Assembly (NCBI GenBank): GCA_012729555.1
Contig: JAAYCX010000011.1
Location: 1-64,000, forward strand
Length of the DNA: 64,000 nt
DNA from: Acidobacteriota bacterium
GTDB taxonomy: Bacteria; Acidobacteriota; UBA6911
Reading direction: 5' to 3'
The notes beneath the pieces are model-generated. The model saw only the letters and a list, made by a program, of their open reading frames with translations, did not search any database and was not told the origin of the DNA. Shown here one piece after another: positions 1 through 64,000 of the stretch; within the stretch, counting starts at the first letter, position 1, and every line of letters begins with the position of its first letter. The position numbers and the translations under genes are program-made.

Positions 1-49
1 CGGTCTTACACACCGGGGGCCACTGGTTCAAATCCAGTACCGCCCACCA
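1..49 (+). tRNA. tRNA-Val (TAC anticodon), 3' part only
   Basis: This is the 3' part of a tRNA cut by the left window edge. The stem CGGT/ACCG (1-4 and 12-15) closes the seven-base loop CTTACAC, which places TAC (7-9) at the anticodon and so reads valine codons. The T arm ACTGG/CCAGT with loop TTCAAAT lies at 22-38. The 3' acceptor strand is 39-45, the discriminator base is A46, and CCA is encoded at 47-49. The D arm and 5' acceptor strand lie outside the window, so the acceptor pairing cannot be checked. Confidence 0.88.
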
Positions 50-115
50 CTTGCAACCAGGAAAAATCAGGTTCAGGTCTTCGGGCCTTTTGTCGCCCGG
101 GCGGGAGTCCGGGGC

Positions 116-703
116 TCAGTGGACGAGGGGGTCGTCGCCGACGCTCTCCGGCTCGAGGTCGTGGTACAGCGCGATGGCCTTCATCGCCTCCCGGTACTCC
201 GCCTCGGAAATGACGTTACGCTCCCGGAGCCAGTCGAACTTGTCCATTTCGCTGTCGGGGTCGTTGTCGAGGTCGACTTCCGCGTACCACTGGCGCCACT
301 GGGCCATCCGGCGCCGGTCCAGCTGTTCCATCACCTCGTCGTGGCGGGCGTCCCTGAGGACGAAGATGCGGCCCATTTCGGTGGGGATGACGGTGAAGCG
401 CGCTCTCAGGACGCGGTAGGCGACAAGGGCAAGGGCCCCGATCGGGAGCCAGACCAGGGCCGCGGGCGGCTGCCCGAGCGCGAGTTGCACCCCCGTCAGG
501 AGCAGGCCGAGTGCGCCCAGGAATATCCCCGCGTCCCGCAGCCAGGGCGCCCGCTCCTCCAGCTCGCCGACGTCGGTCGGGATGTACCCGTATTCGATGG
601 TGAAGGAGCGGCTGCCGCTCGGGTCGCTGATGGTGTAGGCCAGCCGTGCTTCGCCGAACCCGAAGGTGGCCCGGTTTGAAAAGCGCTTCTGAGTGATCTC
701 CAT
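116..703 (-). CDS. Small membrane protein with SHOCT-like C-terminus, unknown function
   Basis: A protein of 195 residues that I do not recognise by name. The start is the ATG at 703, chosen because GGGAAGAGG lies just upstream. The first 60 residues are a soluble, strand-rich segment. Two hydrophobic segments follow, roughly residues 66-84 (GIFLGALGLLLTGVQLALG) and 88-106, joined by a short turn, so the protein is probably an inner-membrane hairpin with both ends in the cytoplasm. The C-terminal tail is charged and ends in WLRERNVISEAEYREAMKAI, which resembles the short SHOCT oligomerisation motif found at the ends of many bacterial membrane proteins. It lies downstream of, and on the same strand as, the thermonuclease gene, separated by a strong hairpin. 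Function is unknown. Confidence 0.7.
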   Translation of the reverse strand: MEITQKRFSNRATFGFGEARLAYTISDPSGSRSFTIEYGYIPTDVGELEERAPWLRDAGIFLGALGLLLTGVQLALGQPPAALVWLPIGALALVAYRVLRARFTVIPTEMGRIFVLRDARHDEVMEQLDRRRMAQWRQWYAEVDLDNDPDSEMDKFDWLRERNVISEAEYREAMKAIALYHDLEPESVGDDPLVH

Positions 704-762
704 GGTCCTCTTCCCGTAATCCCGGGCCCGAACGGCCCACGGAGGGATTCTACCACCGATGG

Positions 763-803
763 CGGGAAAAAGGGGGACGTAGCGTATGTTTCCCGTTTTC
801 CCG
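763..803. terminator. Long hairpin, possible bidirectional terminator
   Basis: CGGGAAAA (763-770) pairs perfectly with TTTTCCCG (796-803). After one mismatch the stem continues with GGG/CCC and G-T and A-T pairs around an 11-base loop. It sits between the thermonuclease gene and the small membrane protein gene, both on the minus strand. The A/T tracts are inside the stem, so on either strand the 3' arm carries T-runs. There is no free T-run after the stem. Confidence 0.45.
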
Positions 804-846
804 GGCGGGGCGGTCCCGTCGGGCGGCGGCGGCAGCGTCCCGGCGG

Positions 847-1470
847 TCAGGGGCTGCAGCGGCCGCAGGGGCGGAAGCCCGCGGCCAGGGCTTCTTCCCT
901 CGACCCGAACCGGCGGGTGCAGTCGGGGCAGTCGTAGTGGGGGCAGGCGGGGGAGTGAAACACCCGGCTCCCGACATTGCCGTGGTAGACGGCGGGGGCG
1001 GGCGCCGTCCCCCACATGCCGGCCCCTTCGGCCCGGGCCTGCCGCTCGAGCGAGGCCAGCAGCCAGTCCGAGTTGTACTTTCGGTAGTGGGTGGCCAGCC
1101 CCGCCTTCAGCAGTTCGGCCGAGAGGTCCCGCCCGTCGACGAACACCCTGGCGGCCGTGCGCCCGTAGGCGTCCTTCTCCTTCGCGATCACCTCCACCGT
1201 CTTCCCCTCGACGAGGAGGGCGGTCAGGGCCCTGGCCTCCTCGGCGAACGGCTGGTCACGCTCCGGGCAGTCGATCCCCTCGAGGCGGATCCGGACGGTT
1301 TCTCCGGCGTGGGCGACGTCGATGGTGTCCCCGTCCACGATCCGGGTGCATTCGGCGCGGAAGGCGGGGGGGAGGGCGGCCGCGAACGGGAGCAGGAGAA
1401 GGAGCAGCAAGGGGAGGGAATACCGTACCCGGCCGGGACGGAGGAGATGAGGAACGGATGGTTTCGGCAT
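847..1470 (-). CDS. Secreted thermonuclease (SNase-like) with Ada-type metal-binding tail
   Basis: An exported nuclease of 207 residues. Residues 1-40 hold a basic start and a long leucine stretch typical of a signal peptide. The SNase fold follows, with RIVDGDTIDV at about 43-52, VRIRLEGIDCPE at about 59-70 (catalytic-region Arg) and YGRTAARVFVDG (second Arg) near 101-112. Family members hydrolyse DNA and RNA phosphodiesters, usually with Ca2+. The last 45 residues hold four cysteines in the pattern C-x4-C-x2-C plus CGRC, with FHSPACPHYDC and the conserved spacer EEALAAGFRPCGRC. That is the zinc-binding domain found at the N-terminus of Ada and at the end of some extracellular nucleases. No clear Shine-Dalgarno sequence precedes ATG 1470. 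The opposing folC starts 281 bases away. Confidence 0.85.
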   Translation of the reverse strand: MPKPSVPHLLRPGRVRYSLPLLLLLLLPFAAALPPAFRAECTRIVDGDTIDVAHAGETVRIRLEGIDCPERDQPFAEEARALTALLVEGKTVEVIAKEKDAYGRTAARVFVDGRDLSAELLKAGLATHYRKYNSDWLLASLERQARAEGAGMWGTAPAPAVYHGNVGSRVFHSPACPHYDCPDCTRRFGSREEALAAGFRPCGRCSP

Positions 1471-1593
1471 GGAAGTGGCTCCGTGAAAAGCGGAAGTGCG
1501 TCCGTCGTACCCTGTTACAGGAACAGCCCATGAGTCCTATCGGCATCAGGGGGGCGGGTCCTTACCGTACACTTCGAAACCCCGGGAGGCCTC

Positions 1594-1622
1594 TGGTCGC
1601 TCCCCCGGATCTGGACTATAAT
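1594..1622 (+). promoter_or_regulatory. Putative sigma-70 promoter for folC
   Basis: A perfect -10 hexamer TATAAT lies at 1617-1622 within ACTATAATG. The best -35 at 17-base spacing is the weak TGGTCG (1594-1599). Transcription would start near 1629, giving a leader of about 120 bases before folC. I see no defined structure in that leader. Confidence 0.5.
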
Positions 1623-1751
1623 GCATCCCCGGGGCGGCGGGGTGCCGCTTCCGGTTGACTGGAGACCCCTGACCGGCCCGAATCCGCGCGGCGGGAGCCG
1701 TCGCCGAATCCGCCATCCTTTTTCGGGAGCCGCGCGCTTCCCCCTGTTCCC

Positions 1752-3065
1752 ATGAACCATCGAGAGACCCTGGATTACCTTGCCGGCAAGGGGAACGAGG
1801 TGCAGATGATGCACCTCGGGCTGCACCGCACCCTGGCCATGATGCAGCTGCTGGGCGACCCCCACGAAAAATACCCCGTGATCCATATCGCCGGGACCAA
1901 CGGCAAGGGGAGCGTGGCCGCCATGGCCGAATCGGTCCTGCGCCACGCGGGGAGGAGAACGGGGCTCTACACCTCGCCCCACCTGGTGCGGGTCGAGGAG
2001 CGGATCCGCGTCGACCGGGAGCCGATCGCGGCGGCCGCCTTCGCCCGCCTGTCCACCCGCATCCGCAGGGCGGAGGAGGACCTCGAGGCGCGGAAGGTCA
2101 TCGACCGCCCCCTGACCACCTTCGAGTTTCTCACCTGCGCCGCCTTCCTGCATTTCGCCCTGCGGAAGGTGGAGGTTGCCGTCATGGAGGTGGGGCTTGG
2201 GGGACTGCTCGACGCCACCAACGTCGTGCGCCCCATCGTCAGCGTGGTCACGGGGGTGGCGCTCGACCACCAGAACTATCTCGGCCGGACCGTCGGCAGA
2301 ATCGCGCGCGAAAAGGCCGGCATCATCAAGGAAGGGGTTCCCGCGATTTCCGGCTGCCTCGATCCCGCGGCGAGGAGGGTGGTGCGCGCCCGGGCGGAAG
2401 CGGTCGGCGCCCCGCTTCTGGAACTCGGCCGCGATTTCGCGATCCGCGGGCTCGAGGGGAGGGGGGGGCGTTTTCGCTTCGACCTCGAAACCCCGGAGGG
2501 GAGGATCCCCGCGCTGGCCCCCGGGCTTCATGGAGAGCACCAGGCGCACAACGCGGCCCTGGCCGTCATGGCGCTCCGGACCCAGCGGGCGTTTCCCCTC
2601 GGGATCGGGGTGATCCGCAAGGGACTCGGCCGGACGCGCTGGGAGGGGCGGCTCGACGAGTACCGGGCCGTGCGGCGCACCCTCCTCGACGGGGCCCACA
2701 ACCCCGAGGCGGCGGCCCTGCTCCGCAAGGCGCTCTCGGAGAGGCGGGAGCGGGAGATCCACATGGTTTTCGGCGCGGTGCGGGACAAGAACATCCGCGA
2801 GGTCGGCCGGATCCTCTTTCCCGCCGCCACCCGCCTCCACCTCACCCCGCTGGTCAACACCCGTTCGGCCGACCCGGCCGACATCGCCGCCATGCACCCC
2901 AGGCACCGGCCGCGCATGGAGGCCCATGCCGACATGCACCGGGCGCTCGCCGCGGCCTGGGCCTCCTGTCCCCCGGGGGGGCTCGTGGTCGTCACCGGTT
3001 CGCTCTACCTGGTGGGGGAGCTCCTGCCGGCGGTCCAGGCTTCGGCCCGGAGACGGGCGGGCTAG
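1752..3065 (+). CDS. folC: Bifunctional folylpolyglutamate synthase / dihydrofolate synthase
   Basis: FolC adds L-glutamate to dihydropteroate and then to reduced folates using ATP, in the cytoplasm. The 437-residue length is normal. The N-terminal Mur-ligase-type ATPase shows the P-loop GTNGKGS at about residues 47-53 and the [11 protein letters not shown] segment that binds substrate and metal. The central part has [14 protein letters not shown] and the acetyl-acceptor-type lysine region REKAGIIK. The C-terminal ligase domain carries [11 protein letters not shown] at about 313-323. No Shine-Dalgarno sequence precedes ATG 1752 (the upstream bases are C-rich). The stop overlaps the stop of the converging transaldolase gene (shared CTAG at 3062-3065). 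Confidence 0.95.
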
Positions 3066-3718
3066 GCTTTTCCGGCCCGGGCCACCTTTTCCCAATCCTT
3101 CAGGAAGCGCGCGAGCCCGATGTCGGTCAGCGGGTGCTTCAGGAGCTGTTCGAGCACGCCGTAGGGCATGGTGGCCACGTGGGCGCCGAGAAGGGCGGCC
3201 TCGCGGATGTGCAGCGGGTTGCGGCAGCTGGCCACCAGGATCTGCGTTTCGAAGTCGTAGTTGGAGAAGATCTGCGCGATATCGGCTACCACCTCCATCC
3301 CCACCTGGCTGATGTCGTCGAAGCGGCCGACGAAGGGGGAGACGTAGGTGGCGCCGAGCCTGGCCGCCACGAGCGCCTGGTTGGAGCTGAAGACGAGGGT
3401 GACGTTGGTCCGGATCCCGTCCGCGGAGAGCCGCCCCAGCGCCTTCATCCCCTCCTTGATCATCGGGATCTTGATCACGATGTTCTCGTGGATCTTCGCC
3501 AGGTCGTAGGCCTCGCGCAGCATCCCCGCGGCATCGGTGCTGACGACCTCGGCGCTGATGGGGCCGTCGACGATGCCCGCGATTTCCGTGATGATGTCCT
3601 TGAAGCTGCGCCCCTCCTTGCTGACGAGCGAGGGGTTGGTCGTGACCCCGTCGATGAGGCCGTATTCGGCCGCTTCGCGGATTTCATCGATATTGGCGGT
3701 ATCCAGAAAAAATTTCAT
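3062..3718 (-). CDS. tal: Transaldolase / fructose-6-phosphate aldolase-like protein
   Basis: A 218-residue class I aldolase of the short transaldolase (TalC/FSA) type. It transfers a dihydroxyacetone unit between sugar phosphates in the non-oxidative pentose phosphate pathway. It starts [16 protein letters not shown] and has the family sequence [14 protein letters not shown]. The Schiff-base lysine lies in NIVIKIPM at about residues 82-89. Later come [17 protein letters not shown] and [11 protein letters not shown], both typical. I chose ATG 3718. GTG 3727 in the same frame would add three residues. The sequence GAGGAGTGGAGAG upstream serves ATG 3718. The gene converges on folC with a 4-base overlap and no room for a terminator. 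Confidence 0.93.
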
Positions 3719-3770
3719 ACTCTCCACTCCTCATCAGGAAAAGATTCCAATGCACGGGTGCCCCATGAGC

Positions 3771-4853
3771 CTACCAGATATCGCCCGCGGAGGGAACCCG
3801 GGGGGCGGACCTCGCGGCCCGGGCCGCCGGGCTCTCGTTCGCCCGGGCGTCGACCGCACGGACGGCATACTCGTATCCCCTCCCGCCCGCCCCGATGTCG
3901 CGGTAGGCGGGGACGCGGACCAGTTCCCCGGTGACGGGGGCGAACTCGCCCCCGTCCGCGCGGCGCAGGACGCGATAGCCGGCCACGTCCGGGGAAGGGG
4001 AGGGGGTCCAGAGCAGCACGACATCCTCCCCCTCGTCGAGGGCGCTCGGATTCTCCGGGGGGAGCGGCGGGAAGGTGTCCCGGGTGGCGACCGCCGCCGC
4101 CCCCGAGGGGGCCCCCAGGGCGGCCGCCCCGCCGGCGGGCGCCAGCGCGCGCACGACGTAGTGGTAGGTCCGGTCGAACTCGAACTCCCGGTCCGCGAAG
4201 GTGGTGAGCCCCTCCGGGACCGCGCCGAGGGGGGCTTCGGGGAATCGCTCCGGGTCCTCGGACCGGTAGATTTGGTACCCGGCGATCCGGGGCGGGCCGG
4301 TTCCGTCCATGTTCAGCGGCGGGGGCGCCCACCGGACCAGGACCGCGCTTTCGGTCGTCTCCGCCGAGACCCCCGGCGGCGCCTCCGGAACCGGGACCGG
4401 CTGAATCCGTACCTGGTTGCTGAGCCCGGCGGCCCGACCCCCGGCATTGACGAAAGCGACGGCGTACCGGAGGGGGGGGTAGCCGGCCGGGCCCGCGGGG
4501 ACCGGGTGGCGCAGCACCAGCTTCCCGCCGTCCGCGTGGAGCTCGAACCGCTCCCTCGGGACGGAAAGGACGCGCGCGGCCAGCCGCAGAAATTCCCTCC
4601 CCGGAAGGGGGTGCGGGTGGGGGGCCGTTTCGGTGATCCGGAACACGTCCGCCCGCGCCGTCGAGGCGGCCGATCCGTCGGTGTTGCGCTCCGGGAGGGT
4701 GATTTCGAGCACCACCTCCATCCCCGCCTGGCGCGCCGCGAGGTCCGAGGCGGCGGCCGGAATGCGCACCAGCGGCGGTTGCGGGTCGGCGATCCGGGCG
4801 CACCCGATGAGGGGGAGGGCCAGGAGGGCGGCGGCCGCCGCCCTGGTCCGCAT
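3771..4853 (-). CDS. Lipoprotein with fibronectin type III repeats
   Basis: Envelope lipoprotein of about 360 residues. It starts at ATG 4853, followed by an Ala/Leu-rich signal and the lipobox LIGC at about residues 15-18. ATG 4880 in the same frame would place nine extra residues ahead of the signal. The mature part begins with a Pro-rich linker, then a beta-rich domain. Two fibronectin type III-like modules follow, one with VLVRWAPP ... IAGYQIYRSEDP and one with VVLLWTPSPSPDVAGYRVLRRAD, each having the W and Y core positions of the fold. No enzymatic motif is visible, so a binding or scaffolding role at the outer membrane is the likely reading. It sits downstream of hslVU on the same strand, 32 bases after the hslU stop. 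Confidence 0.78.
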   Translation of the reverse strand: MRTRAAAAALLALPLIGCARIADPQPPLVRIPAAASDLAARQAGMEVVLEITLPERNTDGSAASTARADVFRITETAPHPHPLPGREFLRLAARVLSVPRERFELHADGGKLVLRHPVPAGPAGYPPLRYAVAFVNAGGRAAGLSNQVRIQPVPVPEAPPGVSAETTESAVLVRWAPPPLNMDGTGPPRIAGYQIYRSEDPERFPEAPLGAVPEGLTTFADREFEFDRTYHYVVRALAPAGGAAALGAPSGAAAVATRDTFPPLPPENPSALDEGEDVVLLWTPSPSPDVAGYRVLRRADGGEFAPVTGELVRVPAYRDIGAGGRGYEYAVRAVDARANESPAARAARSAPRVPSAGDIW

Positions 4854-4885
4854 GGAATGACAGCCGCATCGGGTTCGCATGGGGG

Positions 4886-6286
4886 TCAGAGGATGTACCG
4901 GGTGAGGTCCTGGTCCCGGGCTATGTTCTCCAGCTTCCGGCGGACGTAGGCCGCCGTGATCCGGACGCTCTTCGGTTTGCGCTGCTTCCCCGAGAAGGAA
5001 TAATCCTCTAGCAGGGCTTCCATGATGGTGTGCAGACGGCGCGCCCCGATGTTTTCGGTTTTTTCATTCACGGTGCAGGCCAACCGCGCGATTTCGGCGA
5101 GCGCGTCGTCGGCGAAGCTGAGCCTCAGCCCCTCGGTGCCGAGCAGGGCGATGTACTGCTTGACCAGGGAGTTCCTGGGCTCCCTCAGGATGCGGACGAA
5201 ATCGTCCTCCCCGAGGGCCGAGAGCTCCACCCGGATGGGGAAGCGTCCCTGGAGCTCCGGGATGAGGTCGGTCGGTTTGGCTATGTGAAAAGCGCCCGCG
5301 GCGATGAAGAGGATGTGATCGGTCCGGACCATGCCGTAGCGCGTGCTGACGGTCGTTCCCTCGACGAGGGGGAGGATGTCGCGCTGCACCCCCTCGCGGC
5401 TGACGTCGGGGCCGTGACCCGCCTCCCGGCCGGCGATCTTGTCGATTTCATCGAGGAAGAGGATCCCGTTCTGCTCCGCCCGGTCGAGCGCCTGCCGGGC
5501 GACCTGCTCATTGTCGACCAGCTTCTGCTCCTCCTCCTGCATGATGTATTCGGCCGCCTCCTCCACGGGCATGCGGCGCTTTCGAGCCTTCTGTTCGGCC
5601 AGGCCCGAGAGGAGGTCCCTCATGTTGAACTGGAGTTCCTCCAGGCTGGAGCCCTCGAGGAACTGGAAGGCGACGGGGCTGACGGGGTGTTCGCGCACCT
5701 CCAGTTCGACGATGCGCTGTTCCAGTTTTCCCGCCCGCAGCTGACGCCGCAGCCTTTCGCGCGCCTTCTCCAGCCTGGCCAGGTCCCTGCCGTCGCCGAG
5801 GGGGCTCTTCTCCCCCGGGACGCTCTCGAGGGTCTCGAGCAGGAGGTCGAGGAGACGTTCCTCGGTGTTCTGCTGCGCCTTCCCCTCGATTTCGTCGATC
5901 TTCTCCCCGCGGACCATGTCCACCGCGATCTCCACCAGGTCGCGCACCATCGATTCCACGTCGCGCCCGACATACCCCAGTTCGGTGAATTTGGTCGCCT
6001 CCACCTTCAGGAAGGGGGAGTTGGCCAGCCGCGCGAGGCGGCGGGCGATCTCGGTCTTGCCCACTCCGGTCGGTCCGATCATGATGATGTTCTTGGGCAT
6101 CACCTCCTCGGCCATCTCCTCGTCCAGCTTCTGCCGGCGGACCCGGTTGCGCAGGGCGATGGCCACCGCCTTCTTGGCCGCCTGCTGACCGACGACATAG
6201 CGGTCGAGAGCGCTCACTATTTCCCTGGGCGACATTTCGTCCAGGCCGCGGGTAGGCCGCTTGCGGCCCGTCGACCTCTTCTGCAT
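4886..6286 (-). CDS. hslU: ATP-dependent protease ATPase subunit HslU
   Basis: The unfoldase ring of the HslUV (ClpYQ) protease. It is an AAA+ protein that threads substrates into HslV in the cytoplasm. The 466 residues show the family start MSPREIVSALDRYVVGQ, Walker A GPTGVGKTE at about 71-79, Walker B ILFLDEIDKIAG at about 274-285 and the pore/sensor region. The C-terminus is DLTRYIL, the tail that docks between HslV subunits and activates it. The intermediate (I) domain lies between the Walker motifs. The gene follows hslV by 65 bases on the same strand, so the pair is cotranscribed. Confidence 0.97.
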   Translation of the reverse strand: MQKRSTGRKRPTRGLDEMSPREIVSALDRYVVGQQAAKKAVAIALRNRVRRQKLDEEMAEEVMPKNIIMIGPTGVGKTEIARRLARLANSPFLKVEATKFTELGYVGRDVESMVRDLVEIAVDMVRGEKIDEIEGKAQQNTEERLLDLLLETLESVPGEKSPLGDGRDLARLEKARERLRRQLRAGKLEQRIVELEVREHPVSPVAFQFLEGSSLEELQFNMRDLLSGLAEQKARKRRMPVEEAAEYIMQEEEQKLVDNEQVARQALDRAEQNGILFLDEIDKIAGREAGHGPDVSREGVQRDILPLVEGTTVSTRYGMVRTDHILFIAAGAFHIAKPTDLIPELQGRFPIRVELSALGEDDFVRILREPRNSLVKQYIALLGTEGLRLSFADDALAEIARLACTVNEKTENIGARRLHTIMEALLEDYSFSGKQRKPKSVRITAAYVRRKLENIARDQDLTRYIL

Positions 6287-6351
6287 GGAATTCCGTTTCC
6301 CGAATATGCCCGATAAAGGAGGATGAGGGCGGCCCGGCGTCCGGCCGCCGG

Positions 6352-6897
6352 CTACAATTCCTCGACGATGATTTCACTGTTGGTGAACACGCATATCTCG
6401 CTCGCGATCCTGAGCGCTTCGCCGGCGATCCGGACGACGGGCAGCTTGCTGTGGCGCAGCAGGGCGCGCGCCGCCGCCAGGGCGTAAACGCCGCCCGAGC
6501 CGACGGCGAGGATGCCGTCGTCCGGTTCGATGACGTCGCCCGTTCCCGAAATCAGGAAAACGGCCTTTCCGTCGGTCGCCAGCAGGAAGGCTTCCAGGTG
6601 GCGCAGCGCCCGGTCGGTGCGCCATTCCTGGGCCAGTTCCACCGCCGCCCGGCTGAGATTGCCCTGGAACTGTTCGAGTTTGGCCTCGAGCCGGGAGAAG
6701 AGGGCGAAGGCGTCGGCCGTGGCGCCCGCGAAACCGACCAGGACGCGGTCGTTGTAGACGCGGCGGATCTTGCGCGCGCTCTTCTTGACGACGGTATCCC
6801 CCAGGGTGACCTGGCCGTCCCCGGCGATCACCGTGCGGTTCCCCTTCCGGATCAGCAGAATGGTGGTCCCGTGAAAGGCGCTGTCTCGCGGCATCAT
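6352..6897 (-). CDS. hslV: ATP-dependent protease peptidase subunit HslV
   Basis: The proteolytic double-ring partner of HslU. It is an N-terminal-nucleophile threonine protease of the proteasome fold. The catalytic threonine lies in [12 protein letters not shown], where the short propeptide is removed before TT. Other family features are [36 protein letters not shown] and [17 protein letters not shown]. The start is ATG 6897 or the next ATG at 6894. The longer reading frame to 6948 would run through the promoter. There is no Shine-Dalgarno sequence; instead a -10 hexamer ends nine bases before the ATG (eight intervening bases), so the mRNA may be nearly leaderless. hslU follows. Confidence 0.96.
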
Positions 6898-6905
6898 AGA
6901 CGGGC

Positions 6906-6933
6906 AGTATACCAGCCCCGGGTGAAAGTACAA
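6906..6933 (-). promoter_or_regulatory. Sigma-70 promoter of hslVU
   Basis: On the minus strand, TTGTAC (6928-6933) is followed after 16 bases by TATACT (6906-6911). It fills the 47-base gap between the upstream gene and hslV. The expected start site falls at about 6899, almost on the ATG. Confidence 0.7.
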
Positions 6934-6944
6934 GCGGGCGGGGC

Positions 6945-7481
6945 TCATGGGCGCCTCCCCGTGCGCCTTCCCAGCGGCTCGAGTCCGAGCACCCGCCAGT
7001 CCTCGCTGAAATCGGGCGACCCGAGATTCAGCCGGTTCACCCGCAGCACCAGAGCTTCGAACTCCTGGCGGGACAGGGGGGCCAGCTGGAAATCCTCGTC
7101 TCCGATCCTGATGGAGGCGCCGTGGAGTTCGACCTCCCGGCCGAAGTCCCCCTCCAGGCGGACCCCGAAGGAGGAGCGCGGGTGCATGGTCAGGGCGGGG
7201 ACCTTCATGGGCTGCTGGAAGTCGCCCGCTTCCACGGCCAGCAGGCGGCAGGCGGCCTTCCGGTTTCCGACCTCGAGGCGCACGTTCCGGGCCAGGAGGC
7301 GCGCGTCCCGTTCGGCCATCGACACGAAGTTCAGCAGGGGGATCCCCGGCTTCACCATTTCCACGGTGAAGATGTATTCCCGGTCGGCGAAGGCGAAGAA
7401 GGCGCTCCGCTCCATCGCCGCGGAGCCGGGCGGGGGCGGGGCCGAGGCCAGTTGAAACAGAAGCACGATCCAGGGCATCAT
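6945..7481 (-). CDS. Exported protein of unknown function
   Basis: A 178-residue protein that I do not recognise. It begins with a short hydrophobic segment [14 protein letters not shown] that looks like a signal peptide. A soluble domain rich in charged and beta-prone residues follows, for example [20 protein letters not shown] and [21 protein letters not shown] single cysteine is present in the mature part. The tail is basic ([12 protein letters not shown]). The start codon overlaps the dacB stop (ATGATG over TGA, four bases shared) and GGAGGGACCG precedes it, so it is translationally coupled to dacB. A periplasmic role linked to cell-wall turnover is only a guess from position. Confidence 0.7.
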
Positions 7482-8980
7482 CGGTCCCTCCGTATCTCCG
7501 GCTCCGCGCCCGGGCCGGGCCCGCGGCGGAAGGAGGCCAGCCGCAGGAGCGCCCGGTCCTGGACCTCCTCGGCCGTCCTGACGGGAGCCAGGAAGTTTCC
7601 GGCGATCATGGAAAAGGCGAACAGCTCGCCGTCGGCGCTCCGCACGTACCCGCTGAGGGCGGAAACGCCCGAAAGGGTGCCCGTCTTGGCGCGGACGTTG
7701 CCGGCCGCCGCGGTCCCCCGCAGCCGGGTCTCCAGGGTGCCGTCGACGCCGGCGACGGAAAGGGCGTCGTAAAAGATCCGGAACCGGGGATGACGGTGCA
7801 TGTGCCCCAGGACCCGCACCAGGGTGCGGGGGCTCGCCAGGTTCATCCGGGAGAGCCCGGACCCGTCCGCGCAGGCGTAGTCCTTTTTCGGGATCCCGGC
7901 CGCCTCGAGGGTGTCCTCCACGATCTCGATCCCCCGGGCGGCGGACGCCTCCCCCCCGAACTCCATGCCGAGCGCGCGCAGGAGGGTCTCGCTCGGGAGG
8001 TTGAGGCTCTGCTTCAGGATCGGGGCGAGGAGTTCGGACAGGGGGGGCGATTGGTGGGTCCAGAGCGGGCGGGAGGGGACACCCCCCTCCCTGACGGCGC
8101 AGCTGGAGACATCGATCCCCTCCCGGCCGAGCGCGTGCCGGAGGGCCGAGAGGTAGTAGAGCACCGGGCGCTTCACCGAAGCGGTGCGCTCCAGGGGGGC
8201 CCCGCCGAGCGGGATCGTACCGCGCACGGTGATGGCGTCCCCCCCGTCGCCGTCGGCGATTTCCATGCGCGGACGGGCCGAGCGGGAGGCCGTGACCATT
8301 TCGGTGAAGACGGCCGGATAGCCCAGATAGGGGTCCACGGCGACCGAGGGGGGAGCGCCGACGGCGGGCCCGGGGGAGACCCGGATCGCCACCATGTTTT
8401 CGTTGAACTGCAGCGCGCTCACCCCGGCCGCGTACCCCATCTTCAGGTCGTCCCAGGCCCAGCCGCTTCCGTGGGCGGGCGCGGGGAGCGGGCCCCCCCC
8501 CGCCACGATGTCTCCGCCGATGGCCCGGATCCCCATTTCGCGGAGCTTCGCGGCCCACAGGCGGAAGGGGTGAAAGGGGTCTCCGGGCGGAATCCGCGAG
8601 GAACTGGAGGGGTCGCCCGACCCCGCCACGATCAGGTTCCCCTCGAGGCGGCCGTCGCGGACAGGGCCATCGGCCGAGAGGCCGGTCCTGAACCGGTAGT
8701 CGGGACCCAGCTTCAGCAGGGCCGCGGCGGCGGTCAGGAGCTTCATGTTGGAGGCGGGGACCTGGAGCTTGTGGGCGTTCCTGCCGTAGACCGTTTCGCC
8801 GCGGTCGAGCGAAACCACCTCCACCCCCCACTGCCCCTCGCGGAGACGGGGATCGGCAAAAATGGCCTCCAGTTCCGCGCGCAGCGGTTCGACCCCTTCC
8901 GCGGCGGCGGCCGGGGCGACCAGCGCCGCCGCCAGGACGAGACAGGACCATGAACGGGACAGGCGCGGCAGACATCTCAT
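7478..8980 (-). CDS. dacB: D-alanyl-D-alanine carboxypeptidase/endopeptidase (PBP4, S13 family)
   Basis: A periplasmic peptidoglycan enzyme that cleaves the terminal D-Ala of stem peptides and D-Ala-mDAP cross-links. The protein has 500 residues, with a signal peptide ending near AAAAEG (residue 28). All three penicillin-binding motifs are visible: SNMK in [15 protein letters not shown] (active-site Ser, about residue 83), the SxN equivalent in [11 protein letters not shown] and KTG in [17 protein letters not shown]. The large insertion between the first two motifs matches the S13 family. ATG 8980 has no Shine-Dalgarno sequence; a -10-like TACAAT lies six bases before it. The gene runs divergent to the molybdenum hydroxylase gene. 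Confidence 0.94.
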
Positions 8981-8986
8981 AGGGCG

Positions 8987-8992
8987 ATTGTA
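8987..8992 (-). promoter_or_regulatory. -10-like hexamer just ahead of dacB
   Basis: On the minus strand TACAAT lies six bases before ATG 8980, with no Shine-Dalgarno sequence between. No convincing -35 is seen, because the place where it should lie is occupied by the GGGGACA/TGTCCCC palindrome. Confidence 0.3.
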
Positions 8993-8996
8993 ACAT

Positions 8997-9018
8997 GGGG
9001 ACAGTCACCCGTGTCCCC
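8997..9018. repeat. REP-like palindrome GGGGACA-N8-TGTCCCC
   Basis: GGGGACA (8997-9003) and TGTCCCC (9012-9018) form a perfect 7-bp inverted repeat with an 8-base loop, in the dacB/molybdenum-hydroxylase intergenic region. The same GGGGAC...GTCCCC ends appear in the two 88-bp repeats at 39.06 and 39.78 kb. I recall similar elements as dispersed REP-type repeats in other GC-rich genomes, but cannot verify that here. Confidence 0.5.
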
Positions 9019-9140
9019 TTTGCGCCCCGAAAGACCAGCCAATAAATGCTTGCATGCCGTCCGGAACAAATGCCACACTCAGCCCGCACGCAGGCCTCCC
9101 CGGTGAGCGTCTCGCCGGGGGATCGACGGGAGGAGGCGGG

Positions 9141-11477
9141 ATGGCGGATACGGCGGGAGTCAACGGACAGAGAGAGGGGTTTCGGGTCGTCGGCAAACCC
9201 AACCTGCCCGGCAAGTTGTCCTACGCGCTGGCCACGGGGATGGCCAAATACGGCGCCGACTACGTTTACGACGGCATGCTGGAGGCCAAGTTCCTCCGGA
9301 GCCCTCATGCGAACGCGGTCGTGAGGAAAGTCGACGTCGAGGCGGCCAAGAGGATCCCGGGCGTCGTCGACGTGCTGACATGGGAAGACGAGGACCTGAA
9401 GAATTTCGGCGGCCGCGGCGGCCGGGGCCCCGGGGGGGCGCAGGCGGCCTGGGTCGACAATGTCGCCGACATGGAGGACGACGAGGTGGCGGTGATCGTC
9501 GTGGCCGAAAGCGCGGAGCTCTGCGACGAGGCCCTCAAGGCCCTCAACCCCCAATGGGAAGTGCTCCCGCACGTCGTGGAGATCCGGGAGGGGAGGAAGC
9601 CGGACGCGCCGGTTATCCGGCCCAACGCCCAGGGCAGGGGGAATGTGACGGTGGTCAGCGCCAGCCAGGGGGACGTCGAGGCCGGCTTCCGGGAGGCCGA
9701 CCAGGTGGTCGAATACGACTTCTACATGCCCGCCTTCTGCGGCCACATGCCGAACCCCCCCGCGTCGGTTTCCCGCTGGTACGAAGATCCCTATCACGAC
9801 CCGGAGCGGCCGAGCCTGCACATAGAGGGCGCCGTCTGGACCGCCAGCGGGGGGAAGGACGCCGTCGGGCGCATGTACGGACTCCCGCCCGAGAAAGTGA
9901 AGCAGGAAGGGCTGTTCCAGGGGGGCAGGTACTGCGACTGGGGCCTCCGGAAATCGCAGCAGATCACGCCGCTGCTCGCCCGGAGGACGGGACGGCCGGT
10001 CCGGATGACGCTGCTGCGCCGGGAGATGTACGACTTCAACATGAACGAGCGCTTCATGCACGTGAAGGTGGGATTCCGGAGCGACGGCCGGATCACGGCG
10101 ATCGACGATTTCTCCATATCCGACGCCGGCGTCCCCCCGGTTTCCACCCTCGGCACCTCGGGGGACCAGGGCTACGGCCCCTACGTCACGACCCGGTGCC
10201 TGAACATCCGGCAGGTCATGGAGGTCGTCAACAGCAACCGGGGACGGATGTACACCAGCGGCCAGCATTGCCCCTTCAACTGGGATTCACTGACCGTGGC
10301 CATCCAGCTGATCGCCGAGAAGCTCGGAAAGGACCCGATCGATATCGCCACGCTCAATCTGCACGGACCCACGAGCCAGACGGATCCCGACCCCGTGCCC
10401 AGCTACCAGGCGTGCATCGAGGCCGGAAAAAGGTTGATGAACTGGAAGTGGCACGGCACGGGGGAGAAGAAGCTCCCCGACGGGCGGATGCACGGCGCCG
10501 GATTCCGTTACCAGATGTGCCCCCGGCACTCCTTCTCCGGATACAACTCGAAACTGGAACTGCGCGACGGGAAGGTACACATGCCGACCCAGGGACCCTG
10601 CACCGGCATCTATGCCGTCGAGGGGAATGCCATGGTGGTCGCCGAGGAGCTCGGCCTCCGGTACGAGGACGTCAGCATCGATTTCGACCCCCGGGAGGTT
10701 TTCGCCCCCGTGGGAGGCGGCAGCGACGGCACCACGGCCTCCGCCTGGGTCACGAAGGAGTGCGCCAATCGCCTGAAGCGGCAGATCCTGGAAACCGCGA
10801 GCCGCAACGCGGAAAATCCCCCGGCCCCGGCCGGTTTCGGAGCGCCGGCGAAAGCGGAGCCGAGTCCCCTGAAGGGCTTTGCGCCCGAGGACCTGGATAT
10901 GAAGGACGGGAACGTCTACGTCAAGTCCGACCCGGAACGATCGGTGCCGCTCGCCCGGGCGACCCAGGGGGCGCACCTGTTCGCGACCTACTCGGGCCGG
11001 CCCCCGACCGCGCTCTGGGCCGTCGGCATGGGAAAGCTGCTCGACACGATGAACGTCGCGATGTGCGAGGTCGCCGTCGACCTCGAGACCGGGGAGGTGG
11101 AGATCCTCAGGTTCGGGGTGGTGGCCGACACCGGCAAGGTGATCCGCCGGACCTCGCTCGAGAGCCAGATCGACCAGGTCATGGATTTCAGCGCGGGCTG
11201 CCAGCTCCAGGAGGATTTCTTCTACGACCGGGCGACCGGGGTCAAGCTCAACGCCAACATGCTCGACTACCGCAAGGTCGGCATGCTGGACATGCCGCGC
11301 GTGGACAAGGAGCTCGTCGAGACGCGGGCGGGGAACGCCGCCTACGGCTCCAACGGAATCAGCCACAGCCTGGCGAACACGCACCTGGTGATCTGCGCCA
11401 TCCAGAACGCGATCGGCAGGTGGGTGGACCCACCGGCGACGCCCGACAAGGTGCTCAAGGCGCTGGGCAAGGCATAG
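9141..11477 (+). CDS. Molybdopterin-binding subunit of a xanthine dehydrogenase-family hydroxylase, orphan
   Basis: A large subunit of a molybdenum hydroxylase, 778 residues. It has an N-terminal a/b hammerhead domain (KFLRSPHANAVVRKVDVEAA, residues about 50-70), then the two Moco-binding halves. GRPVRMTLLRREMYDFN and the MoCoBD-type VGGGSDGTTASAWVTKECANR are recognisable. The first Moco motif, normally GGGFGGK, reads QGGRYCDWGLRKSQQ, which is divergent. The C-terminal part has the usual VAVDLETGEVEILRF and the Glu-containing end region. No FAD or 2Fe-2S subunit gene is adjacent, so partners must be elsewhere or absent. ATG 9141 was chosen for AGGAGG at 9131-9136. The substrate cannot be read from sequence. 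The next gene is a MocA-like cofactor enzyme. Confidence 0.82.
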   Translation: MADTAGVNGQREGFRVVGKPNLPGKLSYALATGMAKYGADYVYDGMLEAKFLRSPHANAVVRKVDVEAAKRIPGVVDVLTWEDEDLKNFGGRGGRGPGGAQAAWVDNVADMEDDEVAVIVVAESAELCDEALKALNPQWEVLPHVVEIREGRKPDAPVIRPNAQGRGNVTVVSASQGDVEAGFREADQVVEYDFYMPAFCGHMPNPPASVSRWYEDPYHDPERPSLHIEGAVWTASGGKDAVGRMYGLPPEKVKQEGLFQGGRYCDWGLRKSQQITPLLARRTGRPVRMTLLRREMYDFNMNERFMHVKVGFRSDGRITAIDDFSISDAGVPPVSTLGTSGDQGYGPYVTTRCLNIRQVMEVVNSNRGRMYTSGQHCPFNWDSLTVAIQLIAEKLGKDPIDIATLNLHGPTSQTDPDPVPSYQACIEAGKRLMNWKWHGTGEKKLPDGRMHGAGFRYQMCPRHSFSGYNSKLELRDGKVHMPTQGPCTGIYAVEGNAMVVAEELGLRYEDVSIDFDPREVFAPVGGGSDGTTASAWVTKECANRLKRQILETASRNAENPPAPAGFGAPAKAEPSPLKGFAPEDLDMKDGNVYVKSDPERSVPLARATQGAHLFATYSGRPPTALWAVGMGKLLDTMNVAMCEVAVDLETGEVEILRFGVVADTGKVIRRTSLESQIDQVMDFSAGCQLQEDFFYDRATGVKLNANMLDYRKVGMLDMPRVDKELVETRAGNAAYGSNGISHSLANTHLVICAIQNAIGRWVDPPATPDKVLKALGKA

Positions 11478-11487
11478 GGCCGATCCC

Positions 11488-12129
11488 ATGGACACGATCC
11501 CGGCGTCTTTCGAGTCGATCGTCCCCGTGGTGCTCGCCGCCGGGGATTCCACGAGAATGGGCTATCCCAAGGCCCTCCTCCCTCTGGGCGGGGAGACCTT
11601 CCTGACGCATATCCTGGGGACCCTGCGGCAGGTGGGGCTCGCGCGTCCCGTCGTCGTCCTCGGCGGCGCGGCCGCCGACATCGAACCGGCCGTTCGCGAG
11701 TGGACGGTGGAGATCCTCCGGAACCCCGACCCGGGCCGGGGCCAGCTCTCCTCGATCCAGTTGGCGCTGGAGCGGCTCGATCCGGGCTGCCTCGGCGCCA
11801 TGATCTGGCCGGTCGATCAGCCCGCGGTATCGGCGCGCCTGGTGCGCAGCCTGGCCGAGCGGTTTCTGGCCACCGGGGCCCCGGTCACCTGCCCCCTGTA
11901 CGGCGACCGGCGGGGGCACCCGGCCATTTTCCACCGCGCGCTCTTCGGGGAGTTCATGGAAGCCCCGCTCGAGAAGGGGCCCAAGGGCATCCTCCTCCGG
12001 CACCGCGCGGCCATGGCCCTGGTGCCGACCGGGGAGACGGGCGCCGTCGAGGATGTCGATACCCCGGCGGACTACCGGGCCCTGACCGGCGACGACGTGG
12101 AGACGGCCGTCGCCGCGGCGAAGGGTTAG
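11488..12129 (+). CDS. mocA: MocA-like molybdenum cofactor cytidylyltransferase / NTP transferase
   Basis: A nucleotidyltransferase of 213 residues with the MobA/MocA fold. It starts VPVVLAAGDSTRMGYPKALLPLGG, the LAAGxSxRMGxxK signature that binds the nucleotide phosphates. Further on are the metal-binding segment MIWPVDQPAVSARLV and the C-terminal VEDVDTPADYRAL. MocA converts Mo-molybdopterin to the cytosine dinucleotide form used by xanthine dehydrogenase-family enzymes. That fits its position 11 bases after the hydroxylase gene on the same strand. A more general NTP-transferase role is the alternative. The stop overlaps that of the converging glycosyltransferase gene by four bases (12126-12129). 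Confidence 0.85.
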   Translation: MDTIPASFESIVPVVLAAGDSTRMGYPKALLPLGGETFLTHILGTLRQVGLARPVVVLGGAAADIEPAVREWTVEILRNPDPGRGQLSSIQLALERLDPGCLGAMIWPVDQPAVSARLVRSLAERFLATGAPVTCPLYGDRRGHPAIFHRALFGEFMEAPLEKGPKGILLRHRAAMALVPTGETGAVEDVDTPADYRALTGDDVETAVAAAKG

Positions 12130-13727
12130 TCGATGCCCGTCATGCGATTCGCCCCGGGCGAGCCGATCAGGCGTTCGAAGGCCTCCCCCAGCACGGAACG
12201 TTTGAGGCTCTGGGCGATGGCCCACAGCCCCATGTACAGGTAGCCGAACTGGAAGAGGAACAGGAACGGGATGACGGCGTAGATGCCGGAGTTCCAGGCG
12301 TAGACGATCACGAAGGTGAACCAGGCGCCGAAGAGGATCTCCACCAGGGTCAGGACCCCGATATCGCAGCGGTATTTCTTGCTCATCCACTCGCCCCCGC
12401 GGGCGTCCACGGAAAACTTGGGTGTGCGCACGAAGGGGGACTGGATCCCCAGCGCCCCCTCCAGAACCGCCTTGGATCCCGGGATGGTCATGCCGATCCC
12501 CACCGCCATCAGCCCGGGGAGGTAGAGGATGCGCCTGGGCCAGTCCCTGTGCAGCGCCTTCTGCGACACGATATAGAAGGTGGTGACGCTGCTGAAGGAG
12601 AGGATGAAGAGCGGGAGGTCGATGGTGACCAGCTCGAACCACCCCTGGTTGTAGCGGATGATCATGGCCGGGCAGAGAAGGAGCGCCAGGACCACCATCA
12701 GCGGGTAGGTGATGTTCCCGGTCAGGTGGTACCAGGCCTCCAGTTTCTGCCCCCTCGTGAACTTCCCCAGCAGAACGTGCGGGAGGGTCTTCTTCCCGGT
12801 CTGCATGGCCCCCTTGGCCCAGCGGCACTGCTGGGTCTTGAAGGAGTTGATTTCCACCGGCAGTTCGGCCGGGACCGTCAGGTCGGGGAGGAAGACGAAG
12901 CGCCACCCTTTCATCTGGGCCCGGTAGCTCAGATCGAGGTCTTCGGTCAGGGTGTCGTGCTCCCATCCCCCGGCGTCCTCGATCGCCTTCCGGCGCAGGA
13001 TGCCGGCCGTGCCGTTGAAGTTGAAAAACCGCCCGCTCAGGTAGCGCGTGTAGCTTTCGAGCATGAAATGGGCGTCGAGGAAGATCGCCTGGGTCCTGGT
13101 GAGGAAGGAGTGGTCGCGGTTGAGGTGCTCCCAGCGTCCCTGCACCATCCCCACCCCGGGATCGGTGAAGTGGTGGATCGATTTCTGGAGAAAGTCGGGG
13201 TTGGGGACGAAATCGGCGTCGAAGACGGCCACGAACTCCCCCTTCGCCGTGCGGAGCCCGTTTTCGAGCGCCCCCGCCTTGAAGCCGGTCCGGTCCTTCC
13301 TGTGGATGTACCGGATGTCCACCCCCTTTTCGCTCCAGCGTTCGACGGCGTCGCGGGCGATCCGGCGTGTTTCGTCCGTGGAGTCGTCCAGGACCTGGAT
13401 GTCCAGTTTGTCCGGGGGATAGTCGAAGGCGCAGACGGCGTCGATGACGCGTTCGATGACGTACATCTCGTTGTAGGAGGGGATCTGCACGGTGACCCGG
13501 GGGAGTTCGGTGAAGCGGGCGAGCGGCTCGGTGACCCTTTTGCGGTGCTTGCGGTACAGGAACACCATCTTGTAGCGGTGCAGGCCGTAGAAGCTCAGAA
13601 TCGCCAGGACGGTGAAATAGGCGATGACGATCGTCAGGTCGAAACCGTTCATCTCGTAGAGATAGGAGATGTTCCCGGTCTGGACGAATTTTTCATAATC
13701 GGATAGCTGCGGGCCGAACAGGTGCAT
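12126..13727 (-). CDS. Family 2 glycosyltransferase, cellulose-synthase-like, membrane-bound
   Basis: A processive-type inner-membrane glycosyltransferase of 533 residues. An N-terminal membrane segment (about 22-42) is followed by the GT-A catalytic domain. Key motifs are VTVQIPSYNE with VLDDSTDET for the nucleotide sugar, FDADFVPNPDF (DxD), HDTLTEDLDLSYR (catalytic ED) and QQCRWAKGAMQ (Q-x2-RW). Four or more membrane segments follow at the C-terminus. The relatives I recall include beta-glucan/mannan synthases and glucosyltransferases that act on lipids, so the product (polysaccharide or glycolipid) is not certain. The start is ATG 13727 with GGGGAG six bases upstream. A frame extension to 13784 lacks such a site. 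No accessory polysaccharide genes are adjacent. Confidence 0.88.
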   Translation of the reverse strand: MHLFGPQLSDYEKFVQTGNISYLYEMNGFDLTIVIAYFTVLAILSFYGLHRYKMVFLYRKHRKRVTEPLARFTELPRVTVQIPSYNEMYVIERVIDAVCAFDYPPDKLDIQVLDDSTDETRRIARDAVERWSEKGVDIRYIHRKDRTGFKAGALENGLRTAKGEFVAVFDADFVPNPDFLQKSIHHFTDPGVGMVQGRWEHLNRDHSFLTRTQAIFLDAHFMLESYTRYLSGRFFNFNGTAGILRRKAIEDAGGWEHDTLTEDLDLSYRAQMKGWRFVFLPDLTVPAELPVEINSFKTQQCRWAKGAMQTGKKTLPHVLLGKFTRGQKLEAWYHLTGNITYPLMVVLALLLCPAMIIRYNQGWFELVTIDLPLFILSFSSVTTFYIVSQKALHRDWPRRILYLPGLMAVGIGMTIPGSKAVLEGALGIQSPFVRTPKFSVDARGGEWMSKKYRCDIGVLTLVEILFGAWFTFVIVYAWNSGIYAVIPFLFLFQFGYLYMGLWAIAQSLKRSVLGEAFERLIGSPGANRMTGID

Positions 13728-13902
13728 ACAAATCTCCCCGTATAAAGGCGCTATCTTGGACCGGGCTCCCCGGGGGGTTGTCACTCAATTGTTTTTAATT
13801 GTAATTCATTGTAATCGCCCGCCTTCCCTCTTTCAGAGGCGAATGCGGGCGGATCGGAATCCTCCTGTTGTCTCCCCCGCCTCTTCGTGATAAACAGAAG
13901 CG

Positions 13903-15243
13903 GTGGATGCGACGGAGCAGCGGAAAATATTCAGCGTTTATGAACTGACGGCCGAGATCAAACGCTCCCTGGATCAGTTCGGCATTCTCTGGATCCAGGG
14001 GGAAATTTCGAATTTCAAGCGCCATTCCTCCGGCCATCTCTATTTTTCCCTCAAGGACGGGAGGGCCCAGATCAGGGCCGCCTGCTTCCGCAACCACAAC
14101 ATGTACCTCAAGTTCCGCCCCGAGGACGGGATGGAGGTGATCGTGCGCGGCCGGCTGGGCGTGTACGAACCGCGCGGCGACTACCAGTTCATCGCCGAAT
14201 ACATGGAGCCGGTGGGGCAGGGGTCCCTCCAGCTGGCCTACGAGCGGCTGAAGGAGAAGCTCCTCCTGGAGGGGGTGTTCGACCAGGCCCGTAAGAAGCC
14301 GCTCCCGATCCTCCCACGGAAGGTGGGGATCGTGACCTCCCCCACCGGGGCCGCGATCCGGGACATGCTGAGGGTGCTCAAGCGGCGCAATGCCTCGATC
14401 GACGTGCTGATCTACCCCGCCCGGGTCCAGGGGGCGGGGGCCGCCGGGGAGATCGCCGAGGGGATCCGCTGCCTGGACGGCCGGTCCGATCTCGATGTCC
14501 TGATCGTCGGGCGCGGGGGCGGTTCGATCGAGGACCTCTGGGCCTTCAACGAGGAAACGCTCGCCCGCGCCATCCACGGCTGCCGGCTTCCGCTGATCTC
14601 CGCGGTGGGACACGAGACCGATTTCACCATCGCCGATTTCGCCGCCGATGTGCGGGCCTCGACCCCCTCGGCCGCGGCCGAGCTGGTATCGGCCGCGCGC
14701 GAGGAACTCCTCGGGAGGGTGACGGGGCTCCGCGGCCGGCTCGATCAGTCGATGCGGCGGGGGATGGACACGCGCCGGCTCCTCGTCGAGCGCCTGGCGC
14801 GCAGCCGGGCCTTCGCCGTGGCCCCGGGCCGGATCCGGGACCTCCAGCAGCGGTTCGACGAGGGAAACCTCCGGCTCTGCCAGGCGATGAGGCGCCACGG
14901 TTCCGCGCTCCGGCAGAGGGAGCGGGTGCTGTCGGCGCGCCTCGGGTCGGTGGACCTGTCCCGCTTCATCCGGCACGAGCGGGAGACCCTTGCCGAGGGG
15001 CAACGGCGGCTGGCCGCGGCGGTGGCGGGCGTGCTCCGGACGGGGCGGTCCCGGTTTGAAATCGCCGCGGGCCGGGTCCACGCCCTGAGCCCGCTCGCCA
15101 TCCTCGGCCGGGGGTTCGCCCTCTGCCGTGACCGCAACGGGGAGATCGTCAGGGACGCCGCGGCCGTGGCCCCGGGGGACCCGGTCCGGGTCACCCTGGC
15201 GCGGGGGGAACTGGACTGCCGGGTGGAAGCCGTCAACCTTTAA
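13903..15243 (+). CDS. xseA: Exodeoxyribonuclease VII large subunit
   Basis: The large subunit of ExoVII, which degrades single-stranded DNA from both ends and produces oligonucleotides. The protein has 446 residues. An N-terminal OB fold (IFSVYELTAEIKRSLDQFG, WIQGEISNFKRHSSGHLYFSLKD) precedes the catalytic domain with VGIVTSPTGAAIRDML, DVLIVGRGGGSIEDLWAFN and PLISAVGHETDFTIADFAAD. A long helical region and the C-terminal SPLAILGRGFALC follow. The start is GTG 13903, giving MDATEQRK, with only a weak AGAAG upstream. It is the first gene of a tight operon with xseB, ispA, tlyA and nadK. The 100 bases upstream are unusually AT-rich and probably hold the promoter. Confidence 0.96.
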   Translation: MDATEQRKIFSVYELTAEIKRSLDQFGILWIQGEISNFKRHSSGHLYFSLKDGRAQIRAACFRNHNMYLKFRPEDGMEVIVRGRLGVYEPRGDYQFIAEYMEPVGQGSLQLAYERLKEKLLLEGVFDQARKKPLPILPRKVGIVTSPTGAAIRDMLRVLKRRNASIDVLIYPARVQGAGAAGEIAEGIRCLDGRSDLDVLIVGRGGGSIEDLWAFNEETLARAIHGCRLPLISAVGHETDFTIADFAADVRASTPSAAAELVSAAREELLGRVTGLRGRLDQSMRRGMDTRRLLVERLARSRAFAVAPGRIRDLQQRFDEGNLRLCQAMRRHGSALRQRERVLSARLGSVDLSRFIRHERETLAEGQRRLAAAVAGVLRTGRSRFEIAAGRVHALSPLAILGRGFALCRDRNGEIVRDAAAVAPGDPVRVTLARGELDCRVEAVNL

Positions 15244-15266
15244 CCGTCAACGAGGACAGGGGAGCC

Positions 15267-15506
15267 ATGGAACCGAAGGTCAAGGATTTTGAATCCGCGC
15301 TGCAATCGCTCGAGGATATCGTCGCCCGTCTCGAGGCGGGGGATCTCGCGCTCGACCGCTCCCTGGAGCTGTTCGAGGAGGGGGTGAAGCTCAGCCGCTA
15401 CTGCAGTGCCAAGCTGGACGAGGCGGAGCGGAAGGTCGAGATCCTGGCGAAGAACCCGGAAGGGGAAATGGAAGCGACGCCGTTCGAGGAAGCCCCCGAA
15501 GTCTGA
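15267..15506 (+). CDS. xseB: Exodeoxyribonuclease VII small subunit
   Basis: A 79-residue helical protein that binds several copies to the XseA coiled-coil region. The sequence shows the family pattern DFESALQSLEDIVARLEAGD, then LALDRSLELFEEGVKLSRYC and LDEAERKVEIL. The length is typical. AGGACAGGGGAGCC precedes ATG 15267. The gene lies 23 bases after xseA, and ispA follows directly. Confidence 0.95.
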   Translation: MEPKVKDFESALQSLEDIVARLEAGDLALDRSLELFEEGVKLSRYCSAKLDEAERKVEILAKNPEGEMEATPFEEAPEV

Positions 15507-15565
15507 ACCTATCGCGATTCCGGGTGGAACGGCCCCGTTCCATCGCCGGACGCCGGATGGAAGCC

Positions 15566-16450
15566 ATGGATATCAAGGAATATTTTTCGAATGCGCGGGC
15601 AGAGGTCGACGCCCGCCTGGACCGGTTGCTCCCCGCGGAGGGGGAAGCGCCCTCGATCATTCACCGGGCGATGCGCCACTCGGTCTTCGCCGGGGGAAAG
15701 CGCGTGCGCCCCGTACTGGTGCTGGCTTCCGGCGAAAGCGTGCACGGGAACCACGACTGTCTCCTCCACCTGGGGGCGGCGATCGAGATGATGCACACCT
15801 ACTCCCTGATCCACGACGACCTCCCCGCCCTGGACAACGACGACCTGCGCCGGGGGCTCCCCACCTGCCACAAGGTATTCGGGGAGGCCATCGCCATCCT
15901 GGCCGGCGACGCCCTGATGACGCGGTGCTACCAGCTCCTTGCCGACCTGCCCGGGGTCGGCGACGGCTCCAGGGTCCGGATCGTGAGGGAAATTGCGTGC
16001 GCGACGGGGACCGTCGACGGGATGATCGGCGGGCAGGTGGCCGACCTCGAGTCGGAAGGGAAGCCGTTCGACGCGAAGACGCTCGAATATATCCATCATT
16101 CCAAGACCGGGGCTCTTCTGCGGGCGTGCGTCCGCTCGGGCGCCCTGGCCGCCGGCGCCGCGGGCCGGGAACTGGAGGCGCTCGACCGTTACGGGAGCGC
16201 GATCGGGCTGGTGTTCCAGATCGTGGACGACATCCTGGACGTCACGGCGACGAGCCAGGCGCTGGGAAAGACCGCGGGCAAGGACGTCAGGGCGGGGAAG
16301 GCGACCTATCCCGCTCTTTACGGCATCGATGCCTCCCGGCGCAAGGCGCGGGAACTGGTCGACTCGGCCCTCGAGGAGATCCGCGGCTTCGACGGGGGCG
16401 CCGACGCCCTGCGCGCCCTGGCCCGCTATTTCCTCCAGCGCACGGCCTGA
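15566..16450 (+). CDS. ispA: Polyprenyl diphosphate synthase (farnesyl/geranylgeranyl type)
   Basis: A chain-elongating prenyltransferase that condenses isopentenyl diphosphate onto allylic diphosphates, feeding quinone and undecaprenyl synthesis. It has 294 residues from ATG 15566 (MDIKEYFSNARAEVD). Alternative in-frame starts exist at GTG 15524 and ATG 15557. Motifs: GGKRVRPVLVL for the IPP-binding basic patch, first Asp-rich motif HDDLPALDNDDLRRG, second motif FQIVDDILDVT, and KTGALLRACVRSGA between them. GKTAGKDVRAGKATYPALYG is typical of the short-chain IspA group. It is part of the xseAB-ispA-tlyA-nadK operon, a common bacterial order (often with dxs next, which is absent here). Confidence 0.94.
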   Translation: MDIKEYFSNARAEVDARLDRLLPAEGEAPSIIHRAMRHSVFAGGKRVRPVLVLASGESVHGNHDCLLHLGAAIEMMHTYSLIHDDLPALDNDDLRRGLPTCHKVFGEAIAILAGDALMTRCYQLLADLPGVGDGSRVRIVREIACATGTVDGMIGGQVADLESEGKPFDAKTLEYIHHSKTGALLRACVRSGALAAGAAGRELEALDRYGSAIGLVFQIVDDILDVTATSQALGKTAGKDVRAGKATYPALYGIDASRRKARELVDSALEEIRGFDGGADALRALARYFLQRTA

Positions 16451-16456
16451 CTTCCC

Positions 16457-17242
16457 ATGAAGTGCCGCATCGATCAACTGCTGGTAGAGCGCGGGCTGGC
16501 CGAGAGCCGGCACCGGGCCCAGGCCCTCGTCCTGGCCGGCCAGGTGCTGGCCGACGAACGGAAGATCGGGAAGCCCGGGCAGCAGGTGGACCCGGGGGCC
16601 GCGATCCGCATCCTCGGCCGGCTCCCCTACGTGAGCCGTGCGGGCGCCAAGCTCGAGGGGGCACTGGGGCATTTCGGGATCGAGGTGCGGGGCCGGGTCT
16701 CCGCCGACCTGGGGGCCTCGACAGGGGGATTCGCCGATTGCCTGCTCCAGAACGGCGCCTTGCGCGTTTTCGCCTTCGACGTGGGCAGAGGGCAACTGGA
16801 CTGGAAGATTCGGAGCGACCCGCGCGTCGTCGTGCGCGACCGGTTCAATGTCCGCAACCTGGGCCCGGGGGACCTGCCGGGGGACGTCTCCTTCGTCTGC
16901 ATGGACCTGTCCTTCATTTCCGTCACCAAGATTCTTCCCGCCCTGGGCCGCGCCCTGGACTCGGCCGGCCCCCCCTCGGAGCCGGGGGCGGACGAGGCCC
17001 GGGTGGTCGACGTCGTCGTGCTGGTCAAACCCCAGTTCGAGGCGGGCCGGGGGGAGGTGGGGAAGGGGGGGATCGTGAGGGATCCCGGGGTGCGGGCCCG
17101 GGCGCTCGGCGCCGTAAAGGACTCTGCGGCCGCCGCCGGCTACGGCGTGGTCGGGGACACCGTTTCCCCGCTGCCCGGCGCCGGGGGGAACCTCGAGTTT
17201 TTATTGTATCTTCGTTGGACAAAGGGGCTATTATCCCGATGA
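16457..17242 (+). CDS. tlyA: TlyA-family rRNA 2'-O-methyltransferase (S4 + FtsJ domains)
   Basis: A SAM-dependent methyltransferase of 261 residues. The N-terminal S4 RNA-binding domain (residues 1-60, RIDQLLVERGLAESRHRAQA) is followed by the Rossmann domain. There, YVSRAGAKLEGAL, the SAM motif ADLGASTGGFADCLLQNGA and FVCMDLSFISVTKILPAL are clear. Catalytic lysines of the K-D-K-E set are expected at SRAGAK and VVLVKPQFEAGR. Characterised members methylate 2'-hydroxyls in 16S and 23S rRNA; older names call them haemolysins. The stop overlaps the nadK start (ATGA, 17239-17242), so the two are translationally coupled. Confidence 0.93.
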   Translation: MKCRIDQLLVERGLAESRHRAQALVLAGQVLADERKIGKPGQQVDPGAAIRILGRLPYVSRAGAKLEGALGHFGIEVRGRVSADLGASTGGFADCLLQNGALRVFAFDVGRGQLDWKIRSDPRVVVRDRFNVRNLGPGDLPGDVSFVCMDLSFISVTKILPALGRALDSAGPPSEPGADEARVVDVVVLVKPQFEAGRGEVGKGGIVRDPGVRARALGAVKDSAAAAGYGVVGDTVSPLPGAGGNLEFLLYLRWTKGLLSR

Positions 17243-18102
17243 TGAGCCGGCGCATAAGAAGCATGGGAATGGTTCTGAAGAAGCAGGACGCCAGGGTGCG
17301 GGACGTGGTGTGCGAGATCCTCCCCTGGCTCGAGGCGCGGGGAGTGGAGGTGGTGCTCGAGCAGGATTCGGCCGAGCACGTCGTCGTGGATGCCGCCGTG
17401 GCCTCCCCGGACACCCTGGCCGCGCGGGTGGACGCGCTGATCGTGCTGGGGGGGGACGGGACCCTGCTGCACGCGGCGCGCCTGATCGGCTCGAGCGGGG
17501 TGCCCATCATCGGGATCAACCTGGGATCCCTGGGGTTCCTCACCGAAGTCAAGCTGGACGAGATGTACACGGCGCTCGAGGAGTTGATCGCCGGACGCTA
17601 CGACATCGAGGAGCGGATGCTTCTCGACGTCGAGGTGATCCGGGACGAAGGGTCGATCGCCCGTTACCGGGCGCTGAACGACGCGGTGATCAACAAGGGC
17701 GCCCTGGCCCGCATCATCGACCTCGAGGTGAGCGCGAACTCCCAGCCGGTGCTCCTGACGCGGTCCGACGGGCTGATCATCTCCACCCCCACCGGATCCA
17801 CCGCCTATTCCCTGGCGGCCGGCGGGCCGATCCTTTACCCGACCCTGGACGCCATCATCATCGAGTCGATCTGCCCCCATTCCCTCACCAACCGGCCGCT
17901 CGTCATCCCCGACCGCCTTGAACTGCGGGTGTGCCTGCGCCGCGGGCAGGACGTCTATCTCACGGTGGACGGCCAGGTCGGGATGCCGCTCAGGCCCCAG
18001 GATTGCCTCCGGATCGGGCGGGCCGGGACGTCCCTGAAGCTGATGCTCCCGTTCGGGAACAACTTTTTCAAACTGCTGCGCGAAAAGCTGGGCTGGGGGT
18101 AG
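17239..18102 (+). CDS. nadK: NAD kinase
   Basis: Phosphorylates NAD+ to NADP+ with ATP or polyphosphate. It has 287 residues from ATG 17239; the adjacent ATG 17242 is equally possible. The signature GGDG is at LIVLGGDGTLLHAARL (about residues 71-86). NLGSLGFLTEV, ALNDAVINKGALARI (NE/D motif equivalent) and SDGLIISTPTGSTAYSLAAGG follow. The end ELRVCLRRGQDVYLTVDGQ is typical of the C-terminal beta domain. It is the last gene of the xseAB-ispA-tlyA-nadK run. Its 3' end overlaps the converging maf gene by 35 bases. Confidence 0.95.
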   Translation: MMSRRIRSMGMVLKKQDARVRDVVCEILPWLEARGVEVVLEQDSAEHVVVDAAVASPDTLAARVDALIVLGGDGTLLHAARLIGSSGVPIIGINLGSLGFLTEVKLDEMYTALEELIAGRYDIEERMLLDVEVIRDEGSIARYRALNDAVINKGALARIIDLEVSANSQPVLLTRSDGLIISTPTGSTAYSLAAGGPILYPTLDAIIIESICPHSLTNRPLVIPDRLELRVCLRRGQDVYLTVDGQVGMPLRPQDCLRIGRAGTSLKLMLPFGNNFFKLLREKLGWG

Positions 18103-18775
18103 GCGGGTCCGCCTGACCGGTGGCGAGGTGGGAGCGCAGGTCGACCCCGGCCTCGCGGCAGAGGGCCTCGAAGGCCGCGACCGGGAACCCCACGATATTG
18201 AAGTAACACCCTTCGATCCGGTCGATGAAGAGCGCGGCGTACCCCTGGACGCCGTAGGCCCCCGCCTTGTCCCGGTATTCCCCGGTGTCGAGGTACCACT
18301 CCACCTCCTCCCGGGACAGGGCGCGGAAATGAACGCGCGCGCGGCCGCAGGTCGAGTGCAGCGCGCCCCGCGCGGTGTCGAGCAGGCTGATCCCGGAAAG
18401 GACCTCGTGCCAGCGGCCGCCGAGGCGCCCGAGCATGGCGCGCGCCCCGGAGCGCCCTTCCGGTTTTCCCAGGATGTCGTCGTCGAGGACCACGATGGTG
18501 TCGGCCGCCAGCACCAGGGCGCCCGGATGCCGCGCGCCCGTCTCCCGGGCCTTAAGCCGGGCAACCCTGAGGGCGTAGGCCGCGGGGGATTCTGCCGGGT
18601 CCCGGGGGGGCTCCGTCATGCCGCTCGGGTCGACGGAGAACCGGAGCCCCAGGCGGGCCAGGATCTCGTGCCGCCGCGGGGAGGCGGAGGCCAGGACCCA
18701 TTCCCGCCGGCCCCCGCCCTCTTTCCCGGTTTGTTCAGCCGGGCAGGCGTCCCCGGCGGATCGTCCCGTGGCCAT
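18068..18775 (-). CDS. maf: Maf-type nucleoside triphosphate pyrophosphatase
   Basis: A house-cleaning pyrophosphatase that hydrolyses dTTP/UTP or modified NTPs and is linked to septum control in some species. It has 235 residues from ATG 18775. The Maf fold begins WVLASASPRRHEILARLG at about residue 27. The basic/acidic signature continues with GALVLAADTIVVLDDDILGKP, then AMLGRLGGRWHEVLSGI and DTGEYRDKAGAYGVQGYA. The end GCYFNIVGFPV is canonical. The N-terminal 25 residues (ATGRSAGDACPAEQTGKEGG) are not conserved in the family, so the real start could be downstream. The gene begins 11 bases past the TonB receptor stop and runs into nadK. Confidence 0.92.
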   Translation of the reverse strand: MATGRSAGDACPAEQTGKEGGGRREWVLASASPRRHEILARLGLRFSVDPSGMTEPPRDPAESPAAYALRVARLKARETGARHPGALVLAADTIVVLDDDILGKPEGRSGARAMLGRLGGRWHEVLSGISLLDTARGALHSTCGRARVHFRALSREEVEWYLDTGEYRDKAGAYGVQGYAALFIDRIEGCYFNIVGFPVAAFEALCREAGVDLRSHLATGQADPPTPSPAFRAAV

Positions 18776-18785
18776 GACCGGCCCG

Positions 18786-21700
18786 CTAGAACTGGTAGCG
18801 CAGCGCCACCTGCAGCAGGCGCGGAGTTCCCACCGTCGACGTGATGGTCCCGAAGCCCGGGCTGTCGATGTTGTTGTTCGGCAGGGCGAAGCGGGTGTTG
18901 TTGAAGATATTGTAGGCCTCCAGCCTGAACTGGATCGCATGGGTTTCGCGGAAGTGGAACCTCTTGTGGAGCGCCATGTCCAGGTTGAAGTATTTCGGGC
19001 CCACGAAGGCGTTCCGGCCGGAATCGCCCTGGGCGCCGGCAACGGGGTAGCTGAACTTTTCCGCCGTGGCGGGGCCGATCCAGTACACGGTGTTGTTTTC
19101 GGTGAAGAGCGTGCCCAGCAGCCCGGTCCCCTCGCGGTCCAGGTTGGCCAGGCTGGCGACCCCCGGGAACCGGGTCTGGAGCCCGGAAGTGACGTCGAAA
19201 CGCGCGCCGCTTTCCCATGTTCCGATCGCGCCCAGGTTCCACCCCGAGAACAGGGCGTTGACCCAGCCGGGGAAATCGTAGTCGCTGTCCGGGTTGCGGC
19301 CGAAGGGGAGCGCATAGTCCACGGTGACATTCAGGACGTGCTCGCGGTCGAAATCGCTGTACGCCTTTTCCGATTTGGGGTTCGAGGCGTCCACGGTACT
19401 CACCCGGTCCGACCCGTCGGCGGAGCTGGTGTCGAGCGATTTGCTCCAGGTATAGGAGGCCCTCAGGTTATAGTTGTAGGTGCTCTTGCGGATTCCCAGC
19501 CGCAGGGCATCGTGCCAGGACTCGGCCGCGTTGGTGCCGAAAAGGAACTTGTCGAACTGCGGGAAATTCCGGAGGTAAAAGGGGCTGACCCCCGCGTCGG
19601 CATACAGGTGGGAATAGTCCCGGTCCAGGGTGTCCGCCGCGACGCCCGCCTGCCCGCTGTCGAAAGTGAATCCCTTGAGGGCGTCGAAGGCGTCGAGAGG
19701 GGTGCCGAAGATCCGGACCAGGGTGTTGGACTCCGGGACCGGCACCCCGGAATTCCGGTAGGCCTGCAGTTCCCTGAAGGCCTGCAGAAAGTCCTCCCCG
19801 ATGCGGGGCTGGTTCAGGTTCAGGTACTGGAAGAGATCCCTGCCGCGCGTGCGGGTGTATCCGGCTTCCCAAACGGCCCCCCACAGGCGCCGCTCGAGAG
19901 TCAGGTGAAACTGGTGGATCCTGGGGGTGGACAGGTCGGAGTCCAGGACGGCGACGGAGGAAGCACGGTCCGCCTCCGGCTCGAGGCCGGGTGCTTCCGG
20001 CCTCACGGGCATCGGGAGCTCGTCGCTCAGGCGATAGTCCGTCCCGCTTTCGTTGGGGTACACGGCGACGTTCCTGGAGAGGCCGGGGCTGTTCCGGTCG
20101 ACGAAGCGCGCCGCCCCCATGATCAGGGGGTCGTAATGGATCCCGTAAGATCCCCGGAGGACGGTCGACCCGGTTTCGAAGATGTCCCAGGCGAAACCCG
20201 CCCGCGGCGCGAAATTGCCGAGCGGGGCGGAGTACCATCCGTCCCCCGGACGGATCGTGAAATCGGAGATGCGGGCCGAAGGGGAGACCTCCGACGCCCG
20301 GTCCAGCACGCCCTGGATGCCGTTCAATTCCTCGGGCACGGTGTGGAACTCGTACCGGAGCCCCAGATTCAGGGTCAGGTTCCGGCGGATTTTCCAATTG
20401 TCCTCGACGAAGGCCGAAAGTTCCAGCAGGGCGAAATCGCGCTCCCGGGGGGAGCCTCCGGGGAGGAACTCCCGGAGGTTCGACTGGTAAGTCTGGCCGA
20501 TCCTCCCGACCCTTCCCAGGAGATCGTTGTACAGGTATTCAAAAGATTCCCGGTCCTCCACGGAAATCTCCATGGCGTCGGAAGGGCCGATGGCTCCGGA
20601 GGGGATGTTCCCGAAATCCCGGGTGAAGGAGATCCTGGGGTAGGCGCCGTCGTATTCGGTGCTGCCGAGGCGCGTGCGGCGCACGGCCCCCCCGTACTTG
20701 AACGCGTGGATGTTCCGGGCCTGGGAGAAGTGGTCGCTGATTTCAAAGGACGGGGAGCGGTAGGACCGGGGGAACGAGGTGATCTGCGGGCTGGTCCAGG
20801 AATTGGACACGAGCATCGGCCCCAGGGAACCCCCCGGGCGCTCGTAGTCGGTGGCGGTCCTCTGATAACCCACCCGCAGTTCATTGACCATGGTGGGATT
20901 CAGGGTGAAATGCGATCCGGCCACGATGCTGAAATCGTTCGTCTTCCGGATGCCCGATTCCTCCCCGGGGAAGGGGGCTTCGGAGGCGCTCCCGGTATCG
21001 GTCGCTTCGGTGCGGTTCCACGCGAAACGGACGAAAAAGCGATGGCGCGGATCGAGGTCGTGGTCCACGCGGACGTTGACCTGCTCCCCGTTGAGATAGG
21101 CGTCGCTGTTGAACTGGTAGCCCGCCGTGTTCAGCCCGTCGCCGATGTTGAAATTGTTGGGCTGCGGGGTCCGGGCGATCAGCGCGGCGACCGCGGGATC
21201 GATCCCGAGCCCGCGCGGGTCGTTCGCCGCGATGTCAAAACTCTGGACCTCATCCTCGGTGAAGGAGGTGGCGTCGGGGCGGAACCATCGGAACACCCCC
21301 GTCCTGGCGGTCTCGCTCAGCACGAGCCGGTTGCGCTGCATCTGCTGATTCGTGCGGTTCCCCTCGAAATTCCCGAAGATGCGGGTGCGGTCGCCCAGCG
21401 GGCCGGAAACGGTTCCCCCGAAGAGGTGGCGGGTGTTTTCGGGGCGGGAGATGCCGCGCGCGTTGTTGAAGAACTCGTTGGCGTTCAGGTTGTCGTTCTG
21501 GATGTAGTCGTAGAGGCTTCCCCTCCATGCCCGGGTGCCGACGGCGGAGTCGAGGAGGAAGTGGGCGCCGCCGGAGCCGCCATACGCGGCCGTGGCCCCG
21601 GCCGTGACCACCTGGAATGCCGACACCGCGTCGATGTTCACCGGCATCAGGGAAAAGCCGAGCCGGGGATCCTCCGGGTCGGTGACGGAGACGCCGTCGC

Positions 21701-22268
21701 GCCGCACGGCGTGCATCGAAGGGCGGATCCCGTTGACGGCCGAAAAAGCCGCGTTCCCCCCGTTGGTCTGTACGCCGGGTTGCAGCGGCGCGAGCGCGAG
21801 CGGGTCGCGGTCCACGAGGGGCAGGGACTCGAGCTGGCGGCCGGAAAACGACACAGCGACGTCGGAATCGAGCGTCCGCATCCGCTCGCTCGGCCCGATG
21901 TCCGTTTCGATCGCGGAAACCTCGAAGCTGAAGTTATCCTGGGTGCTGCCGGGGGTGTGGAGATACAGGTTCCGGTGAACGACGTCCTTGAAGCCCTCCG
22001 CTTTCGCGCTGACGGTGTAGACTCCAGGCCGCAGGGCGAGGAACCGGTAATAGCCGTCGCTGTCGCTGGCGGTGTCGTAGGCATGGCCGGAGTCGCTTTC
22101 GACCGCCGTCATGAGGGCGCCCGGAATGGGGTTCCCCGCAGGGTCCCAGACGATGCCTTCCAGGCGCACGGACCCGGTCTGGGCCCGCAGCGACGGTATG
22201 CACGTGATTGATGCCGCCAAGACGGCGCAAAGCAGTCCAAGGATCGATCGATAGGTAAACCGCGTCAC
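18786..22268 (-). CDS. TonB-dependent receptor with carboxypeptidase-regulatory N-domain (Oar-like)
   Basis: A large outer-membrane transporter of 1160 residues. A signal peptide ends at about residue 30 (PSLRAQ). It is followed by a carboxypeptidase regulatory-like beta-sandwich (VRLEGIVWDPAGNPIPGALM ... YYRFLALRPGVYTVSAKAEGF). Next come the plug (SFSGRQLESLPLVDRDPLAL, NGIRPSMHAVRRDGVSV) and a long 22-strand-type barrel. It ends in LLQVALRYQF, whose terminal Phe is the usual beta-barrel assembly signal. In this family the substrate is often unknown; many Acidobacteria carry dozens of such receptors, and protein or oligosaccharide binding is suspected. It starts at GTG 22268 with GAGGAGGTGAGGG upstream. 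Two CAATATTG palindromes lie 95-145 bases upstream. Confidence 0.93.
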   Translation of the reverse strand: MTRFTYRSILGLLCAVLAASITCIPSLRAQTGSVRLEGIVWDPAGNPIPGALMTAVESDSGHAYDTASDSDGYYRFLALRPGVYTVSAKAEGFKDVVHRNLYLHTPGSTQDNFSFEVSAIETDIGPSERMRTLDSDVAVSFSGRQLESLPLVDRDPLALAPLQPGVQTNGGNAAFSAVNGIRPSMHAVRRDGVSVTDPEDPRLGFSLMPVNIDAVSAFQVVTAGATAAYGGSGGAHFLLDSAVGTRAWRGSLYDYIQNDNLNANEFFNNARGISRPENTRHLFGGTVSGPLGDRTRIFGNFEGNRTNQQMQRNRLVLSETARTGVFRWFRPDATSFTEDEVQSFDIAANDPRGLGIDPAVAALIARTPQPNNFNIGDGLNTAGYQFNSDAYLNGEQVNVRVDHDLDPRHRFFVRFAWNRTEATDTGSASEAPFPGEESGIRKTNDFSIVAGSHFTLNPTMVNELRVGYQRTATDYERPGGSLGPMLVSNSWTSPQITSFPRSYRSPSFEISDHFSQARNIHAFKYGGAVRRTRLGSTEYDGAYPRISFTRDFGNIPSGAIGPSDAMEISVEDRESFEYLYNDLLGRVGRIGQTYQSNLREFLPGGSPRERDFALLELSAFVEDNWKIRRNLTLNLGLRYEFHTVPEELNGIQGVLDRASEVSPSARISDFTIRPGDGWYSAPLGNFAPRAGFAWDIFETGSTVLRGSYGIHYDPLIMGAARFVDRNSPGLSRNVAVYPNESGTDYRLSDELPMPVRPEAPGLEPEADRASSVAVLDSDLSTPRIHQFHLTLERRLWGAVWEAGYTRTRGRDLFQYLNLNQPRIGEDFLQAFRELQAYRNSGVPVPESNTLVRIFGTPLDAFDALKGFTFDSGQAGVAADTLDRDYSHLYADAGVSPFYLRNFPQFDKFLFGTNAAESWHDALRLGIRKSTYNYNLRASYTWSKSLDTSSADGSDRVSTVDASNPKSEKAYSDFDREHVLNVTVDYALPFGRNPDSDYDFPGWVNALFSGWNLGAIGTWESGARFDVTSGLQTRFPGVASLANLDREGTGLLGTLFTENNTVYWIGPATAEKFSYPVAGAQGDSGRNAFVGPKYFNLDMALHKRFHFRETHAIQFRLEAYNIFNNTRFALPNNNIDSPGFGTITSTVGTPRLLQVALRYQF

Positions 22269-22761
22269 CCCTCACCTCCTCACGGATGTTTCGGAATTCG
22301 CTCCCCGTCGGGCTGCCTGGACGGCTCCCGGGCGGCGAACGAATGCATCGGCCGGATGCGCGCAATATTGTGGCACTGTACGCACCCTTTGTCGATAGCT
22401 GCCAATATTGGCACAAAAACAGGTGGATGACAAACGGCTTCCGCCGGCTCCGCCTTGCCGGGGGAGGGGCCGGGAAAGGGGCCGGGGAGCGGGCAAAAAC
22501 TCCCCCCACTTTATGTCCCCAACCGGGCGCGCCTCGTATATAATGACTCCCTCGATCTGGAGCCGGGCGTCGCAAAGCGCCGGCCGGGGAGAGTCCCGTG
22601 TCGCCGCTTTTTGGAACGTCGCCGGGTGGAAAATCGTAAGAAAGGAGCCTCGCCGCGCGGCCGCGCGGGCCGGGTGAGGCCGAAGGACCAGGGCGTGCCC
22701 TGCATTCATGATATTTTGTAAGCTTTGTCTGGCTGCGGGCTGCAGCCGTATGGAGAGAGAT
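22269..22761. other. Divergent intergenic region between TonB receptor and Kelch protein genes
   Basis: About 490 bases without a gene I can support. On the receptor side are the Shine-Dalgarno sequence and a pair of CAATATTG palindromes. On the Kelch side a perfect -10 TATAAT lies at 22539-22544 without a good -35. A GC-rich leader of roughly 210 bases follows. It contains foldable segments (for example GGGGAGAGTCCC around 22588) but no riboswitch that I can identify. Confidence 0.5.
22363..22413. promoter_or_regulatory. Twin CAATATTG palindromes, candidate operator pair
   Basis: The perfect 14-bp palindrome TGCCAATATTGGCA lies at 22400-22413. A second CAATATTG, in the related context GCGCAATATTGTGGCAC, lies at 22363-22370. 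The two cores are exactly 40 bases apart, close to four helical turns, upstream of the receptor gene. A dimeric regulator could bind both. Confidence 0.5.
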
Positions 22762-25700
22762 ATGCGTTTCCGGTCAATACTGTTTCTGTCGGCTGTTCTC
22801 GTGCTCTGGGGCTCCCCTCTGCATGCGCAGAAACGGGTTTTCACGACGGTGAACCCGAATACCTCGGTCTATAACGCGAGCGCGGACCTGTACGACCCGG
22901 CGACGGGGGCTTTTTCCCCGGCCGGAAACGCGATGAGCGTCGCCCGCGAGGATCACGTCGCGATCCGGCTGGCGAACGGCAAGGTGCTGCTGGCGGGAGG
23001 GTACAACAACCACCACCTGCAGGATGCGGAGATCTTCGATCCATCGAGCGGATCCTTCGCCGCGACCGACTCCATGCTGTCGACGCGGAGCGGCGCCGGG
23101 GCCGCGCTCCTTCCCAGCGGCGGCGCCCTGATCGCCGGCGGCTACAACGGCACCTACCTGTCCACCGCGGAGATCTACGAACCGGTGACCGGGACCTTCT
23201 CGCTGGTCGGCGGGGTGATGACGATCGCGCGGCAGAACCCCGTGCTGGCCCGGCTGCAGAGCGGATCCATCCTCATCACAGGCGGGTTCAACGGGGCTTT
23301 CCTCTCCAACGCGGAGGTCTACGATCCCCTGGACCGCACCTTTACGGCGACCGGTTTTCTGCGCACCGCGCGCACGGGGCATACGGCCACCCTCCTGCCC
23401 GACGGGAAGGTCCTGGTCGCCGGGGGGTGCAACAACCTGCAGAGCAGCGAAGTGTTCTGCAACAACTTTCTGGCCTCCGCCGAGATGTATGATCCCGGCA
23501 CCCGGACCTTCACGCTGGTCCAATCCATGACGACGGCGCGCAGGGGGCATACGGCCACCCTCCTGCCCGACGGCAGGGTGCTGATTTCCGGGGGGATGGA
23601 CGGCGCGGGCGGGCTCCCTTCCGCCGAAATCTACAACCCGGAAACGGGCCTGTTCACCGCGACCGGGGACATGGCGGGCGCGCGGACCGGGCACACGGCC
23701 ACCCTTCTGCCCGACGGGAAGGTCCTCGTCGCCGGAGGGAAGTCGGACGGGTATCTCGCCGCCGGCGAGGTCTACGACCCGGCCGCCGGAACCTTCTCCC
23801 CGCTGGCTTCGACCATGTCCGCCTTCCGGGCCGGGCACTCGGCCACCCCCCTCGCGGGCGGCCGGGTGCTTCTGGCGGGGGGGCGCAACGACGATCCGCT
23901 GGTCTTCGACGTCAACGTGCAGAGCCTGTCCGACAGCATCGCTCCCAATATCGTATTTTCGGCCGATTCCTCGGTCGGGTTCGTCCCCTACGCCGGTTCC
24001 GGCACCGTGGTGGCTTTTTCGCCGGCCACCGGGGAGGTGACCGGCCGGATCGAAACCGGCGGCAAACCGGCCTGGCTCGTTCCCTACGCCGGAGGCATGA
24101 GGCTGGCGGCCGTGTCCGTCCTCGACAACCGGGTTTTCATCATCGACGCCGCGGCCCGGACGCTGGCGGCCACCTATTCCTTCGATGGCCGCTTCGGGTT
24201 CGGGAGCGTGCCGGCCGTCTCCCCCGACGGCACGGCGGGTTACATTTCCTCGACCGAAACGGGGGCCGTGATCAAATTCAGCCTGGCCACCGGCGCCGAA
24301 CTCGGGAGGCTGACGGGCCTGGGCGCGCCCGCCCGCATCACCCTGAGCGGTGACGGAAGGACCCTCTACGTCGTCGACACGACGAGGAACCGGGTGACGC
24401 TGGTCGATGCCTCCAGCATGGCTTCGAAGGCGCAGTTCGATCCCGTCCCGGTCTACCCGATCACGAACTTCACCATTTTCAGCCAGGTGGTTTTGAGTGC
24501 GGACGAAACGCTGGCCCTGATCACGAGCCAGGATTCCAACGCGCTCTCGACCTCACTGTCGGCCGCCTTCATCTTCGACCCCGCCACCGGGGCGCTGGTC
24601 ACCGACGACGACGACGACGACGGCGACGGGTCGACAACCGACAACGACGAGGACGAGGGGGACGACGGCATCTACGGCGTGGGTTCCCAGCCGAGTTACG
24701 CCACCCTGCTCCCCGGCGGGAAGCATTGGGCGGTGCTGTCGCAGAATTTCCTCTCCCTGATCCCGACGGTCCACCCGGCCGACGACGGCGACGAAATAAA
24801 CGACCAGGAGACCGACCAGGAGACTTCAGTTATCCAGTACGATATCGTTCCCGCGCCCCTGGGTTCGGCCAATATCGTGCTCTCCGCGGACAACCGCTAC
24901 GCGTTTTACGCCTCCTCGACGACCGATCGCGTCCTTCAGCACGATCTCGTGAGCGGCGGCGTCGTGGGGTCCTACCCGGCCGGGGACGACCCCAACCTGA
25001 GTGCGGACCAGACCTCGAGGCTCGGGATCACGCCCGACGGGCGCGTGCTGGCGGCGCTGAACCTGGCCAGCAACGAGCTGGACCTCCTTGCGGATTCCGC
25101 CGTTTTCCGGCAAACCAAGTTCATCAGCCAGCAGGACAAATTCACGGGACTTTCGCTGGTCAATCTCTCCGGGGTTTCGGTGGACGTGGTGATAACCGCG
25201 ATGAACGACAGCGGGGCCGAGTTTTTCTCCTTCGGGGAGGACATCGTCAACCCGGCGATCGTGGCGTTGCCCCCCAACGGGCAGAAGGCGGTGGACCTGT
25301 CGGAGATCTTCAACCTCAACAACGACGCGATCAACGAAGGGTACCTCCTGATCGAGAGCGCCGCGCCGGTGGTCGTGGGGCATACGGCCGCGGGACAGAT
25401 CCAGGGCAATTTCCTCGAGGCCTATATCCGCAACATGGAATCGGTCCCCCTCTATGCCGGGTTCGGGAAACTGCACGACTGGATCCTTCCCGAGATCCCC
25501 CAGGATGCGGGTTCCTCCGCCCAGCTGACCTTCGTCAACCCGAACTACAACAACGCGGTCTATGAAATCACCCATTACGGGACCGATGGAACCGAGGTCC
25601 AGAAAAAGGCGGCGGCGAACCTGGGGGCCGCCAACCGGGCCACGCGGGAACTGACCGACGTGGTGTCCAGCATCACCCGGGGGCTGGTCCTCATCACCGG

Positions 25701-27531
25701 GGGGCTCGATTCGGAGAAGACCAACAGCACCGCGGAACTCTTTGACTCCGTCTCCCTCAGCTACTTCACGGCCCTCGGGGCGCCCAATACGCCGCGCCAG
25801 GGGCACACGTCGACGGTGCTTTCCAACGGGAAAGCCCTGATAGCGGGGGGGAAGAACGGGTTCAGGATCCTGCGCAGCTCCGAACTGTATACCGCCGCCA
25901 GCCGGTCCTTCGCCTTCACGCCCGGATCGATGAGGGCCGAGCGTTACCGGCATACGGCCACCGCGCTCGGCAACGGCAGGGTGCTGCTGGCGGGAGGGCA
26001 GAATTCCACCTCCATCAACCGGACGGCCGAACTGTACGACCCGGTCTCCGACCGGTTTTCCTACACCTCCGGGCCGATGAACCTGCCGCGGGACGCGCAC
26101 ACGGCCACGAGGCTGGCGGACGGGCGCGTGCTGATCGTGGGAGGGCTCGACGGCGTGGGGGCGACCGCCACCGCGGAGATCTACGACCCCGCGACCGACG
26201 CCTTTTCCTATACGGGGAGCCTCGGCGTCCCGAGGGCGTTTCACACCGCCGTGCTGCTCGGGGACGGGCGGGTCCTGGTGGCGGGAGGATACAACGGCGC
26301 CACCCTCGACAGCGCGGAGCTCTACGATCCGCAGTCGGGCACCTTCTCCCCGGCGTCTTCGATGACGGCGGCCCGGAGCAACCACACGGCCACGGTGCTG
26401 GCTGACGGTACCGTGCTGGTCACCGGGGGCTCGAACTCGGAATCCGCCCCGACCGGCGGACTGAACACGGCGGAGCTGTACGATCCCTCCACCGGCCTCT
26501 TTTCCGCGACCAACGGCCAGATGACGGCCTACCGCAGCTTTCATACGGCGACGCTCCTCATGGATGACAGGGAGGGGGACAACGACAGGGTGCTCATTTC
26601 GGGCGGGTACGGCCTGGTCGATTCGGATGACGTCACGGAGGTGGAAACCCTCGCCGTCGGGGACCTGTACAGCCCGCAGACGGGACTGTTCACCCGGATG
26701 TCGGTGGCCATGTCCGCCCCGCGCCAGGCGCACTCCACGGCGCTTCTGACCGAGGGGGTTTCGGCCGGGTACCTGAGGATTCGTTCCGACGTCGGCATGC
26801 TCTCCAGCCAGGTCTACAGCAACGGCGGGGCCAGGACCTCCGTCGAGGGGATCGACATGGACCGCTACGTCGGGGTGACGCGCGTGTATTCCCCCCGGTT
26901 CACGCTCTCCTCCGAGAGGATCACCTTTCTCAACGTGATCAACGGGAACCAGGAGCAGGTGGCCGATGTCGACCTCATCCTCCACTCGACCGGCGGAGAG
27001 GTCCTGGCGACGGAAAGCCGCACCCTTTCGGTCAACGCCCAGATCAAGGGGAACCTGTGGGACATTTTCGGGAACGACCAGGGCCTCGAGGGGCGCGAGG
27101 GGTGGCTGGAGGTCGTCAGCACGGTGGACCGGATCGTCGGAACCGTATCCTTCACGGATGCGGGCAACCGGTTCCTGGCCGCCTTCGAACTCTCCGGGCA
27201 CCCGATGGACCGCCTGGTGTACCCCCTGGTCAGCGAGGATGCCGATTTCTATACGGAGATCTCGCTCCTCAACAGCGGGGAGCAGGCCGCGAATGTGAGC
27301 CTGGAACTGTGGGGGGTCGAGGGGACCCTCGAAGCGGCCCGTGCCGTCACGCTCGAGGCGGGGGCGAGCATGTCCGGAACGCTCGATGACTGGTTCCCCG
27401 GAATGGGAGGATTGATCTCGGGCAACGTGCGGGTGCGTTCGAGCCTGCCCCTGCACGCCATGGGCGAGCTGGGCGACAGGCAGCTGAGGTTCATCTCCTC
27501 CGTGCCCCCGGTGGCGCTGCCCGAGCCGTAA
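22762..27531 (+). CDS. Giant exported Kelch / beta-propeller protein
   Basis: A secreted or surface protein of 1589 residues from ATG 22762 (GGAGAG upstream; in-frame ATGs at 22708 and 22750 are less likely). Signal peptide: residues 1-23, ending LHAQ. Residues about 25-390 hold some seven Kelch-like blades with the repeat TATLLPDGKVLVAGG and AEIYDPATGTF. Residues about 400-820 look like a YVTN/cytochrome d1-type propeller. This region contains an acidic insert near residues 613-636 (a run of six Asp, then GDGSTTDNDEDEGDD) that may bind Ca2+ or act as a linker. A beta-sandwich-like module follows. A second Kelch block spans about 975-1330, and two similar sandwich modules close the protein. 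No catalytic residues are recognised. A role in surface adhesion or ligand display is inference. Confidence 0.85.
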   Translation: MRFRSILFLSAVLVLWGSPLHAQKRVFTTVNPNTSVYNASADLYDPATGAFSPAGNAMSVAREDHVAIRLANGKVLLAGGYNNHHLQDAEIFDPSSGSFAATDSMLSTRSGAGAALLPSGGALIAGGYNGTYLSTAEIYEPVTGTFSLVGGVMTIARQNPVLARLQSGSILITGGFNGAFLSNAEVYDPLDRTFTATGFLRTARTGHTATLLPDGKVLVAGGCNNLQSSEVFCNNFLASAEMYDPGTRTFTLVQSMTTARRGHTATLLPDGRVLISGGMDGAGGLPSAEIYNPETGLFTATGDMAGARTGHTATLLPDGKVLVAGGKSDGYLAAGEVYDPAAGTFSPLASTMSAFRAGHSATPLAGGRVLLAGGRNDDPLVFDVNVQSLSDSIAPNIVFSADSSVGFVPYAGSGTVVAFSPATGEVTGRIETGGKPAWLVPYAGGMRLAAVSVLDNRVFIIDAAARTLAATYSFDGRFGFGSVPAVSPDGTAGYISSTETGAVIKFSLATGAELGRLTGLGAPARITLSGDGRTLYVVDTTRNRVTLVDASSMASKAQFDPVPVYPITNFTIFSQVVLSADETLALITSQDSNALSTSLSAAFIFDPATGALVTDDDDDDGDGSTTDNDEDEGDDGIYGVGSQPSYATLLPGGKHWAVLSQNFLSLIPTVHPADDGDEINDQETDQETSVIQYDIVPAPLGSANIVLSADNRYAFYASSTTDRVLQHDLVSGGVVGSYPAGDDPNLSADQTSRLGITPDGRVLAALNLASNELDLLADSAVFRQTKFISQQDKFTGLSLVNLSGVSVDVVITAMNDSGAEFFSFGEDIVNPAIVALPPNGQKAVDLSEIFNLNNDAINEGYLLIESAAPVVVGHTAAGQIQGNFLEAYIRNMESVPLYAGFGKLHDWILPEIPQDAGSSAQLTFVNPNYNNAVYEITHYGTDGTEVQKKAAANLGAANRATRELTDVVSSITRGLVLITGGLDSEKTNSTAELFDSVSLSYFTALGAPNTPRQGHTSTVLSNGKALIAGGKNGFRILRSSELYTAASRSFAFTPGSMRAERYRHTATALGNGRVLLAGGQNSTSINRTAELYDPVSDRFSYTSGPMNLPRDAHTATRLADGRVLIVGGLDGVGATATAEIYDPATDAFSYTGSLGVPRAFHTAVLLGDGRVLVAGGYNGATLDSAELYDPQSGTFSPASSMTAARSNHTATVLADGTVLVTGGSNSESAPTGGLNTAELYDPSTGLFSATNGQMTAYRSFHTATLLMDDREGDNDRVLISGGYGLVDSDDVTEVETLAVGDLYSPQTGLFTRMSVAMSAPRQAHSTALLTEGVSAGYLRIRSDVGMLSSQVYSNGGARTSVEGIDMDRYVGVTRVYSPRFTLSSERITFLNVINGNQEQVADVDLILHSTGGEVLATESRTLSVNAQIKGNLWDIFGNDQGLEGREGWLEVVSTVDRIVGTVSFTDAGNRFLAAFELSGHPMDRLVYPLVSEDADFYTEISLLNSGEQAANVSLELWGVEGTLEAARAVTLEAGASMSGTLDDWFPGMGGLISGNVRVRSSLPLHAMGELGDRQLRFISSVPPVALPEP

Positions 27532-27532
27532 T

Positions 27533-27832
27533 ATGGAACCGTTGTCCGGCGTGCTCTTTTCGCTCTACCGGGGATCCCCCCAATACGGGGATTGGGTCGT
27601 CGCCAGCCTCGGGGCGGCCTGGCCCGGGATAGTGGGGGAGCGTCTGGCCGCCGAGTGCCGACCGATCCGGTTCCGGCAGTCGGAACTGGTGATCGCAGCC
27701 CGGGACCTGGGCTGGGCCGAGGCGCTCCGGGGGATGAAACCCCGGCTCCTGGAAAAATTGCGGGCCGCCACGGCGGGCGCGGTCGCCGACCTTTCCGTCG
27801 TCGTCGGCGGGGCCGGGGGAGGGGTCCCGTAA
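27533..27832 (+). CDS. dciA: DciA-like (DUF721) protein
   Basis: A 99-residue protein of the DUF721 family. The core WVVASLGAAWPGIVGERLAAECRPIRF with the later LVIAARDLGWAEALRGMKPRLLEKL is characteristic. In bacteria lacking DnaC or DnaI, DciA helps load the replicative helicase DnaB. The tail is short and glycine-rich. It starts at ATG 27533, one base after the stop of the Kelch gene, with no clear Shine-Dalgarno sequence. It lies just ahead of the rpsO promoter. The family assignment is firmer than the helicase-loading role for this copy. Confidence 0.78.
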   Translation: MEPLSGVLFSLYRGSPQYGDWVVASLGAAWPGIVGERLAAECRPIRFRQSELVIAARDLGWAEALRGMKPRLLEKLRAATAGAVADLSVVVGGAGGGVP

Positions 27833-27861
27833 CTCCCCGGTAAAGAGGGAGCGCTTCCTGA

Positions 27862-27890
27862 TTGCAGCACCGCAAGTCGTGTGATATACT
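27862..27890 (+). promoter_or_regulatory. Sigma-70 promoter of rpsO
   Basis: TTGCAG (27862-27867) and TATACT (27885-27890) are separated by 17 bases, a near-ideal promoter. Start near 27897 gives a leader of about 43 AT-rich bases before the rpsO TTG codon. Confidence 0.8.
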
Positions 27891-27939
27891 CGCTTTTTTT
27901 AATATCGGCTTAATATTCCTGGCTTATGCGGAGGGCAGC

Positions 27940-28209
27940 TTGTCACTGACTGTAGAGAAGAAAACGGAATTAGTGGAAGCCTATAAAACTCACCAGAAGG
28001 ATACCGGCTCGCCCGAGGTCCAGATCGCCATTCTGAGCGAGAAGATCTCGTACCTGACCGAGCATTTCAAGGTTCACGCCAAGGACCATCATTCCCGCCG
28101 CGGCCTGCTGCGCATGGTCGGGAAGCGCCGCCGCCTTCTGGATTATCTGAAGGATAAGGACATCAACAGGTACCGGACGGTCATCAACCGGCTCGGCATC
28201 CGCAAGTAG
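27940..28209 (+). CDS. rpsO: 30S ribosomal protein S15
   Basis: S15 binds the central domain of 16S rRNA and forms an intersubunit bridge. Starting at TTG 27940 gives 89 residues, exactly the family length. GGAGGG at 27930-27935 supports that start, whereas the open frame upstream to 27862 has no similarity to S15. The conserved core [40 protein letters not shown] and KRRRLLDYL is intact. The rpsO-pnp order is the common bacterial arrangement; in E. coli S15 represses its own translation through a leader structure, which I cannot confirm here. Confidence 0.97.
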
Positions 28210-28297
28210 GGGCTCCTCCGGGAGTCCCTCCGAACAACCGCAGGTCCTGCGTCGCCGGGCGGGTTGCCCGGGCGCGACAAGGGATGCGGCGTTCCCC

Positions 28298-28329
28298 GAA
28301 GCCGGGCCTCGTACGCCGAGCCCGGTTTT
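28298..28329 (+). terminator. Probable Rho-independent terminator after rpsO
   Basis: CCGGGC (28302-28307) pairs with GCCCGG (28320-28325), flanked by A and T bases and followed by TTTT (28326-28329) and more pyrimidines. It lies about 90 bases past the rpsO stop. The stem is short, so partial readthrough to pnp is likely. Confidence 0.5.
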
Positions 28330-28412
28330 CCCCTTTATGGGTACTGAAAGGGGCGCCGGGCGGGTTCGGGGCCTGGTTTTAGAAACGAATACCGGGGGGT
28401 TGGGTGGATTAT

Positions 28413-28493
28413 GAATTATGAGTTATGAGTTAAGGGTTATCGGGCATAATCCTTAACTCAGTACTCATAATCATAATTCCTAGTTCATAATTC
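28413..28493. repeat. AT-rich snap-back repeat
   Basis: An island of roughly 30% GC within GC-rich DNA. The left arm (28413-28440, built of repeated TTATGAGTTA-like units) faces a right arm (28446-28479, TTAACT...CTCATAATCATAATTC). They form an imperfect long hairpin around the loop CGGGC; the inner GAGTTAAGG[G/A]TTAT match is nearly perfect. A further TTCATAATTC follows at 28484-28493. It lies between rpsO and pnp, 45 bases before the pnp start. Confidence 0.6.
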
Positions 28494-28537
28494 CCGCCTG
28501 CCAGCTTCCCGGATTTACCCACACATTGGAGGATAGT

Positions 28538-30745
<2,208 letters not shown>

Positions 30746-30767
30746 CCTCCTGCCGGAACGTTAACCC

Positions 30768-30791
30768 GGGGGCGGCCGTGAGGCCGCCCCC
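30768..30791. terminator. Perfect 10-bp hairpin with GTGA tetraloop after pnp
   Basis: GGGGGCGGCC (30768-30777) and GGCCGCCCCC (30782-30791) pair perfectly around GTGA, a GNRA-type loop. It lies 22 bases past the pnp stop and 18 before larB. No T-run follows, so it may be a processing or stability element or a factor-dependent terminator rather than an intrinsic one. Confidence 0.6.
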
Positions 30792-30808
30792 GCACGCATC
30801 GGGCCGCC

Positions 30809-31567
30809 ATGAATTCGAAACAGGTTCTGGAGTTGCTGGAGCAGGTTCGCCGGGGGGCCGTGTCGCCCGATCAGGGGCTCGAGCGCCTGAAGCATATGCC
30901 CTTCGAGGACCTGGGGTTCGCGCGCGTGGACCATCATCGCGCGCTGCGCCAGGGTTTCCCGGAGGTGATTTTCGGGCCGGGAAAGACCGGGGATCAGATC
31001 GCGGCCATCGTCCGGAGCCTGCTGCGGCAGAAGTCGAACATCCTGGTGACGCGCACCACGGAGGCGGTCTATCGCCGGATCCGCAGGATCACCGCCAGGG
31101 CACGGTTCGATGAGAACGCCCGGGCCGTCACCATCGTTTTCGACAAGACCCTCTACGGCCAGGGGACCATCCACGTGGTGTGCGCCGGTACCAGCGACAT
31201 CCCGGTCGCCGAGGAAGCGGCGCTTACGGCGCGGCTGATGGGGAACGAGGTGCGGACCACCTTCGACGTGGGGGTCGCCGGGATCCACCGCCTCCTGGAC
31301 ATCCGGGAAGAGCTCTCGCGGGCGGCGGTCGTGATCGTGGCGGCCGGGATGGAGGGGGCGCTGGCGAGCGTCGTGGGGGGGCTGCTCCGCGTCCCCGTCA
31401 TCGGGGTCCCCACGAGCATCGGGTACGGCAGCTCCTTCGGCGGGGTGTCCTCGCTGCTGGCCATGCTCAACAGCTGCGCCTCCAACGTGGTGACCGTGAA
31501 CATCGACAACGGTTTCGGCGCCGGATACGTCGCCGGCCTGATCAACCGGAAGCGCGGCACGCCCTGA
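30809..31567 (+). CDS. larB: LarB, nickel-pincer cofactor biosynthesis
   Basis: LarB carboxylates and hydrolyses nicotinic acid adenine dinucleotide to make pyridinium-3,5-biscarboxylic acid mononucleotide, the first step toward the nickel-pincer nucleotide cofactor of lactate racemase and related enzymes. The 252-residue protein has the characteristic N-terminus [20 protein letters not shown]. It also has the central [16 protein letters not shown] and the PurE-like C-terminal domain with [40 protein letters not shown] and [16 protein letters not shown]. LarC and LarE are not in the window. It lies between pnp and dnaG. Confidence 0.92.
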
Positions 31568-31690
31568 CGGCCCTTCGCTCCGCCCGTCCCGCCGGCGCCC
31601 GAAAACCCCTTCTCCCCATTGCGGGCGGATTGTGTTATTTTTCTCGGGAGCCATGCAGGAGCGGGAATTTCTTTATCGGCGGCCACGGTA

Positions 31691-33469
31691 ATGCCTTTCT
31701 TCGAGGATCACGTACTGGACGAGGTTCGCAACTCCGTCAATATTGTATCCCTGGTTTCCGAGTATGTGAGCCTGCGCAAGCGCGGGCGCAACCACCTCGC
31801 CCGCTGCCCCTTCCACAACGAAAAGACCCCCTCCTTCAACGTCAACGAGGAAAAGCAGATCTTCATGTGTTTCGGCTGCGGCCTGGGGGGCGACGTCTTC
31901 AAGTTCATCATGCAGATCGAGCATCTTTCCTTCCCGGAGTCGGTGCGGTTTCTGGCGGAGCGTTCGGGAATCCGGCTCCCGGAGGCCTCCCCCGCCCACC
32001 CGGCCGCCGCCGTTTCCGGCTCCGACGCCCTGCGCAAGGCGATGGCCGAGGCCGTGGCCACCTACCACCACTGTCTGCGCCACACCGAGGAGGGGAAGAG
32101 CGCGCTCCGGTACCTGGCCGACCGGGGCATCACCGAGGAGACCATCGGGCGTTTCAGCCTCGGCTACTCCCCCTCCGGGGGGAATTACCTGGTCCCCCTC
32201 CTGCAGAAAAAGGGGTTCGCGCTCCAGGTGCTCGAGGATTGCGGGCTGGCGAAACGTTCGGAGGACGGGGGCCGGGCCTACGACAGTTTCCGGGGCAGGA
32301 TCATGTTCCCCATCACCGACGTCCAGGGCCGCCCGGTCGCTTTCGGCGCGCGGGCCACGGACGGGCGGCCGCCGAAGTATTTGAATTCGCCCGAGACCCG
32401 GCTTTATAATAAGAGCCGGAACCTTTTTGGCTTGAGCTTCGCCAAGGACGCCATCCGGGAACGGGGGTACGCCATCCTGGTCGAAGGGTACATGGATTTC
32501 GTCATTCCCTTCCAGCAGGGGGTGCACAACCTGGTGGCTTCCCTGGGAACGAGTCTGACGCCGCAGCAGGTGGAATTGTTGGGCCGCTATACGCACGAGG
32601 CCGTGGTGAGCTACGATCCGGATTCCGCGGGACTGGCCGCCGCGCAAAGATCGCTCGACCTCTTTCTGGAGGGGGACTTCCGGGTGAAGGTTCTCCGTCT
32701 CCCCGAGGGGCAGGACCCGGATGCCTTCGTCCGCGCGAGCGGGGCCGATGCCTACCGGGAGAAGGCGGAAGCTGCGGTCCCCTACCTCGAGTTCGTGCTC
32801 GAAGCCGCCATCGGCAGCCAGGGCGCGCTGGACGATCCCAAAAACAAGATCCAGGTCATGAACACGGTGCTCCCCTACCTGGCGCGGCTGCCCAGCGCGG
32901 TGGAGCGCTCGGAATACGTGTTCCGGTTCGCCCGCAGGCTGGGGATCGAGGACCGGCAGCTGCTGGCCGAGACCAAGCGCGCGGCGCAGCAGAAGCGGGG
33001 GCGGCTGGGCGAGGAGACGGTGGCGAGGGCCGTGTCGATGAGAACGGCGGAAAAGAAGCTGCTCCAGCTTCTCGTCGGGCACGAGGAACTGCAGGAGCGG
33101 ATCCTCCCCCTCTGCTGCCGGCAGGATTTCGAGGGCCTGGCGGGGGAGAAGATCTTCGCCGCCCTGCTCGACGGGTTCGACCGGGGCGAAAAGAGCGGCT
33201 TCGCGGACCTCCACCGGCGTTTCGCGGGCGAGCCCGAACAGGACCTGCTGGCCCACCTGGAAATGGAGGAGATGCCGGAAAGCCCCTCGACCGATACGGC
33301 GGAGAGTTTCCTGAACGCACTGCGGACCCTGAGACTGACGGCGTACAGGCAGCAGATCGTGCTGGAAATCGCGGAGGCGGCCGGGCGGAACGACGAGGAG
33401 ACGCTCACCCGTTTGCTCGAGCAGCGCGTCGCCGTGGACCGGGAACTGGTCGGTCTTTCCAGCAAATAG
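31691..33469 (+). CDS. dnaG: DNA primase
   Basis: Makes the RNA primers for chromosomal replication. It has 592 residues starting [19 protein letters not shown] at ATG 31691; no good Shine-Dalgarno sequence is seen. The N-terminal CHC2 zinc ribbon shows [13 protein letters not shown] and [13 protein letters not shown]. The catalytic TOPRIM domain shows the acidic motif [17 protein letters not shown] and later [15 protein letters not shown]. The C-terminal helicase-binding region (about 430-592) is helical. It is followed 20 bases later by rpoD, the dnaG-rpoD part of the macromolecular synthesis operon; rpsU is not adjacent. Confidence 0.95.
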
Positions 33470-33489
33470 AGGGGAAAGGAGACAGCGGT

Positions 33490-35184
<1,695 letters not shown>

Positions 35185-35272
35185 CCGCCGGGAATTCCCC
35201 CCGCGGCCCCTTGCAATTGCCCCGCGATCCCAATATCCTGCGCCTGCAAACCTGAAAGGATCGGACTGCGTC

Positions 35273-38260
35273 GTGACCCATCGCATAGAGATCGGATTGA
35301 AGCGGGGCGTGGTGGACGCCCGGGGCCGCGCCGTCGCGGCCCGGGCGCACCGTTTTCTTCGGCTTCCCGTGGTGTCCTGCCGGACGCGCGATGTCTACAA
35401 GCTGGACCTCGTGCTCTCGCCCGGCGAGCTCCGGAAGATCCGGACCGCCTTCACCGATCCCGTCATCTGCCGCTCCGCCGCGGGCCGGCTCCCCCCCCCG
35501 CGTTTCGACTGGATGGTCGAGGTGGGGTTCCGGCCGGGGGTGACCGATAACGTCGGTTCGACCGCCTGCGCCGTGGCCCGCGACGTCCTGGACCGCCCCC
35601 TGGGCCGTGACGAGTCGGTCTACACCTCCATCCAGTACTTTTTCCGCGGCGCGCTCGCGCGCCCCGACGTGGAGCACCTGTCCCGGGACCTGCTTGCCAA
35701 CCCCCTGATCCATTCGATCCGGATCTTCTCTCCCGGCGAGTGGGCCGCCTCCGGCATCGACCTGGAGGTCCCCGCCGTCCGGGAGCAGGCCGGCATCCGG
35801 GTCGGCAGCTACGACCTGGGAGTCCCGGACGCGGAACTGCTGCGCATCAGCCGGGAGGGGATCCTCTCGCTCAGCCTCGAGGAGATGCACGCCGTCCGGG
35901 ACTATTTCGCCTCGGACGATGTGAGCCGCCGGCGGGAAGCGATGGGGCTCCCCCTCCACCCCACGGACGTGGAACTCGAGTGCATCGCCCAGACCTGGTC
36001 GGAACACTGCAAGCACAAGATCTTCGCCGCGCGTGTGCACTACGTGGACGAGACCGGTGCCGGGGAGTGGATCGACTCCCTCTTCAAGACCTGCATCCGG
36101 GACGCCACGGCCAAAATCGGCGCGCAGGTGGACTGGCTGGTCTCGGTCTTCAGCGACAACGCCGGCATCATCCGCTTCAACGACCGGTACCACGTCTCCT
36201 GCAAGGTCGAGACCCACAACACCCCTTCGGCGCTCGATCCCTACGGCGGCGCCATCACGGGGATCGTGGGGGTGAACCGCGACCCGATGGGGACGGGCAT
36301 GGGGTGCGAGCTTCTGGCCAACGTCTGGGGCTACTGCCTCGGGTCCCCCTTTTACGAAGGGGACCTGCCGGAGGGGCTGATGCACCCGCGCCGCATCCGC
36401 GACGGAGTGCACCAGGGCGTCATCGACGGCGGGAACCAGAGCGGCATCCCGTGGGTCCGGGGCTTCGAGCGCTTCGACGAACGCTACCTGGGCAAGCCGC
36501 TGGTGTACTGCGGCACCGTCGGCCGCATTCCGCTCCTGGTGGGCGGGAGGCCGTCGGAGCGCAAGGAGATCTCCCCCGGCGATGTCATCGTCATGTGCGG
36601 CGGGCGCATCGGCATGGACGGGATTCACGGCGCCACCTTTTCCTCCGAGGAGCTGCGCAAGGAGTCGCCGGCCCAGGCGGTCCAGATCGGCGACCCGATC
36701 ACCCAGCGCAACATGTACGAGTTCCTGATGGAGGCGCGCGACCGGGGGCTCTACCGCGCCATCACCGACAACGGCGCCGGGGGGCTGAGTTCGTCCATCG
36801 GTGAGATGAGCCGGATCTCGGGGGGGGCGGACCTGGACCTGCGGAAAGCCCCCCTCAAGTACGACGGGCTGCAGCCCTGGGAGATCCTCCTGTCGGAGGC
36901 CCAGGAGAGGATGTCGCTCGCGGTCCCGCCGGAGTGCCTGGAGGCGCTGGTGGAGCTGGCGCGGCGGCGCGAGGTGGAAGCGACGGCGCTGGGCACCTTC
37001 ACCTCCACCGGCCAGTTCGTAGTCCGCTACGGGGAGCGGGTGGTGGCCGGCCTCGACCTCGAGTTCCTGCACGAGGGGGGGCCGCGCCTGACGCTGGAGG
37101 CCCTCTGGGAGCCCCCGCGGGTCGCTCCCCCGCGCCCGGCGCGCCGGGGCGCGCGCACGGGGCGCCTCCTCGGCCTGCTCCGCGGGCTCAACGTCTGCTC
37201 CCGGGAGTTCAAATCGCGGCAGTACGACGGCGAGGTCAAGGGTCTCAGCGTGGTGAAGCCCTTCGTCGGGGTCCAGAGCGACGTCCCGGCCGACGCCGCC
37301 GTCATGAGGGTGGAGCACGGCTCGGTCGAGGGGATCGTCCTGGCCGAGGGGATCAACCCCTTCTACTCGGACCTGGACACCTACGGGATGATGGCCAGCG
37401 TCATCGACGAGGCGGTGCGGCGGGTGGTGAGCGCCGGCGGGAGGCTCGACCGGATCGCCGGGCTGGACAACTTCTGCTGGCCCGACCCGGTCGAGTCGGA
37501 CCGGAACCCCGACGGGCGCTACAAGATGGCGCAGCTCGTGCGCGCCAACAAGGCCCTGTACGACGTCACCACCGCCTACCGGGTGCCGGTCATCTCGGGC
37601 AAGGACAGCATGAAGAACGATTCGGTCCGGGGCGGGCGGAAGATCTCCATCCCCCCCACGGTCCTCTTCTCGGCCATCGGCAAAATCGACGACGTCCGGA
37701 CGGCGGTCACGATGTATTTCAAGCGCCCCGGCGATCCCGTATACGTGCTGGGGCTCACCCGCGCGGAGCTGGGGGGGTCGGAATTCCACCGGATGCTCGC
37801 GCGCGAGCAGGGGACGCCCGGGGCGTACGGGGGGCGGCTCCCCGGCCTCGACGTCGAGCGGGCGCTCGAGACCTACCGGGCGATGAACGAGGCCGCCGCG
37901 CGCAGCCTGCTGCTCTCGTCGCACACGCCCACCCTCGGGGGGCTCGGGGTGGCGCTCGGGCTCGCCGCCGTCGGCGGCGGCCTGGGCGCCGAGGTCGACC
38001 TGGGCGCCGTCCCATCCGATGAGACGCTCGACGACGACGCGCGCCTTTTCTCGGAATCGAACAGCCGTTTCGTCATCAGCTGCGCCCCCGGGGACGCCGC
38101 CGAACTCGAGGCGCTTCTGCGCGGGCTGCCGCTGGCCCGCGTCGGCACCGTGACCGCCTCCGGCCGGCTCCGCGTCGCGGGGAGCGGGGGGCGTTTGGTG
38201 GTGGATGTCGAAACCGAAGCGCTCCGGCGCGCATTCAAGGAAACCCTGTATGGCATTTGA
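35273..38260 (+). CDS. purL: Phosphoribosylformylglycinamidine synthase, PurS-like + PurL fusion
   Basis: Catalyses the ATP-dependent conversion of FGAR to FGAM in purine synthesis, using ammonia from PurQ. The 995 residues are longer than a small PurL (about 740). Residues 1-75 ([20 protein letters not shown]) and about 78-160 ([20 protein letters not shown]) look like two tandem PurS-like units, as in the N-terminus of large-type PurL. The synthase core shows [36 protein letters not shown] (metal and substrate binding) and [15 protein letters not shown], with the second half-domain [13 protein letters not shown]. No glutaminase domain is fused. GTG 35273 is the start. The 3' end overlaps purQ by 11 bases. 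Confidence 0.93.
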
Positions 38261-39050
38261 CACTCCGGTCTGCATCATCACGGGCTACGGGCTCAACTGC
38301 GAGGCCGAATCGAAGGTCGCGTGGGAGATGGCGGGGGCCCGGGCCGACCTCGTCCACTTCAGCGATCTCGTCGAGCGGCCGGCTCGCCTCAGGGACTACG
38401 CGGCGCTGATGTTCATCGGGGGGTTCTCCTACGGGGACCACATGACCTCGGGCCACGTCTTCGCCCTGCGCACCCGCCACCGGCTGAGTGGAGAACTGGA
38501 GCGCTTCATCGGCGGGGGGAAACTGATCCTGGGGGTGTGCAACGGTTTCCAGATCATGGTGAAGCTGGGGCTGCTGCCGGGGCTCGACCGCGATTACTTC
38601 ACGCAGCGCCTGTCGGTGGTGCAGAACGACTGCGGCGCCTTCCAGAACCGCTGGTCGACGCTGCGCTTCGAGCCCGCCTCCCCCTGCGTCTTCACCCGCG
38701 GCCTCACCCATTTCCCCCTCCCGATCCGCCACGGGGAGGGGAAGGTCTTTACCCTGGATCGGCGCCTGCTCGAGCGGCTGGAGGCGCTCGGGTGCGTCCC
38801 CTGCCGCTACGCCGACCCCGCGACGGGACTGCCGACCCAGGAGTTCCCCCACAATCCCAACGGGAGCCTGAACGCGATCGCCGGCCTGTGCGACCCCTCC
38901 GGCCGCATCTTCGGCCTGATGCCCCACCCGGAGGCCTACCTCTACCCGGAAAACCACCCGCAGTGGGAGCTGCAGAAGCTCGACGGCACCCTCCCCGCGG
39001 AGGGCCTCGGCCTCCTCCTGTTCCGCAACGCCGTCGACTACCTCAAGTAA
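38250..39050 (+). CDS. purQ: Phosphoribosylformylglycinamidine synthase glutaminase subunit
   Basis: A class I glutamine amidotransferase that supplies ammonia to PurL. It has 266 residues from ATG 38250 ([18 protein letters not shown]). The catalytic cysteine lies in LILGVCNGFQIMVKLGLLP (about residues 92-110), with GGFSYGDHMTSGHVFA ahead of it. The His/Glu pair is in FGLMPHPEAYLYPENHP near the end. Between them FPLPIRHGEGKVF is typical of the family. It is translated with overlap from purL, so a 1:1 complex is expected. A copy of the 88-bp repeat begins five bases after its stop. Confidence 0.94.
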   Translation: MAFDTPVCIITGYGLNCEAESKVAWEMAGARADLVHFSDLVERPARLRDYAALMFIGGFSYGDHMTSGHVFALRTRHRLSGELERFIGGGKLILGVCNGFQIMVKLGLLPGLDRDYFTQRLSVVQNDCGAFQNRWSTLRFEPASPCVFTRGLTHFPLPIRHGEGKVFTLDRRLLERLEALGCVPCRYADPATGLPTQEFPHNPNGSLNAIAGLCDPSGRIFGLMPHPEAYLYPENHPQWELQKLDGTLPAEGLGLLLFRNAVDYLK

Positions 39051-39054
39051 AAAT

Positions 39055-39142
39055 GGGGACGGACCAGGTTTATTGTTGTCCCCATTGCAGATAGCCGCGT
39101 CATAGAACCCGTAAGTCCACCTTTGTCCCCGCCGCCCGCCCC
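39055..39142 (+). repeat. 88-bp direct repeat, copy 1 (upstream of brnTA)
   Basis: Matches 39781-39868 at 80 of 88 positions without gaps. It begins GGGGACGGACCAGG, has an internal TTGTCCCC that is inverted relative to the first GGGGAC, and ends TTTGTCCCC-GCC-GCCCGCCCC. It sits directly after purQ and before the brnT promoter. Confidence 0.85.
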
Positions 39143-39188
39143 GAGTTCCGCAGGAATGCGCCTATGCTTTGTACGGCGCAAGATCTTC

Positions 39189-39216
39189 TTGAAAACATAT
39201 ATATATGGTATATACT
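39189..39216 (+). promoter_or_regulatory. Sigma-70 promoter of brnTA
   Basis: TTGAAA (39189-39194), 16 bases, TATACT (39211-39216), embedded in an alternating AT stretch. The expected start site is at or next to ATG 39223, so the transcript would be leaderless for brnT. Type II modules usually autorepress here through BrnA-BrnT binding. Confidence 0.75.
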
Positions 39217-39222
39217 GAAAAC

Positions 39223-39516
39223 ATGAAATTCGAATGGGATGAGGAGAAAGCCCATCGGAATCCGCTCAAGCACGGCATTTCCTTCGGTCAGGCGGTTACG
39301 GCATTCGATGGCCCCTTTGCCTTGGTGGCTGCCGATGAAAAGCACTCCAGCGCAGTAGAAATTCGGGAGTGGCTGATCGGCGAATCGGATGATGGAGTGC
39401 TCGTGGTGGTATTCACAAGACGTCGGCGCGGGCAGGTGCATCGCATCATCGGTGCCCGGCAGGCGAATCGCCGTGAAAGGAAGAGATATGAAGAATTCAG
39501 AGGATTTTCCCTTTGA
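39223..39516 (+). CDS. brnT: BrnT-family toxin
   Basis: A small RelE-fold ribonuclease toxin that blocks translation; 97 residues. The start MKFEWDEEKAHRNPLKHGIS is the family hallmark, followed by FGQAVTAFDGP. The basic and acidic patches (RGQVHRIIGARQANRRERKRYE) supply RNA-binding and catalytic positions. ATG 39205 is in frame but lies inside the promoter, so ATG 39223 was preferred. The gene overlaps brnA by 29 bases, the usual coupled arrangement, and the pair is flanked by two copies of an 88-bp repeat. Confidence 0.9.
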   Translation: MKFEWDEEKAHRNPLKHGISFGQAVTAFDGPFALVAADEKHSSAVEIREWLIGESDDGVLVVVFTRRRRGQVHRIIGARQANRRERKRYEEFRGFSL

Positions 39517-39754
39517 AAAGGCCAGACGGGTCACCAGGAAAGAACGGGATGCTGCCCGCAAGGCGATAGAGGCCAAAACCGGCAAGCCTCGTCCGCCGCG
39601 AGGCCGACCGGCGAAAGCAGAAGAGGAGAAATATCAGCCCACATCGATTCGGTTACACCCCAAAGTATTAGCCTGGGCACGCAGGGAAGCCCGGAAACGC
39701 GGCGTGGGCTACCAGACCATTATCAACGAAGTCTTGTTGGAAAAAGCGGGGTAA
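39488..39754 (+). CDS. brnA: BrnA-family antitoxin
   Basis: An 88-residue antitoxin that neutralises BrnT and represses the operon. An N-terminal BrnT-binding, charged region (ARRVTRKERDAARKAIEAKT) is followed by a Pro/Arg linker. The C-terminal ribbon-helix-helix-type DNA-binding unit contains PTSIRLHPKVLAWARREA and GVGYQTIINEVLLEKA. ATG 39488 is preceded by AAGGAAGAG and lies inside brnT. Confidence 0.88.
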   Translation: MKNSEDFPFEKARRVTRKERDAARKAIEAKTGKPRPPRGRPAKAEEEKYQPTSIRLHPKVLAWARREARKRGVGYQTIINEVLLEKAG

Positions 39755-39780
39755 CCGTTGACGATTCGGGGATACAGTTC

Positions 39781-39868
39781 GGGGACGGACCAGGCTTATT
39801 GTTGTCCCCATTGCAGATAGCGGCGCCATAGAACCCATAAGTTCGCGTTTGTCCCCGTCGCCCGCCCC
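39781..39868 (+). repeat. 88-bp direct repeat, copy 2 (downstream of brnTA)
   Basis: The second copy of the repeat at 39055-39142, same orientation, eight substitutions. It begins 26 bases after the brnA stop. Together the copies frame the toxin-antitoxin module. Confidence 0.85.
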
Positions 39869-39924
39869 ATCCGGACCCGTCTCAACCGCTCGCGCTGCAG
39901 ATTCGTGCGCCGGCGCATTCGCGC

Positions 39925-39953
39925 TTTACCGCGATAGGGCTCCATGCTACTCT
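39925..39953 (+). promoter_or_regulatory. Promoter of the CAU tRNA gene
   Basis: TTTACC (39925-39930), 17 bases, TACTCT (39948-39953) with an upstream TG (extended -10, ATGCTACTCTGA). The tRNA begins 17 bases past the -10. The same -10 block recurs upstream of nadA. Confidence 0.6.
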
Positions 39954-39969
39954 GACGCATACCACAAAA

Positions 39970-40046
39970 GGGCCTATAGCTCAGTTGGTTAGAGCAGCTG
40001 ACTCATAATCAGCGGGTCGGGGGTTCAAGTCCCTCTGGGCCCACCA
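39970..40046 (+). tRNA. tRNA with CAT anticodon (Ile2 or elongator Met)
   Basis: A complete 77-base tRNA. The acceptor stem GGGCCTA/TGGGCCC holds with one G-T pair. The D arm is TAGCTCAGTTGGTTAGAGC. The anticodon arm GCTGA-CTCATAA-TCAGC has CAT in the loop. The T arm GGGGG/CCCTC contains TTCAAGT. CCA is encoded at 40044-40046. The GACTCATAATC anticodon-arm context resembles the lysidine-modified tRNA-Ile2 of E. coli, but an elongator tRNA-Met cannot be excluded by eye. It is not an initiator, because the acceptor stem is fully paired at its first position. Confidence 0.92.
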
Positions 40047-40163
40047 CAAAACAAAGCACTTACGGCCGACAGCAAATCCCCTCAAACCCCTCCGGGTAAC
40101 GCCGGGGTACCTGAATCAGCTCGAAATCCCCCGATTGGGTTGATTGTCCTGTGCCTGGGATGT

Positions 40164-40535
40164 TTATTCCGCGGCCCTGAGCGGGCAGCGGACGCGTACG
40201 TGGACGGGATCGACGACGGCGACGCAGGTGCCGAGTTTATCGAGATCTGTGCGGCGGACAAAATCGGTGATGAAGGCATTGACGGACAGCGGGCTCAAGG
40301 AAAGCGGGCGGAAGAGAATGACGCCGGGATGGGAGCCAGGGGGATACTTGCGCAGGTCGGCGAACTCGACATCCAGGGTCAGGAGCATACGTTGTTCTTT
40401 TCTGGCCGCTTGTGCGATCTCGGTATCGGGATGGGAAAGAAGATTCTCGTCAGCTGCGGTCAAGACGTCATGCCCCAGTTCGATCAATGCCGGTTTGAGG
40501 TGATGGGAGAGATTTTCATCCAGCTTGAGGTTCAT
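40164..40535 (-). CDS. PIN-like DUF5615 protein, probable toxin
   Basis: A 123-residue protein of the Mut7-C/PIN-like DUF5615 group. It starts MNLKLDENLSHHLKPALIEL, where D6 is the first acidic active-site residue of the PIN fold. The later LLTLDVEFADLRKYPPGSHPGVILFR carries the second conserved Asp. Such proteins are candidate ribonuclease toxins paired with DUF433 antitoxins. Its start overlaps the stop of the upstream DUF433 gene by one base (TAATG). The start has no strong Shine-Dalgarno sequence, consistent with coupled translation. The toxin role is inferred from genome context known for the family. Confidence 0.8.
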   Translation of the reverse strand: MNLKLDENLSHHLKPALIELGHDVLTAADENLLSHPDTEIAQAARKEQRMLLTLDVEFADLRKYPPGSHPGVILFRPLSLSPLSVNAFITDFVRRTDLDKLGTCVAVVDPVHVRVRCPLRAAE

Positions 40536-40756
40536 TACAGAGTGCCCGTCTTCCAGACGCTCTCGTGCGCGAGGTCTGCGGCATAGGCGAGACAGGCGTG
40601 AATGTCGTCTCTCGTCAGTTGCGGATAGTGATCCATCAGGTCCGGTTCGGACATGCCTTCGGCCAGACCGTCCAAAATCACGGCGATCTCGATGCGGGTG
40701 TCGCGAATGCAGGGCCTGCCGCCGCATACGTCGGGTTTGGAAGTAACCCTTTCCAT
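40535..40756 (-). CDS. DUF433 protein, probable antitoxin
   Basis: A 73-residue protein with the DUF433 core CGGRPCIRDTRIEIAVILDG, then LAEGMSEPDLMDHYPQLTRDDIHACLAYA. The family is a small helix-turn-helix-like fold usually found as the partner of a PIN or DUF5615 toxin. ATG 40756 gives a start (MERVTSKPDV) like other members. GTG 40774, with GGGAG ten bases upstream, is an alternative adding six residues. The frame continues upstream to 40939 without recognisable homology. The pair lies 120 bases downstream of the CAU tRNA on the opposite strand. Confidence 0.78.
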   Translation of the reverse strand: MERVTSKPDVCGGRPCIRDTRIEIAVILDGLAEGMSEPDLMDHYPQLTRDDIHACLAYAADLAHESVWKTGTL

Positions 40757-40949
40757 CAGTTCCTGTTCTGCCACCTTGATCGTTCTCCCATAGTATCCGC
40801 GATGGAAGGCAGATTTTCCAAATTCCAAGTAATGATACCAAGAGTTCTGGCACAACAAAACGATGACGTTGAATTTTGCCATGCCCGCTCGGTCGAATAC
40901 CGGGTCGGGGATGCCGGTAGGTTTATGGCGAAACGGCATAGGATTCCTG

Positions 40950-41900
40950 TCAGCCGTCGGCCTTCGCCTGCCGGCGGCCGACCGAACGGTTCGTGGGCCC
41001 GATCTTGCCGGCTTCCTCCTCGAGGAGAGCCCGGAGCCAGCGGCTGCCGGGGTCCTGGTCCTGGTAGCGGTGCCACTGCAGGCAATGGGTCACCGCCGGA
41101 ACGGCGAAAGGCGGGGTGAGGAGCCTGAGCGGGAGGTGATCGGCGCACAGCCGCGCCATGCGGCTCATGACCGTGGCGATCCGGTGGGTTCCCACGACCA
41201 GGCGGCAGGCGACCTCGAAATCCTGCACGATCACCTCGATCTTCCGGATCCCCCCGTAGCGGGTCGAAAACCAGTCCTCGAAGATGGCGGGGGCGTGCCC
41301 GAAATGGACGGAGACGTGGCCCAGCTCCAGAAACCGCTTGCGGCTGAGGCGCTTGCCGACCAGTGGATTGTCGCGCCACACCACGCAGGTGTGGCGGTCT
41401 TCGAACAGCGGCTCCTTCGGGTGTCCGGCCACCGCATGGACCAGCGGCCGGATGACGAAATCGACGGCGCCCTTTTCCAGGCTCCGCTCGATGTTCTCGT
41501 CCAGGCGCACCATTTCAAACGTCAGGCCCGGGGCCTGCCGCGCGGCCTCCTGAAGGGCCGGGGCCAGGAGGACGGCCGTCGCGTAGTCGGAGGCGGCCAG
41601 GCGGAATCTCCGGGTCGAGAGGGCGGGATGGAATTCCGCCCTGGATGCCACGGTGTGCTGGATCTGGAGCAGGCAGTCGCGCACGGGTTCCGCGAGACTT
41701 TCGGCCAGCGGGGTCAACACCATCCTGCGTCCCGCGGGCACCAGCAGGTCGTTGCCGAAGTAGCGCCGCAGGCGGGCCAGGATGATGCTGGTGGCCGGCT
41801 GGCTCAGGTGGAGGCGTTCGCCCGCCCGCGTCACGCTCTTTTCCGACAGGAGCGCGTCGAGCGCCACCAGCAGGCCGGCATCGAACTCGTGAAAATCCAT
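40950..41900 (-). CDS. LysR-family transcriptional regulator
   Basis: A DNA-binding regulator of 316 residues. The N-terminal winged helix-turn-helix (FDAGLLVALDALLSEKSVTRAG, LHLSQPATSIILARLRRYFG) and the LVPAGRRMVLTPLAESLAEP segment are typical of LysR proteins. They place it near the NodD/SyrM-type branch that responds to aromatic ligands. The substrate domain spans about 95-300. GGAGGCGGG precedes ATG 41900, so the in-frame ATG at 41915 is rejected. It is divergent from the ferredoxin/flavoprotein/hydrolase operon, the classic position for a LysR activator of its neighbours. Confidence 0.9.
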   Translation of the reverse strand: MDFHEFDAGLLVALDALLSEKSVTRAGERLHLSQPATSIILARLRRYFGNDLLVPAGRRMVLTPLAESLAEPVRDCLLQIQHTVASRAEFHPALSTRRFRLAASDYATAVLLAPALQEAARQAPGLTFEMVRLDENIERSLEKGAVDFVIRPLVHAVAGHPKEPLFEDRHTCVVWRDNPLVGKRLSRKRFLELGHVSVHFGHAPAIFEDWFSTRYGGIRKIEVIVQDFEVACRLVVGTHRIATVMSRMARLCADHLPLRLLTPPFAVPAVTHCLQWHRYQDQDPGSRWLRALLEEEAGKIGPTNRSVGRRQAKADG

Positions 41901-41918
41901 CCCGCCTCCGAGCATTTA

Positions 41919-41947
41919 ATAATCAAATCCCATTATATCCAAAGGAT
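41919..41947. promoter_or_regulatory. Candidate LysR binding region
   Basis: In the 146-base divergent gap, ATAAT-N8-ATTAT (41919-41936) is directly followed by the 11-bp palindrome ATCC-AAA-GGAT (41937-41947). The stretch is AT-rich compared with the surroundings. It does not show the exact T-N11-A box, so the assignment is tentative. Confidence 0.4.
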
Positions 41948-42046
41948 TCATTTTACAAATAGCGGGATTCCCGGTAGTTTTCCGTAAGGGATCGGGCGGA
42001 TGCGTCGGCCTCCCGGCCCGTGAAACCACTTCGAATCGGAGGCGGT

Positions 42047-42268
42047 ATGAGTGCCCGTATTACCATCGGCCTGGAGGAATGCGTCGGCTGCAAGACCTGC
42101 GTCGAGGCGTGCTTTGTGGACGTGCTGCGCTGGGACGACGCCGCGGAGAAGCCGAGGATCGCCTACGCGGACGACTGCGTCTGGTGCTTCACCTGCGAAC
42201 TCAACTGCCCTGTCCGGTGCATCGCGGTCGAGCCGCACATGCAGCTTCGGCAGGTCCAACCGTATTGA
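42047..42268 (+). CDS. Two-[4Fe-4S] ferredoxin-type protein
   Basis: A 73-residue electron carrier or small subunit. The first cluster ligands are C-x2-C-x2-C-x3-C (ECVGCKTCVEACFVDVL). The second set is C-x2-C-x2-C-x3-C (DDCVWCFTCELNCPVRCI), with an extra cysteine four residues on. The first set lacks the usual Pro after its last Cys. The layout is like the FeS beta subunit partner of AprA/FrdA-type flavoproteins, and indeed such a flavoprotein gene follows after 13 bases. ATG 42047 has GGAGGCGGT in front. It probably feeds electrons to, or takes them from, the FAD of the next protein. Confidence 0.88.
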   Translation: MSARITIGLEECVGCKTCVEACFVDVLRWDDAAEKPRIAYADDCVWCFTCELNCPVRCIAVEPHMQLRQVQPY

Positions 42269-42281
42269 AAGGGAGCGGAGC

Positions 42282-44519
42282 ATGACGGAAACGGCAAGAG
42301 ACCCGGAGACGGCCTGGAGCTCCGATGTCCTCGTGATCGGCGGCGGCTTTGGCGGGCTCGCCGCCGCGATCCGGGTCAAGGAGTTGGCTCCGGACGCGAG
42401 CGTGACGCTCGTGGACAAGCAGACGATCGGCTGGGGGGGGAAGGCGAACAAGGGCGCCGGGGTGCTGTGGGTCCTCGGTCCCGAAGACGATCTCGACGCC
42501 TTCGTCGCCTATCACGTGAACCAGATCGGAATCTTCCTCAACGACCAGGAGCTGCTCCGCGCGATGGCGGCGGAATCGTACGGGGGGGTGAGGAAACTGG
42601 CGGAGTGGGGGGTCAAGGTGATGAAGACCCCTTCGGGGGAGCTGGACCTCAGCCGCCTGCCGTCCGGGTGGTCGCTGGCCGCCGTGGACCTGGACATGAT
42701 GCGGCCGCTGCGGGCGAAGGCCGCCAGGGCAGGGGTGAAGCTCGTCGACAAGACCCACCTGGTCGAACTGCTGAAGGAGGAGGGACGCGTCACCGGCGCC
42801 GCCGGGTTCCGTCTTCTCGACGGCCGCATGGCGGTCTTTGGCGCGAAGGCCACCATCCTCGCCAACGGCGACTGCGATTTCGGCGTCATGCGGATGTGGG
42901 CGAGTGCCACCGGCGACGGGATTGCGGCCGCCTATCACGCGGGCGCCGAAATGCGCAACGCGGAGTTCGGCAATTTCTACGATGTCGTCAACAAGGGCAC
43001 CGGCATCCCGGTCGTTTTCGGTTTCCACCATCTCTACAACGCCCGCGGCGAACAGATCAGTTCCAGGTACATCGAGGGGCCCCAGCCGGACATCCCGGTT
43101 TCGATCATCCTCGGGATGGAGCGTGAGGTCCTTGAGGGGCGCGGGCCCCTCTACGTCGACATGGAGGAGTACGGGAGCTCCATGGGGAACGGCGGAATCT
43201 TCAAATGGCACCGGCCGCACCTCGAGGCGCTGTTCGCGATCGAAGACGCCAAGGCTCGGCAATACGGCGCGCCCCCGGCGAAGCGGGTGGAGGCCTCGCT
43301 CGGTTTCACCGGGGAGCTTTCGCCGGTCAGGGTCGACCATGACATGAGGACGACGGTTCCGGGGCTCTGGGCCATCGGCGACACGAGCTATGCCGGCTCG
43401 GCGTGGGCGGGCGCGACGGAGGCTCCCCCCGGGAGGCTCCGGGGTTCGGGGCTGATGAACGCCCTGCTCGGCGCCCTGAGGGCGGCCCCCTCGGTGTCCG
43501 GCTCCCTGGCGGGGACGGCGCTCCCGTCGGCGGACCCTGCGGACGTGGCGCGCATCGAGGAGTCGATCTTCGCGCCGCTTCACCGGGAGGGAGGCGCCCG
43601 GGCGGAGGATGCCATCCGGGCCGTACAGGAGGTGGTGATCCCGGTCAGGTACAGCATGCGCCGGAACCGCGAGAGGCTCGAGGAGGCCCTGGACAGGATC
43701 GCGGCCGTCCAGGCCCGGCTGCCCGGGCTCGGCGCCAGGGACCCGCACGAGCTGGGCCGGTGCCATGAAGCCCGCGCCATTGCCCTGTGCGCCGAGATCG
43801 GGTTCCGCGCCGCCCTGGCGCGGACCGAAAGCCGGGGGTGGCATTACCGGGAGGACCATCCCCGGCGCGACGACGCGAACTGGCTCCGGTGGGTGATCGT
43901 GAAAAAGGGGGGGGACGGAATGGTCGTCGACACCGAGGCCGTCCCCGTGGAGCGCTTCAGGATCCAGCCCGCTCCGGCCGTGCCCGACGCGGTGGTCGAT
44001 CACGGCGAGCTGGTGGGCGTCACCCCCGAGATGATCGACTGGTGGTGGGTCAACATGGAGAAGGGCTACCCCCTGTGGGAACCGGAGGCCCACAAATCGT
44101 TCGTGTGGGAGGTGCCGCCCCCCGCGGGCGGCTACCTGGGCGCCATCCAGGTAGCGGAGGAAAAGATGGGCCCCCTGCCGCCGATGAAGATCCGGATCCG
44201 GTGGGACGACCCGGACCGCTGTCCCATCCGGCCGAGGTACGAACACGCGATCGTCGCTTCGGGAATCGATCCCGATGGGAACGTGGGAGCCATGATCCTG
44301 CACGAGTGGGAAGCCAGTCCCCGCGGGACCCGGATGCGGTCGACGATGCGCTTTTTCGGCCCCGTCCCTCCCAGGCTGCCGGAGATCTGGAAAGCGCACG
44401 ACCGGTCGGAAGTATCGACGTTTCCGGAATTCCTCCCCGATCTTTACCGATTGTGGCAGAGGGTCGAGGACCCGGCCATCAACAGGCAGTGTTCGCTGGC
44501 AAGGAAGCTTAAAAAATGA
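42282..44519 (+). CDS. AprA/FrdA-like flavoprotein fused to a PhlG-like hydrolase domain
   Basis: A 745-residue two-part protein. Residues about 1-565 form an FAD-dependent oxidoreductase of the fumarate reductase/adenylylsulfate reductase type. It has the dinucleotide motif DVLVIGGGFGGLAAAIRVKE, the substrate-side WGGKANKGAGVLW, the FAD site GLWAIGDTSYAGSAWAGATE and the C-terminal RGWHYREDHPRRDDANW. Residues about 575-745 resemble the zinc-dependent C-C hydrolase PhlG (2,4-diacetylphloroglucinol hydrolase). Seen there are GVTPEMIDWWWVNM, LWEPEAHKSF (probable metal His), RYEHAIVAS and LHEWEASPRGTRMRS. The fused domain is shorter than PhlG (about 290). AAAGGGAGCGGAG precedes ATG 42282. The 3' end overlaps the free-standing PhlG-like gene by four bases, and the ferredoxin gene lies just upstream. 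Reaction and substrate are unknown; coupling reduction to hydrolytic release of an acyl group is inference. Confidence 0.82.
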   Translation: MTETARDPETAWSSDVLVIGGGFGGLAAAIRVKELAPDASVTLVDKQTIGWGGKANKGAGVLWVLGPEDDLDAFVAYHVNQIGIFLNDQELLRAMAAESYGGVRKLAEWGVKVMKTPSGELDLSRLPSGWSLAAVDLDMMRPLRAKAARAGVKLVDKTHLVELLKEEGRVTGAAGFRLLDGRMAVFGAKATILANGDCDFGVMRMWASATGDGIAAAYHAGAEMRNAEFGNFYDVVNKGTGIPVVFGFHHLYNARGEQISSRYIEGPQPDIPVSIILGMEREVLEGRGPLYVDMEEYGSSMGNGGIFKWHRPHLEALFAIEDAKARQYGAPPAKRVEASLGFTGELSPVRVDHDMRTTVPGLWAIGDTSYAGSAWAGATEAPPGRLRGSGLMNALLGALRAAPSVSGSLAGTALPSADPADVARIEESIFAPLHREGGARAEDAIRAVQEVVIPVRYSMRRNRERLEEALDRIAAVQARLPGLGARDPHELGRCHEARAIALCAEIGFRAALARTESRGWHYREDHPRRDDANWLRWVIVKKGGDGMVVDTEAVPVERFRIQPAPAVPDAVVDHGELVGVTPEMIDWWWVNMEKGYPLWEPEAHKSFVWEVPPPAGGYLGAIQVAEEKMGPLPPMKIRIRWDDPDRCPIRPRYEHAIVASGIDPDGNVGAMILHEWEASPRGTRMRSTMRFFGPVPPRLPEIWKAHDRSEVSTFPEFLPDLYRLWQRVEDPAINRQCSLARKLKK

Positions 44520-45427
44520 CCGACGACAGAACCCGACCCGAAGGGCAGCACCCCCGGACCGATGCCCGGAGCCGGGCCGAGAGCCGGGCCAGGGCCGCGC
44601 TCCCCCCGCTCACGCCGGAGGAGGAGGCGCGTCCCTTCGCCAAATACTTCTACGAAGAGATGAAGCCGTGCGACCCGGCCCACTACGCGCTGATGGACCG
44701 GCCCGTGGACCCCGCCCGCGCCTTCGGCCCCGGGGAGATCAACCGGCTGCTGGACGTCGGGAGGCTGGAAACCGAAGAGGTGGAGACCGGCTGGTGCCTG
44801 CTGCCCGACGGCGTCGGCTTCGTCGCCAACCGGATGTTCCACCCCGGGGTGACGGCCGACATGATCGACTGGTGGTTCGCCTGGCACCCGCTCGAAGACC
44901 TGCGCTACCGCATCTGGTACCCGCCCGGGCACGCCGGCGTCGCGCTCGAGCGCGCCGACCGGGCGCGGATCCTCGATCCCGGCATCCCCAACCGGGAGAA
45001 GAACTGGGGGGTGACGCACCACGTGACGGAAAACTGCGGCTGCGGCATGGAGTCGATCGACATCGGCTTCCGCTCCCCGGCGGACATGGGCTTCGACATG
45101 GAGCGCTTCCACAGGGTGGCTGCGACCTTCGCCGGAGGGGAGGGGTGGTCGGTCCCGGTCGACGCCGGGGAGGACGCCGTCGCGGCGCCCGCCATCATGT
45201 GCCACGTATTCTACGAGGTCCCCGGCGGCCTGGTGCAGCGCACCCGCTTCTGGATGGGGTGCCGGTTTACGGGGCCGGGCAGGGCGCAGTCGTGCCTCCC
45301 GCCGGGCGTCGCCGTCCCCGCGGCGCCCGTCCAGGGCCTGGCCCGGCACAACGTGCGGGAGTTCACGCGCCTGGGCGACCTCCTGCCCCGCATCTACCGG
45401 GAACTGGGCCCTGGCCTGGAATGCTGA
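44516..45427 (+). CDS. PhlG-like (DAPG hydrolase family) protein
   Basis: A 303-residue protein matching the size of PhlG, a Zn-dependent beta-diketone hydrolase that removes an acetyl group from 2,4-diacetylphloroglucinol. The best family segments are HPGVTADMIDWWFAWHPLED followed by LRYRIWYPPGHAGV (first metal His), NWGVTHHVTENCGCG, and IMCHVFYEVPGGLVQRTRFWMG, whose H-x3-E pattern parallels that in the fused domain of the gene before. The first 35 residues are polar and probably disordered. It overlaps the flavoprotein gene by four bases (ATGA), so the two are coproduced. Catalytic residues are proposed by pattern, not by alignment. The substrate may be a different acylated phenol or 1,3-diketone. 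Confidence 0.8.
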   Translation: MTDDRTRPEGQHPRTDARSRAESRARAALPPLTPEEEARPFAKYFYEEMKPCDPAHYALMDRPVDPARAFGPGEINRLLDVGRLETEEVETGWCLLPDGVGFVANRMFHPGVTADMIDWWFAWHPLEDLRYRIWYPPGHAGVALERADRARILDPGIPNREKNWGVTHHVTENCGCGMESIDIGFRSPADMGFDMERFHRVAATFAGGEGWSVPVDAGEDAVAAPAIMCHVFYEVPGGLVQRTRFWMGCRFTGPGRAQSCLPPGVAVPAAPVQGLARHNVREFTRLGDLLPRIYRELGPGLEC

Positions 45428-45529
45428 GCGCGCCGCGCGGCGGCCGTGATATAGTGGCTCCCCTGGCGGTGCGACGGCGCGAACGATGTGAGAATTTCTT
45501 CAGGAACCTTTTTTAAGGAGAACTACGGA

Positions 45530-46465
45530 ATGATACGAACGGTACAGTGCTTTCTGGCTTTGGCTTTCATCGCCGGCGGGGGGATCGTTTCCGCCCACGC
45601 GCAATCGGCCTGCACCCGCGACAGCCTCAAGGGAGTGATCGGGCAGTATTTCAGCGCCCTCGAGGCGCGCGATCCCTCGGGCCTCCCGCTCGCCCCCAAG
45701 GTCAAATTCACCGAAAACGGCGTCGAGATGCCCGTGGGGGAAGGTTTCTGGAAAACCGCGGGAAAGGTGCTGCTCAAGCGGGACCTCGTCGACACCCGGA
45801 AGTGCGGCACCCATTCCAATGTCGTGATCGAGGAAAAATACACCGCTCCCAAGACGGCGGCGCCGGCTTCGAAATCCCCCTTCGCCGGCCTGGCGGCGAA
45901 ACCGCCCGCCGACGGCACCATCCGGCCGATCCTGTACGGGGTCCGGCTCAAGGTCGAAAATCAGCGGATCACGGAGATCGAGACCTTCGTCGCCCGGGAA
46001 ACCGAGTTTGCGTTCAACGCCGCCGTCGTGCTCGAGACCAGGGACCAGGACTGGGAAAGCATCATCCCGGAAGAGCAGCGGAGCAGCCGGCTGGCCATGA
46101 TCGCGGCCGCGGATGATTACTTCGACATGTTCGCCGAGAAGCCCGAGGTGCGCACCCCGTTTGCCCAGGTGTGCGACCGCTGGGAAAACGGCTTCTACAC
46201 CACCCGGGGAGGGGGGGAGATGGGGGGCGTCAAGATGACGGCCCACGACTGCTCCCCGAAGGGACTGGTGATCACCAACCACGGGCCCCGGCGTTTCCTG
46301 GTGGACCTCGAGGCGGGGACCGTCGTCGCCTACGTGCATTTCGCCGGCAGCCTCCCCGATTTCCACGTGTTCCGGATGCGCGGCGGCAAGGTGGACCTGA
46401 TCCAGGCAGTCATCGGCGCCGGCGCCAAATCGATGGGCTGGCCCGACGAACCGGTCTGCAAATAG
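45530..46465 (+). CDS. Secreted protein of unknown function
   Basis: An exported protein of 311 residues. AAGGAG lies nine bases before ATG 45530; an upstream in-frame GTG at 45488 is less likely. The signal peptide ends at about residue 24 (VSAHAQ). The mature part begins SACTRDSLKGVIGQYFSALEARDPSGLPLA, which recalls SnoaL/NTF2-like helices. It has DTRKCGTHSNVVIEE, a central DYFDMFAEKPEVRTPFAQVC and a final AYVHFAGSLPDFHVFRMRGG. Two cysteine pairs could form disulfides. I recall similar secreted proteins (DUF8021-like) in fungi and some bacteria, but cannot confirm it. It follows the PhlG-like gene by 100 bases on the same strand and may belong to that locus. Confidence 0.72.
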   Translation: MIRTVQCFLALAFIAGGGIVSAHAQSACTRDSLKGVIGQYFSALEARDPSGLPLAPKVKFTENGVEMPVGEGFWKTAGKVLLKRDLVDTRKCGTHSNVVIEEKYTAPKTAAPASKSPFAGLAAKPPADGTIRPILYGVRLKVENQRITEIETFVARETEFAFNAAVVLETRDQDWESIIPEEQRSSRLAMIAAADDYFDMFAEKPEVRTPFAQVCDRWENGFYTTRGGGEMGGVKMTAHDCSPKGLVITNHGPRRFLVDLEAGTVVAYVHFAGSLPDFHVFRMRGGKVDLIQAVIGAGAKSMGWPDEPVCK

Positions 46466-46499
46466 CCGGACGGACGGATCCCGGGGATGTCGAAGGGAG

Positions 46500-47768
46500 T
46501 CAGGGGTCCTGGGCGGTGAGGGTGTATTCGATGACGAGGGAGGTGGAGCCCCCGCTCAGGGCGCCGAAATCGGTCACCTCCAGGGTGTAGCGAAGCGGTT
46601 GGTCGGTCACGCTCTCGCTCCCGATCCCGGTGACGAAATCGCGCGCGGTTTCCTCGAGTGTCACCGGCGCCGACGCCCGTTCGGTGTCCACGCCCAGGCG
46701 CAGCCCAGCGGGGAAGGCACCGCCGGCGATGCGGACCTGGATCTTGTTGGGGCTGTCAGGCCCGGCCGCCGAGGACCAGTTCATGCTCGAGGAGGCGTCG
46801 CTCACCGCAACCTGTCCCTGTCCGGCGGCGACGATGGCCGGGCCGATCGCCAGGGCGACGTCGTTGCGGACCGAGAGGGCCGTCCGCGGGGCGGGGTAGC
46901 GGACGATGACGACGCCCGATCCCCCGGACCCGCCGGCCGCGCCGCCGCCGGCTCCGCCGCCGCCCCCCCCGGTATAGGGAAGGGCGGGCACTCCCGGCGC
47001 GCCGGAAGGACCGCCGTCCCCTCCCCCGTGGTTTCCCGCTCCGGGAGCGTAGGTCAGTCCGGCTCCGCCTCCTCCGCCCCCGGCGAACCAGCCGCCGTTC
47101 AGATGAGCAAACCGGGGGAGGTGCAGGCCGGCTCCGCCCTCTCCCGCGGCCGCGGCCAGGGCGTCGCCTCCCGCACCCGCGCCCCCTCCACCCCCGCCTC
47201 CCCTGCCGGAGAAGCCGGAGCCGCCGTCGCAACCGGCCGAACCCGCGCCGCCCGGGATCGTGTTGGCGCCGTTGGTCGCGCCCCCGCCCCCGCCGCTCGC
47301 CCCCGGGAGGCCGCCCATGTTGCCGCTGCCCCCGCCCCCGCCCCCCCGGGCGACGAGCGGGCCGAAGGCCGATTCGCGGCCGCTCCCGCCCACGGCGTTC
47401 CCCGCTCCCCCCTGGCCCCCGGAGCCCACGGTGACGGTGACGGGTCCGGAGGTTTCGACGGAGGGTTCGTAAATCACCTCGCCCCCGCCGCCCCCGCCCC
47501 CGGCGCGCCGGGCGTTGTTGGAGCCGCCCCCGCCCCCGCCCGCGGCCACTATCAGGACTTCGACCCTGACGACGCCCGCGGCCGGGACAAAGGTGCCGCC
47601 CGAGGTGAAGGTGTGAACGACCTGGTCCCCCTCATAAGTGATGACGCCACCCGATTCACCCGCCGCGAACAGGGCGGCCGCCGATGCGAGGATCCCGAGC
47701 GGGACAAGGAGGCGCGCGAAAATCCCGTTCCGTCCGGAACGTCCTTGGGCCCCGGTTTCAGCGCGCAT
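46500..47768 (-). CDS. Glycine-rich exported protein with pilin-like C-terminal domain
   Basis: A protein of 422 residues. After an N-terminal signal segment (about 15-36) comes VHTFTSGGTFVPAAGVVRVE, the entry to a glycine-rich domain. Residues about 75-295 are dominated by runs of Gly with Ala, Ser and Asn, forming a low-complexity fibre-like region. The last 125 residues are different: SMNWSSAAGPDSPNKIQVRI, FPAGLRLGVDTERA, FVTGIGSESVTDQPLRYTLE, SGGSTSLVIEYTLTAQDP. They match the small subunit gene at 51355-51921 in order and spacing. The ATG overlaps the preceding large gene by 11 bases. In a chaperone-usher-like reading this would be a tip or adhesin subunit, but that role is inference. 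Confidence 0.75.
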   Translation of the reverse strand: MRAETGAQGRSGRNGIFARLLVPLGILASAAALFAAGESGGVITYEGDQVVHTFTSGGTFVPAAGVVRVEVLIVAAGGGGGGSNNARRAGGGGGGGEVIYEPSVETSGPVTVTVGSGGQGGAGNAVGGSGRESAFGPLVARGGGGGGSGNMGGLPGASGGGGGATNGANTIPGGAGSAGCDGGSGFSGRGGGGGGGAGAGGDALAAAAGEGGAGLHLPRFAHLNGGWFAGGGGGGAGLTYAPGAGNHGGGDGGPSGAPGVPALPYTGGGGGGAGGGAAGGSGGSGVVIVRYPAPRTALSVRNDVALAIGPAIVAAGQGQVAVSDASSSMNWSSAAGPDSPNKIQVRIAGGAFPAGLRLGVDTERASAPVTLEETARDFVTGIGSESVTDQPLRYTLEVTDFGALSGGSTSLVIEYTLTAQDP

Positions 47769-50562
47769 GGGTCACCCGCTCCTCTCCGCCGGGGGCGGGC
47801 CCGACGCGCCCCTCGTCGATGAAGCGGATGGCGCGCGGCCGCGGGAGGACGTGCACCGTGGCGCCGGCCCGGGCGCCGGGAGGGATCGTCACCGTTTGCT
47901 CCGCCCGCTCCAGCCGGTGGTTTTCGGGCAGGTTGCGTTCGTACACCTTGAGGGTCCAGGTTCCGGGGGCGAGTTTTTCGAAGAGGAAACGGCCGCTGGA
48001 ATCGGTGACGGTACGGCGGGTCTCCCCCGGCCGCGCCAGCTCCGCCAGGATGTTGGCGAGCCCTCTGGGCGCCCCCCCGGGAGCCTGCGCGAGCGCCACG
48101 CATCCTTCGAGGACGCCCGAGGCGCCCAGGGGGAGTTCGACCGCGGCGGAGCGGCCCCCCTCCACCGTGACGGTTACGGGGCCCGGGGCCGCAAGGACGT
48201 TTTCGATGCCGACGGAACGTTCGTCGACCCGTACCTCGTGGGCGCCCGGGGCCAGGGTGCGGAAGGTGAAGCGGCCGGCGCGGTCGGTGAGCGCCGCGGT
48301 TCCGCCGACGTAGACCACGGCGCCGGCGACGCCCGGGGCGCCGGGGAGGTCGGAGCGGAAGACGCGGCCGGCCAGCGAACCGACCGACTCCCGGCGGCGG
48401 AGCGGGACCTTGAAAGGGAGGTTGCAGGTCACGGAATAGGAAGTGTATTCCTCCCGGCCCAGGCCGCCGCTGCGGCGCGCGGCGAACTCCACCGCGGGTC
48501 CCCGGCGCGTTTTCCAGGTGAAGCCCGCCCCCCACTGGTCGCTCTCCACCCGCTCGCGCAGCGGCTCGTCGGGGAAGGTCGCGTCGTTGCGCGCATAGTC
48601 GAGGTAGGCGGAAAAAGCGCCCGCGGGGGCCCAGCGCACGCTCCCGCCGTGGTTGCGCCCCCGCCGCAGCAGGCGGCTCTCGCCCGGGGAGCCGTCGTCG
48701 CCGAAGCTCGAGGAGAAGGCAAGGAAGAGGTCCTTCCGGGGTGAGAAGGTGCCCTGGAGGTCGAAGTTCCAGCCGCCGTACCGGCGCCCGGAAGCGAGGT
48801 CCCGGCTCCGGCCCCGGCGCGCCTCGGCGCGGTACCCGAAGCGGCCGCCGCTGTGGCCGATGGTCAGGGCGACGCCGTGTTCCCGGAAACGGAAGGCCTC
48901 GGCGGCGGCCTCGGTCCGTTCGTAGCGGTCGTAGTCGACCCTCGCGTGGTGCCTGCCCGGCAGCCGGGCCTCGAGTCCCGCCTGGTAGCGGGTTTCCCGG
49001 GGGGCGGAGCCGCGGGCGGGGTCCGATTCGCGGTTGCGATCGTAGCGGTCGTAGGCGGCGCCGGCCCTCAGGCGCTCTCCCAGGGGGAGGGAGAGGGACC
49101 CGGAATAGGAGGCCGAATCGGGGTAGCGGCCGCCCCAGTCGCGGCCCCCCTGCCGGGCCGAGAGGTGGTAGCGCGCGGCCCACTGCGAGGGGCTCCGGAC
49201 CTCGAGGCTCCAGGCCGCATCGGATGCGGCGCCGGCCCGGTCGGTCCGGCTGACGCCGATTTCCCCCTTCAGGTGGTGCGAGAGCAGCCGGCGGGTTTCG
49301 GCGCCGAAGCTCCAGATATCCTCCCGGGCCGCGGGAGCGAGGCGCCACTCGTCGTAGGCCAGCGCCAGGAAGTGGGCCCGCACCGTCGTCCCGGGGGCCG
49401 GGTCCGCGGAAAGGAAGGCGCCCACGTCGCGCCGTTTCTGGAGCGTCCACCGGTCCTCGACGTAGTACATCCCCCCGGCCAGGGCGCCCCCGCCGATTTC
49501 TATTCCACCCCCCCGGCCGTAGCGGTGCCAGGAGGTCAGTTCGGACAGGGAGTAGGACTGGTCTCCCCCCTGGAGGCGGAGCAGGGGGTCCTCGTAGCGG
49601 AGCCGGTATTCGTCCCGGCGGCCCAGGGTCCCCCGGTCATGCCGGTCGGGCGCCTGGATCGAAAAATCGAGCCGGCGCCGGCGCGCCTCGTCGAGGTAGC
49701 CGTCCCCCTCGAGGCCGAACTGGATGGCCGAGCCGAAATTGTCCCCCCCGAGCCGGGTGAAGAATGTCACCGGGTAGCGCAGGTGAGTGTCCTGCCCCGC
49801 CACGCGGGGCACCACCTCGAGCGGGAGGGTGAGCGTCGCCTCCACCGCGCGGCCGGAAACGGTGCGGCCGGTGCGGGCGACGAGGCGCAGGTGGGACCGG
49901 GTCAGCCGGTCGGCGCGAGCGTCGGCCGCGGCGGTCACCTCGAGCAGGCGGCTTTCTCCGGCGGGGAGGGCAAAGGCCTGCGGCGCGACGGCCGCGTGTC
50001 CGGCCGTACCCATCCCGGCCTCCAGGGCGACGGCCAGGTCCGCGTTCCCCCGGTTGAGCAGCCGGATTTTCAGGTGGAGGTTTTCCCCGGCCGCGAGCCG
50101 CTCCGGGGGAGCGTCTTCGGGCTGCAGGGTCAGATTGTAGACGGGCGAAATCATGATCCGGGCGGCGGCCCGGTCCGAAAGGGCGTAATCGGCGCGGCCG
50201 GAAGCGGCATAGACGATTTCGTATTCTCCGGCAGGCGCGGCGCCCCCGGCCCGGACCACGACCATCCGCACCACCGATTCGGCCGGCTCCAGTTCGAAAT
50301 CGACCAGCGGCATCACCAGGCGCCAGCTTTCGGGGAGCGTCACCGCCTCGCGCATCGGCACCCGATCGTGCCAGCGGTTGGTGACGCGAAAGGCCAAAGT
50401 CAGGATCCGCCCCGGTTCGGCCTCCACCGTTTCGCCGGCGACCGGCCGTACCTCCAACCCCGCGGGCCCGGCGGACAGGGACGGGGCCCAGAGAAGCAGG
50501 AGCAGCCCGGCGCCCCGAAGGAAGTTGCGGTGCGGGGAAACCCTAGCGGATTTCCAGCTCAT
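47758..50562 (-). CDS. Outer-membrane barrel-like protein with Ig-like and carboxypeptidase-regulatory domains
   Basis: A 934-residue envelope protein from ATG 50562 (GGAG six bases upstream, inside the end of the chaperone-like gene). A signal peptide (about 1-31) precedes two Ig-like segments (LEVRPVAGETVEAEPGRILT; LHLKIRLLNRGNADLAVAL). From about residue 255 to 700 runs an Arg/Tyr-rich alternating beta pattern (RYPVTFFTRLGGDNFGS, RLQGGDQSYSLSELTSW, YSVTCNLPFKVP) suggesting a beta barrel. Two carboxypeptidase regulatory-like units follow (SLAGRVFRSDLPGAPGVAGA; GRFLFEKLAPGTWTLKVYE). It has the size and position of an usher, yet I see no PapC/FimD signature, and the two regulatory domains at the C-terminus are unusual for one. 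The C-terminus lacks a terminal aromatic residue. Confidence 0.7.
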   Translation of the reverse strand: MSWKSARVSPHRNFLRGAGLLLLLWAPSLSAGPAGLEVRPVAGETVEAEPGRILTLAFRVTNRWHDRVPMREAVTLPESWRLVMPLVDFELEPAESVVRMVVVRAGGAAPAGEYEIVYAASGRADYALSDRAAARIMISPVYNLTLQPEDAPPERLAAGENLHLKIRLLNRGNADLAVALEAGMGTAGHAAVAPQAFALPAGESRLLEVTAAADARADRLTRSHLRLVARTGRTVSGRAVEATLTLPLEVVPRVAGQDTHLRYPVTFFTRLGGDNFGSAIQFGLEGDGYLDEARRRRLDFSIQAPDRHDRGTLGRRDEYRLRYEDPLLRLQGGDQSYSLSELTSWHRYGRGGGIEIGGGALAGGMYYVEDRWTLQKRRDVGAFLSADPAPGTTVRAHFLALAYDEWRLAPAAREDIWSFGAETRRLLSHHLKGEIGVSRTDRAGAASDAAWSLEVRSPSQWAARYHLSARQGGRDWGGRYPDSASYSGSLSLPLGERLRAGAAYDRYDRNRESDPARGSAPRETRYQAGLEARLPGRHHARVDYDRYERTEAAAEAFRFREHGVALTIGHSGGRFGYRAEARRGRSRDLASGRRYGGWNFDLQGTFSPRKDLFLAFSSSFGDDGSPGESRLLRRGRNHGGSVRWAPAGAFSAYLDYARNDATFPDEPLRERVESDQWGAGFTWKTRRGPAVEFAARRSGGLGREEYTSYSVTCNLPFKVPLRRRESVGSLAGRVFRSDLPGAPGVAGAVVYVGGTAALTDRAGRFTFRTLAPGAHEVRVDERSVGIENVLAAPGPVTVTVEGGRSAAVELPLGASGVLEGCVALAQAPGGAPRGLANILAELARPGETRRTVTDSSGRFLFEKLAPGTWTLKVYERNLPENHRLERAEQTVTIPPGARAGATVHVLPRPRAIRFIDEGRVGPAPGGEERVTHAR

Positions 50563-51343
50563 ACCGGGCTCCAAAGACCCGCTCGTCCCCGCCGTCGGCC
50601 ACGACGATGGCCCGGTAGGTCCCCGGGGCGATCCCGTCCAGGTCGATCCGGACGCGGCCGGAGTCGGCCGGGTAGAGCCCCTTGCGCCCCCCCTCGAAGC
50701 GGCCGGCGGGGATCCCTTCGCGGTCGAACAGGTCCGCCCAGAGGTGGAGCCTGAGGTAGCGGTCCCCGGCGTTTTCGAGGTCGAGAAGGAGCGCCGCGCC
50801 CTTCTCCCCCTGTTCGAGGCGCCGGTCGGCGAATTTCAGCTCCGCGTGCCCGGTCCCCGCGATGTGGGTGGCCAGGTGGATGCCGGTCCGGGTGACGGTG
50901 CGGATCCCCACCCCCCCCCTGGTGGCCCCGGGGGCCAGGGTTTCGGGGGCCACCGGTTCCACCATGAGCATGCTCCAGTAGCTGCCGGCCAGCCGGGGAT
51001 CCTGCGGGACCCGGATCACGTAATGAAACGACGCCGTGCAGCCCGGGGCGATCTCCTGCTCCCGGGGGACGAGGTGGATCCACGCGGCGCTCGAGCGGGG
51101 GGACTCCCCGGGCTCCCCGTAAACGGTGCGCCCGTCGGCGGTGGCGTGATACCCGGTCAGGTAGACGCGCGCCGTCTGCGGCCGGTCCCCGCCGTTACGC
51201 ACCAGGACCTCCCCCTGGCTCTCGGCCCCGGGGGCGAGTTCCACGTGCCGGCTGAGATCGCCGACCACGTGGACCTGCGCCCGGGCCGCGCCGGGGAGCG
51301 CCAGCGCCGCCAGCAGCGCTATCGAGAAAGCGATGGTTTTCAT
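50543..51343 (-). CDS. Periplasmic chaperone-like protein (two Ig-like domains)
   Basis: A 266-residue exported protein from ATG 51343. The signal peptide ends ARAQ at about residue 23. The mature part starts VHVVGDLSRHVELAPGAESQ, a strand-rich Ig-like domain reminiscent of the COG1470/pilus-chaperone type (EVLVRNGGDRPQTARVYLTGY, FHYVIRVPQDPRLAGSYWSM). A second domain follows from about 150 (LKFADRRLEQGEKGAALLLD; LHLWADLFDREGIPAGRF). It lacks the catalytic or conserved Arg/Lys pair that I would need to call a FimC chaperone. The gene lies 11 bases after the small subunit gene and its 3' end overlaps the large barrel-like gene by 20 bases. The name is by arrangement and fold pattern. Confidence 0.68.
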   Translation of the reverse strand: MKTIAFSIALLAALALPGAARAQVHVVGDLSRHVELAPGAESQGEVLVRNGGDRPQTARVYLTGYHATADGRTVYGEPGESPRSSAAWIHLVPREQEIAPGCTASFHYVIRVPQDPRLAGSYWSMLMVEPVAPETLAPGATRGGVGIRTVTRTGIHLATHIAGTGHAELKFADRRLEQGEKGAALLLDLENAGDRYLRLHLWADLFDREGIPAGRFEGGRKGLYPADSGRVRIDLDGIAPGTYRAIVVADGGDERVFGARYELEIR

Positions 51344-51354
51344 GACGGTTTCCG

Positions 51355-51921
51355 CTAGGCCCCTTCGGTCAGGGTGTAGGTGATGGTGATGCTCGTTCCC
51401 GACATGGGAACGACGTCGCAGGCTTCCTCGCATTCGACCGTCTTCAGCCCGTACTGCAGCTTGACTCCGTCGGAGTCGGCCGCGGCGCCCGTATACCCGC
51501 TGCCGATTCCGGTGACGATGTCGATGGAATCGTTGGTGGTCAGTTCCACCTGTTCCTCGGCGCTCCCAAGGTCGCCGCAGTTATCCGCACTCTCGGCGCT
51601 GATTTCGAGCACGAGCCCTTCGGGCATGTCGCTGCCGAGCTGGGCCGTGATCTTGCGCGTCTTGCCTTCCTCGACGATGGAGGTGTACTGGAGATACTTG
51701 ACCGCATCCGCCGGCTGCGTGACCGAAAAAGCCTCCCCGGCCGTGGTCGGGGCGCCGATGCCGAAGACCAGCGTAGAGGCGTCGTCGAGCCCCAGCAGGG
51801 CGACCTCGCTGACGTTGATGGTAATGTCGTGGCTGGCGGTGGCGGTTTCGGCCGAAGCCTGGCCGGCGCCCAGGGGAAGGAGGGCTCCGGCGAAAATCAT
51901 CATACCGAGTGTTCGTTTCAT
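51355..51921 (-). CDS. Small exported pilin-like structural subunit
   Basis: A 188-residue protein from ATG 51921, with AAGGAGAG seven bases upstream. The signal peptide ends ASA-E at about residue 24. The mature protein begins ASHDITINVSEVALLGLDD and has VKYLQYTSIVEEGKTRKITA, MPEGLVLEISAESADNC, DIVTGIGSGYTG, LKTVECEEACDVV and the end SGTSITITYTLTEGA. The C-terminal half matches the last 125 residues of the glycine-rich protein. The overall look is that of DUF4402 or spore-coat-U-type fimbrial subunits, including alternation of hydrophobic residues in the last strand. Three cysteines could form one disulfide. It is the first gene of the four-gene cluster, so likely the major subunit. Confidence 0.7.
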   Translation of the reverse strand: MKRTLGMMIFAGALLPLGAGQASAETATASHDITINVSEVALLGLDDASTLVFGIGAPTTAGEAFSVTQPADAVKYLQYTSIVEEGKTRKITAQLGSDMPEGLVLEISAESADNCGDLGSAEEQVELTTNDSIDIVTGIGSGYTGAAADSDGVKLQYGLKTVECEEACDVVPMSGTSITITYTLTEGA

Positions 51922-52301
51922 GAATTCTCTCCTTGTGCCGGCGACATGCCGGCCGCTTTGGGTCATCCTGTTCCTTCTCGAGTGCTGAAACACAAAATGC
52001 ATGCCCGCGGGGCGGGCACGATAAGGCGCGGCGACGGCCGCTGTTCGGCGGGGGGGCGTCCCCGGCGTCCCCGGGTCGCGCCCTGACCTGAAAACCTGCT
52101 GCTTGCGCCGGGGGATCATATCGGTAGGAATGCGATTTACTTTCCAAAATAATTTGGTTTTCAATCATCCATCCTATGCATTAGGGATTTGGAAAGGGCG
52201 GGGGGCGGGGAGGGAGAGGGTTCCGCCCCCCCGTTTGTCCTTGTCTCCCGGGGCCGAAAGGTCGAAAATGAAGGACCCGGAAAGCCGGGCGGGGGAGCGG
52301 G
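51922..52301. other. Divergent intergenic region upstream of the surface cluster
   Basis: About 380 bases with no gene I can support. The part near 52100-52190 is AT-rich and holds the near-palindrome CCAAAATAATTTGG (52144-52157). It probably contains the promoter of the small-subunit operon, but no convincing -35/-10 pair is visible on either strand. Confidence 0.4.
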
Positions 52302-53192
52302 ATGGACAGGATCGACATACGGACGGTGCTGCTGACGGGGGTGATGTTCGACCTGCTCTGCGTCTGGCTGCTGGCGGGGTTGTGGCGCCAGAGCCGAGGG
52401 CGGTTCGACGGGCTCGCCCTCTGGGTGGCCGGCGTGGCCGCCACCACCGCGGGAGTGCTCCTCATCATGCTGCGCGGCATGGTGGCGGAGTGGGTGTCCG
52501 TGGTGCTGGGCAACGGCCTGATCGTAGGGGGCACCCTCGCCGTTTACATCGGCCTCGGCCTTTTCTTCCACGCTCCCGTCCGGCGGACGCCCAACTACGT
52601 GCTCTGCGCCGCTTTCGTTTTCCTGCACGCGATTTTCGCCTTTGTCCACCCCAGCCTTTGGGCGCGCACCTTGAATTTCTGCGTCGCGCTCGGGCTGGTC
52701 TGCGCCCAGGGCCTGTGGTTCGCGGCGCGGCGCGTGGACCCCCCCCTGCGCCACAACGCGCGCTGGGTGAAGAGGGTCTACGGCGTCTGCCTCCTGGTGC
52801 TCCTGTCGCGCCTCCTGTGGAATCTCGCCCGCCCGCCGATGGGATACGATTTTTTCCGCGCCGGGAACATCGAAGCCTTCTTTCTCATCCTCCTCAAGAT
52901 GCTCCTGGTCATGCAGGCATTCGCCCTGATCCTCACGGTCTACGAACGGCTGGCCCTGGAGCGCGAACGAGCCGTGCAGGAGGCCCGCACCCTGGGCGGC
53001 CTGCTCCCCATCTGCTCCTCCTGCAAGAAGATCCGCGACGACCGCGGGTACTGGAACCAGATCGAGGCCTACATCCGTTCCCATTCGGAGGCGGAATTCA
53101 GCCACGGCCTCTGTCCCGACTGCCTCCGCACCCTTTACCCGGAGTACGACGGCCGCGAGGGGGGCGGGTCCCACGATCCCGGAGGAAAATAG
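52302..53192 (+). CDS. Seven-helix membrane sensor-like protein with CxxC zinc-ribbon tail
   Basis: An inner-membrane protein of 296 residues. About seven hydrophobic segments span residues 9-215 (for example VLLTGVMFDLLCVWLLAGL, AGVAATTAGVLLIMLRGM, FLILLKMLLVMQAFALILTV). A short helix with YERLALERERAVQEARTL leads to the C-terminal module. That module, PICSSCKKIRDDRGYW...GLCPDCLRTLYPEY, has two CxxC pairs that could bind zinc. I have seen this tail at the ends of bacterial sensor kinases and response regulators (the typical LLPICSSCKKIRDD motif). No kinase domain is present here. Transmembrane signalling through another partner is the likely role, but not shown. It precedes the formate dehydrogenase operon by about 200 bases. 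Confidence 0.75.
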   Translation: MDRIDIRTVLLTGVMFDLLCVWLLAGLWRQSRGRFDGLALWVAGVAATTAGVLLIMLRGMVAEWVSVVLGNGLIVGGTLAVYIGLGLFFHAPVRRTPNYVLCAAFVFLHAIFAFVHPSLWARTLNFCVALGLVCAQGLWFAARRVDPPLRHNARWVKRVYGVCLLVLLSRLLWNLARPPMGYDFFRAGNIEAFFLILLKMLLVMQAFALILTVYERLALERERAVQEARTLGGLLPICSSCKKIRDDRGYWNQIEAYIRSHSEAEFSHGLCPDCLRTLYPEYDGREGGGSHDPGGK

Positions 53193-53196
53193 TGGG

Positions 53197-53224
53197 TTCG
53201 GTTTCCGGGCGTTTGCACTATAAT
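53197..53224 (+). promoter_or_regulatory. Putative promoter of the formate dehydrogenase operon
   Basis: TATAAT at 53219-53224 within ACTATAATG, as in the folC promoter. TTCGGT (53197-53202) lies 16 bases upstream as a weak -35. The leader to the fdnG GTG would be about 160 bases. Confidence 0.5.
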
Positions 53225-53389
53225 GTCCGCAGTCAGGCAATGTTTCACGACCACGTTCCGGGATAGGCCAATGAGGTACGTTCCGACGGTTGCCGCTCCG
53301 CTTTGGATCGACAGCGGTGTTTTTCCCGTTTTCACCCCCCTCTTCAACCGCCTGCATCTTTCCGGCCTGCCGGCTCATGGAGGAGTATT

Positions 53390-56300
53390 GTGAAAGTCAC
53401 CAGACGCGGATTTTTCAAGATCACGGCCGCGGGATCCACGAGCCTGGCGGCCATGGGTTTCTCCCCCGCGGCGGCGCTCGCCCAGGCGCGGCGGTTCAAG
53501 CTCCAGCGCACGAGCGAGACCCGCAACACCTGTCCCTACTGCTCGGTCGGGTGCGGCCTCATTCTCTACGGGCTCGGGGACCATTCCAAGAACTCGCGAG
53601 CGGCCATCATCCACATCGAGGGGGACCCGGACCATCCCGTAAACCGCGGCACCCTCTGCCCGAAGGGGGCCAGCCTCATCGATTTCATCCACAGCCCCAA
53701 CCGGCTGAAATATCCTGAATACCGGGAGCCGGGGGGGACGGAGTGGAAGCGCGTCACCTGGGACTGGGCCCTCGACCGGATCGCGCGGCTGATGAAGGAG
53801 GACCGGGACCGGAACTTTCTGGAAAAGAGCGGCGCCCTCACCGTCAACCGCTGGACGACCACGGCGTTTCTCGCCGCTTCGGCGTCCTCGAACGAGACCG
53901 GGTATCTCACCGTGAAGGTGCTGCGCGCGCTCGGGATGACGGCCCTGGACAACCAGGCCCGGGTTTGACACGGCCCCACGGTGGCCGGTCTGGCCCCCAC
54001 CTTCGGTCGCGGCGCGATGACGAACAACTGGGTCGACATCAAAAACGCCGACGTCATCCTGGTCATGGGCGGCAACCCCGCCGAGGCGCACCCCTGCGGA
54101 TTCAAGTGGGCGATCGAGGCCAAGATCCGCAAGGGCGCGCGTCTCATCGTCGTGGACCCGCGCTTCAACCGCACGGCCGCGGTCGCGGACGTCTACGCGC
54201 AGATCCGCCCCGGCTCCGACATCGCCTTCCTGGGCGGTGTCATGCGCTACCTGCTCGCGAATGACCGGATCCAGCACGACTACGTGCGCCGCTACACCAA
54301 CGCCCCGTTCCTGGTCCGGGAGGATTTCGGTTTCGAGGAGGGGCTCTTCAGCGGCTACGACGGCGCCGCGCGCCGCTATGACAGGAGCAGCTGGGCCTAC
54401 GAGCTCGACGCCGAAGGTTACGCCAGGGTCGACGAATCGATGCAGCACCCGCGCTCGGTGCTGCAGCTGATGAAGCGGCACTACGAACCCTACACCCCCG
54501 AGGCGGTGGCCGGCGTCACCGGCGTGCCGGCGGAACGTTTCCTCGAGATCTGCGACCTCATCGCCTCGACGGCCGCGCCCGAGCGGACCCTGACGAGCCT
54601 GTACGCGCTCGGATGGACGCAGCACACGGTCGGGAGTCAGAACATCCGCGCGATCGCCTGCATCCAGCTCCTGCTGGGGAACATGGGGATGCCGGGCGGG
54701 GGGGTGAACGCGCTGCGGGGCCACTCGAACATCCAGGGGCTGACCGACCTGGGGGTGATGAGCCACCTCCTCCCCGGCTACCTCGGCATCCCGACGGAGG
54801 CGGAGCCCGATCTCGGGACCCATCTCGCCCGGCGCACGCCGAGGCCGCTGCGGCCGGGGCAGATGAACTACTGGCAGAACTACCCGAAGTTCTTCGTTTC
54901 GCTCCTGAAGGCGTGGTACGGCCCCGCCGCCACCCGGGGAAACGACTTCGCCTACGACTGGCTGCCGAAGAACGACAAGGTCTACGACATCCTGCAGGTG
55001 TTCCAGCTGATGGCCGAGGGGAAGGTCCACGGCTACGTCTGCCAGGGGTTCAACCCGCTGGCCTCCGTGCCCGACAAGGGGAAGCTGTCGTCGGCGATGG
55101 CGAAGCTCAAGTTCCTCGTGGTCATCGACCCGCTCGCGACCGAGACCTCGAACTTCTGGCAGAACCACGGCGAGTTCAACGACGTGGACCCCGCGGCGAT
55201 TCCAACCGAGGTCTTCCGCCTCCCCTCCACCTGTTTCGCCGAGGAGGAGGGTTCGCTCGTGAACTCCGGCCGCTGGCTGCAGTGGCACTGGAAGGGGGCG
55301 GAGCCGCCCGAGGAGGCGCGGGGGGACGTCGAGATCATGGCCGGTCTCTTCACGCGCCTGCGCCGGCTGTACGCGGCCGAAGGGGGCGCGTTCCCCGACC
55401 CGGTCCTCAACCTGTACTGGCCCTACCGGATCGAGGCGGTGCCGTCGGCGGAGGAGCTGGCGCGGGAGTTCAACGGCTACGCCCTCGAGGACATCCCCGT
55501 GCCGGGACGACCGGGAAAGTTCCTGGCGCGCCGGGGGGAACAGGTGCCGGGCTTCGGCGCCCTGCAGGCGGACGGGCGGACCGCCTGCGGCTGCTGGATC
55601 TACGCCGGCTGCTGGACCGAGGCGGGCAACCAGATGGCGCGGCGCGACCCCGCCGACCCCTACGGTCTGGGCGTCACCCCGGGCTGGGCCTGGTCCTGGC
55701 CGGCCAACCGCCGCATCCTCTATAACCGCGCCTCGGCCGACGCCGGGGGGCGCCCCTGGGACCCGGAGCGAAAATACGTGTTCTGGGACGGGGAGCGGTG
55801 GGGGGGGGCCGACGTCCCCGACTACAAGGCCGACAGCCTTCCGGAGGACGGCATGGGCCCCTTCATCATGAACGCGGAGGGGGTCGGCCGCCTCTTCGCC
55901 CTGGGCGGGATGGCCGAAGGCCCCTTTCCCACCCACTACGAGCCTTTCGAGACCCCGCTCGGCGGCAACCGGTTCGCGCCCCGGGCCGTCTCCAACCCCG
56001 CCGTGCGCCTGTTCGAGGAGGACCGGGAAAAGCTCGGAGGGGCCGACGAGTTTCCCTTTGTCGCCACCACCTACCGGCTGACCGAGCACTTCCACTTCTG
56101 GACCAAGCACGCCGGGATCCCGGCCATCCTGCAGCCGCAGGCCTTCGCCGAGATCGGCGAAGGCCTGGCCGAGCTGCGCGGCATCCGAAGCGGGGACATG
56201 GTCGTGGTCCGGTCACGCCGCGGCCGGATCCGGCTGGCGGCCCTGGTGACGAAGCGCATCCGCCCCCTCCAGGTCGAGGGGAACACGGTGCACCTGGTGG

Positions 56301-56437
56301 GGCTTCCGCTGCACTGGGGGTTCGACGGGCTGACCCGGCCGGGGCACCTCGTCAACACCCTGACCCCCTTCGTGGGGGACCCGAACGTGGAGACCCCTGA
56401 ATTCAAGGCCTTCCTCGTCGACATCCAGAAGGCATAG
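53390..56437 (+). CDS. fdnG: Formate dehydrogenase alpha subunit, selenocysteine-containing
   Basis: The molybdopterin catalytic subunit that oxidises formate to CO2 and passes electrons to quinone through the beta and gamma subunits. It has 1015 residues from GTG 53390 (GGAGGAG upstream). The Tat signal is VTRRGFFKITAAG, so it acts in the periplasm. The FeS site is CPYCSVGCG ... LCPKGASLIDFIHSP. The codon TGA at 53966-53968 (residue 193) is read as selenocysteine: flanking residues NQARV and HGPTVAGLAPTFGRG match the Sec site of FdnG-type enzymes, and a SECIS hairpin follows at once. The rest, with MGGNPAEAHPCGFKW and WPANRRILYNRASADA, continues in frame to TAG 56437. A conventional gene finder would split it in two. 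Sec machinery genes are not in the window. Confidence 0.93.
53969..54001 (+). promoter_or_regulatory. Bacterial SECIS element for the fdnG TGA codon
   Basis: Directly after TGA 53966-53968, GGTGGCC (53980-53986) pairs with GGCC and the downstream ACC (53992-53995, 53999-54001) with a small bulge, around the loop GGTCT (53987-53991). The E. coli fdnG SECIS as I recall it has the same GGUCU loop and the same 18-base distance from UGA to the loop. SelB binding to this loop is expected. Confidence 0.85.
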
Positions 56438-56446
56438 GAGGACGCC

Positions 56447-57319
56447 ATGGCGCAGCATGCGCTCGACATCGTTCAAAGCTCCGCTACCACGTTCTCCTCC
56501 CCCTCGGCGCGCCGGACGCTGGAGGTGGCCAAGCTCATCGACGTGTCCCGCTGCATCGGGTGCAAGGCGTGCCAGGCCGCCTGCCTGGAGTGGAACGACC
56601 TGCGCGGCCCGGTGGGGGGCTTCGAGGGCGCCTATACCAACCCGCCCGATCTCGACGACCAGAACTGGTGCCTGATGCGGTTTCACGAGGAGGAGATCGA
56701 CGGCGCGCTCCAGTGGCTGATCCTGAAGGACGGCTGCATGCACTGCGCCGACCCGGGGTGCCTGCGCGCCTGCCCCGCGCCGGGCGCCGTCGTGCGCCAC
56801 TCGAACGGCATCGTCGATTTCGACCAGGAGAAGTGCATCGGCTGCGGCTACTGCATCTCGGGCTGCCCGTTTGACATCCCGCGCCTCCGCCGGGAGGACT
56901 CCAGGGTCTATAAGTGCACCCTATGCTCCGACCGGGTGGCGGTCGGGCTCGCCCCCGCCTGCGTCAAGAGCTGCCCGACGCAGGCCCTGATGTTCGGCTC
57001 CCGCGGGGAAATGCACGCCGTGGCCGCTGAAAGGGTCGCGGAGCTGCGCGGGCGCGGCTACCGGAACGCCGCCCCGTACGATCCCCCGGGCGTTTCGGGG
57101 ACCCACGTCTTTTACGTGCTCCCGCACGGCGACCGGCCGGAGGCGTACGGGCTCCCGCGCGACCCGGCCGTAAGCCCCGTCGTCGAGGTGTGGCGCAGCC
57201 CGGTGGCGCGCGGCATCGGCGTCTTCACCATGTTCGCGGTCCTCGCGGCCGGCATCCTGCACTACATGAGGCACGGGCCGCTGCAGGCCCCCGGGGAAAA
57301 AGAGGAGAACGAGCCATGA
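56447..57319 (+). CDS. fdnH: Formate dehydrogenase iron-sulfur beta subunit
   Basis: Electron-transfer subunit of the periplasmic formate dehydrogenase, 290 residues. It carries the four [4Fe-4S] motifs of the family: CIGCKACQAACLEW, CMHCADPGCLRAC, CIGCGYCISGCPF and CTLCSDRVAVGLAPACVKSC. A single C-terminal membrane helix (about 255-275, GIGVFTMFAVLAAGILHYM) anchors it beside the cytochrome subunit. It starts ten bases after fdnG and ends overlapping fdnI (ATGA). Confidence 0.95.
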   Translation: MAQHALDIVQSSATTFSSPSARRTLEVAKLIDVSRCIGCKACQAACLEWNDLRGPVGGFEGAYTNPPDLDDQNWCLMRFHEEEIDGALQWLILKDGCMHCADPGCLRACPAPGAVVRHSNGIVDFDQEKCIGCGYCISGCPFDIPRLRREDSRVYKCTLCSDRVAVGLAPACVKSCPTQALMFGSRGEMHAVAAERVAELRGRGYRNAAPYDPPGVSGTHVFYVLPHGDRPEAYGLPRDPAVSPVVEVWRSPVARGIGVFTMFAVLAAGILHYMRHGPLQAPGEKEENEP

Positions 57320-57948
57320 CTCGAGAGCGCATCGACACGATCCTGCGGCACCCGGTGGGGGAGCGCGTCACTCACTGGGCCGTCGCCATCGTCTTCCTCT
57401 TCCTCTTCACCTCGGGACTGGCGCTGTTCCACCCCTTCTTCTTCTGGATCGCCTCCCTGTACGGGAGCGGCCAGATGATGCGGTTCCTGCACCCGCTCGC
57501 CGGGGTGCTGCTCGTCGTGCTCTTCTATCCCTACGCCGCCAGGGTGTGGCGGGACAACCGCTGGACGGCGGCCGACGACGGGTGGGTGAGGCAGATGTGG
57601 GCGTTCATGCGCAAGGAGGTGCACCCGTCCGACACGGGGAAATACAACGCCGGCCAGAAGCTGATGTTCTGGTCGATGGTCCCGCTGATCGCCCTGCTCC
57701 TGCTGAGCGGCGTCGTCATCTGGCAGCCCTGGTTCGCCCCCGTTTTCCCCGCCCCCCTCCGGCGCTGGGCCGCGCTCGTGCACGCGGTCTGCTCCTTCGC
57801 GATGTTCGTCGGGATCGGCGTTCACTGGTACGCCGCCTACTGGACGCGCGGGTCTATCCGCGCCATGGTGCGCGGGTATGTCTCCCCCTCCTGGGCGAGA
57901 TTCCACCACCCCGCCTGGTTCCGCGAAATCTCGGGGAGGGAGGAGTGA
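57316..57948 (+). CDS. fdnI: Formate dehydrogenase cytochrome b556 gamma subunit
   Basis: An integral membrane subunit of 210 residues that binds two haems b and reduces quinone. The N-terminal RHPVGERVTHWAVAIVFLFLFTSG provides the first helix with a haem His. HPLAGVLLVVLFYPYAARVW (His), KYNAGQKLMFWSMVPLIALLLLSG and VHAVCSFAMFVGIGVHWYAAYW (haem His residues) make the other three helices. The four-helix layout and the KYNAGQK segment are typical of FdnI/FdoI. It starts at ATG 57316, and fdhE overlaps its stop. Confidence 0.94.
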   Translation: MTRERIDTILRHPVGERVTHWAVAIVFLFLFTSGLALFHPFFFWIASLYGSGQMMRFLHPLAGVLLVVLFYPYAARVWRDNRWTAADDGWVRQMWAFMRKEVHPSDTGKYNAGQKLMFWSMVPLIALLLLSGVVIWQPWFAPVFPAPLRRWAALVHAVCSFAMFVGIGVHWYAAYWTRGSIRAMVRGYVSPSWARFHHPAWFREISGREE

Positions 57949-58745
57949 AGGGGGCGATGGCGGCCGCGGGGATCCCCGACATCGTCGAGGTGCGCCTCCC
58001 CGACCCCGAAGCGGTTTTCGCCGCGCGCGCGGAGCGTTTCCGGACGCTCGCGGGGGCGGGCGCGATGGCCGATTACCTCGGGGCGTGCGCGGCGCTGTGC
58101 CGGGCCCAGGGGGAGGCGCTCCCGGGGTGCGGCGCCGGTTGGCGCGCGGCGCTGGAAACGATCCTCGGCGCCATGCGGCGGGTCCCGCTTCCCGTGCAGG
58201 CGCGCGCCGCGATCGGGCGGCTGGCCTCTTTTTCCGGTGAGGAACTCGAGGCGGCGGCCGGGCGCATCCTGGCGGGAAGCTATACGGAGGCCGATCTGCC
58301 CTTCGCCCCCTTCATCGGCGCGGCCCTGCAGGCGGTCTGGACGGCGCGCGCCGCCGGCGCGGGGGTCCCGGAAGGGAAGCCGTCCCGGGACTGCTGCCCC
58401 GTCTGCGGGGCCCCGCCGGTGGCGGGCGTGGTGGCGGGCGACATCGGGGTGCGCCATCTCGTCTGCGCCCTCTGCGCGACGGAGTGGTACCTGCCGCGTC
58501 TCTGCTGCTCCGCCTGCGGGTCGACCGAGGCGATGGCCTACCTGGCGCTCGAGGGGGGCGCCGCGGGGGTGAAGGCCGAATGCTGCCGCCGGTGCCGCAC
58601 CTACCTGAAGCTGTTCTACCTCGAGTCGGCCCCGGGGGCGGAGCCGTTCGCCGACGACGCCGCCACGGTCGCCCTGGACATCCGGCTGTCCGGCGAAGGG
58701 TACGCCCGTGCGGGCGCCAACCCCTACCTGCTCCCCGGCCCCTGA
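57945..58745 (+). CDS. fdhE: FdhE, formate dehydrogenase accessory protein
   Basis: A cytoplasmic chaperone that binds the FDH catalytic subunit before Tat export. The frame from GTG 57945 gives 266 residues (VKGAMAAAG); ATG 57957 is an alternative start. The C-terminal half holds the rubredoxin-like CxxC set: CPVC, CALC, CSAC and CRRC (about residues 149, 171, 185 and 210). The N-terminal part shows GAGAMADYLGACAALCRAQ, typical of FdhE helical regions. It overlaps fdnI at the start and the converging metY at the end (22 bases). Confidence 0.9.
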   Translation: MKGAMAAAGIPDIVEVRLPDPEAVFAARAERFRTLAGAGAMADYLGACAALCRAQGEALPGCGAGWRAALETILGAMRRVPLPVQARAAIGRLASFSGEELEAAAGRILAGSYTEADLPFAPFIGAALQAVWTARAAGAGVPEGKPSRDCCPVCGAPPVAGVVAGDIGVRHLVCALCATEWYLPRLCCSACGSTEAMAYLALEGGAAGVKAECCRRCRTYLKLFYLESAPGAEPFADDAATVALDIRLSGEGYARAGANPYLLPGP

Positions 58746-60037
58746 GCCCACGCGGCGGCGAGCGCGCGGTCGAAGTCCTTCCGGATATCCTCGATATCCT
58801 CGATCCCCACCGAGACGCGGATGTACTCCGGGGTGACGCCCGCGTCGGCCCGCTCGCGTTCGGTCAGCTGCGAATGGGTGGTCGAGGCGGGGTGGATGAC
58901 GAGGGTCTTCGCGTCCCCGATGTTGGCCAGGTGGCTGGCGAGTCTGACGTTGTCGATGAAGCGGACCCCCGCCGCGCTCCCTCCCCGGATGCCGAACCCC
59001 AGGATGGCCCCGGCCCCGTCGGGGAAGTACCGGAGCGCGAGCCGATGGTGGCGGTGGCTTTCCAGGCCGGGATAGTTCACCCACTCGACGGCCGGGTGAG
59101 CCTCGAGCCAGCGGGCCAGGTCGAGCGCGTTGCGCGCGTGCCGTTCCATCCGCAGGGGGAGCGTCTCCAGACCCAGGAGGAAGAGAAAGGCGCCGAACGG
59201 GCTCATCGAGGCGCCCGTATCCCGCAGCCAGTGCGTGCGGGCGTGAACGATGAAGGCCAGGTGCGCCAGCGGCCCGAGCGCCTCCGACAGCACCAGCCCG
59301 TGGTATGCCTCGCTGGGAGCGGTGAATTCGGGCCATTTCGCCGGCTCCGCGGTCCAGGGGAAGCGGCCGCTGTCGACGACGGCGCCGCCGATGTGGACGC
59401 CGTGCCCCCCGATGAATTTCGTGGTGGAATACACGACGATATCCGCCCCGTGCTCGATGGGCCGGAACAGGGCGGGGGTCACCGTGTTGTCGACGATCAG
59501 GGGCAGCCCGTGCCGGCGGGCGGTCCCGGCGATTGCACCGAAATCGGGAATGTCGTTGGTGGGGTTCCCGATCGATTCCACATAGACGCACCGGGTGCCT
59601 TCGTCCACCAGGCTCCCGATCTCCTCCGGCCGCCCCGGGTCGAAGAAGCGGGCCTCGACCCCGAGTCTTTTCAGGGTCTGGGTGAACAGCGTCCAGGTTC
59701 CCCCGTACAGTCGGGTGGAGGCAACGAAGTTCTGGCCCGCGCGGGCGAGGGTGAGGATGGCGGCCATGATCGCCGCCTGGCCGCTCGCAAAGGCGAGCGC
59801 GCCGCCGCCGCCGTCGATGGCCGCGAGTCTTTTCTCCAGGACGTCGTTGGTCGGGTTCATGATGCGGGAATAGATGTTGCCGAACTCGCGCAGCGCGAAG
59901 AGATCGGCCGCGTGGCCGGAGTCCCGGAACACGAAGCTGGAGGTGGCGTAAATCGGTACGGCGCGGGCGGAGGTCGCGGGATCTGGTTCCTGCCCGGCGT
60001 GAAGGGCCAGGGTGGCCAGTCGGTAGTCGGCGCTCAT
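58724..60037 (-). CDS. metY: O-acetylhomoserine sulfhydrylase / aminocarboxypropyltransferase
   Basis: A PLP enzyme that makes homocysteine from O-acetylhomoserine and sulfide (or cysteine). It has 437 residues from ATG 60037. Hallmarks are TLALHAGQEPDPATSARAVP, SRIMNPTNDVLEKRLAAIDG and FASGQAAIMAAILTLA. The PLP lysine lies in DIVVYSTTKFIGGHGVHIGG (about residues 196-215), preceded by VDNTVTPALFRPIEHGAD. It follows cysK by 21 bases on the same strand, giving a sulfur-assimilation operon with the XRE regulator gene upstream. Its 3' end overlaps fdhE. Confidence 0.93.
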   Translation of the reverse strand: MSADYRLATLALHAGQEPDPATSARAVPIYATSSFVFRDSGHAADLFALREFGNIYSRIMNPTNDVLEKRLAAIDGGGGALAFASGQAAIMAAILTLARAGQNFVASTRLYGGTWTLFTQTLKRLGVEARFFDPGRPEEIGSLVDEGTRCVYVESIGNPTNDIPDFGAIAGTARRHGLPLIVDNTVTPALFRPIEHGADIVVYSTTKFIGGHGVHIGGAVVDSGRFPWTAEPAKWPEFTAPSEAYHGLVLSEALGPLAHLAFIVHARTHWLRDTGASMSPFGAFLFLLGLETLPLRMERHARNALDLARWLEAHPAVEWVNYPGLESHRHHRLALRYFPDGAGAILGFGIRGGSAAGVRFIDNVRLASHLANIGDAKTLVIHPASTTHSQLTERERADAGVTPEYIRVSVGIEDIEDIRKDFDRALAAAWAQGPGSR

Positions 60038-60058
60038 GGGCGTTGGTGTCCTTTCGGT

Positions 60059-61027
60059 CTAGACGGTGATGTCCTGGAACAGGATCGACGAGTGGTAGCG
60101 GTCCCCGGCGTCGGGGAGGACGACGACGACCTGTTTCCCGGCGTGTTCGGGGCGCGCCGCCACCCGGACGGCGGCCGCCACCGCGGCGCCGGAGGAAATG
60201 CCCGCGCTGATCCCCTCCTCGCGGTGGAGGCGGCGGGCCATGTCGAGGGCCTCATCGCTCGTCACCCGCTCGACCTCGTCCACGAGGCCGAGGTCGAGGA
60301 CCCCGGGAACGAAACCGGCGCCGATCCCCTGGATCTTGTGGGGCCCCGGTTTGGGCGCCTCCCCGGCGCGGACGGCAGTGAGCACGGGGGACTCGGCCGG
60401 TTCCACCGCCACGCTCCAGAGCGGGCGTTTGCGCGCCAGCTTGAAATAGCGGCCGACGCCGGTGATGGTCCCCCCGGTCCCCACCCCGCAGACCAGGATG
60501 TCGGTCCGGCCGTCGGTGTCGTTCCAGATCTCCGGTCCCGTAGTCTGGAAATGGATCTCCGGGTTGGCCGGGTTCTGGAACTGCTGCGGCATCCAGTATT
60601 TCCGCGGATCGGAAGCGACGATCTCCTCCGCCCGGGCTATGGCCCCCGGCATCCCCCGTGGCCCCTCGGTCAGGACGAGGTCGGCGCCGAAGGCCTTGAG
60701 CAGCCGGCGCCGTTCCAGGGACATGGTTTCGGGCATGGTCAGCACGAGCGGATACCCGCGGGAGGCGGCGACGAAGGCCAGGGCGATCCCGGTATTGCCG
60801 CTGGTCGGTTCCACGATGGTGACCTTGCCCGATCCGGGTCGGAGGATCCCCTTGCGTTCGGCGTCCCAGATCATGGCGGCGCCGATGCGGCATTTGACCG
60901 AGTAGGAGGGGTTGCGCCCCTCGATTTTCGCCAGGACCGCGGCGTCGAGTCCGGCCGCAACGCGGTGGAGCCTGACCAGGGGGGTGTTGCCTATCGAACG
61001 GGAGTTGTCCTCGAATATCTTGGCCAT
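60059..61027 (-). CDS. cysK: Cysteine synthase (O-acetylserine sulfhydrylase)
   Basis: A PLP enzyme joining O-acetylserine with sulfide to give cysteine. It has 322 residues from ATG 61027 with AAGGAGACGCCG ahead of it. [15 protein letters not shown] is the usual entry. [18 protein letters not shown] contains the PLP lysine (in SVK). [18 protein letters not shown] is the asparagine loop that holds substrate, and [18 protein letters not shown] is the phosphate-binding glycine loop. [19 protein letters not shown] is typical of the CysK C-terminus. It lies between the XRE regulator gene and metY. Confidence 0.94.
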
Positions 61028-61085
61028 CGGCGTCTCCTTCACGTGATAAGGACCCCCGCTGCCGGGGGCCGGGAGTCCGGGCGGG

Positions 61086-61466
61086 TCACCGGAATTTCGC
61101 CAGCGATTCCATCGCCCGGCACGACCCGCAGATCTTCATCTTGTCCCGCCAGGTAGCCTGCGGCTTTCCCCCGCAGAGGGTGCCGTTGACGAACCAGCAG
61201 AAACGGCCGGCCTTCAGTTCCCACGCGGGGCACCGCCGCCTTCTTTCGGGCGGGCAGCGGAGCGCGGTCCAGCACTCTTCCCGCTTCGCATCGCCGGCCT
61301 TGAGCGCGAGCAGGAAGAGGACCTGCTTTTCCGCGTGGGGCGGGACCGTCCGCCACCCCTGCTCGTAGCTCTGGACCGCCTTGAGCGACGTCTGCAGGAG
61401 TTCGGCCATCTGGGCCTGGGTTTTTCCCAACTCCGCCCGGGCCCGCGAAAACTGCGCTTTGTCCAT
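61086..61466 (-). CDS. XRE-type regulator with cysteine-rich C-terminus
   Basis: A 126-residue DNA-binding protein. The N-terminal helix-turn-helix is [20 protein letters not shown], followed by [13 protein letters not shown]. From residue 65 the protein becomes Cys-rich. Seven cysteines in [26 protein letters not shown] and KICGSC could bind a metal or Fe-S cluster or sense thiols/redox. The gene precedes cysK by 59 bases on the same strand and diverges from nadA. Two inverted repeats in the divergent gap are its likely targets. Function is inferred from fold and position. Confidence 0.82.
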
Positions 61467-61484
61467 GCCCTCTCTCCACTCCCA

Positions 61485-61521
61485 CTCCCGGCTTGTGAAT
61501 GCCGGGAGCGCATGCTACTCT
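61485..61521 (+). promoter_or_regulatory. nadA promoter overlapped by an 8-bp inverted repeat
   Basis: TTGTGA (61493-61498), 17 bases, TACTCT (61516-61521) with TG ahead of the -10 (ATGCTACTCTGA). CTCCCGGC (61485-61492) and GCCGGGAG (61501-61508) form a perfect inverted repeat whose 8-base centre is the -35 region itself. A repressor bound there would cover the -35. Confidence 0.65.
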
Positions 61522-61534
61522 GAACGCGCTAGAA

Positions 61535-61551
61535 GTACCACAAAGTGGTAC
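61535..61551. promoter_or_regulatory. 17-bp palindromic operator GTACCAC-AAA-GTGGTAC
   Basis: A perfect inverted repeat, 7-bp arms with AAA centre, located just past the predicted nadA start site (about 61528) and 33 bases before the nadA ATG. It lies in the gap with the divergent XRE regulator gene, so it is the best candidate binding site for that protein. Confidence 0.7.
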
Positions 61552-61583
61552 ATGGGGTCAACGGGCAACTGGAGGGAGCCGCC

Positions 61584-62558
61584 ATGAAATCGGACACCGG
61601 CCTGCGGGCGGAAAATCTACGCGACGAGGTCGCCGCGCTCCGGAAAGAGAAGGGGGCTGTGATCCTCGCCCACACCTACCAGCCGGCGGAGGTCCAGGAC
61701 TGCGCCGACTACGTGGGGGACTCCTACGGGTTGAGCCAGGAGGCGCGGCGGGCGCGGGCGGAGCGCATCGTCTTCTGCGGGGTCCGTTTCATGGCCGAAA
61801 CGGCCGCGCTCCTCAACCCCGCCAGCGCCGTCATCCTCGCCGAGCCGCGGGCGGGGTGCCCCATGGCCGACATGATCGCGGCGCCGCAGCTCCGGCGGCT
61901 CAAGACCCGGTATCCCGATCACCTCGTCGTCTGCTACGTCAACTCGACGGCCGAAATCAAGGCACTGTCGGACGTCTGCGTCACCAGTGCCAACGCCGTG
62001 GAGATCGTCCGGCGGCTCCCGCCGGAGAGGGGGATCCTCTTCGTCCCCGACCGGCACCTGGGGGACTGGATCCGGGAGCAAACCGGGAGGGACATGGTGC
62101 TGTGGAACGGCCTCTGCCCGACCCACCTGCGGATCCGCCCCGACATGATCCGGGCGGCGCGGGAGGCGCATCCCGGCGCGGAAGTCCTCATCCACCCCGA
62201 AGCCGCGCGCGAGTGCCGCGCGCTTGCCGACGCCGTCCTGTCGACCGGGGGGATGCTGCGCCGCGCCGCCGGGAGCGGGGCGGGGGAGTTCATCATCGCC
62301 ACCGAGACCGGGATCCTGCACACCCTGAGGAAGCACAACCCGGGCAAGCGCTTCTACCCCGTCTCCGAGGAGGTGGTCTGTCCCAACATGAAGCGGGGCA
62401 GCCTGCTCTCGGTCAGGCGCGCGCTCGACGGGACGGGCGGGGAACGCATCACGGTGCCGCCGGAGGTCGCCCTCGGGGCTTTGCGCGCGCTCGAGCGCAT
62501 GCTCGAGCTGGGGAGGGAAGAAACCATTGCCCCGGCCGGGGGGAAGCCGTTAGTATGA
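61584..62558 (+). CDS. nadA: Quinolinate synthase A
   Basis: An Fe-S enzyme that condenses iminoaspartate with dihydroxyacetone phosphate to quinolinate in NAD synthesis. It has 324 residues from ATG 61584 (GGAGGGAGCCGCC ahead). VILAHTYQPAEVQDCADYVGD is the family start. The three cluster cysteines are in EPRAGCPMADMI, LWNGLCPTHLR and SEEVVCPNMKRG. ATETGILHTLRKHNPGKRFYPV is characteristic of the C-terminal domain. nadB and nadC are not in the window. The gene is probably controlled from the XRE operator just upstream. Confidence 0.95.
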   Translation: MKSDTGLRAENLRDEVAALRKEKGAVILAHTYQPAEVQDCADYVGDSYGLSQEARRARAERIVFCGVRFMAETAALLNPASAVILAEPRAGCPMADMIAAPQLRRLKTRYPDHLVVCYVNSTAEIKALSDVCVTSANAVEIVRRLPPERGILFVPDRHLGDWIREQTGRDMVLWNGLCPTHLRIRPDMIRAAREAHPGAEVLIHPEAARECRALADAVLSTGGMLRRAAGSGAGEFIIATETGILHTLRKHNPGKRFYPVSEEVVCPNMKRGSLLSVRRALDGTGGERITVPPEVALGALRALERMLELGREETIAPAGGKPLV

Positions 62559-62646
62559 AAGTCGAGCGCGGGAAGGACGGGACGGGTCCGTCCGGGAATC
62601 GATAGAGGGGCGCGGTCCGCGGCGCGGCCCGATGGGGGAGACGGCT

Positions 62647-63591
62647 ATGAGGCGGCTGAACGTTCTGGCTCTGGGAATCATGCTTGCGACCGGGATGCTG
62701 GCGTCCTGCTCCAGGAAGGACAAGGCTCCGGAAAGACCGGCGGAGGTCGCCGCCCCGGCGGACGCCGCGGGGATGATGGGCCTGGTCCCGGAGGACCCGG
62801 GGGTCGCCGGGTGGGCGCGCCGGGGGGAGGTGCGGTTTTTCGGCGAGGACGACCTGTTCGAGCTGATCAACGGCGCCGCGGAGAGCTACTTCGTCTACGG
62901 GTTCCGGCAGGTGGCGGCGGCGGAGTACGGCAGCCCGGCGCAATCCTCGCCGATATTGCTCGAGCTCTACCGGCTGGCGGACGCGCGCAACGCGTTCGGC
63001 ATCTACCGGTCCGAACTTCAGTCCGACGCCGATTTCCGGCCGATCGGGGCGGAGGGCTACATCGGGGAGACGGGGCTCAACTTCTGGGCCGGCCCCTACT
63101 ACGCCAAGCTGGCGGTCTACGAGGAGTCGGAGGAGCTCCGGCGGGAAATGGAAAAGTTCGCCCTCCGCCTGGCGGAAAGGATCGGGGCTCCCGGCGGACT
63201 CCCGCCCGAGGTGGCGCTCTTCCCGGAGAAAGACCTGGTCCCTCATTCGATCCGGTTCCTTCCGGCCGACGTGCTGGGGCAGACGTATCTGCGGGAGGCG
63301 TTCGAGGCCAGGTACCGGAGCGGGGGCGGGGAGACCCGGGTGGTGGTCCTCTCGCCGGGGGGCGAGGCGGCCGCCCGGGAGGCCATGGATAAATACCGCA
63401 TCTTCACCGCCGGCGGGGGGGAAGTGCTCCGGGAGGTGTCCTCCCCGGGGGACGGCGGGTTTGTCGGCAACGACGCGTATTACGGCCCCATGGCCGCGCT
63501 GCGGAGCGGCGGCAGGATCGCGATCGCCCTCGGCGGCCCGTCGGCCGATGCCGCGCTCGGGCAGGCCGCGGCCTGCCTCCGCGCGAAATAG
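62647..63591 (+). CDS. DUF6599-like lipoprotein
   Basis: An envelope lipoprotein of 314 residues from ATG 62647. The signal RRLNVLALGIMLATGMLASC gives lipobox LASC (residue 20 or so). After a Pro/Ala linker the globular domain has WARRGEVRFFGEDDLFELIN, GAAESYFVYGFRQVAAAEY and LLELYRLADARNAFGIYRSE, a set I associate with the DUF6599 family found in Acidobacteria and relatives. The end, GGRIAIALGGPSADAALGQA, is Ala/Gly-rich. No catalytic motif is seen. It follows nadA by 88 bases on the same strand. Confidence 0.78.
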   Translation: MRRLNVLALGIMLATGMLASCSRKDKAPERPAEVAAPADAAGMMGLVPEDPGVAGWARRGEVRFFGEDDLFELINGAAESYFVYGFRQVAAAEYGSPAQSSPILLELYRLADARNAFGIYRSELQSDADFRPIGAEGYIGETGLNFWAGPYYAKLAVYEESEELRREMEKFALRLAERIGAPGGLPPEVALFPEKDLVPHSIRFLPADVLGQTYLREAFEARYRSGGGETRVVVLSPGGEAAAREAMDKYRIFTAGGGEVLREVSSPGDGGFVGNDAYYGPMAALRSGGRIAIALGGPSADAALGQAAACLRAK

Positions 63592-63595
63592 GTTT

Positions 63596-64000
63596 CTACA
63601 GGTACATCGATTTCAGGTCGCGGATGTTCTCCGCGATGCGGACGTAGTTGGAACAGCGCGCGCCGCAGTCGCCGCAGTCGCCGCAGGATGCCAGGCGGGC
63701 GCTCCCCCCGATCTCGTCCAGGGTCGCCCGCGCGTGCAGGAAGTTGCCGTAGCGCGCTGCGTACATGTGGGTGCGCATCAGGGTGGGGATGTCCACCCCC
63801 CGGGGGCAGGTCGGCACGCATTGGCTGCACTGTTGGCAGTAGGCCATTTCCGCCTGCAGGTTCTTCTCCGCCAGGAATTTCCGCTCCTCTTCGTTGTACT
63901 CCAGCCCGTAGGCCACGGAGAAATCCTCGGTCATGTGGGCAAAATTGGTGTATCCCGGGATGGCGGTGGTGATCTCCTCGTGCCGCAGGACCCATTTCAG
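63596..64000 (-). CDS. Aldo/keto reductase with C-terminal FeS domain, 3' part
   Basis: The last 134 residues of a longer protein whose N-terminus lies beyond the window. It begins LKWVLRHEEITTAIPGYTNF, the last strand/helix of the aldo/keto reductase barrel. It continues with a ferredoxin-like end: MAYCQQCSQCVPTCPRGVDI supplies one [4Fe-4S] set, and LASCGDCGDCGARCSN is a second Cys-rich cluster. Similar AKR-ferredoxin fusions are annotated as oxidoreductases of the COG1453 type. The end at 63596 lies four bases from the converging lipoprotein stop. Confidence 0.85.
   Translation of the reverse strand: MKWVLRHEEITTAIPGYTNFAHMTEDFSVAYGLEYNEEERKFLAEKNLQAEMAYCQQCSQCVPTCPRGVDIPTLMRTHMYAARYGNFLHARATLDEIGGSARLASCGDCGDCGARCSNYVRIAENIRDLKSMYL

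Follow-up and report, generated by a model that had tools for sequence, protein, structure and literature searches.

A probable divergent chaperone-usher operon in a genome of the Acidobacteriota

E. coli makes its pili with a chaperone-usher machine, and systems of this kind are usually counted by means of models of the usher and of PapD. The window analysed here, a stretch of 64,000 nucleotides from the draft genome of an Acidobacteriota bacterium (3.8-Mb, 98 contigs, 98.9% complete), carries on its minus strand four genes in an order that recalls such a machine, and none of the four products is matched in Pfam by the PF00577 usher model or by the PapD models (NCBIfam gave nothing relevant). 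A reading made from the sequence alone had remarked on both points, the resemblance and the absent PapC/FimD and FimC signatures, and had proposed that the cluster may be a separate type of secretion or fibre assembly. Is it, then, a separate type, or a chaperone-usher system that the models overlook? With good probability, we conclude, the four genes make up a divergent chaperone-usher system in the form of a minimal operon, and in the way it works it resembles the chaperone-usher systems that build fibres.

The genes are transcribed in the order P0001 (subunit), P0002 (chaperone), P0003 and P0004 (Table 1). An 11 bp gap separates the stop of P0001 from the start of P0002, P0002 and P0003 overlap by 20 bp (50543-50562) and P0003 and P0004 by 11 bp (47758-47768); the open reading frames, their coordinates, order and overlaps are thus as they had first been read. 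A Sec-type signal peptide can be recognized by eye at the start of each protein, in agreement with the view that all four would be exported. In a congener (G004) P0003 and P0004 are encoded side by side, with amino-acid identities of 86% and 84%, and since they are kept there with dN/dS values of 0.34 and 0.33, we regard both as real, selected genes; the G004 contig stops within the chaperone gene, which shows 92% identity over 26 aa. Two other regions of the window, both on the plus strand, deserve mention. A formate dehydrogenase-like gene (53303-56437) contains an in-frame TGA at 53966, in NQARV-U-HGPTV, which is most likely a selenocysteine codon. At 42051-45427 an FAD-dependent reductase-like protein has a C-terminal stretch that, by eye, resembles the product of the next gene, the motif TxxMIDWWxx being common to both; two adjacent genes there are, also by eye, possibly of a related hydrolase type.

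Table 1. Features of the four-gene cluster, with window positions and the evidence for each
Feature	Position	Strand	Evidence
P0001, putative fibre subunit, 188 aa, signal peptide	51355..51921	-	ORF; no Pfam family; homologous to P0004 C-terminal domain by alignment
P0002, putative periplasmic chaperone, two Ig domains, 266 aa	50543..51343	-	Profile matches to cluster chaperones, 6e-12 and 1.7e-10; family matches PapD_N, CsuC, WxLIP
P0003, usher-like outer-membrane protein, 934 aa	47758..50562	-	Pfam, linkage, fold matches
P0003 N-terminal region, residues 32-250, probably two Ig/NEW3-like domains	49813..50469	-	Weak Pfam NPCBM_assoc, 0.016, at 73-121; remainder by eye
P0003 predicted barrel, residues 256-725	48388..49797	-	Partial model; barrel-anchored alignment; Aminicenantes homolog model
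P0003 two C-terminal sandwich (CarboxypepD_reg/CnaB-like) domains, residues 729-905	47848..48378	-	Pfam 5e-13, two stretches; pLDDT about 76-91
P0004, tip-adhesin-like two-domain protein, 422 aa	46500..47768	-	Pfam; P0001 alignment
P0004 glycine-rich domain, residues 57-291	46896..47600	-	Pfam Gly_rich_2, 6e-17
P0004 C-terminal subunit-like domain, residues 291-422	46503..46898	-	Alignment with P0001

One may ask whether the large protein belongs to the system at all. P0003 could be an unrelated barrel, a porin or a receptor, which carries CnaB-like domains and is by chance the neighbour of an adhesin and a chaperone. The gene neighbourhoods argue against this. With P0002 alone as the query, matches were obtained in 23 of 396 genomes of the phylum, and at all of the 20 loci for which neighbourhoods were fetched a large protein (679-1136 aa) is encoded near the chaperone on the same strand, downstream of it in 18 cases. 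These proteins were recognized with an iterative HMM grown from P0003; the C-terminal domains that they have in common made it easier for them to enter this HMM, on which neither their position nor their strand depends. At the downstream loci the two genes nearly adjoin or overlap slightly, or, in the case of Aminicenantes, are about 1.1 kb apart, with as many as two more genes for small subunits in between. The reverse search, for which the query was restricted to the barrel region of two groups, matched 10 of 297 genomes, and a chaperone adjoins the match in nine of them; two genomes added in this way (G093 and G148) have chaperones that fit the family profile (2.5e-47 and 4.8e-51), and the tenth, whose match is weak (2e-6), has no chaperone. 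When P0003's own barrel region was the query, a strong match was obtained in G004 only. The synteny that the sequence-only reading had proposed to look for is therefore conserved for the chaperone and the usher-like protein. PF00577, for its part, finds matches in 9 of the 199 phylum genomes searched, but nowhere in the whole genome of the host and in no member of a 19-member alignment of P0003 homologs. In one genome (G064, contig 75; L047 and L060) the chaperone and large protein of the present family have an usher recognised by Pfam at a distance of about 13 kb, and in Aminicenantes (L033-L041, L075-L089) a gene for a sigma-54-type response regulator usually precedes the cluster.

The C-terminal carboxypeptidase-regulatory domain that had been assigned to P0003 is recognized by Pfam, and its N-terminal Ig domain finds a match to NEW3/Ig that is weak (0.016). 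A model of residues 256-934, built with 12 sequences, has a pLDDT of 48, with about 12 strands partly ordered and most of the barrel below pLDDT 50; the two C-terminal beta-sandwich domains, which are a feature of ushers and which Pfam also finds, are well formed. By eye, about 24-26 alternating segments can be counted between residues 256 and 725. The best structural matches of this model are tandem CnaB-type pilin domains, followed by FimD chains (1.7e-8 to 4.9e-7), and FimD/PapC ushers are the only outer-membrane barrels that it matches below 1e-3. An Aminicenantes homolog (L089), modelled with 15 sequences to a pLDDT of 65.6, shows about 26 consecutive strands (residues 46-534) and then two C-terminal beta-sandwich domains; its seven best matches in the PDB are FimD/PapC ushers (Foldseek, 3.6e-8 to 1.8e-6), and SlpA, MtrB-type, BtuB and LptD barrels rank behind them. 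As TM-scores to ushers are low (0.12-0.32 over both models, about 0.22-0.32 for that of L089), the likeness is one of topology, and the model behind it is rough. The loops of the L089 model reach about 19 residues at most, so that no inserted plug is predicted, and the barrel-anchored alignment leaves no room for one in P0003 after the GD...RG stretch (residues 333-361). That alignment replaced one of full-length P0003 with the Aminicenantes ushers, in which Ig domains were mispaired with barrel strands. The description of P0003 as barrel-like is thus supported for the family, the window's protein being itself only partly modelled as a barrel, and of the large barrel with a plug that would support an usher-like pore, the barrel is predicted in the homolog and the plug is not. 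A home-made strand-alternation score (z of 4.3 for P0003, 1.9 for FimD and 0.5 for the Aminicenantes homolog) does not discriminate and was not counted, and PDB searches with P0001, P0002 or P0003 as single proteins gave chance matches only.

Domains of the CarboxypepD_reg/CnaB-like kind are common, and the significant sequence matches of P0003 are limited to them; this, together with the weakness of the structure models, is what an unrelated barrel would lead one to expect. Yet relatives in the same gene position connect the family to known ushers. A plug-like segment is present in phylum members L043-L045 and in plasmid-borne L054-L057 (Polaromonas, Sphingopyxis, Pseudoalteromonas), and the profile of this plug-type group aligns over its whole length, plug on plug, with FimD and the recognised ushers of the phylum (hhalign, probability 99.1, E 3.9e-19). 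Judged by this alignment, the plug-bearing relatives of P0003 are homologs of true ushers. P0003 in turn matches the plug-type profile at 4.7e-8 and that of Aminicenantes at 7e-10, mainly via the C-terminal region, which is also what mainly joins the Aminicenantes, L040/L046 and Deinococcus groups to the plug-type members; the short GD...RG stretch joins all these groups, the window's included, to the plug type as well, and is suggestive only. No significant sequence match was found between the barrel of P0003 and any usher. Because the sequence matches comprise mainly the C-terminal region and this short stretch, the link between P0003 and ushers is one of gene position, architecture and fold rather than of direct barrel homology. 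With the linkage seen at all 20 fetched loci and nearly always in the reverse direction, with fold matches that single out ushers among barrels, and with true usher homologs in the same gene position, we find it very improbable that P0003 is an unrelated barrel.

A close counterpart of the window's cluster is found on plasmids of Polaromonas and Sphingopyxis, in an unnamed system annotated as DUF4402, 'molecular chaperone' and 'carboxypeptidase-like regulatory'. Gene order and domain plan are the same, the chaperones are homologous to P0002, and the usher-like protein is likewise without a PF00577 match; on the other hand, the plasmid ushers have a plug, which the window's branch appears to lack, and the plasmid subunits match DUF4402, which P0001 does not. 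Since L054 and L056 are on plasmids typed as conjugative, adjoining IS elements in Polaromonas sp. JS666, the plug-bearing cluster can probably move between bacteria; P0003 itself had no match among plasmid sequences. A plasmid of Deinococcus sp. NW-56 (L058:2291-7864) encodes an usher-like protein, with an N-terminal region that looks Ig-like as in P0003, and a chaperone-like protein that matches the Aminicenantes chaperones at 4.5e-17. Matches in Deinococcus radiodurans MP1 were left out of account, since it is the C-terminal region that produces them. The distribution comprises several families of Acidobacteriota, plug-bearing relatives on plasmids of Pseudomonadota and, probably, the NW-56 case. 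Of 19 usher-like homologs, 4 appear to have an additional SPOR domain at the C-terminus (L039, L040, L043 and L045, assigned by reading their long C-terminal tails), and so does L057; through this domain the pore may be attached to peptidoglycan.

For the chaperone the connection is more direct at the level of the family, although P0002 alone gives nothing meaningful in Pfam, PapD_N included. By profile, P0002 aligns over its full length with the chaperones of Aminicenantes and of the plug-type systems (Table 1). PapD_N is matched by 5 of 20 family members (best 2e-7); the chaperone of the Polaromonas cluster, annotated as a fimbria/pilus periplasmic chaperone beside DUF4402 subunits, scores above Pfam's PapD cut-off; and the family profile matches the chaperones that adjoin Pfam-recognised ushers at 4e-27 to 1e-10. 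On these comparisons the family is homologous to the chaperones of chaperone-usher systems. FimC and EcpB, taken as single sequences, had no match to the profile, and matches of the latter to FAP81, OCRL and a sialidase were set aside as generic Ig similarity.

The same profile raises a second alternative. Its best match in the PDB is EfmWxLIP1 (1.6e-8, both domains covered), ahead of the Gram-negative pilus chaperone 4ncd (0.025) and of CsuC (0.13, or 0.0085 with a smaller set), and WxLIP_PGBD is matched by 10 of the 20 members. In Gram-positive bacteria WxLIP acts as the partner of WxL proteins, and WxL systems are not known to have an outer-membrane pore. The window could therefore encode a WxL-like surface complex in a diderm, where the two-Ig protein stays with two surface proteins, one small and one large, as their lasting partner, the barrel only anchors or exports them, and no polymer is formed. 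The tandem Ig domains of P0002 are as in the WxL partner protein, and P0001 and P0004, a small and a large protein with a C-terminal domain in common, mirror the layout of WxL clusters (PMC10599100). However, no WxL or WxLIP model of Pfam matches any window protein, so that the likeness is at the level of the chaperone family only, and WxL motifs, peptidoglycan binding and the membrane helix of WxLIP were not found in the window's cluster. Up to four different subunits per cluster in the Aminicenantes relatives, linked plug-bearing usher homologs, chaperones above the PapD cut-off and the predicted outer-membrane pore also fit this alternative poorly, and we consider it unlikely.

The remaining two proteins are in line with a chaperone-usher fibre. 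P0001 gives nothing meaningful in Pfam; it has an N-terminal strand of alternating hydrophobic residues and a terminal ITITYTLT strand. P0004 aligns with P0001 over its own last 132 residues, at a score of 73 (shuffled sequences 32.5 +/- 5.6, 0/1000 reaching 73), with D-x-VTGIGS and a final TS-x-x-I-x-YTLT strand in common, and by this alignment the C-terminal domain of P0004 is homologous to the subunit. Many of the small exported proteins encoded around related chaperone loci end in a T-x-T-Y/F-T-L-like strand as well. Tip adhesins of usher systems, such as FimH, carry an extra domain N-terminal to their subunit domain; P0004, encoded last in the operon, has the same two-domain architecture, with a Gly_rich_2 domain in front of the pilin-like one, and is a candidate tip adhesin on this ground.

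Among known systems, those nearest to the preferred reading, a divergent chaperone-usher system, are the archaic and alternative pathways (Csu and ECP types), whose operons hold the same set of subunit, two-Ig chaperone, large barrel (a predicted one in the window) with two sandwich domains and two-domain tip-like protein, and to which profiles lead through CsuC and, by way of relatives, through true ushers. The window's proteins differ from theirs in having no Pfam usher or PapD match and no visible plug, in the two Ig-like domains that P0003 has in place of the usher N-terminal domain, and in the glycine-rich tip domain of P0004. They also differ at the chaperone: in non-classical chaperones an Arg in strand F of domain 1 anchors the C-terminal carboxylate of the subunit (PMC4654587), while the aligned position reads YW in P0002, YH in Aminicenantes and YR in several other groups. 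As P0002 has Trp there, its subunit anchor is probably a different one. The changed anchor and the predicted absence of a plug are, as far as alignment and model indicate, real departures from chaperone-usher systems. In the window's branch neither a match to the usher model of Pfam nor a plug was found when they were looked for, and we therefore class it as a divergent variant that intermediates join to the chaperone-usher family, not as a member in the plain sense. Those same intermediates leave the proposal of a separate secretion type unsupported, whereas the resemblance to chaperone-usher systems is borne out by synteny, the usher fold match, the plug-bearing homologs of true ushers and the tip-adhesin-like fourth gene. 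Divergence has carried the proteins too far for single-family models to recognise, which is why no PapC/FimD or FimC signature is seen.

The system would then work as follows. Sec would carry all four proteins to the periplasm, where P0002 would hold subunits by lending them a strand; P0003 would take the chaperone-subunit complexes at the outer membrane and pass them out by way of its pore. The fibre, in which subunits would be joined by donor-strand exchange, would be handled as it grows by the two C-terminal sandwich domains of P0003. P0004, without an N-terminal donor strand of its own, would lead as the tip and probably bind surfaces. In a plugless branch the pore would have to be gated by loops, by the N-terminal Ig domains or by a subunit that stays behind in it.

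In the open-access literature, to which the search was confined, we found no mention of DUF4402, the subunit family of the related plasmid clusters, and nothing on the present system where ushers are treated together with WxL or with carboxypeptidase-regulatory domains; a prior description elsewhere is possible. For the scan of the collection a close Aminicenantes subset took the place of the full usher alignment, whose diversity was too great. The divergent branch is unannotated at present: P0003 and its kin are missed wholly by the usher model and their partners often by the chaperone model, and fibre assembly outside Pseudomonadota is therefore undercounted. A plugless usher would allow a direct test of the need for the plug in gating and export, and through the chaperone family the pilus chaperones of Gram-negative bacteria can be connected by sequence with the Gram-positive WxLIP proteins. 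At this point we may only suggest, with rather more doubt than conviction, that Acidobacteriota, and probably Deinococcota, possess a new clade of plugless ushers that are gated otherwise and served by a chaperone family linking the PapD type to WxLIP, so that usher-built pili and WxL complexes would share descent from one strand-lending partnership.
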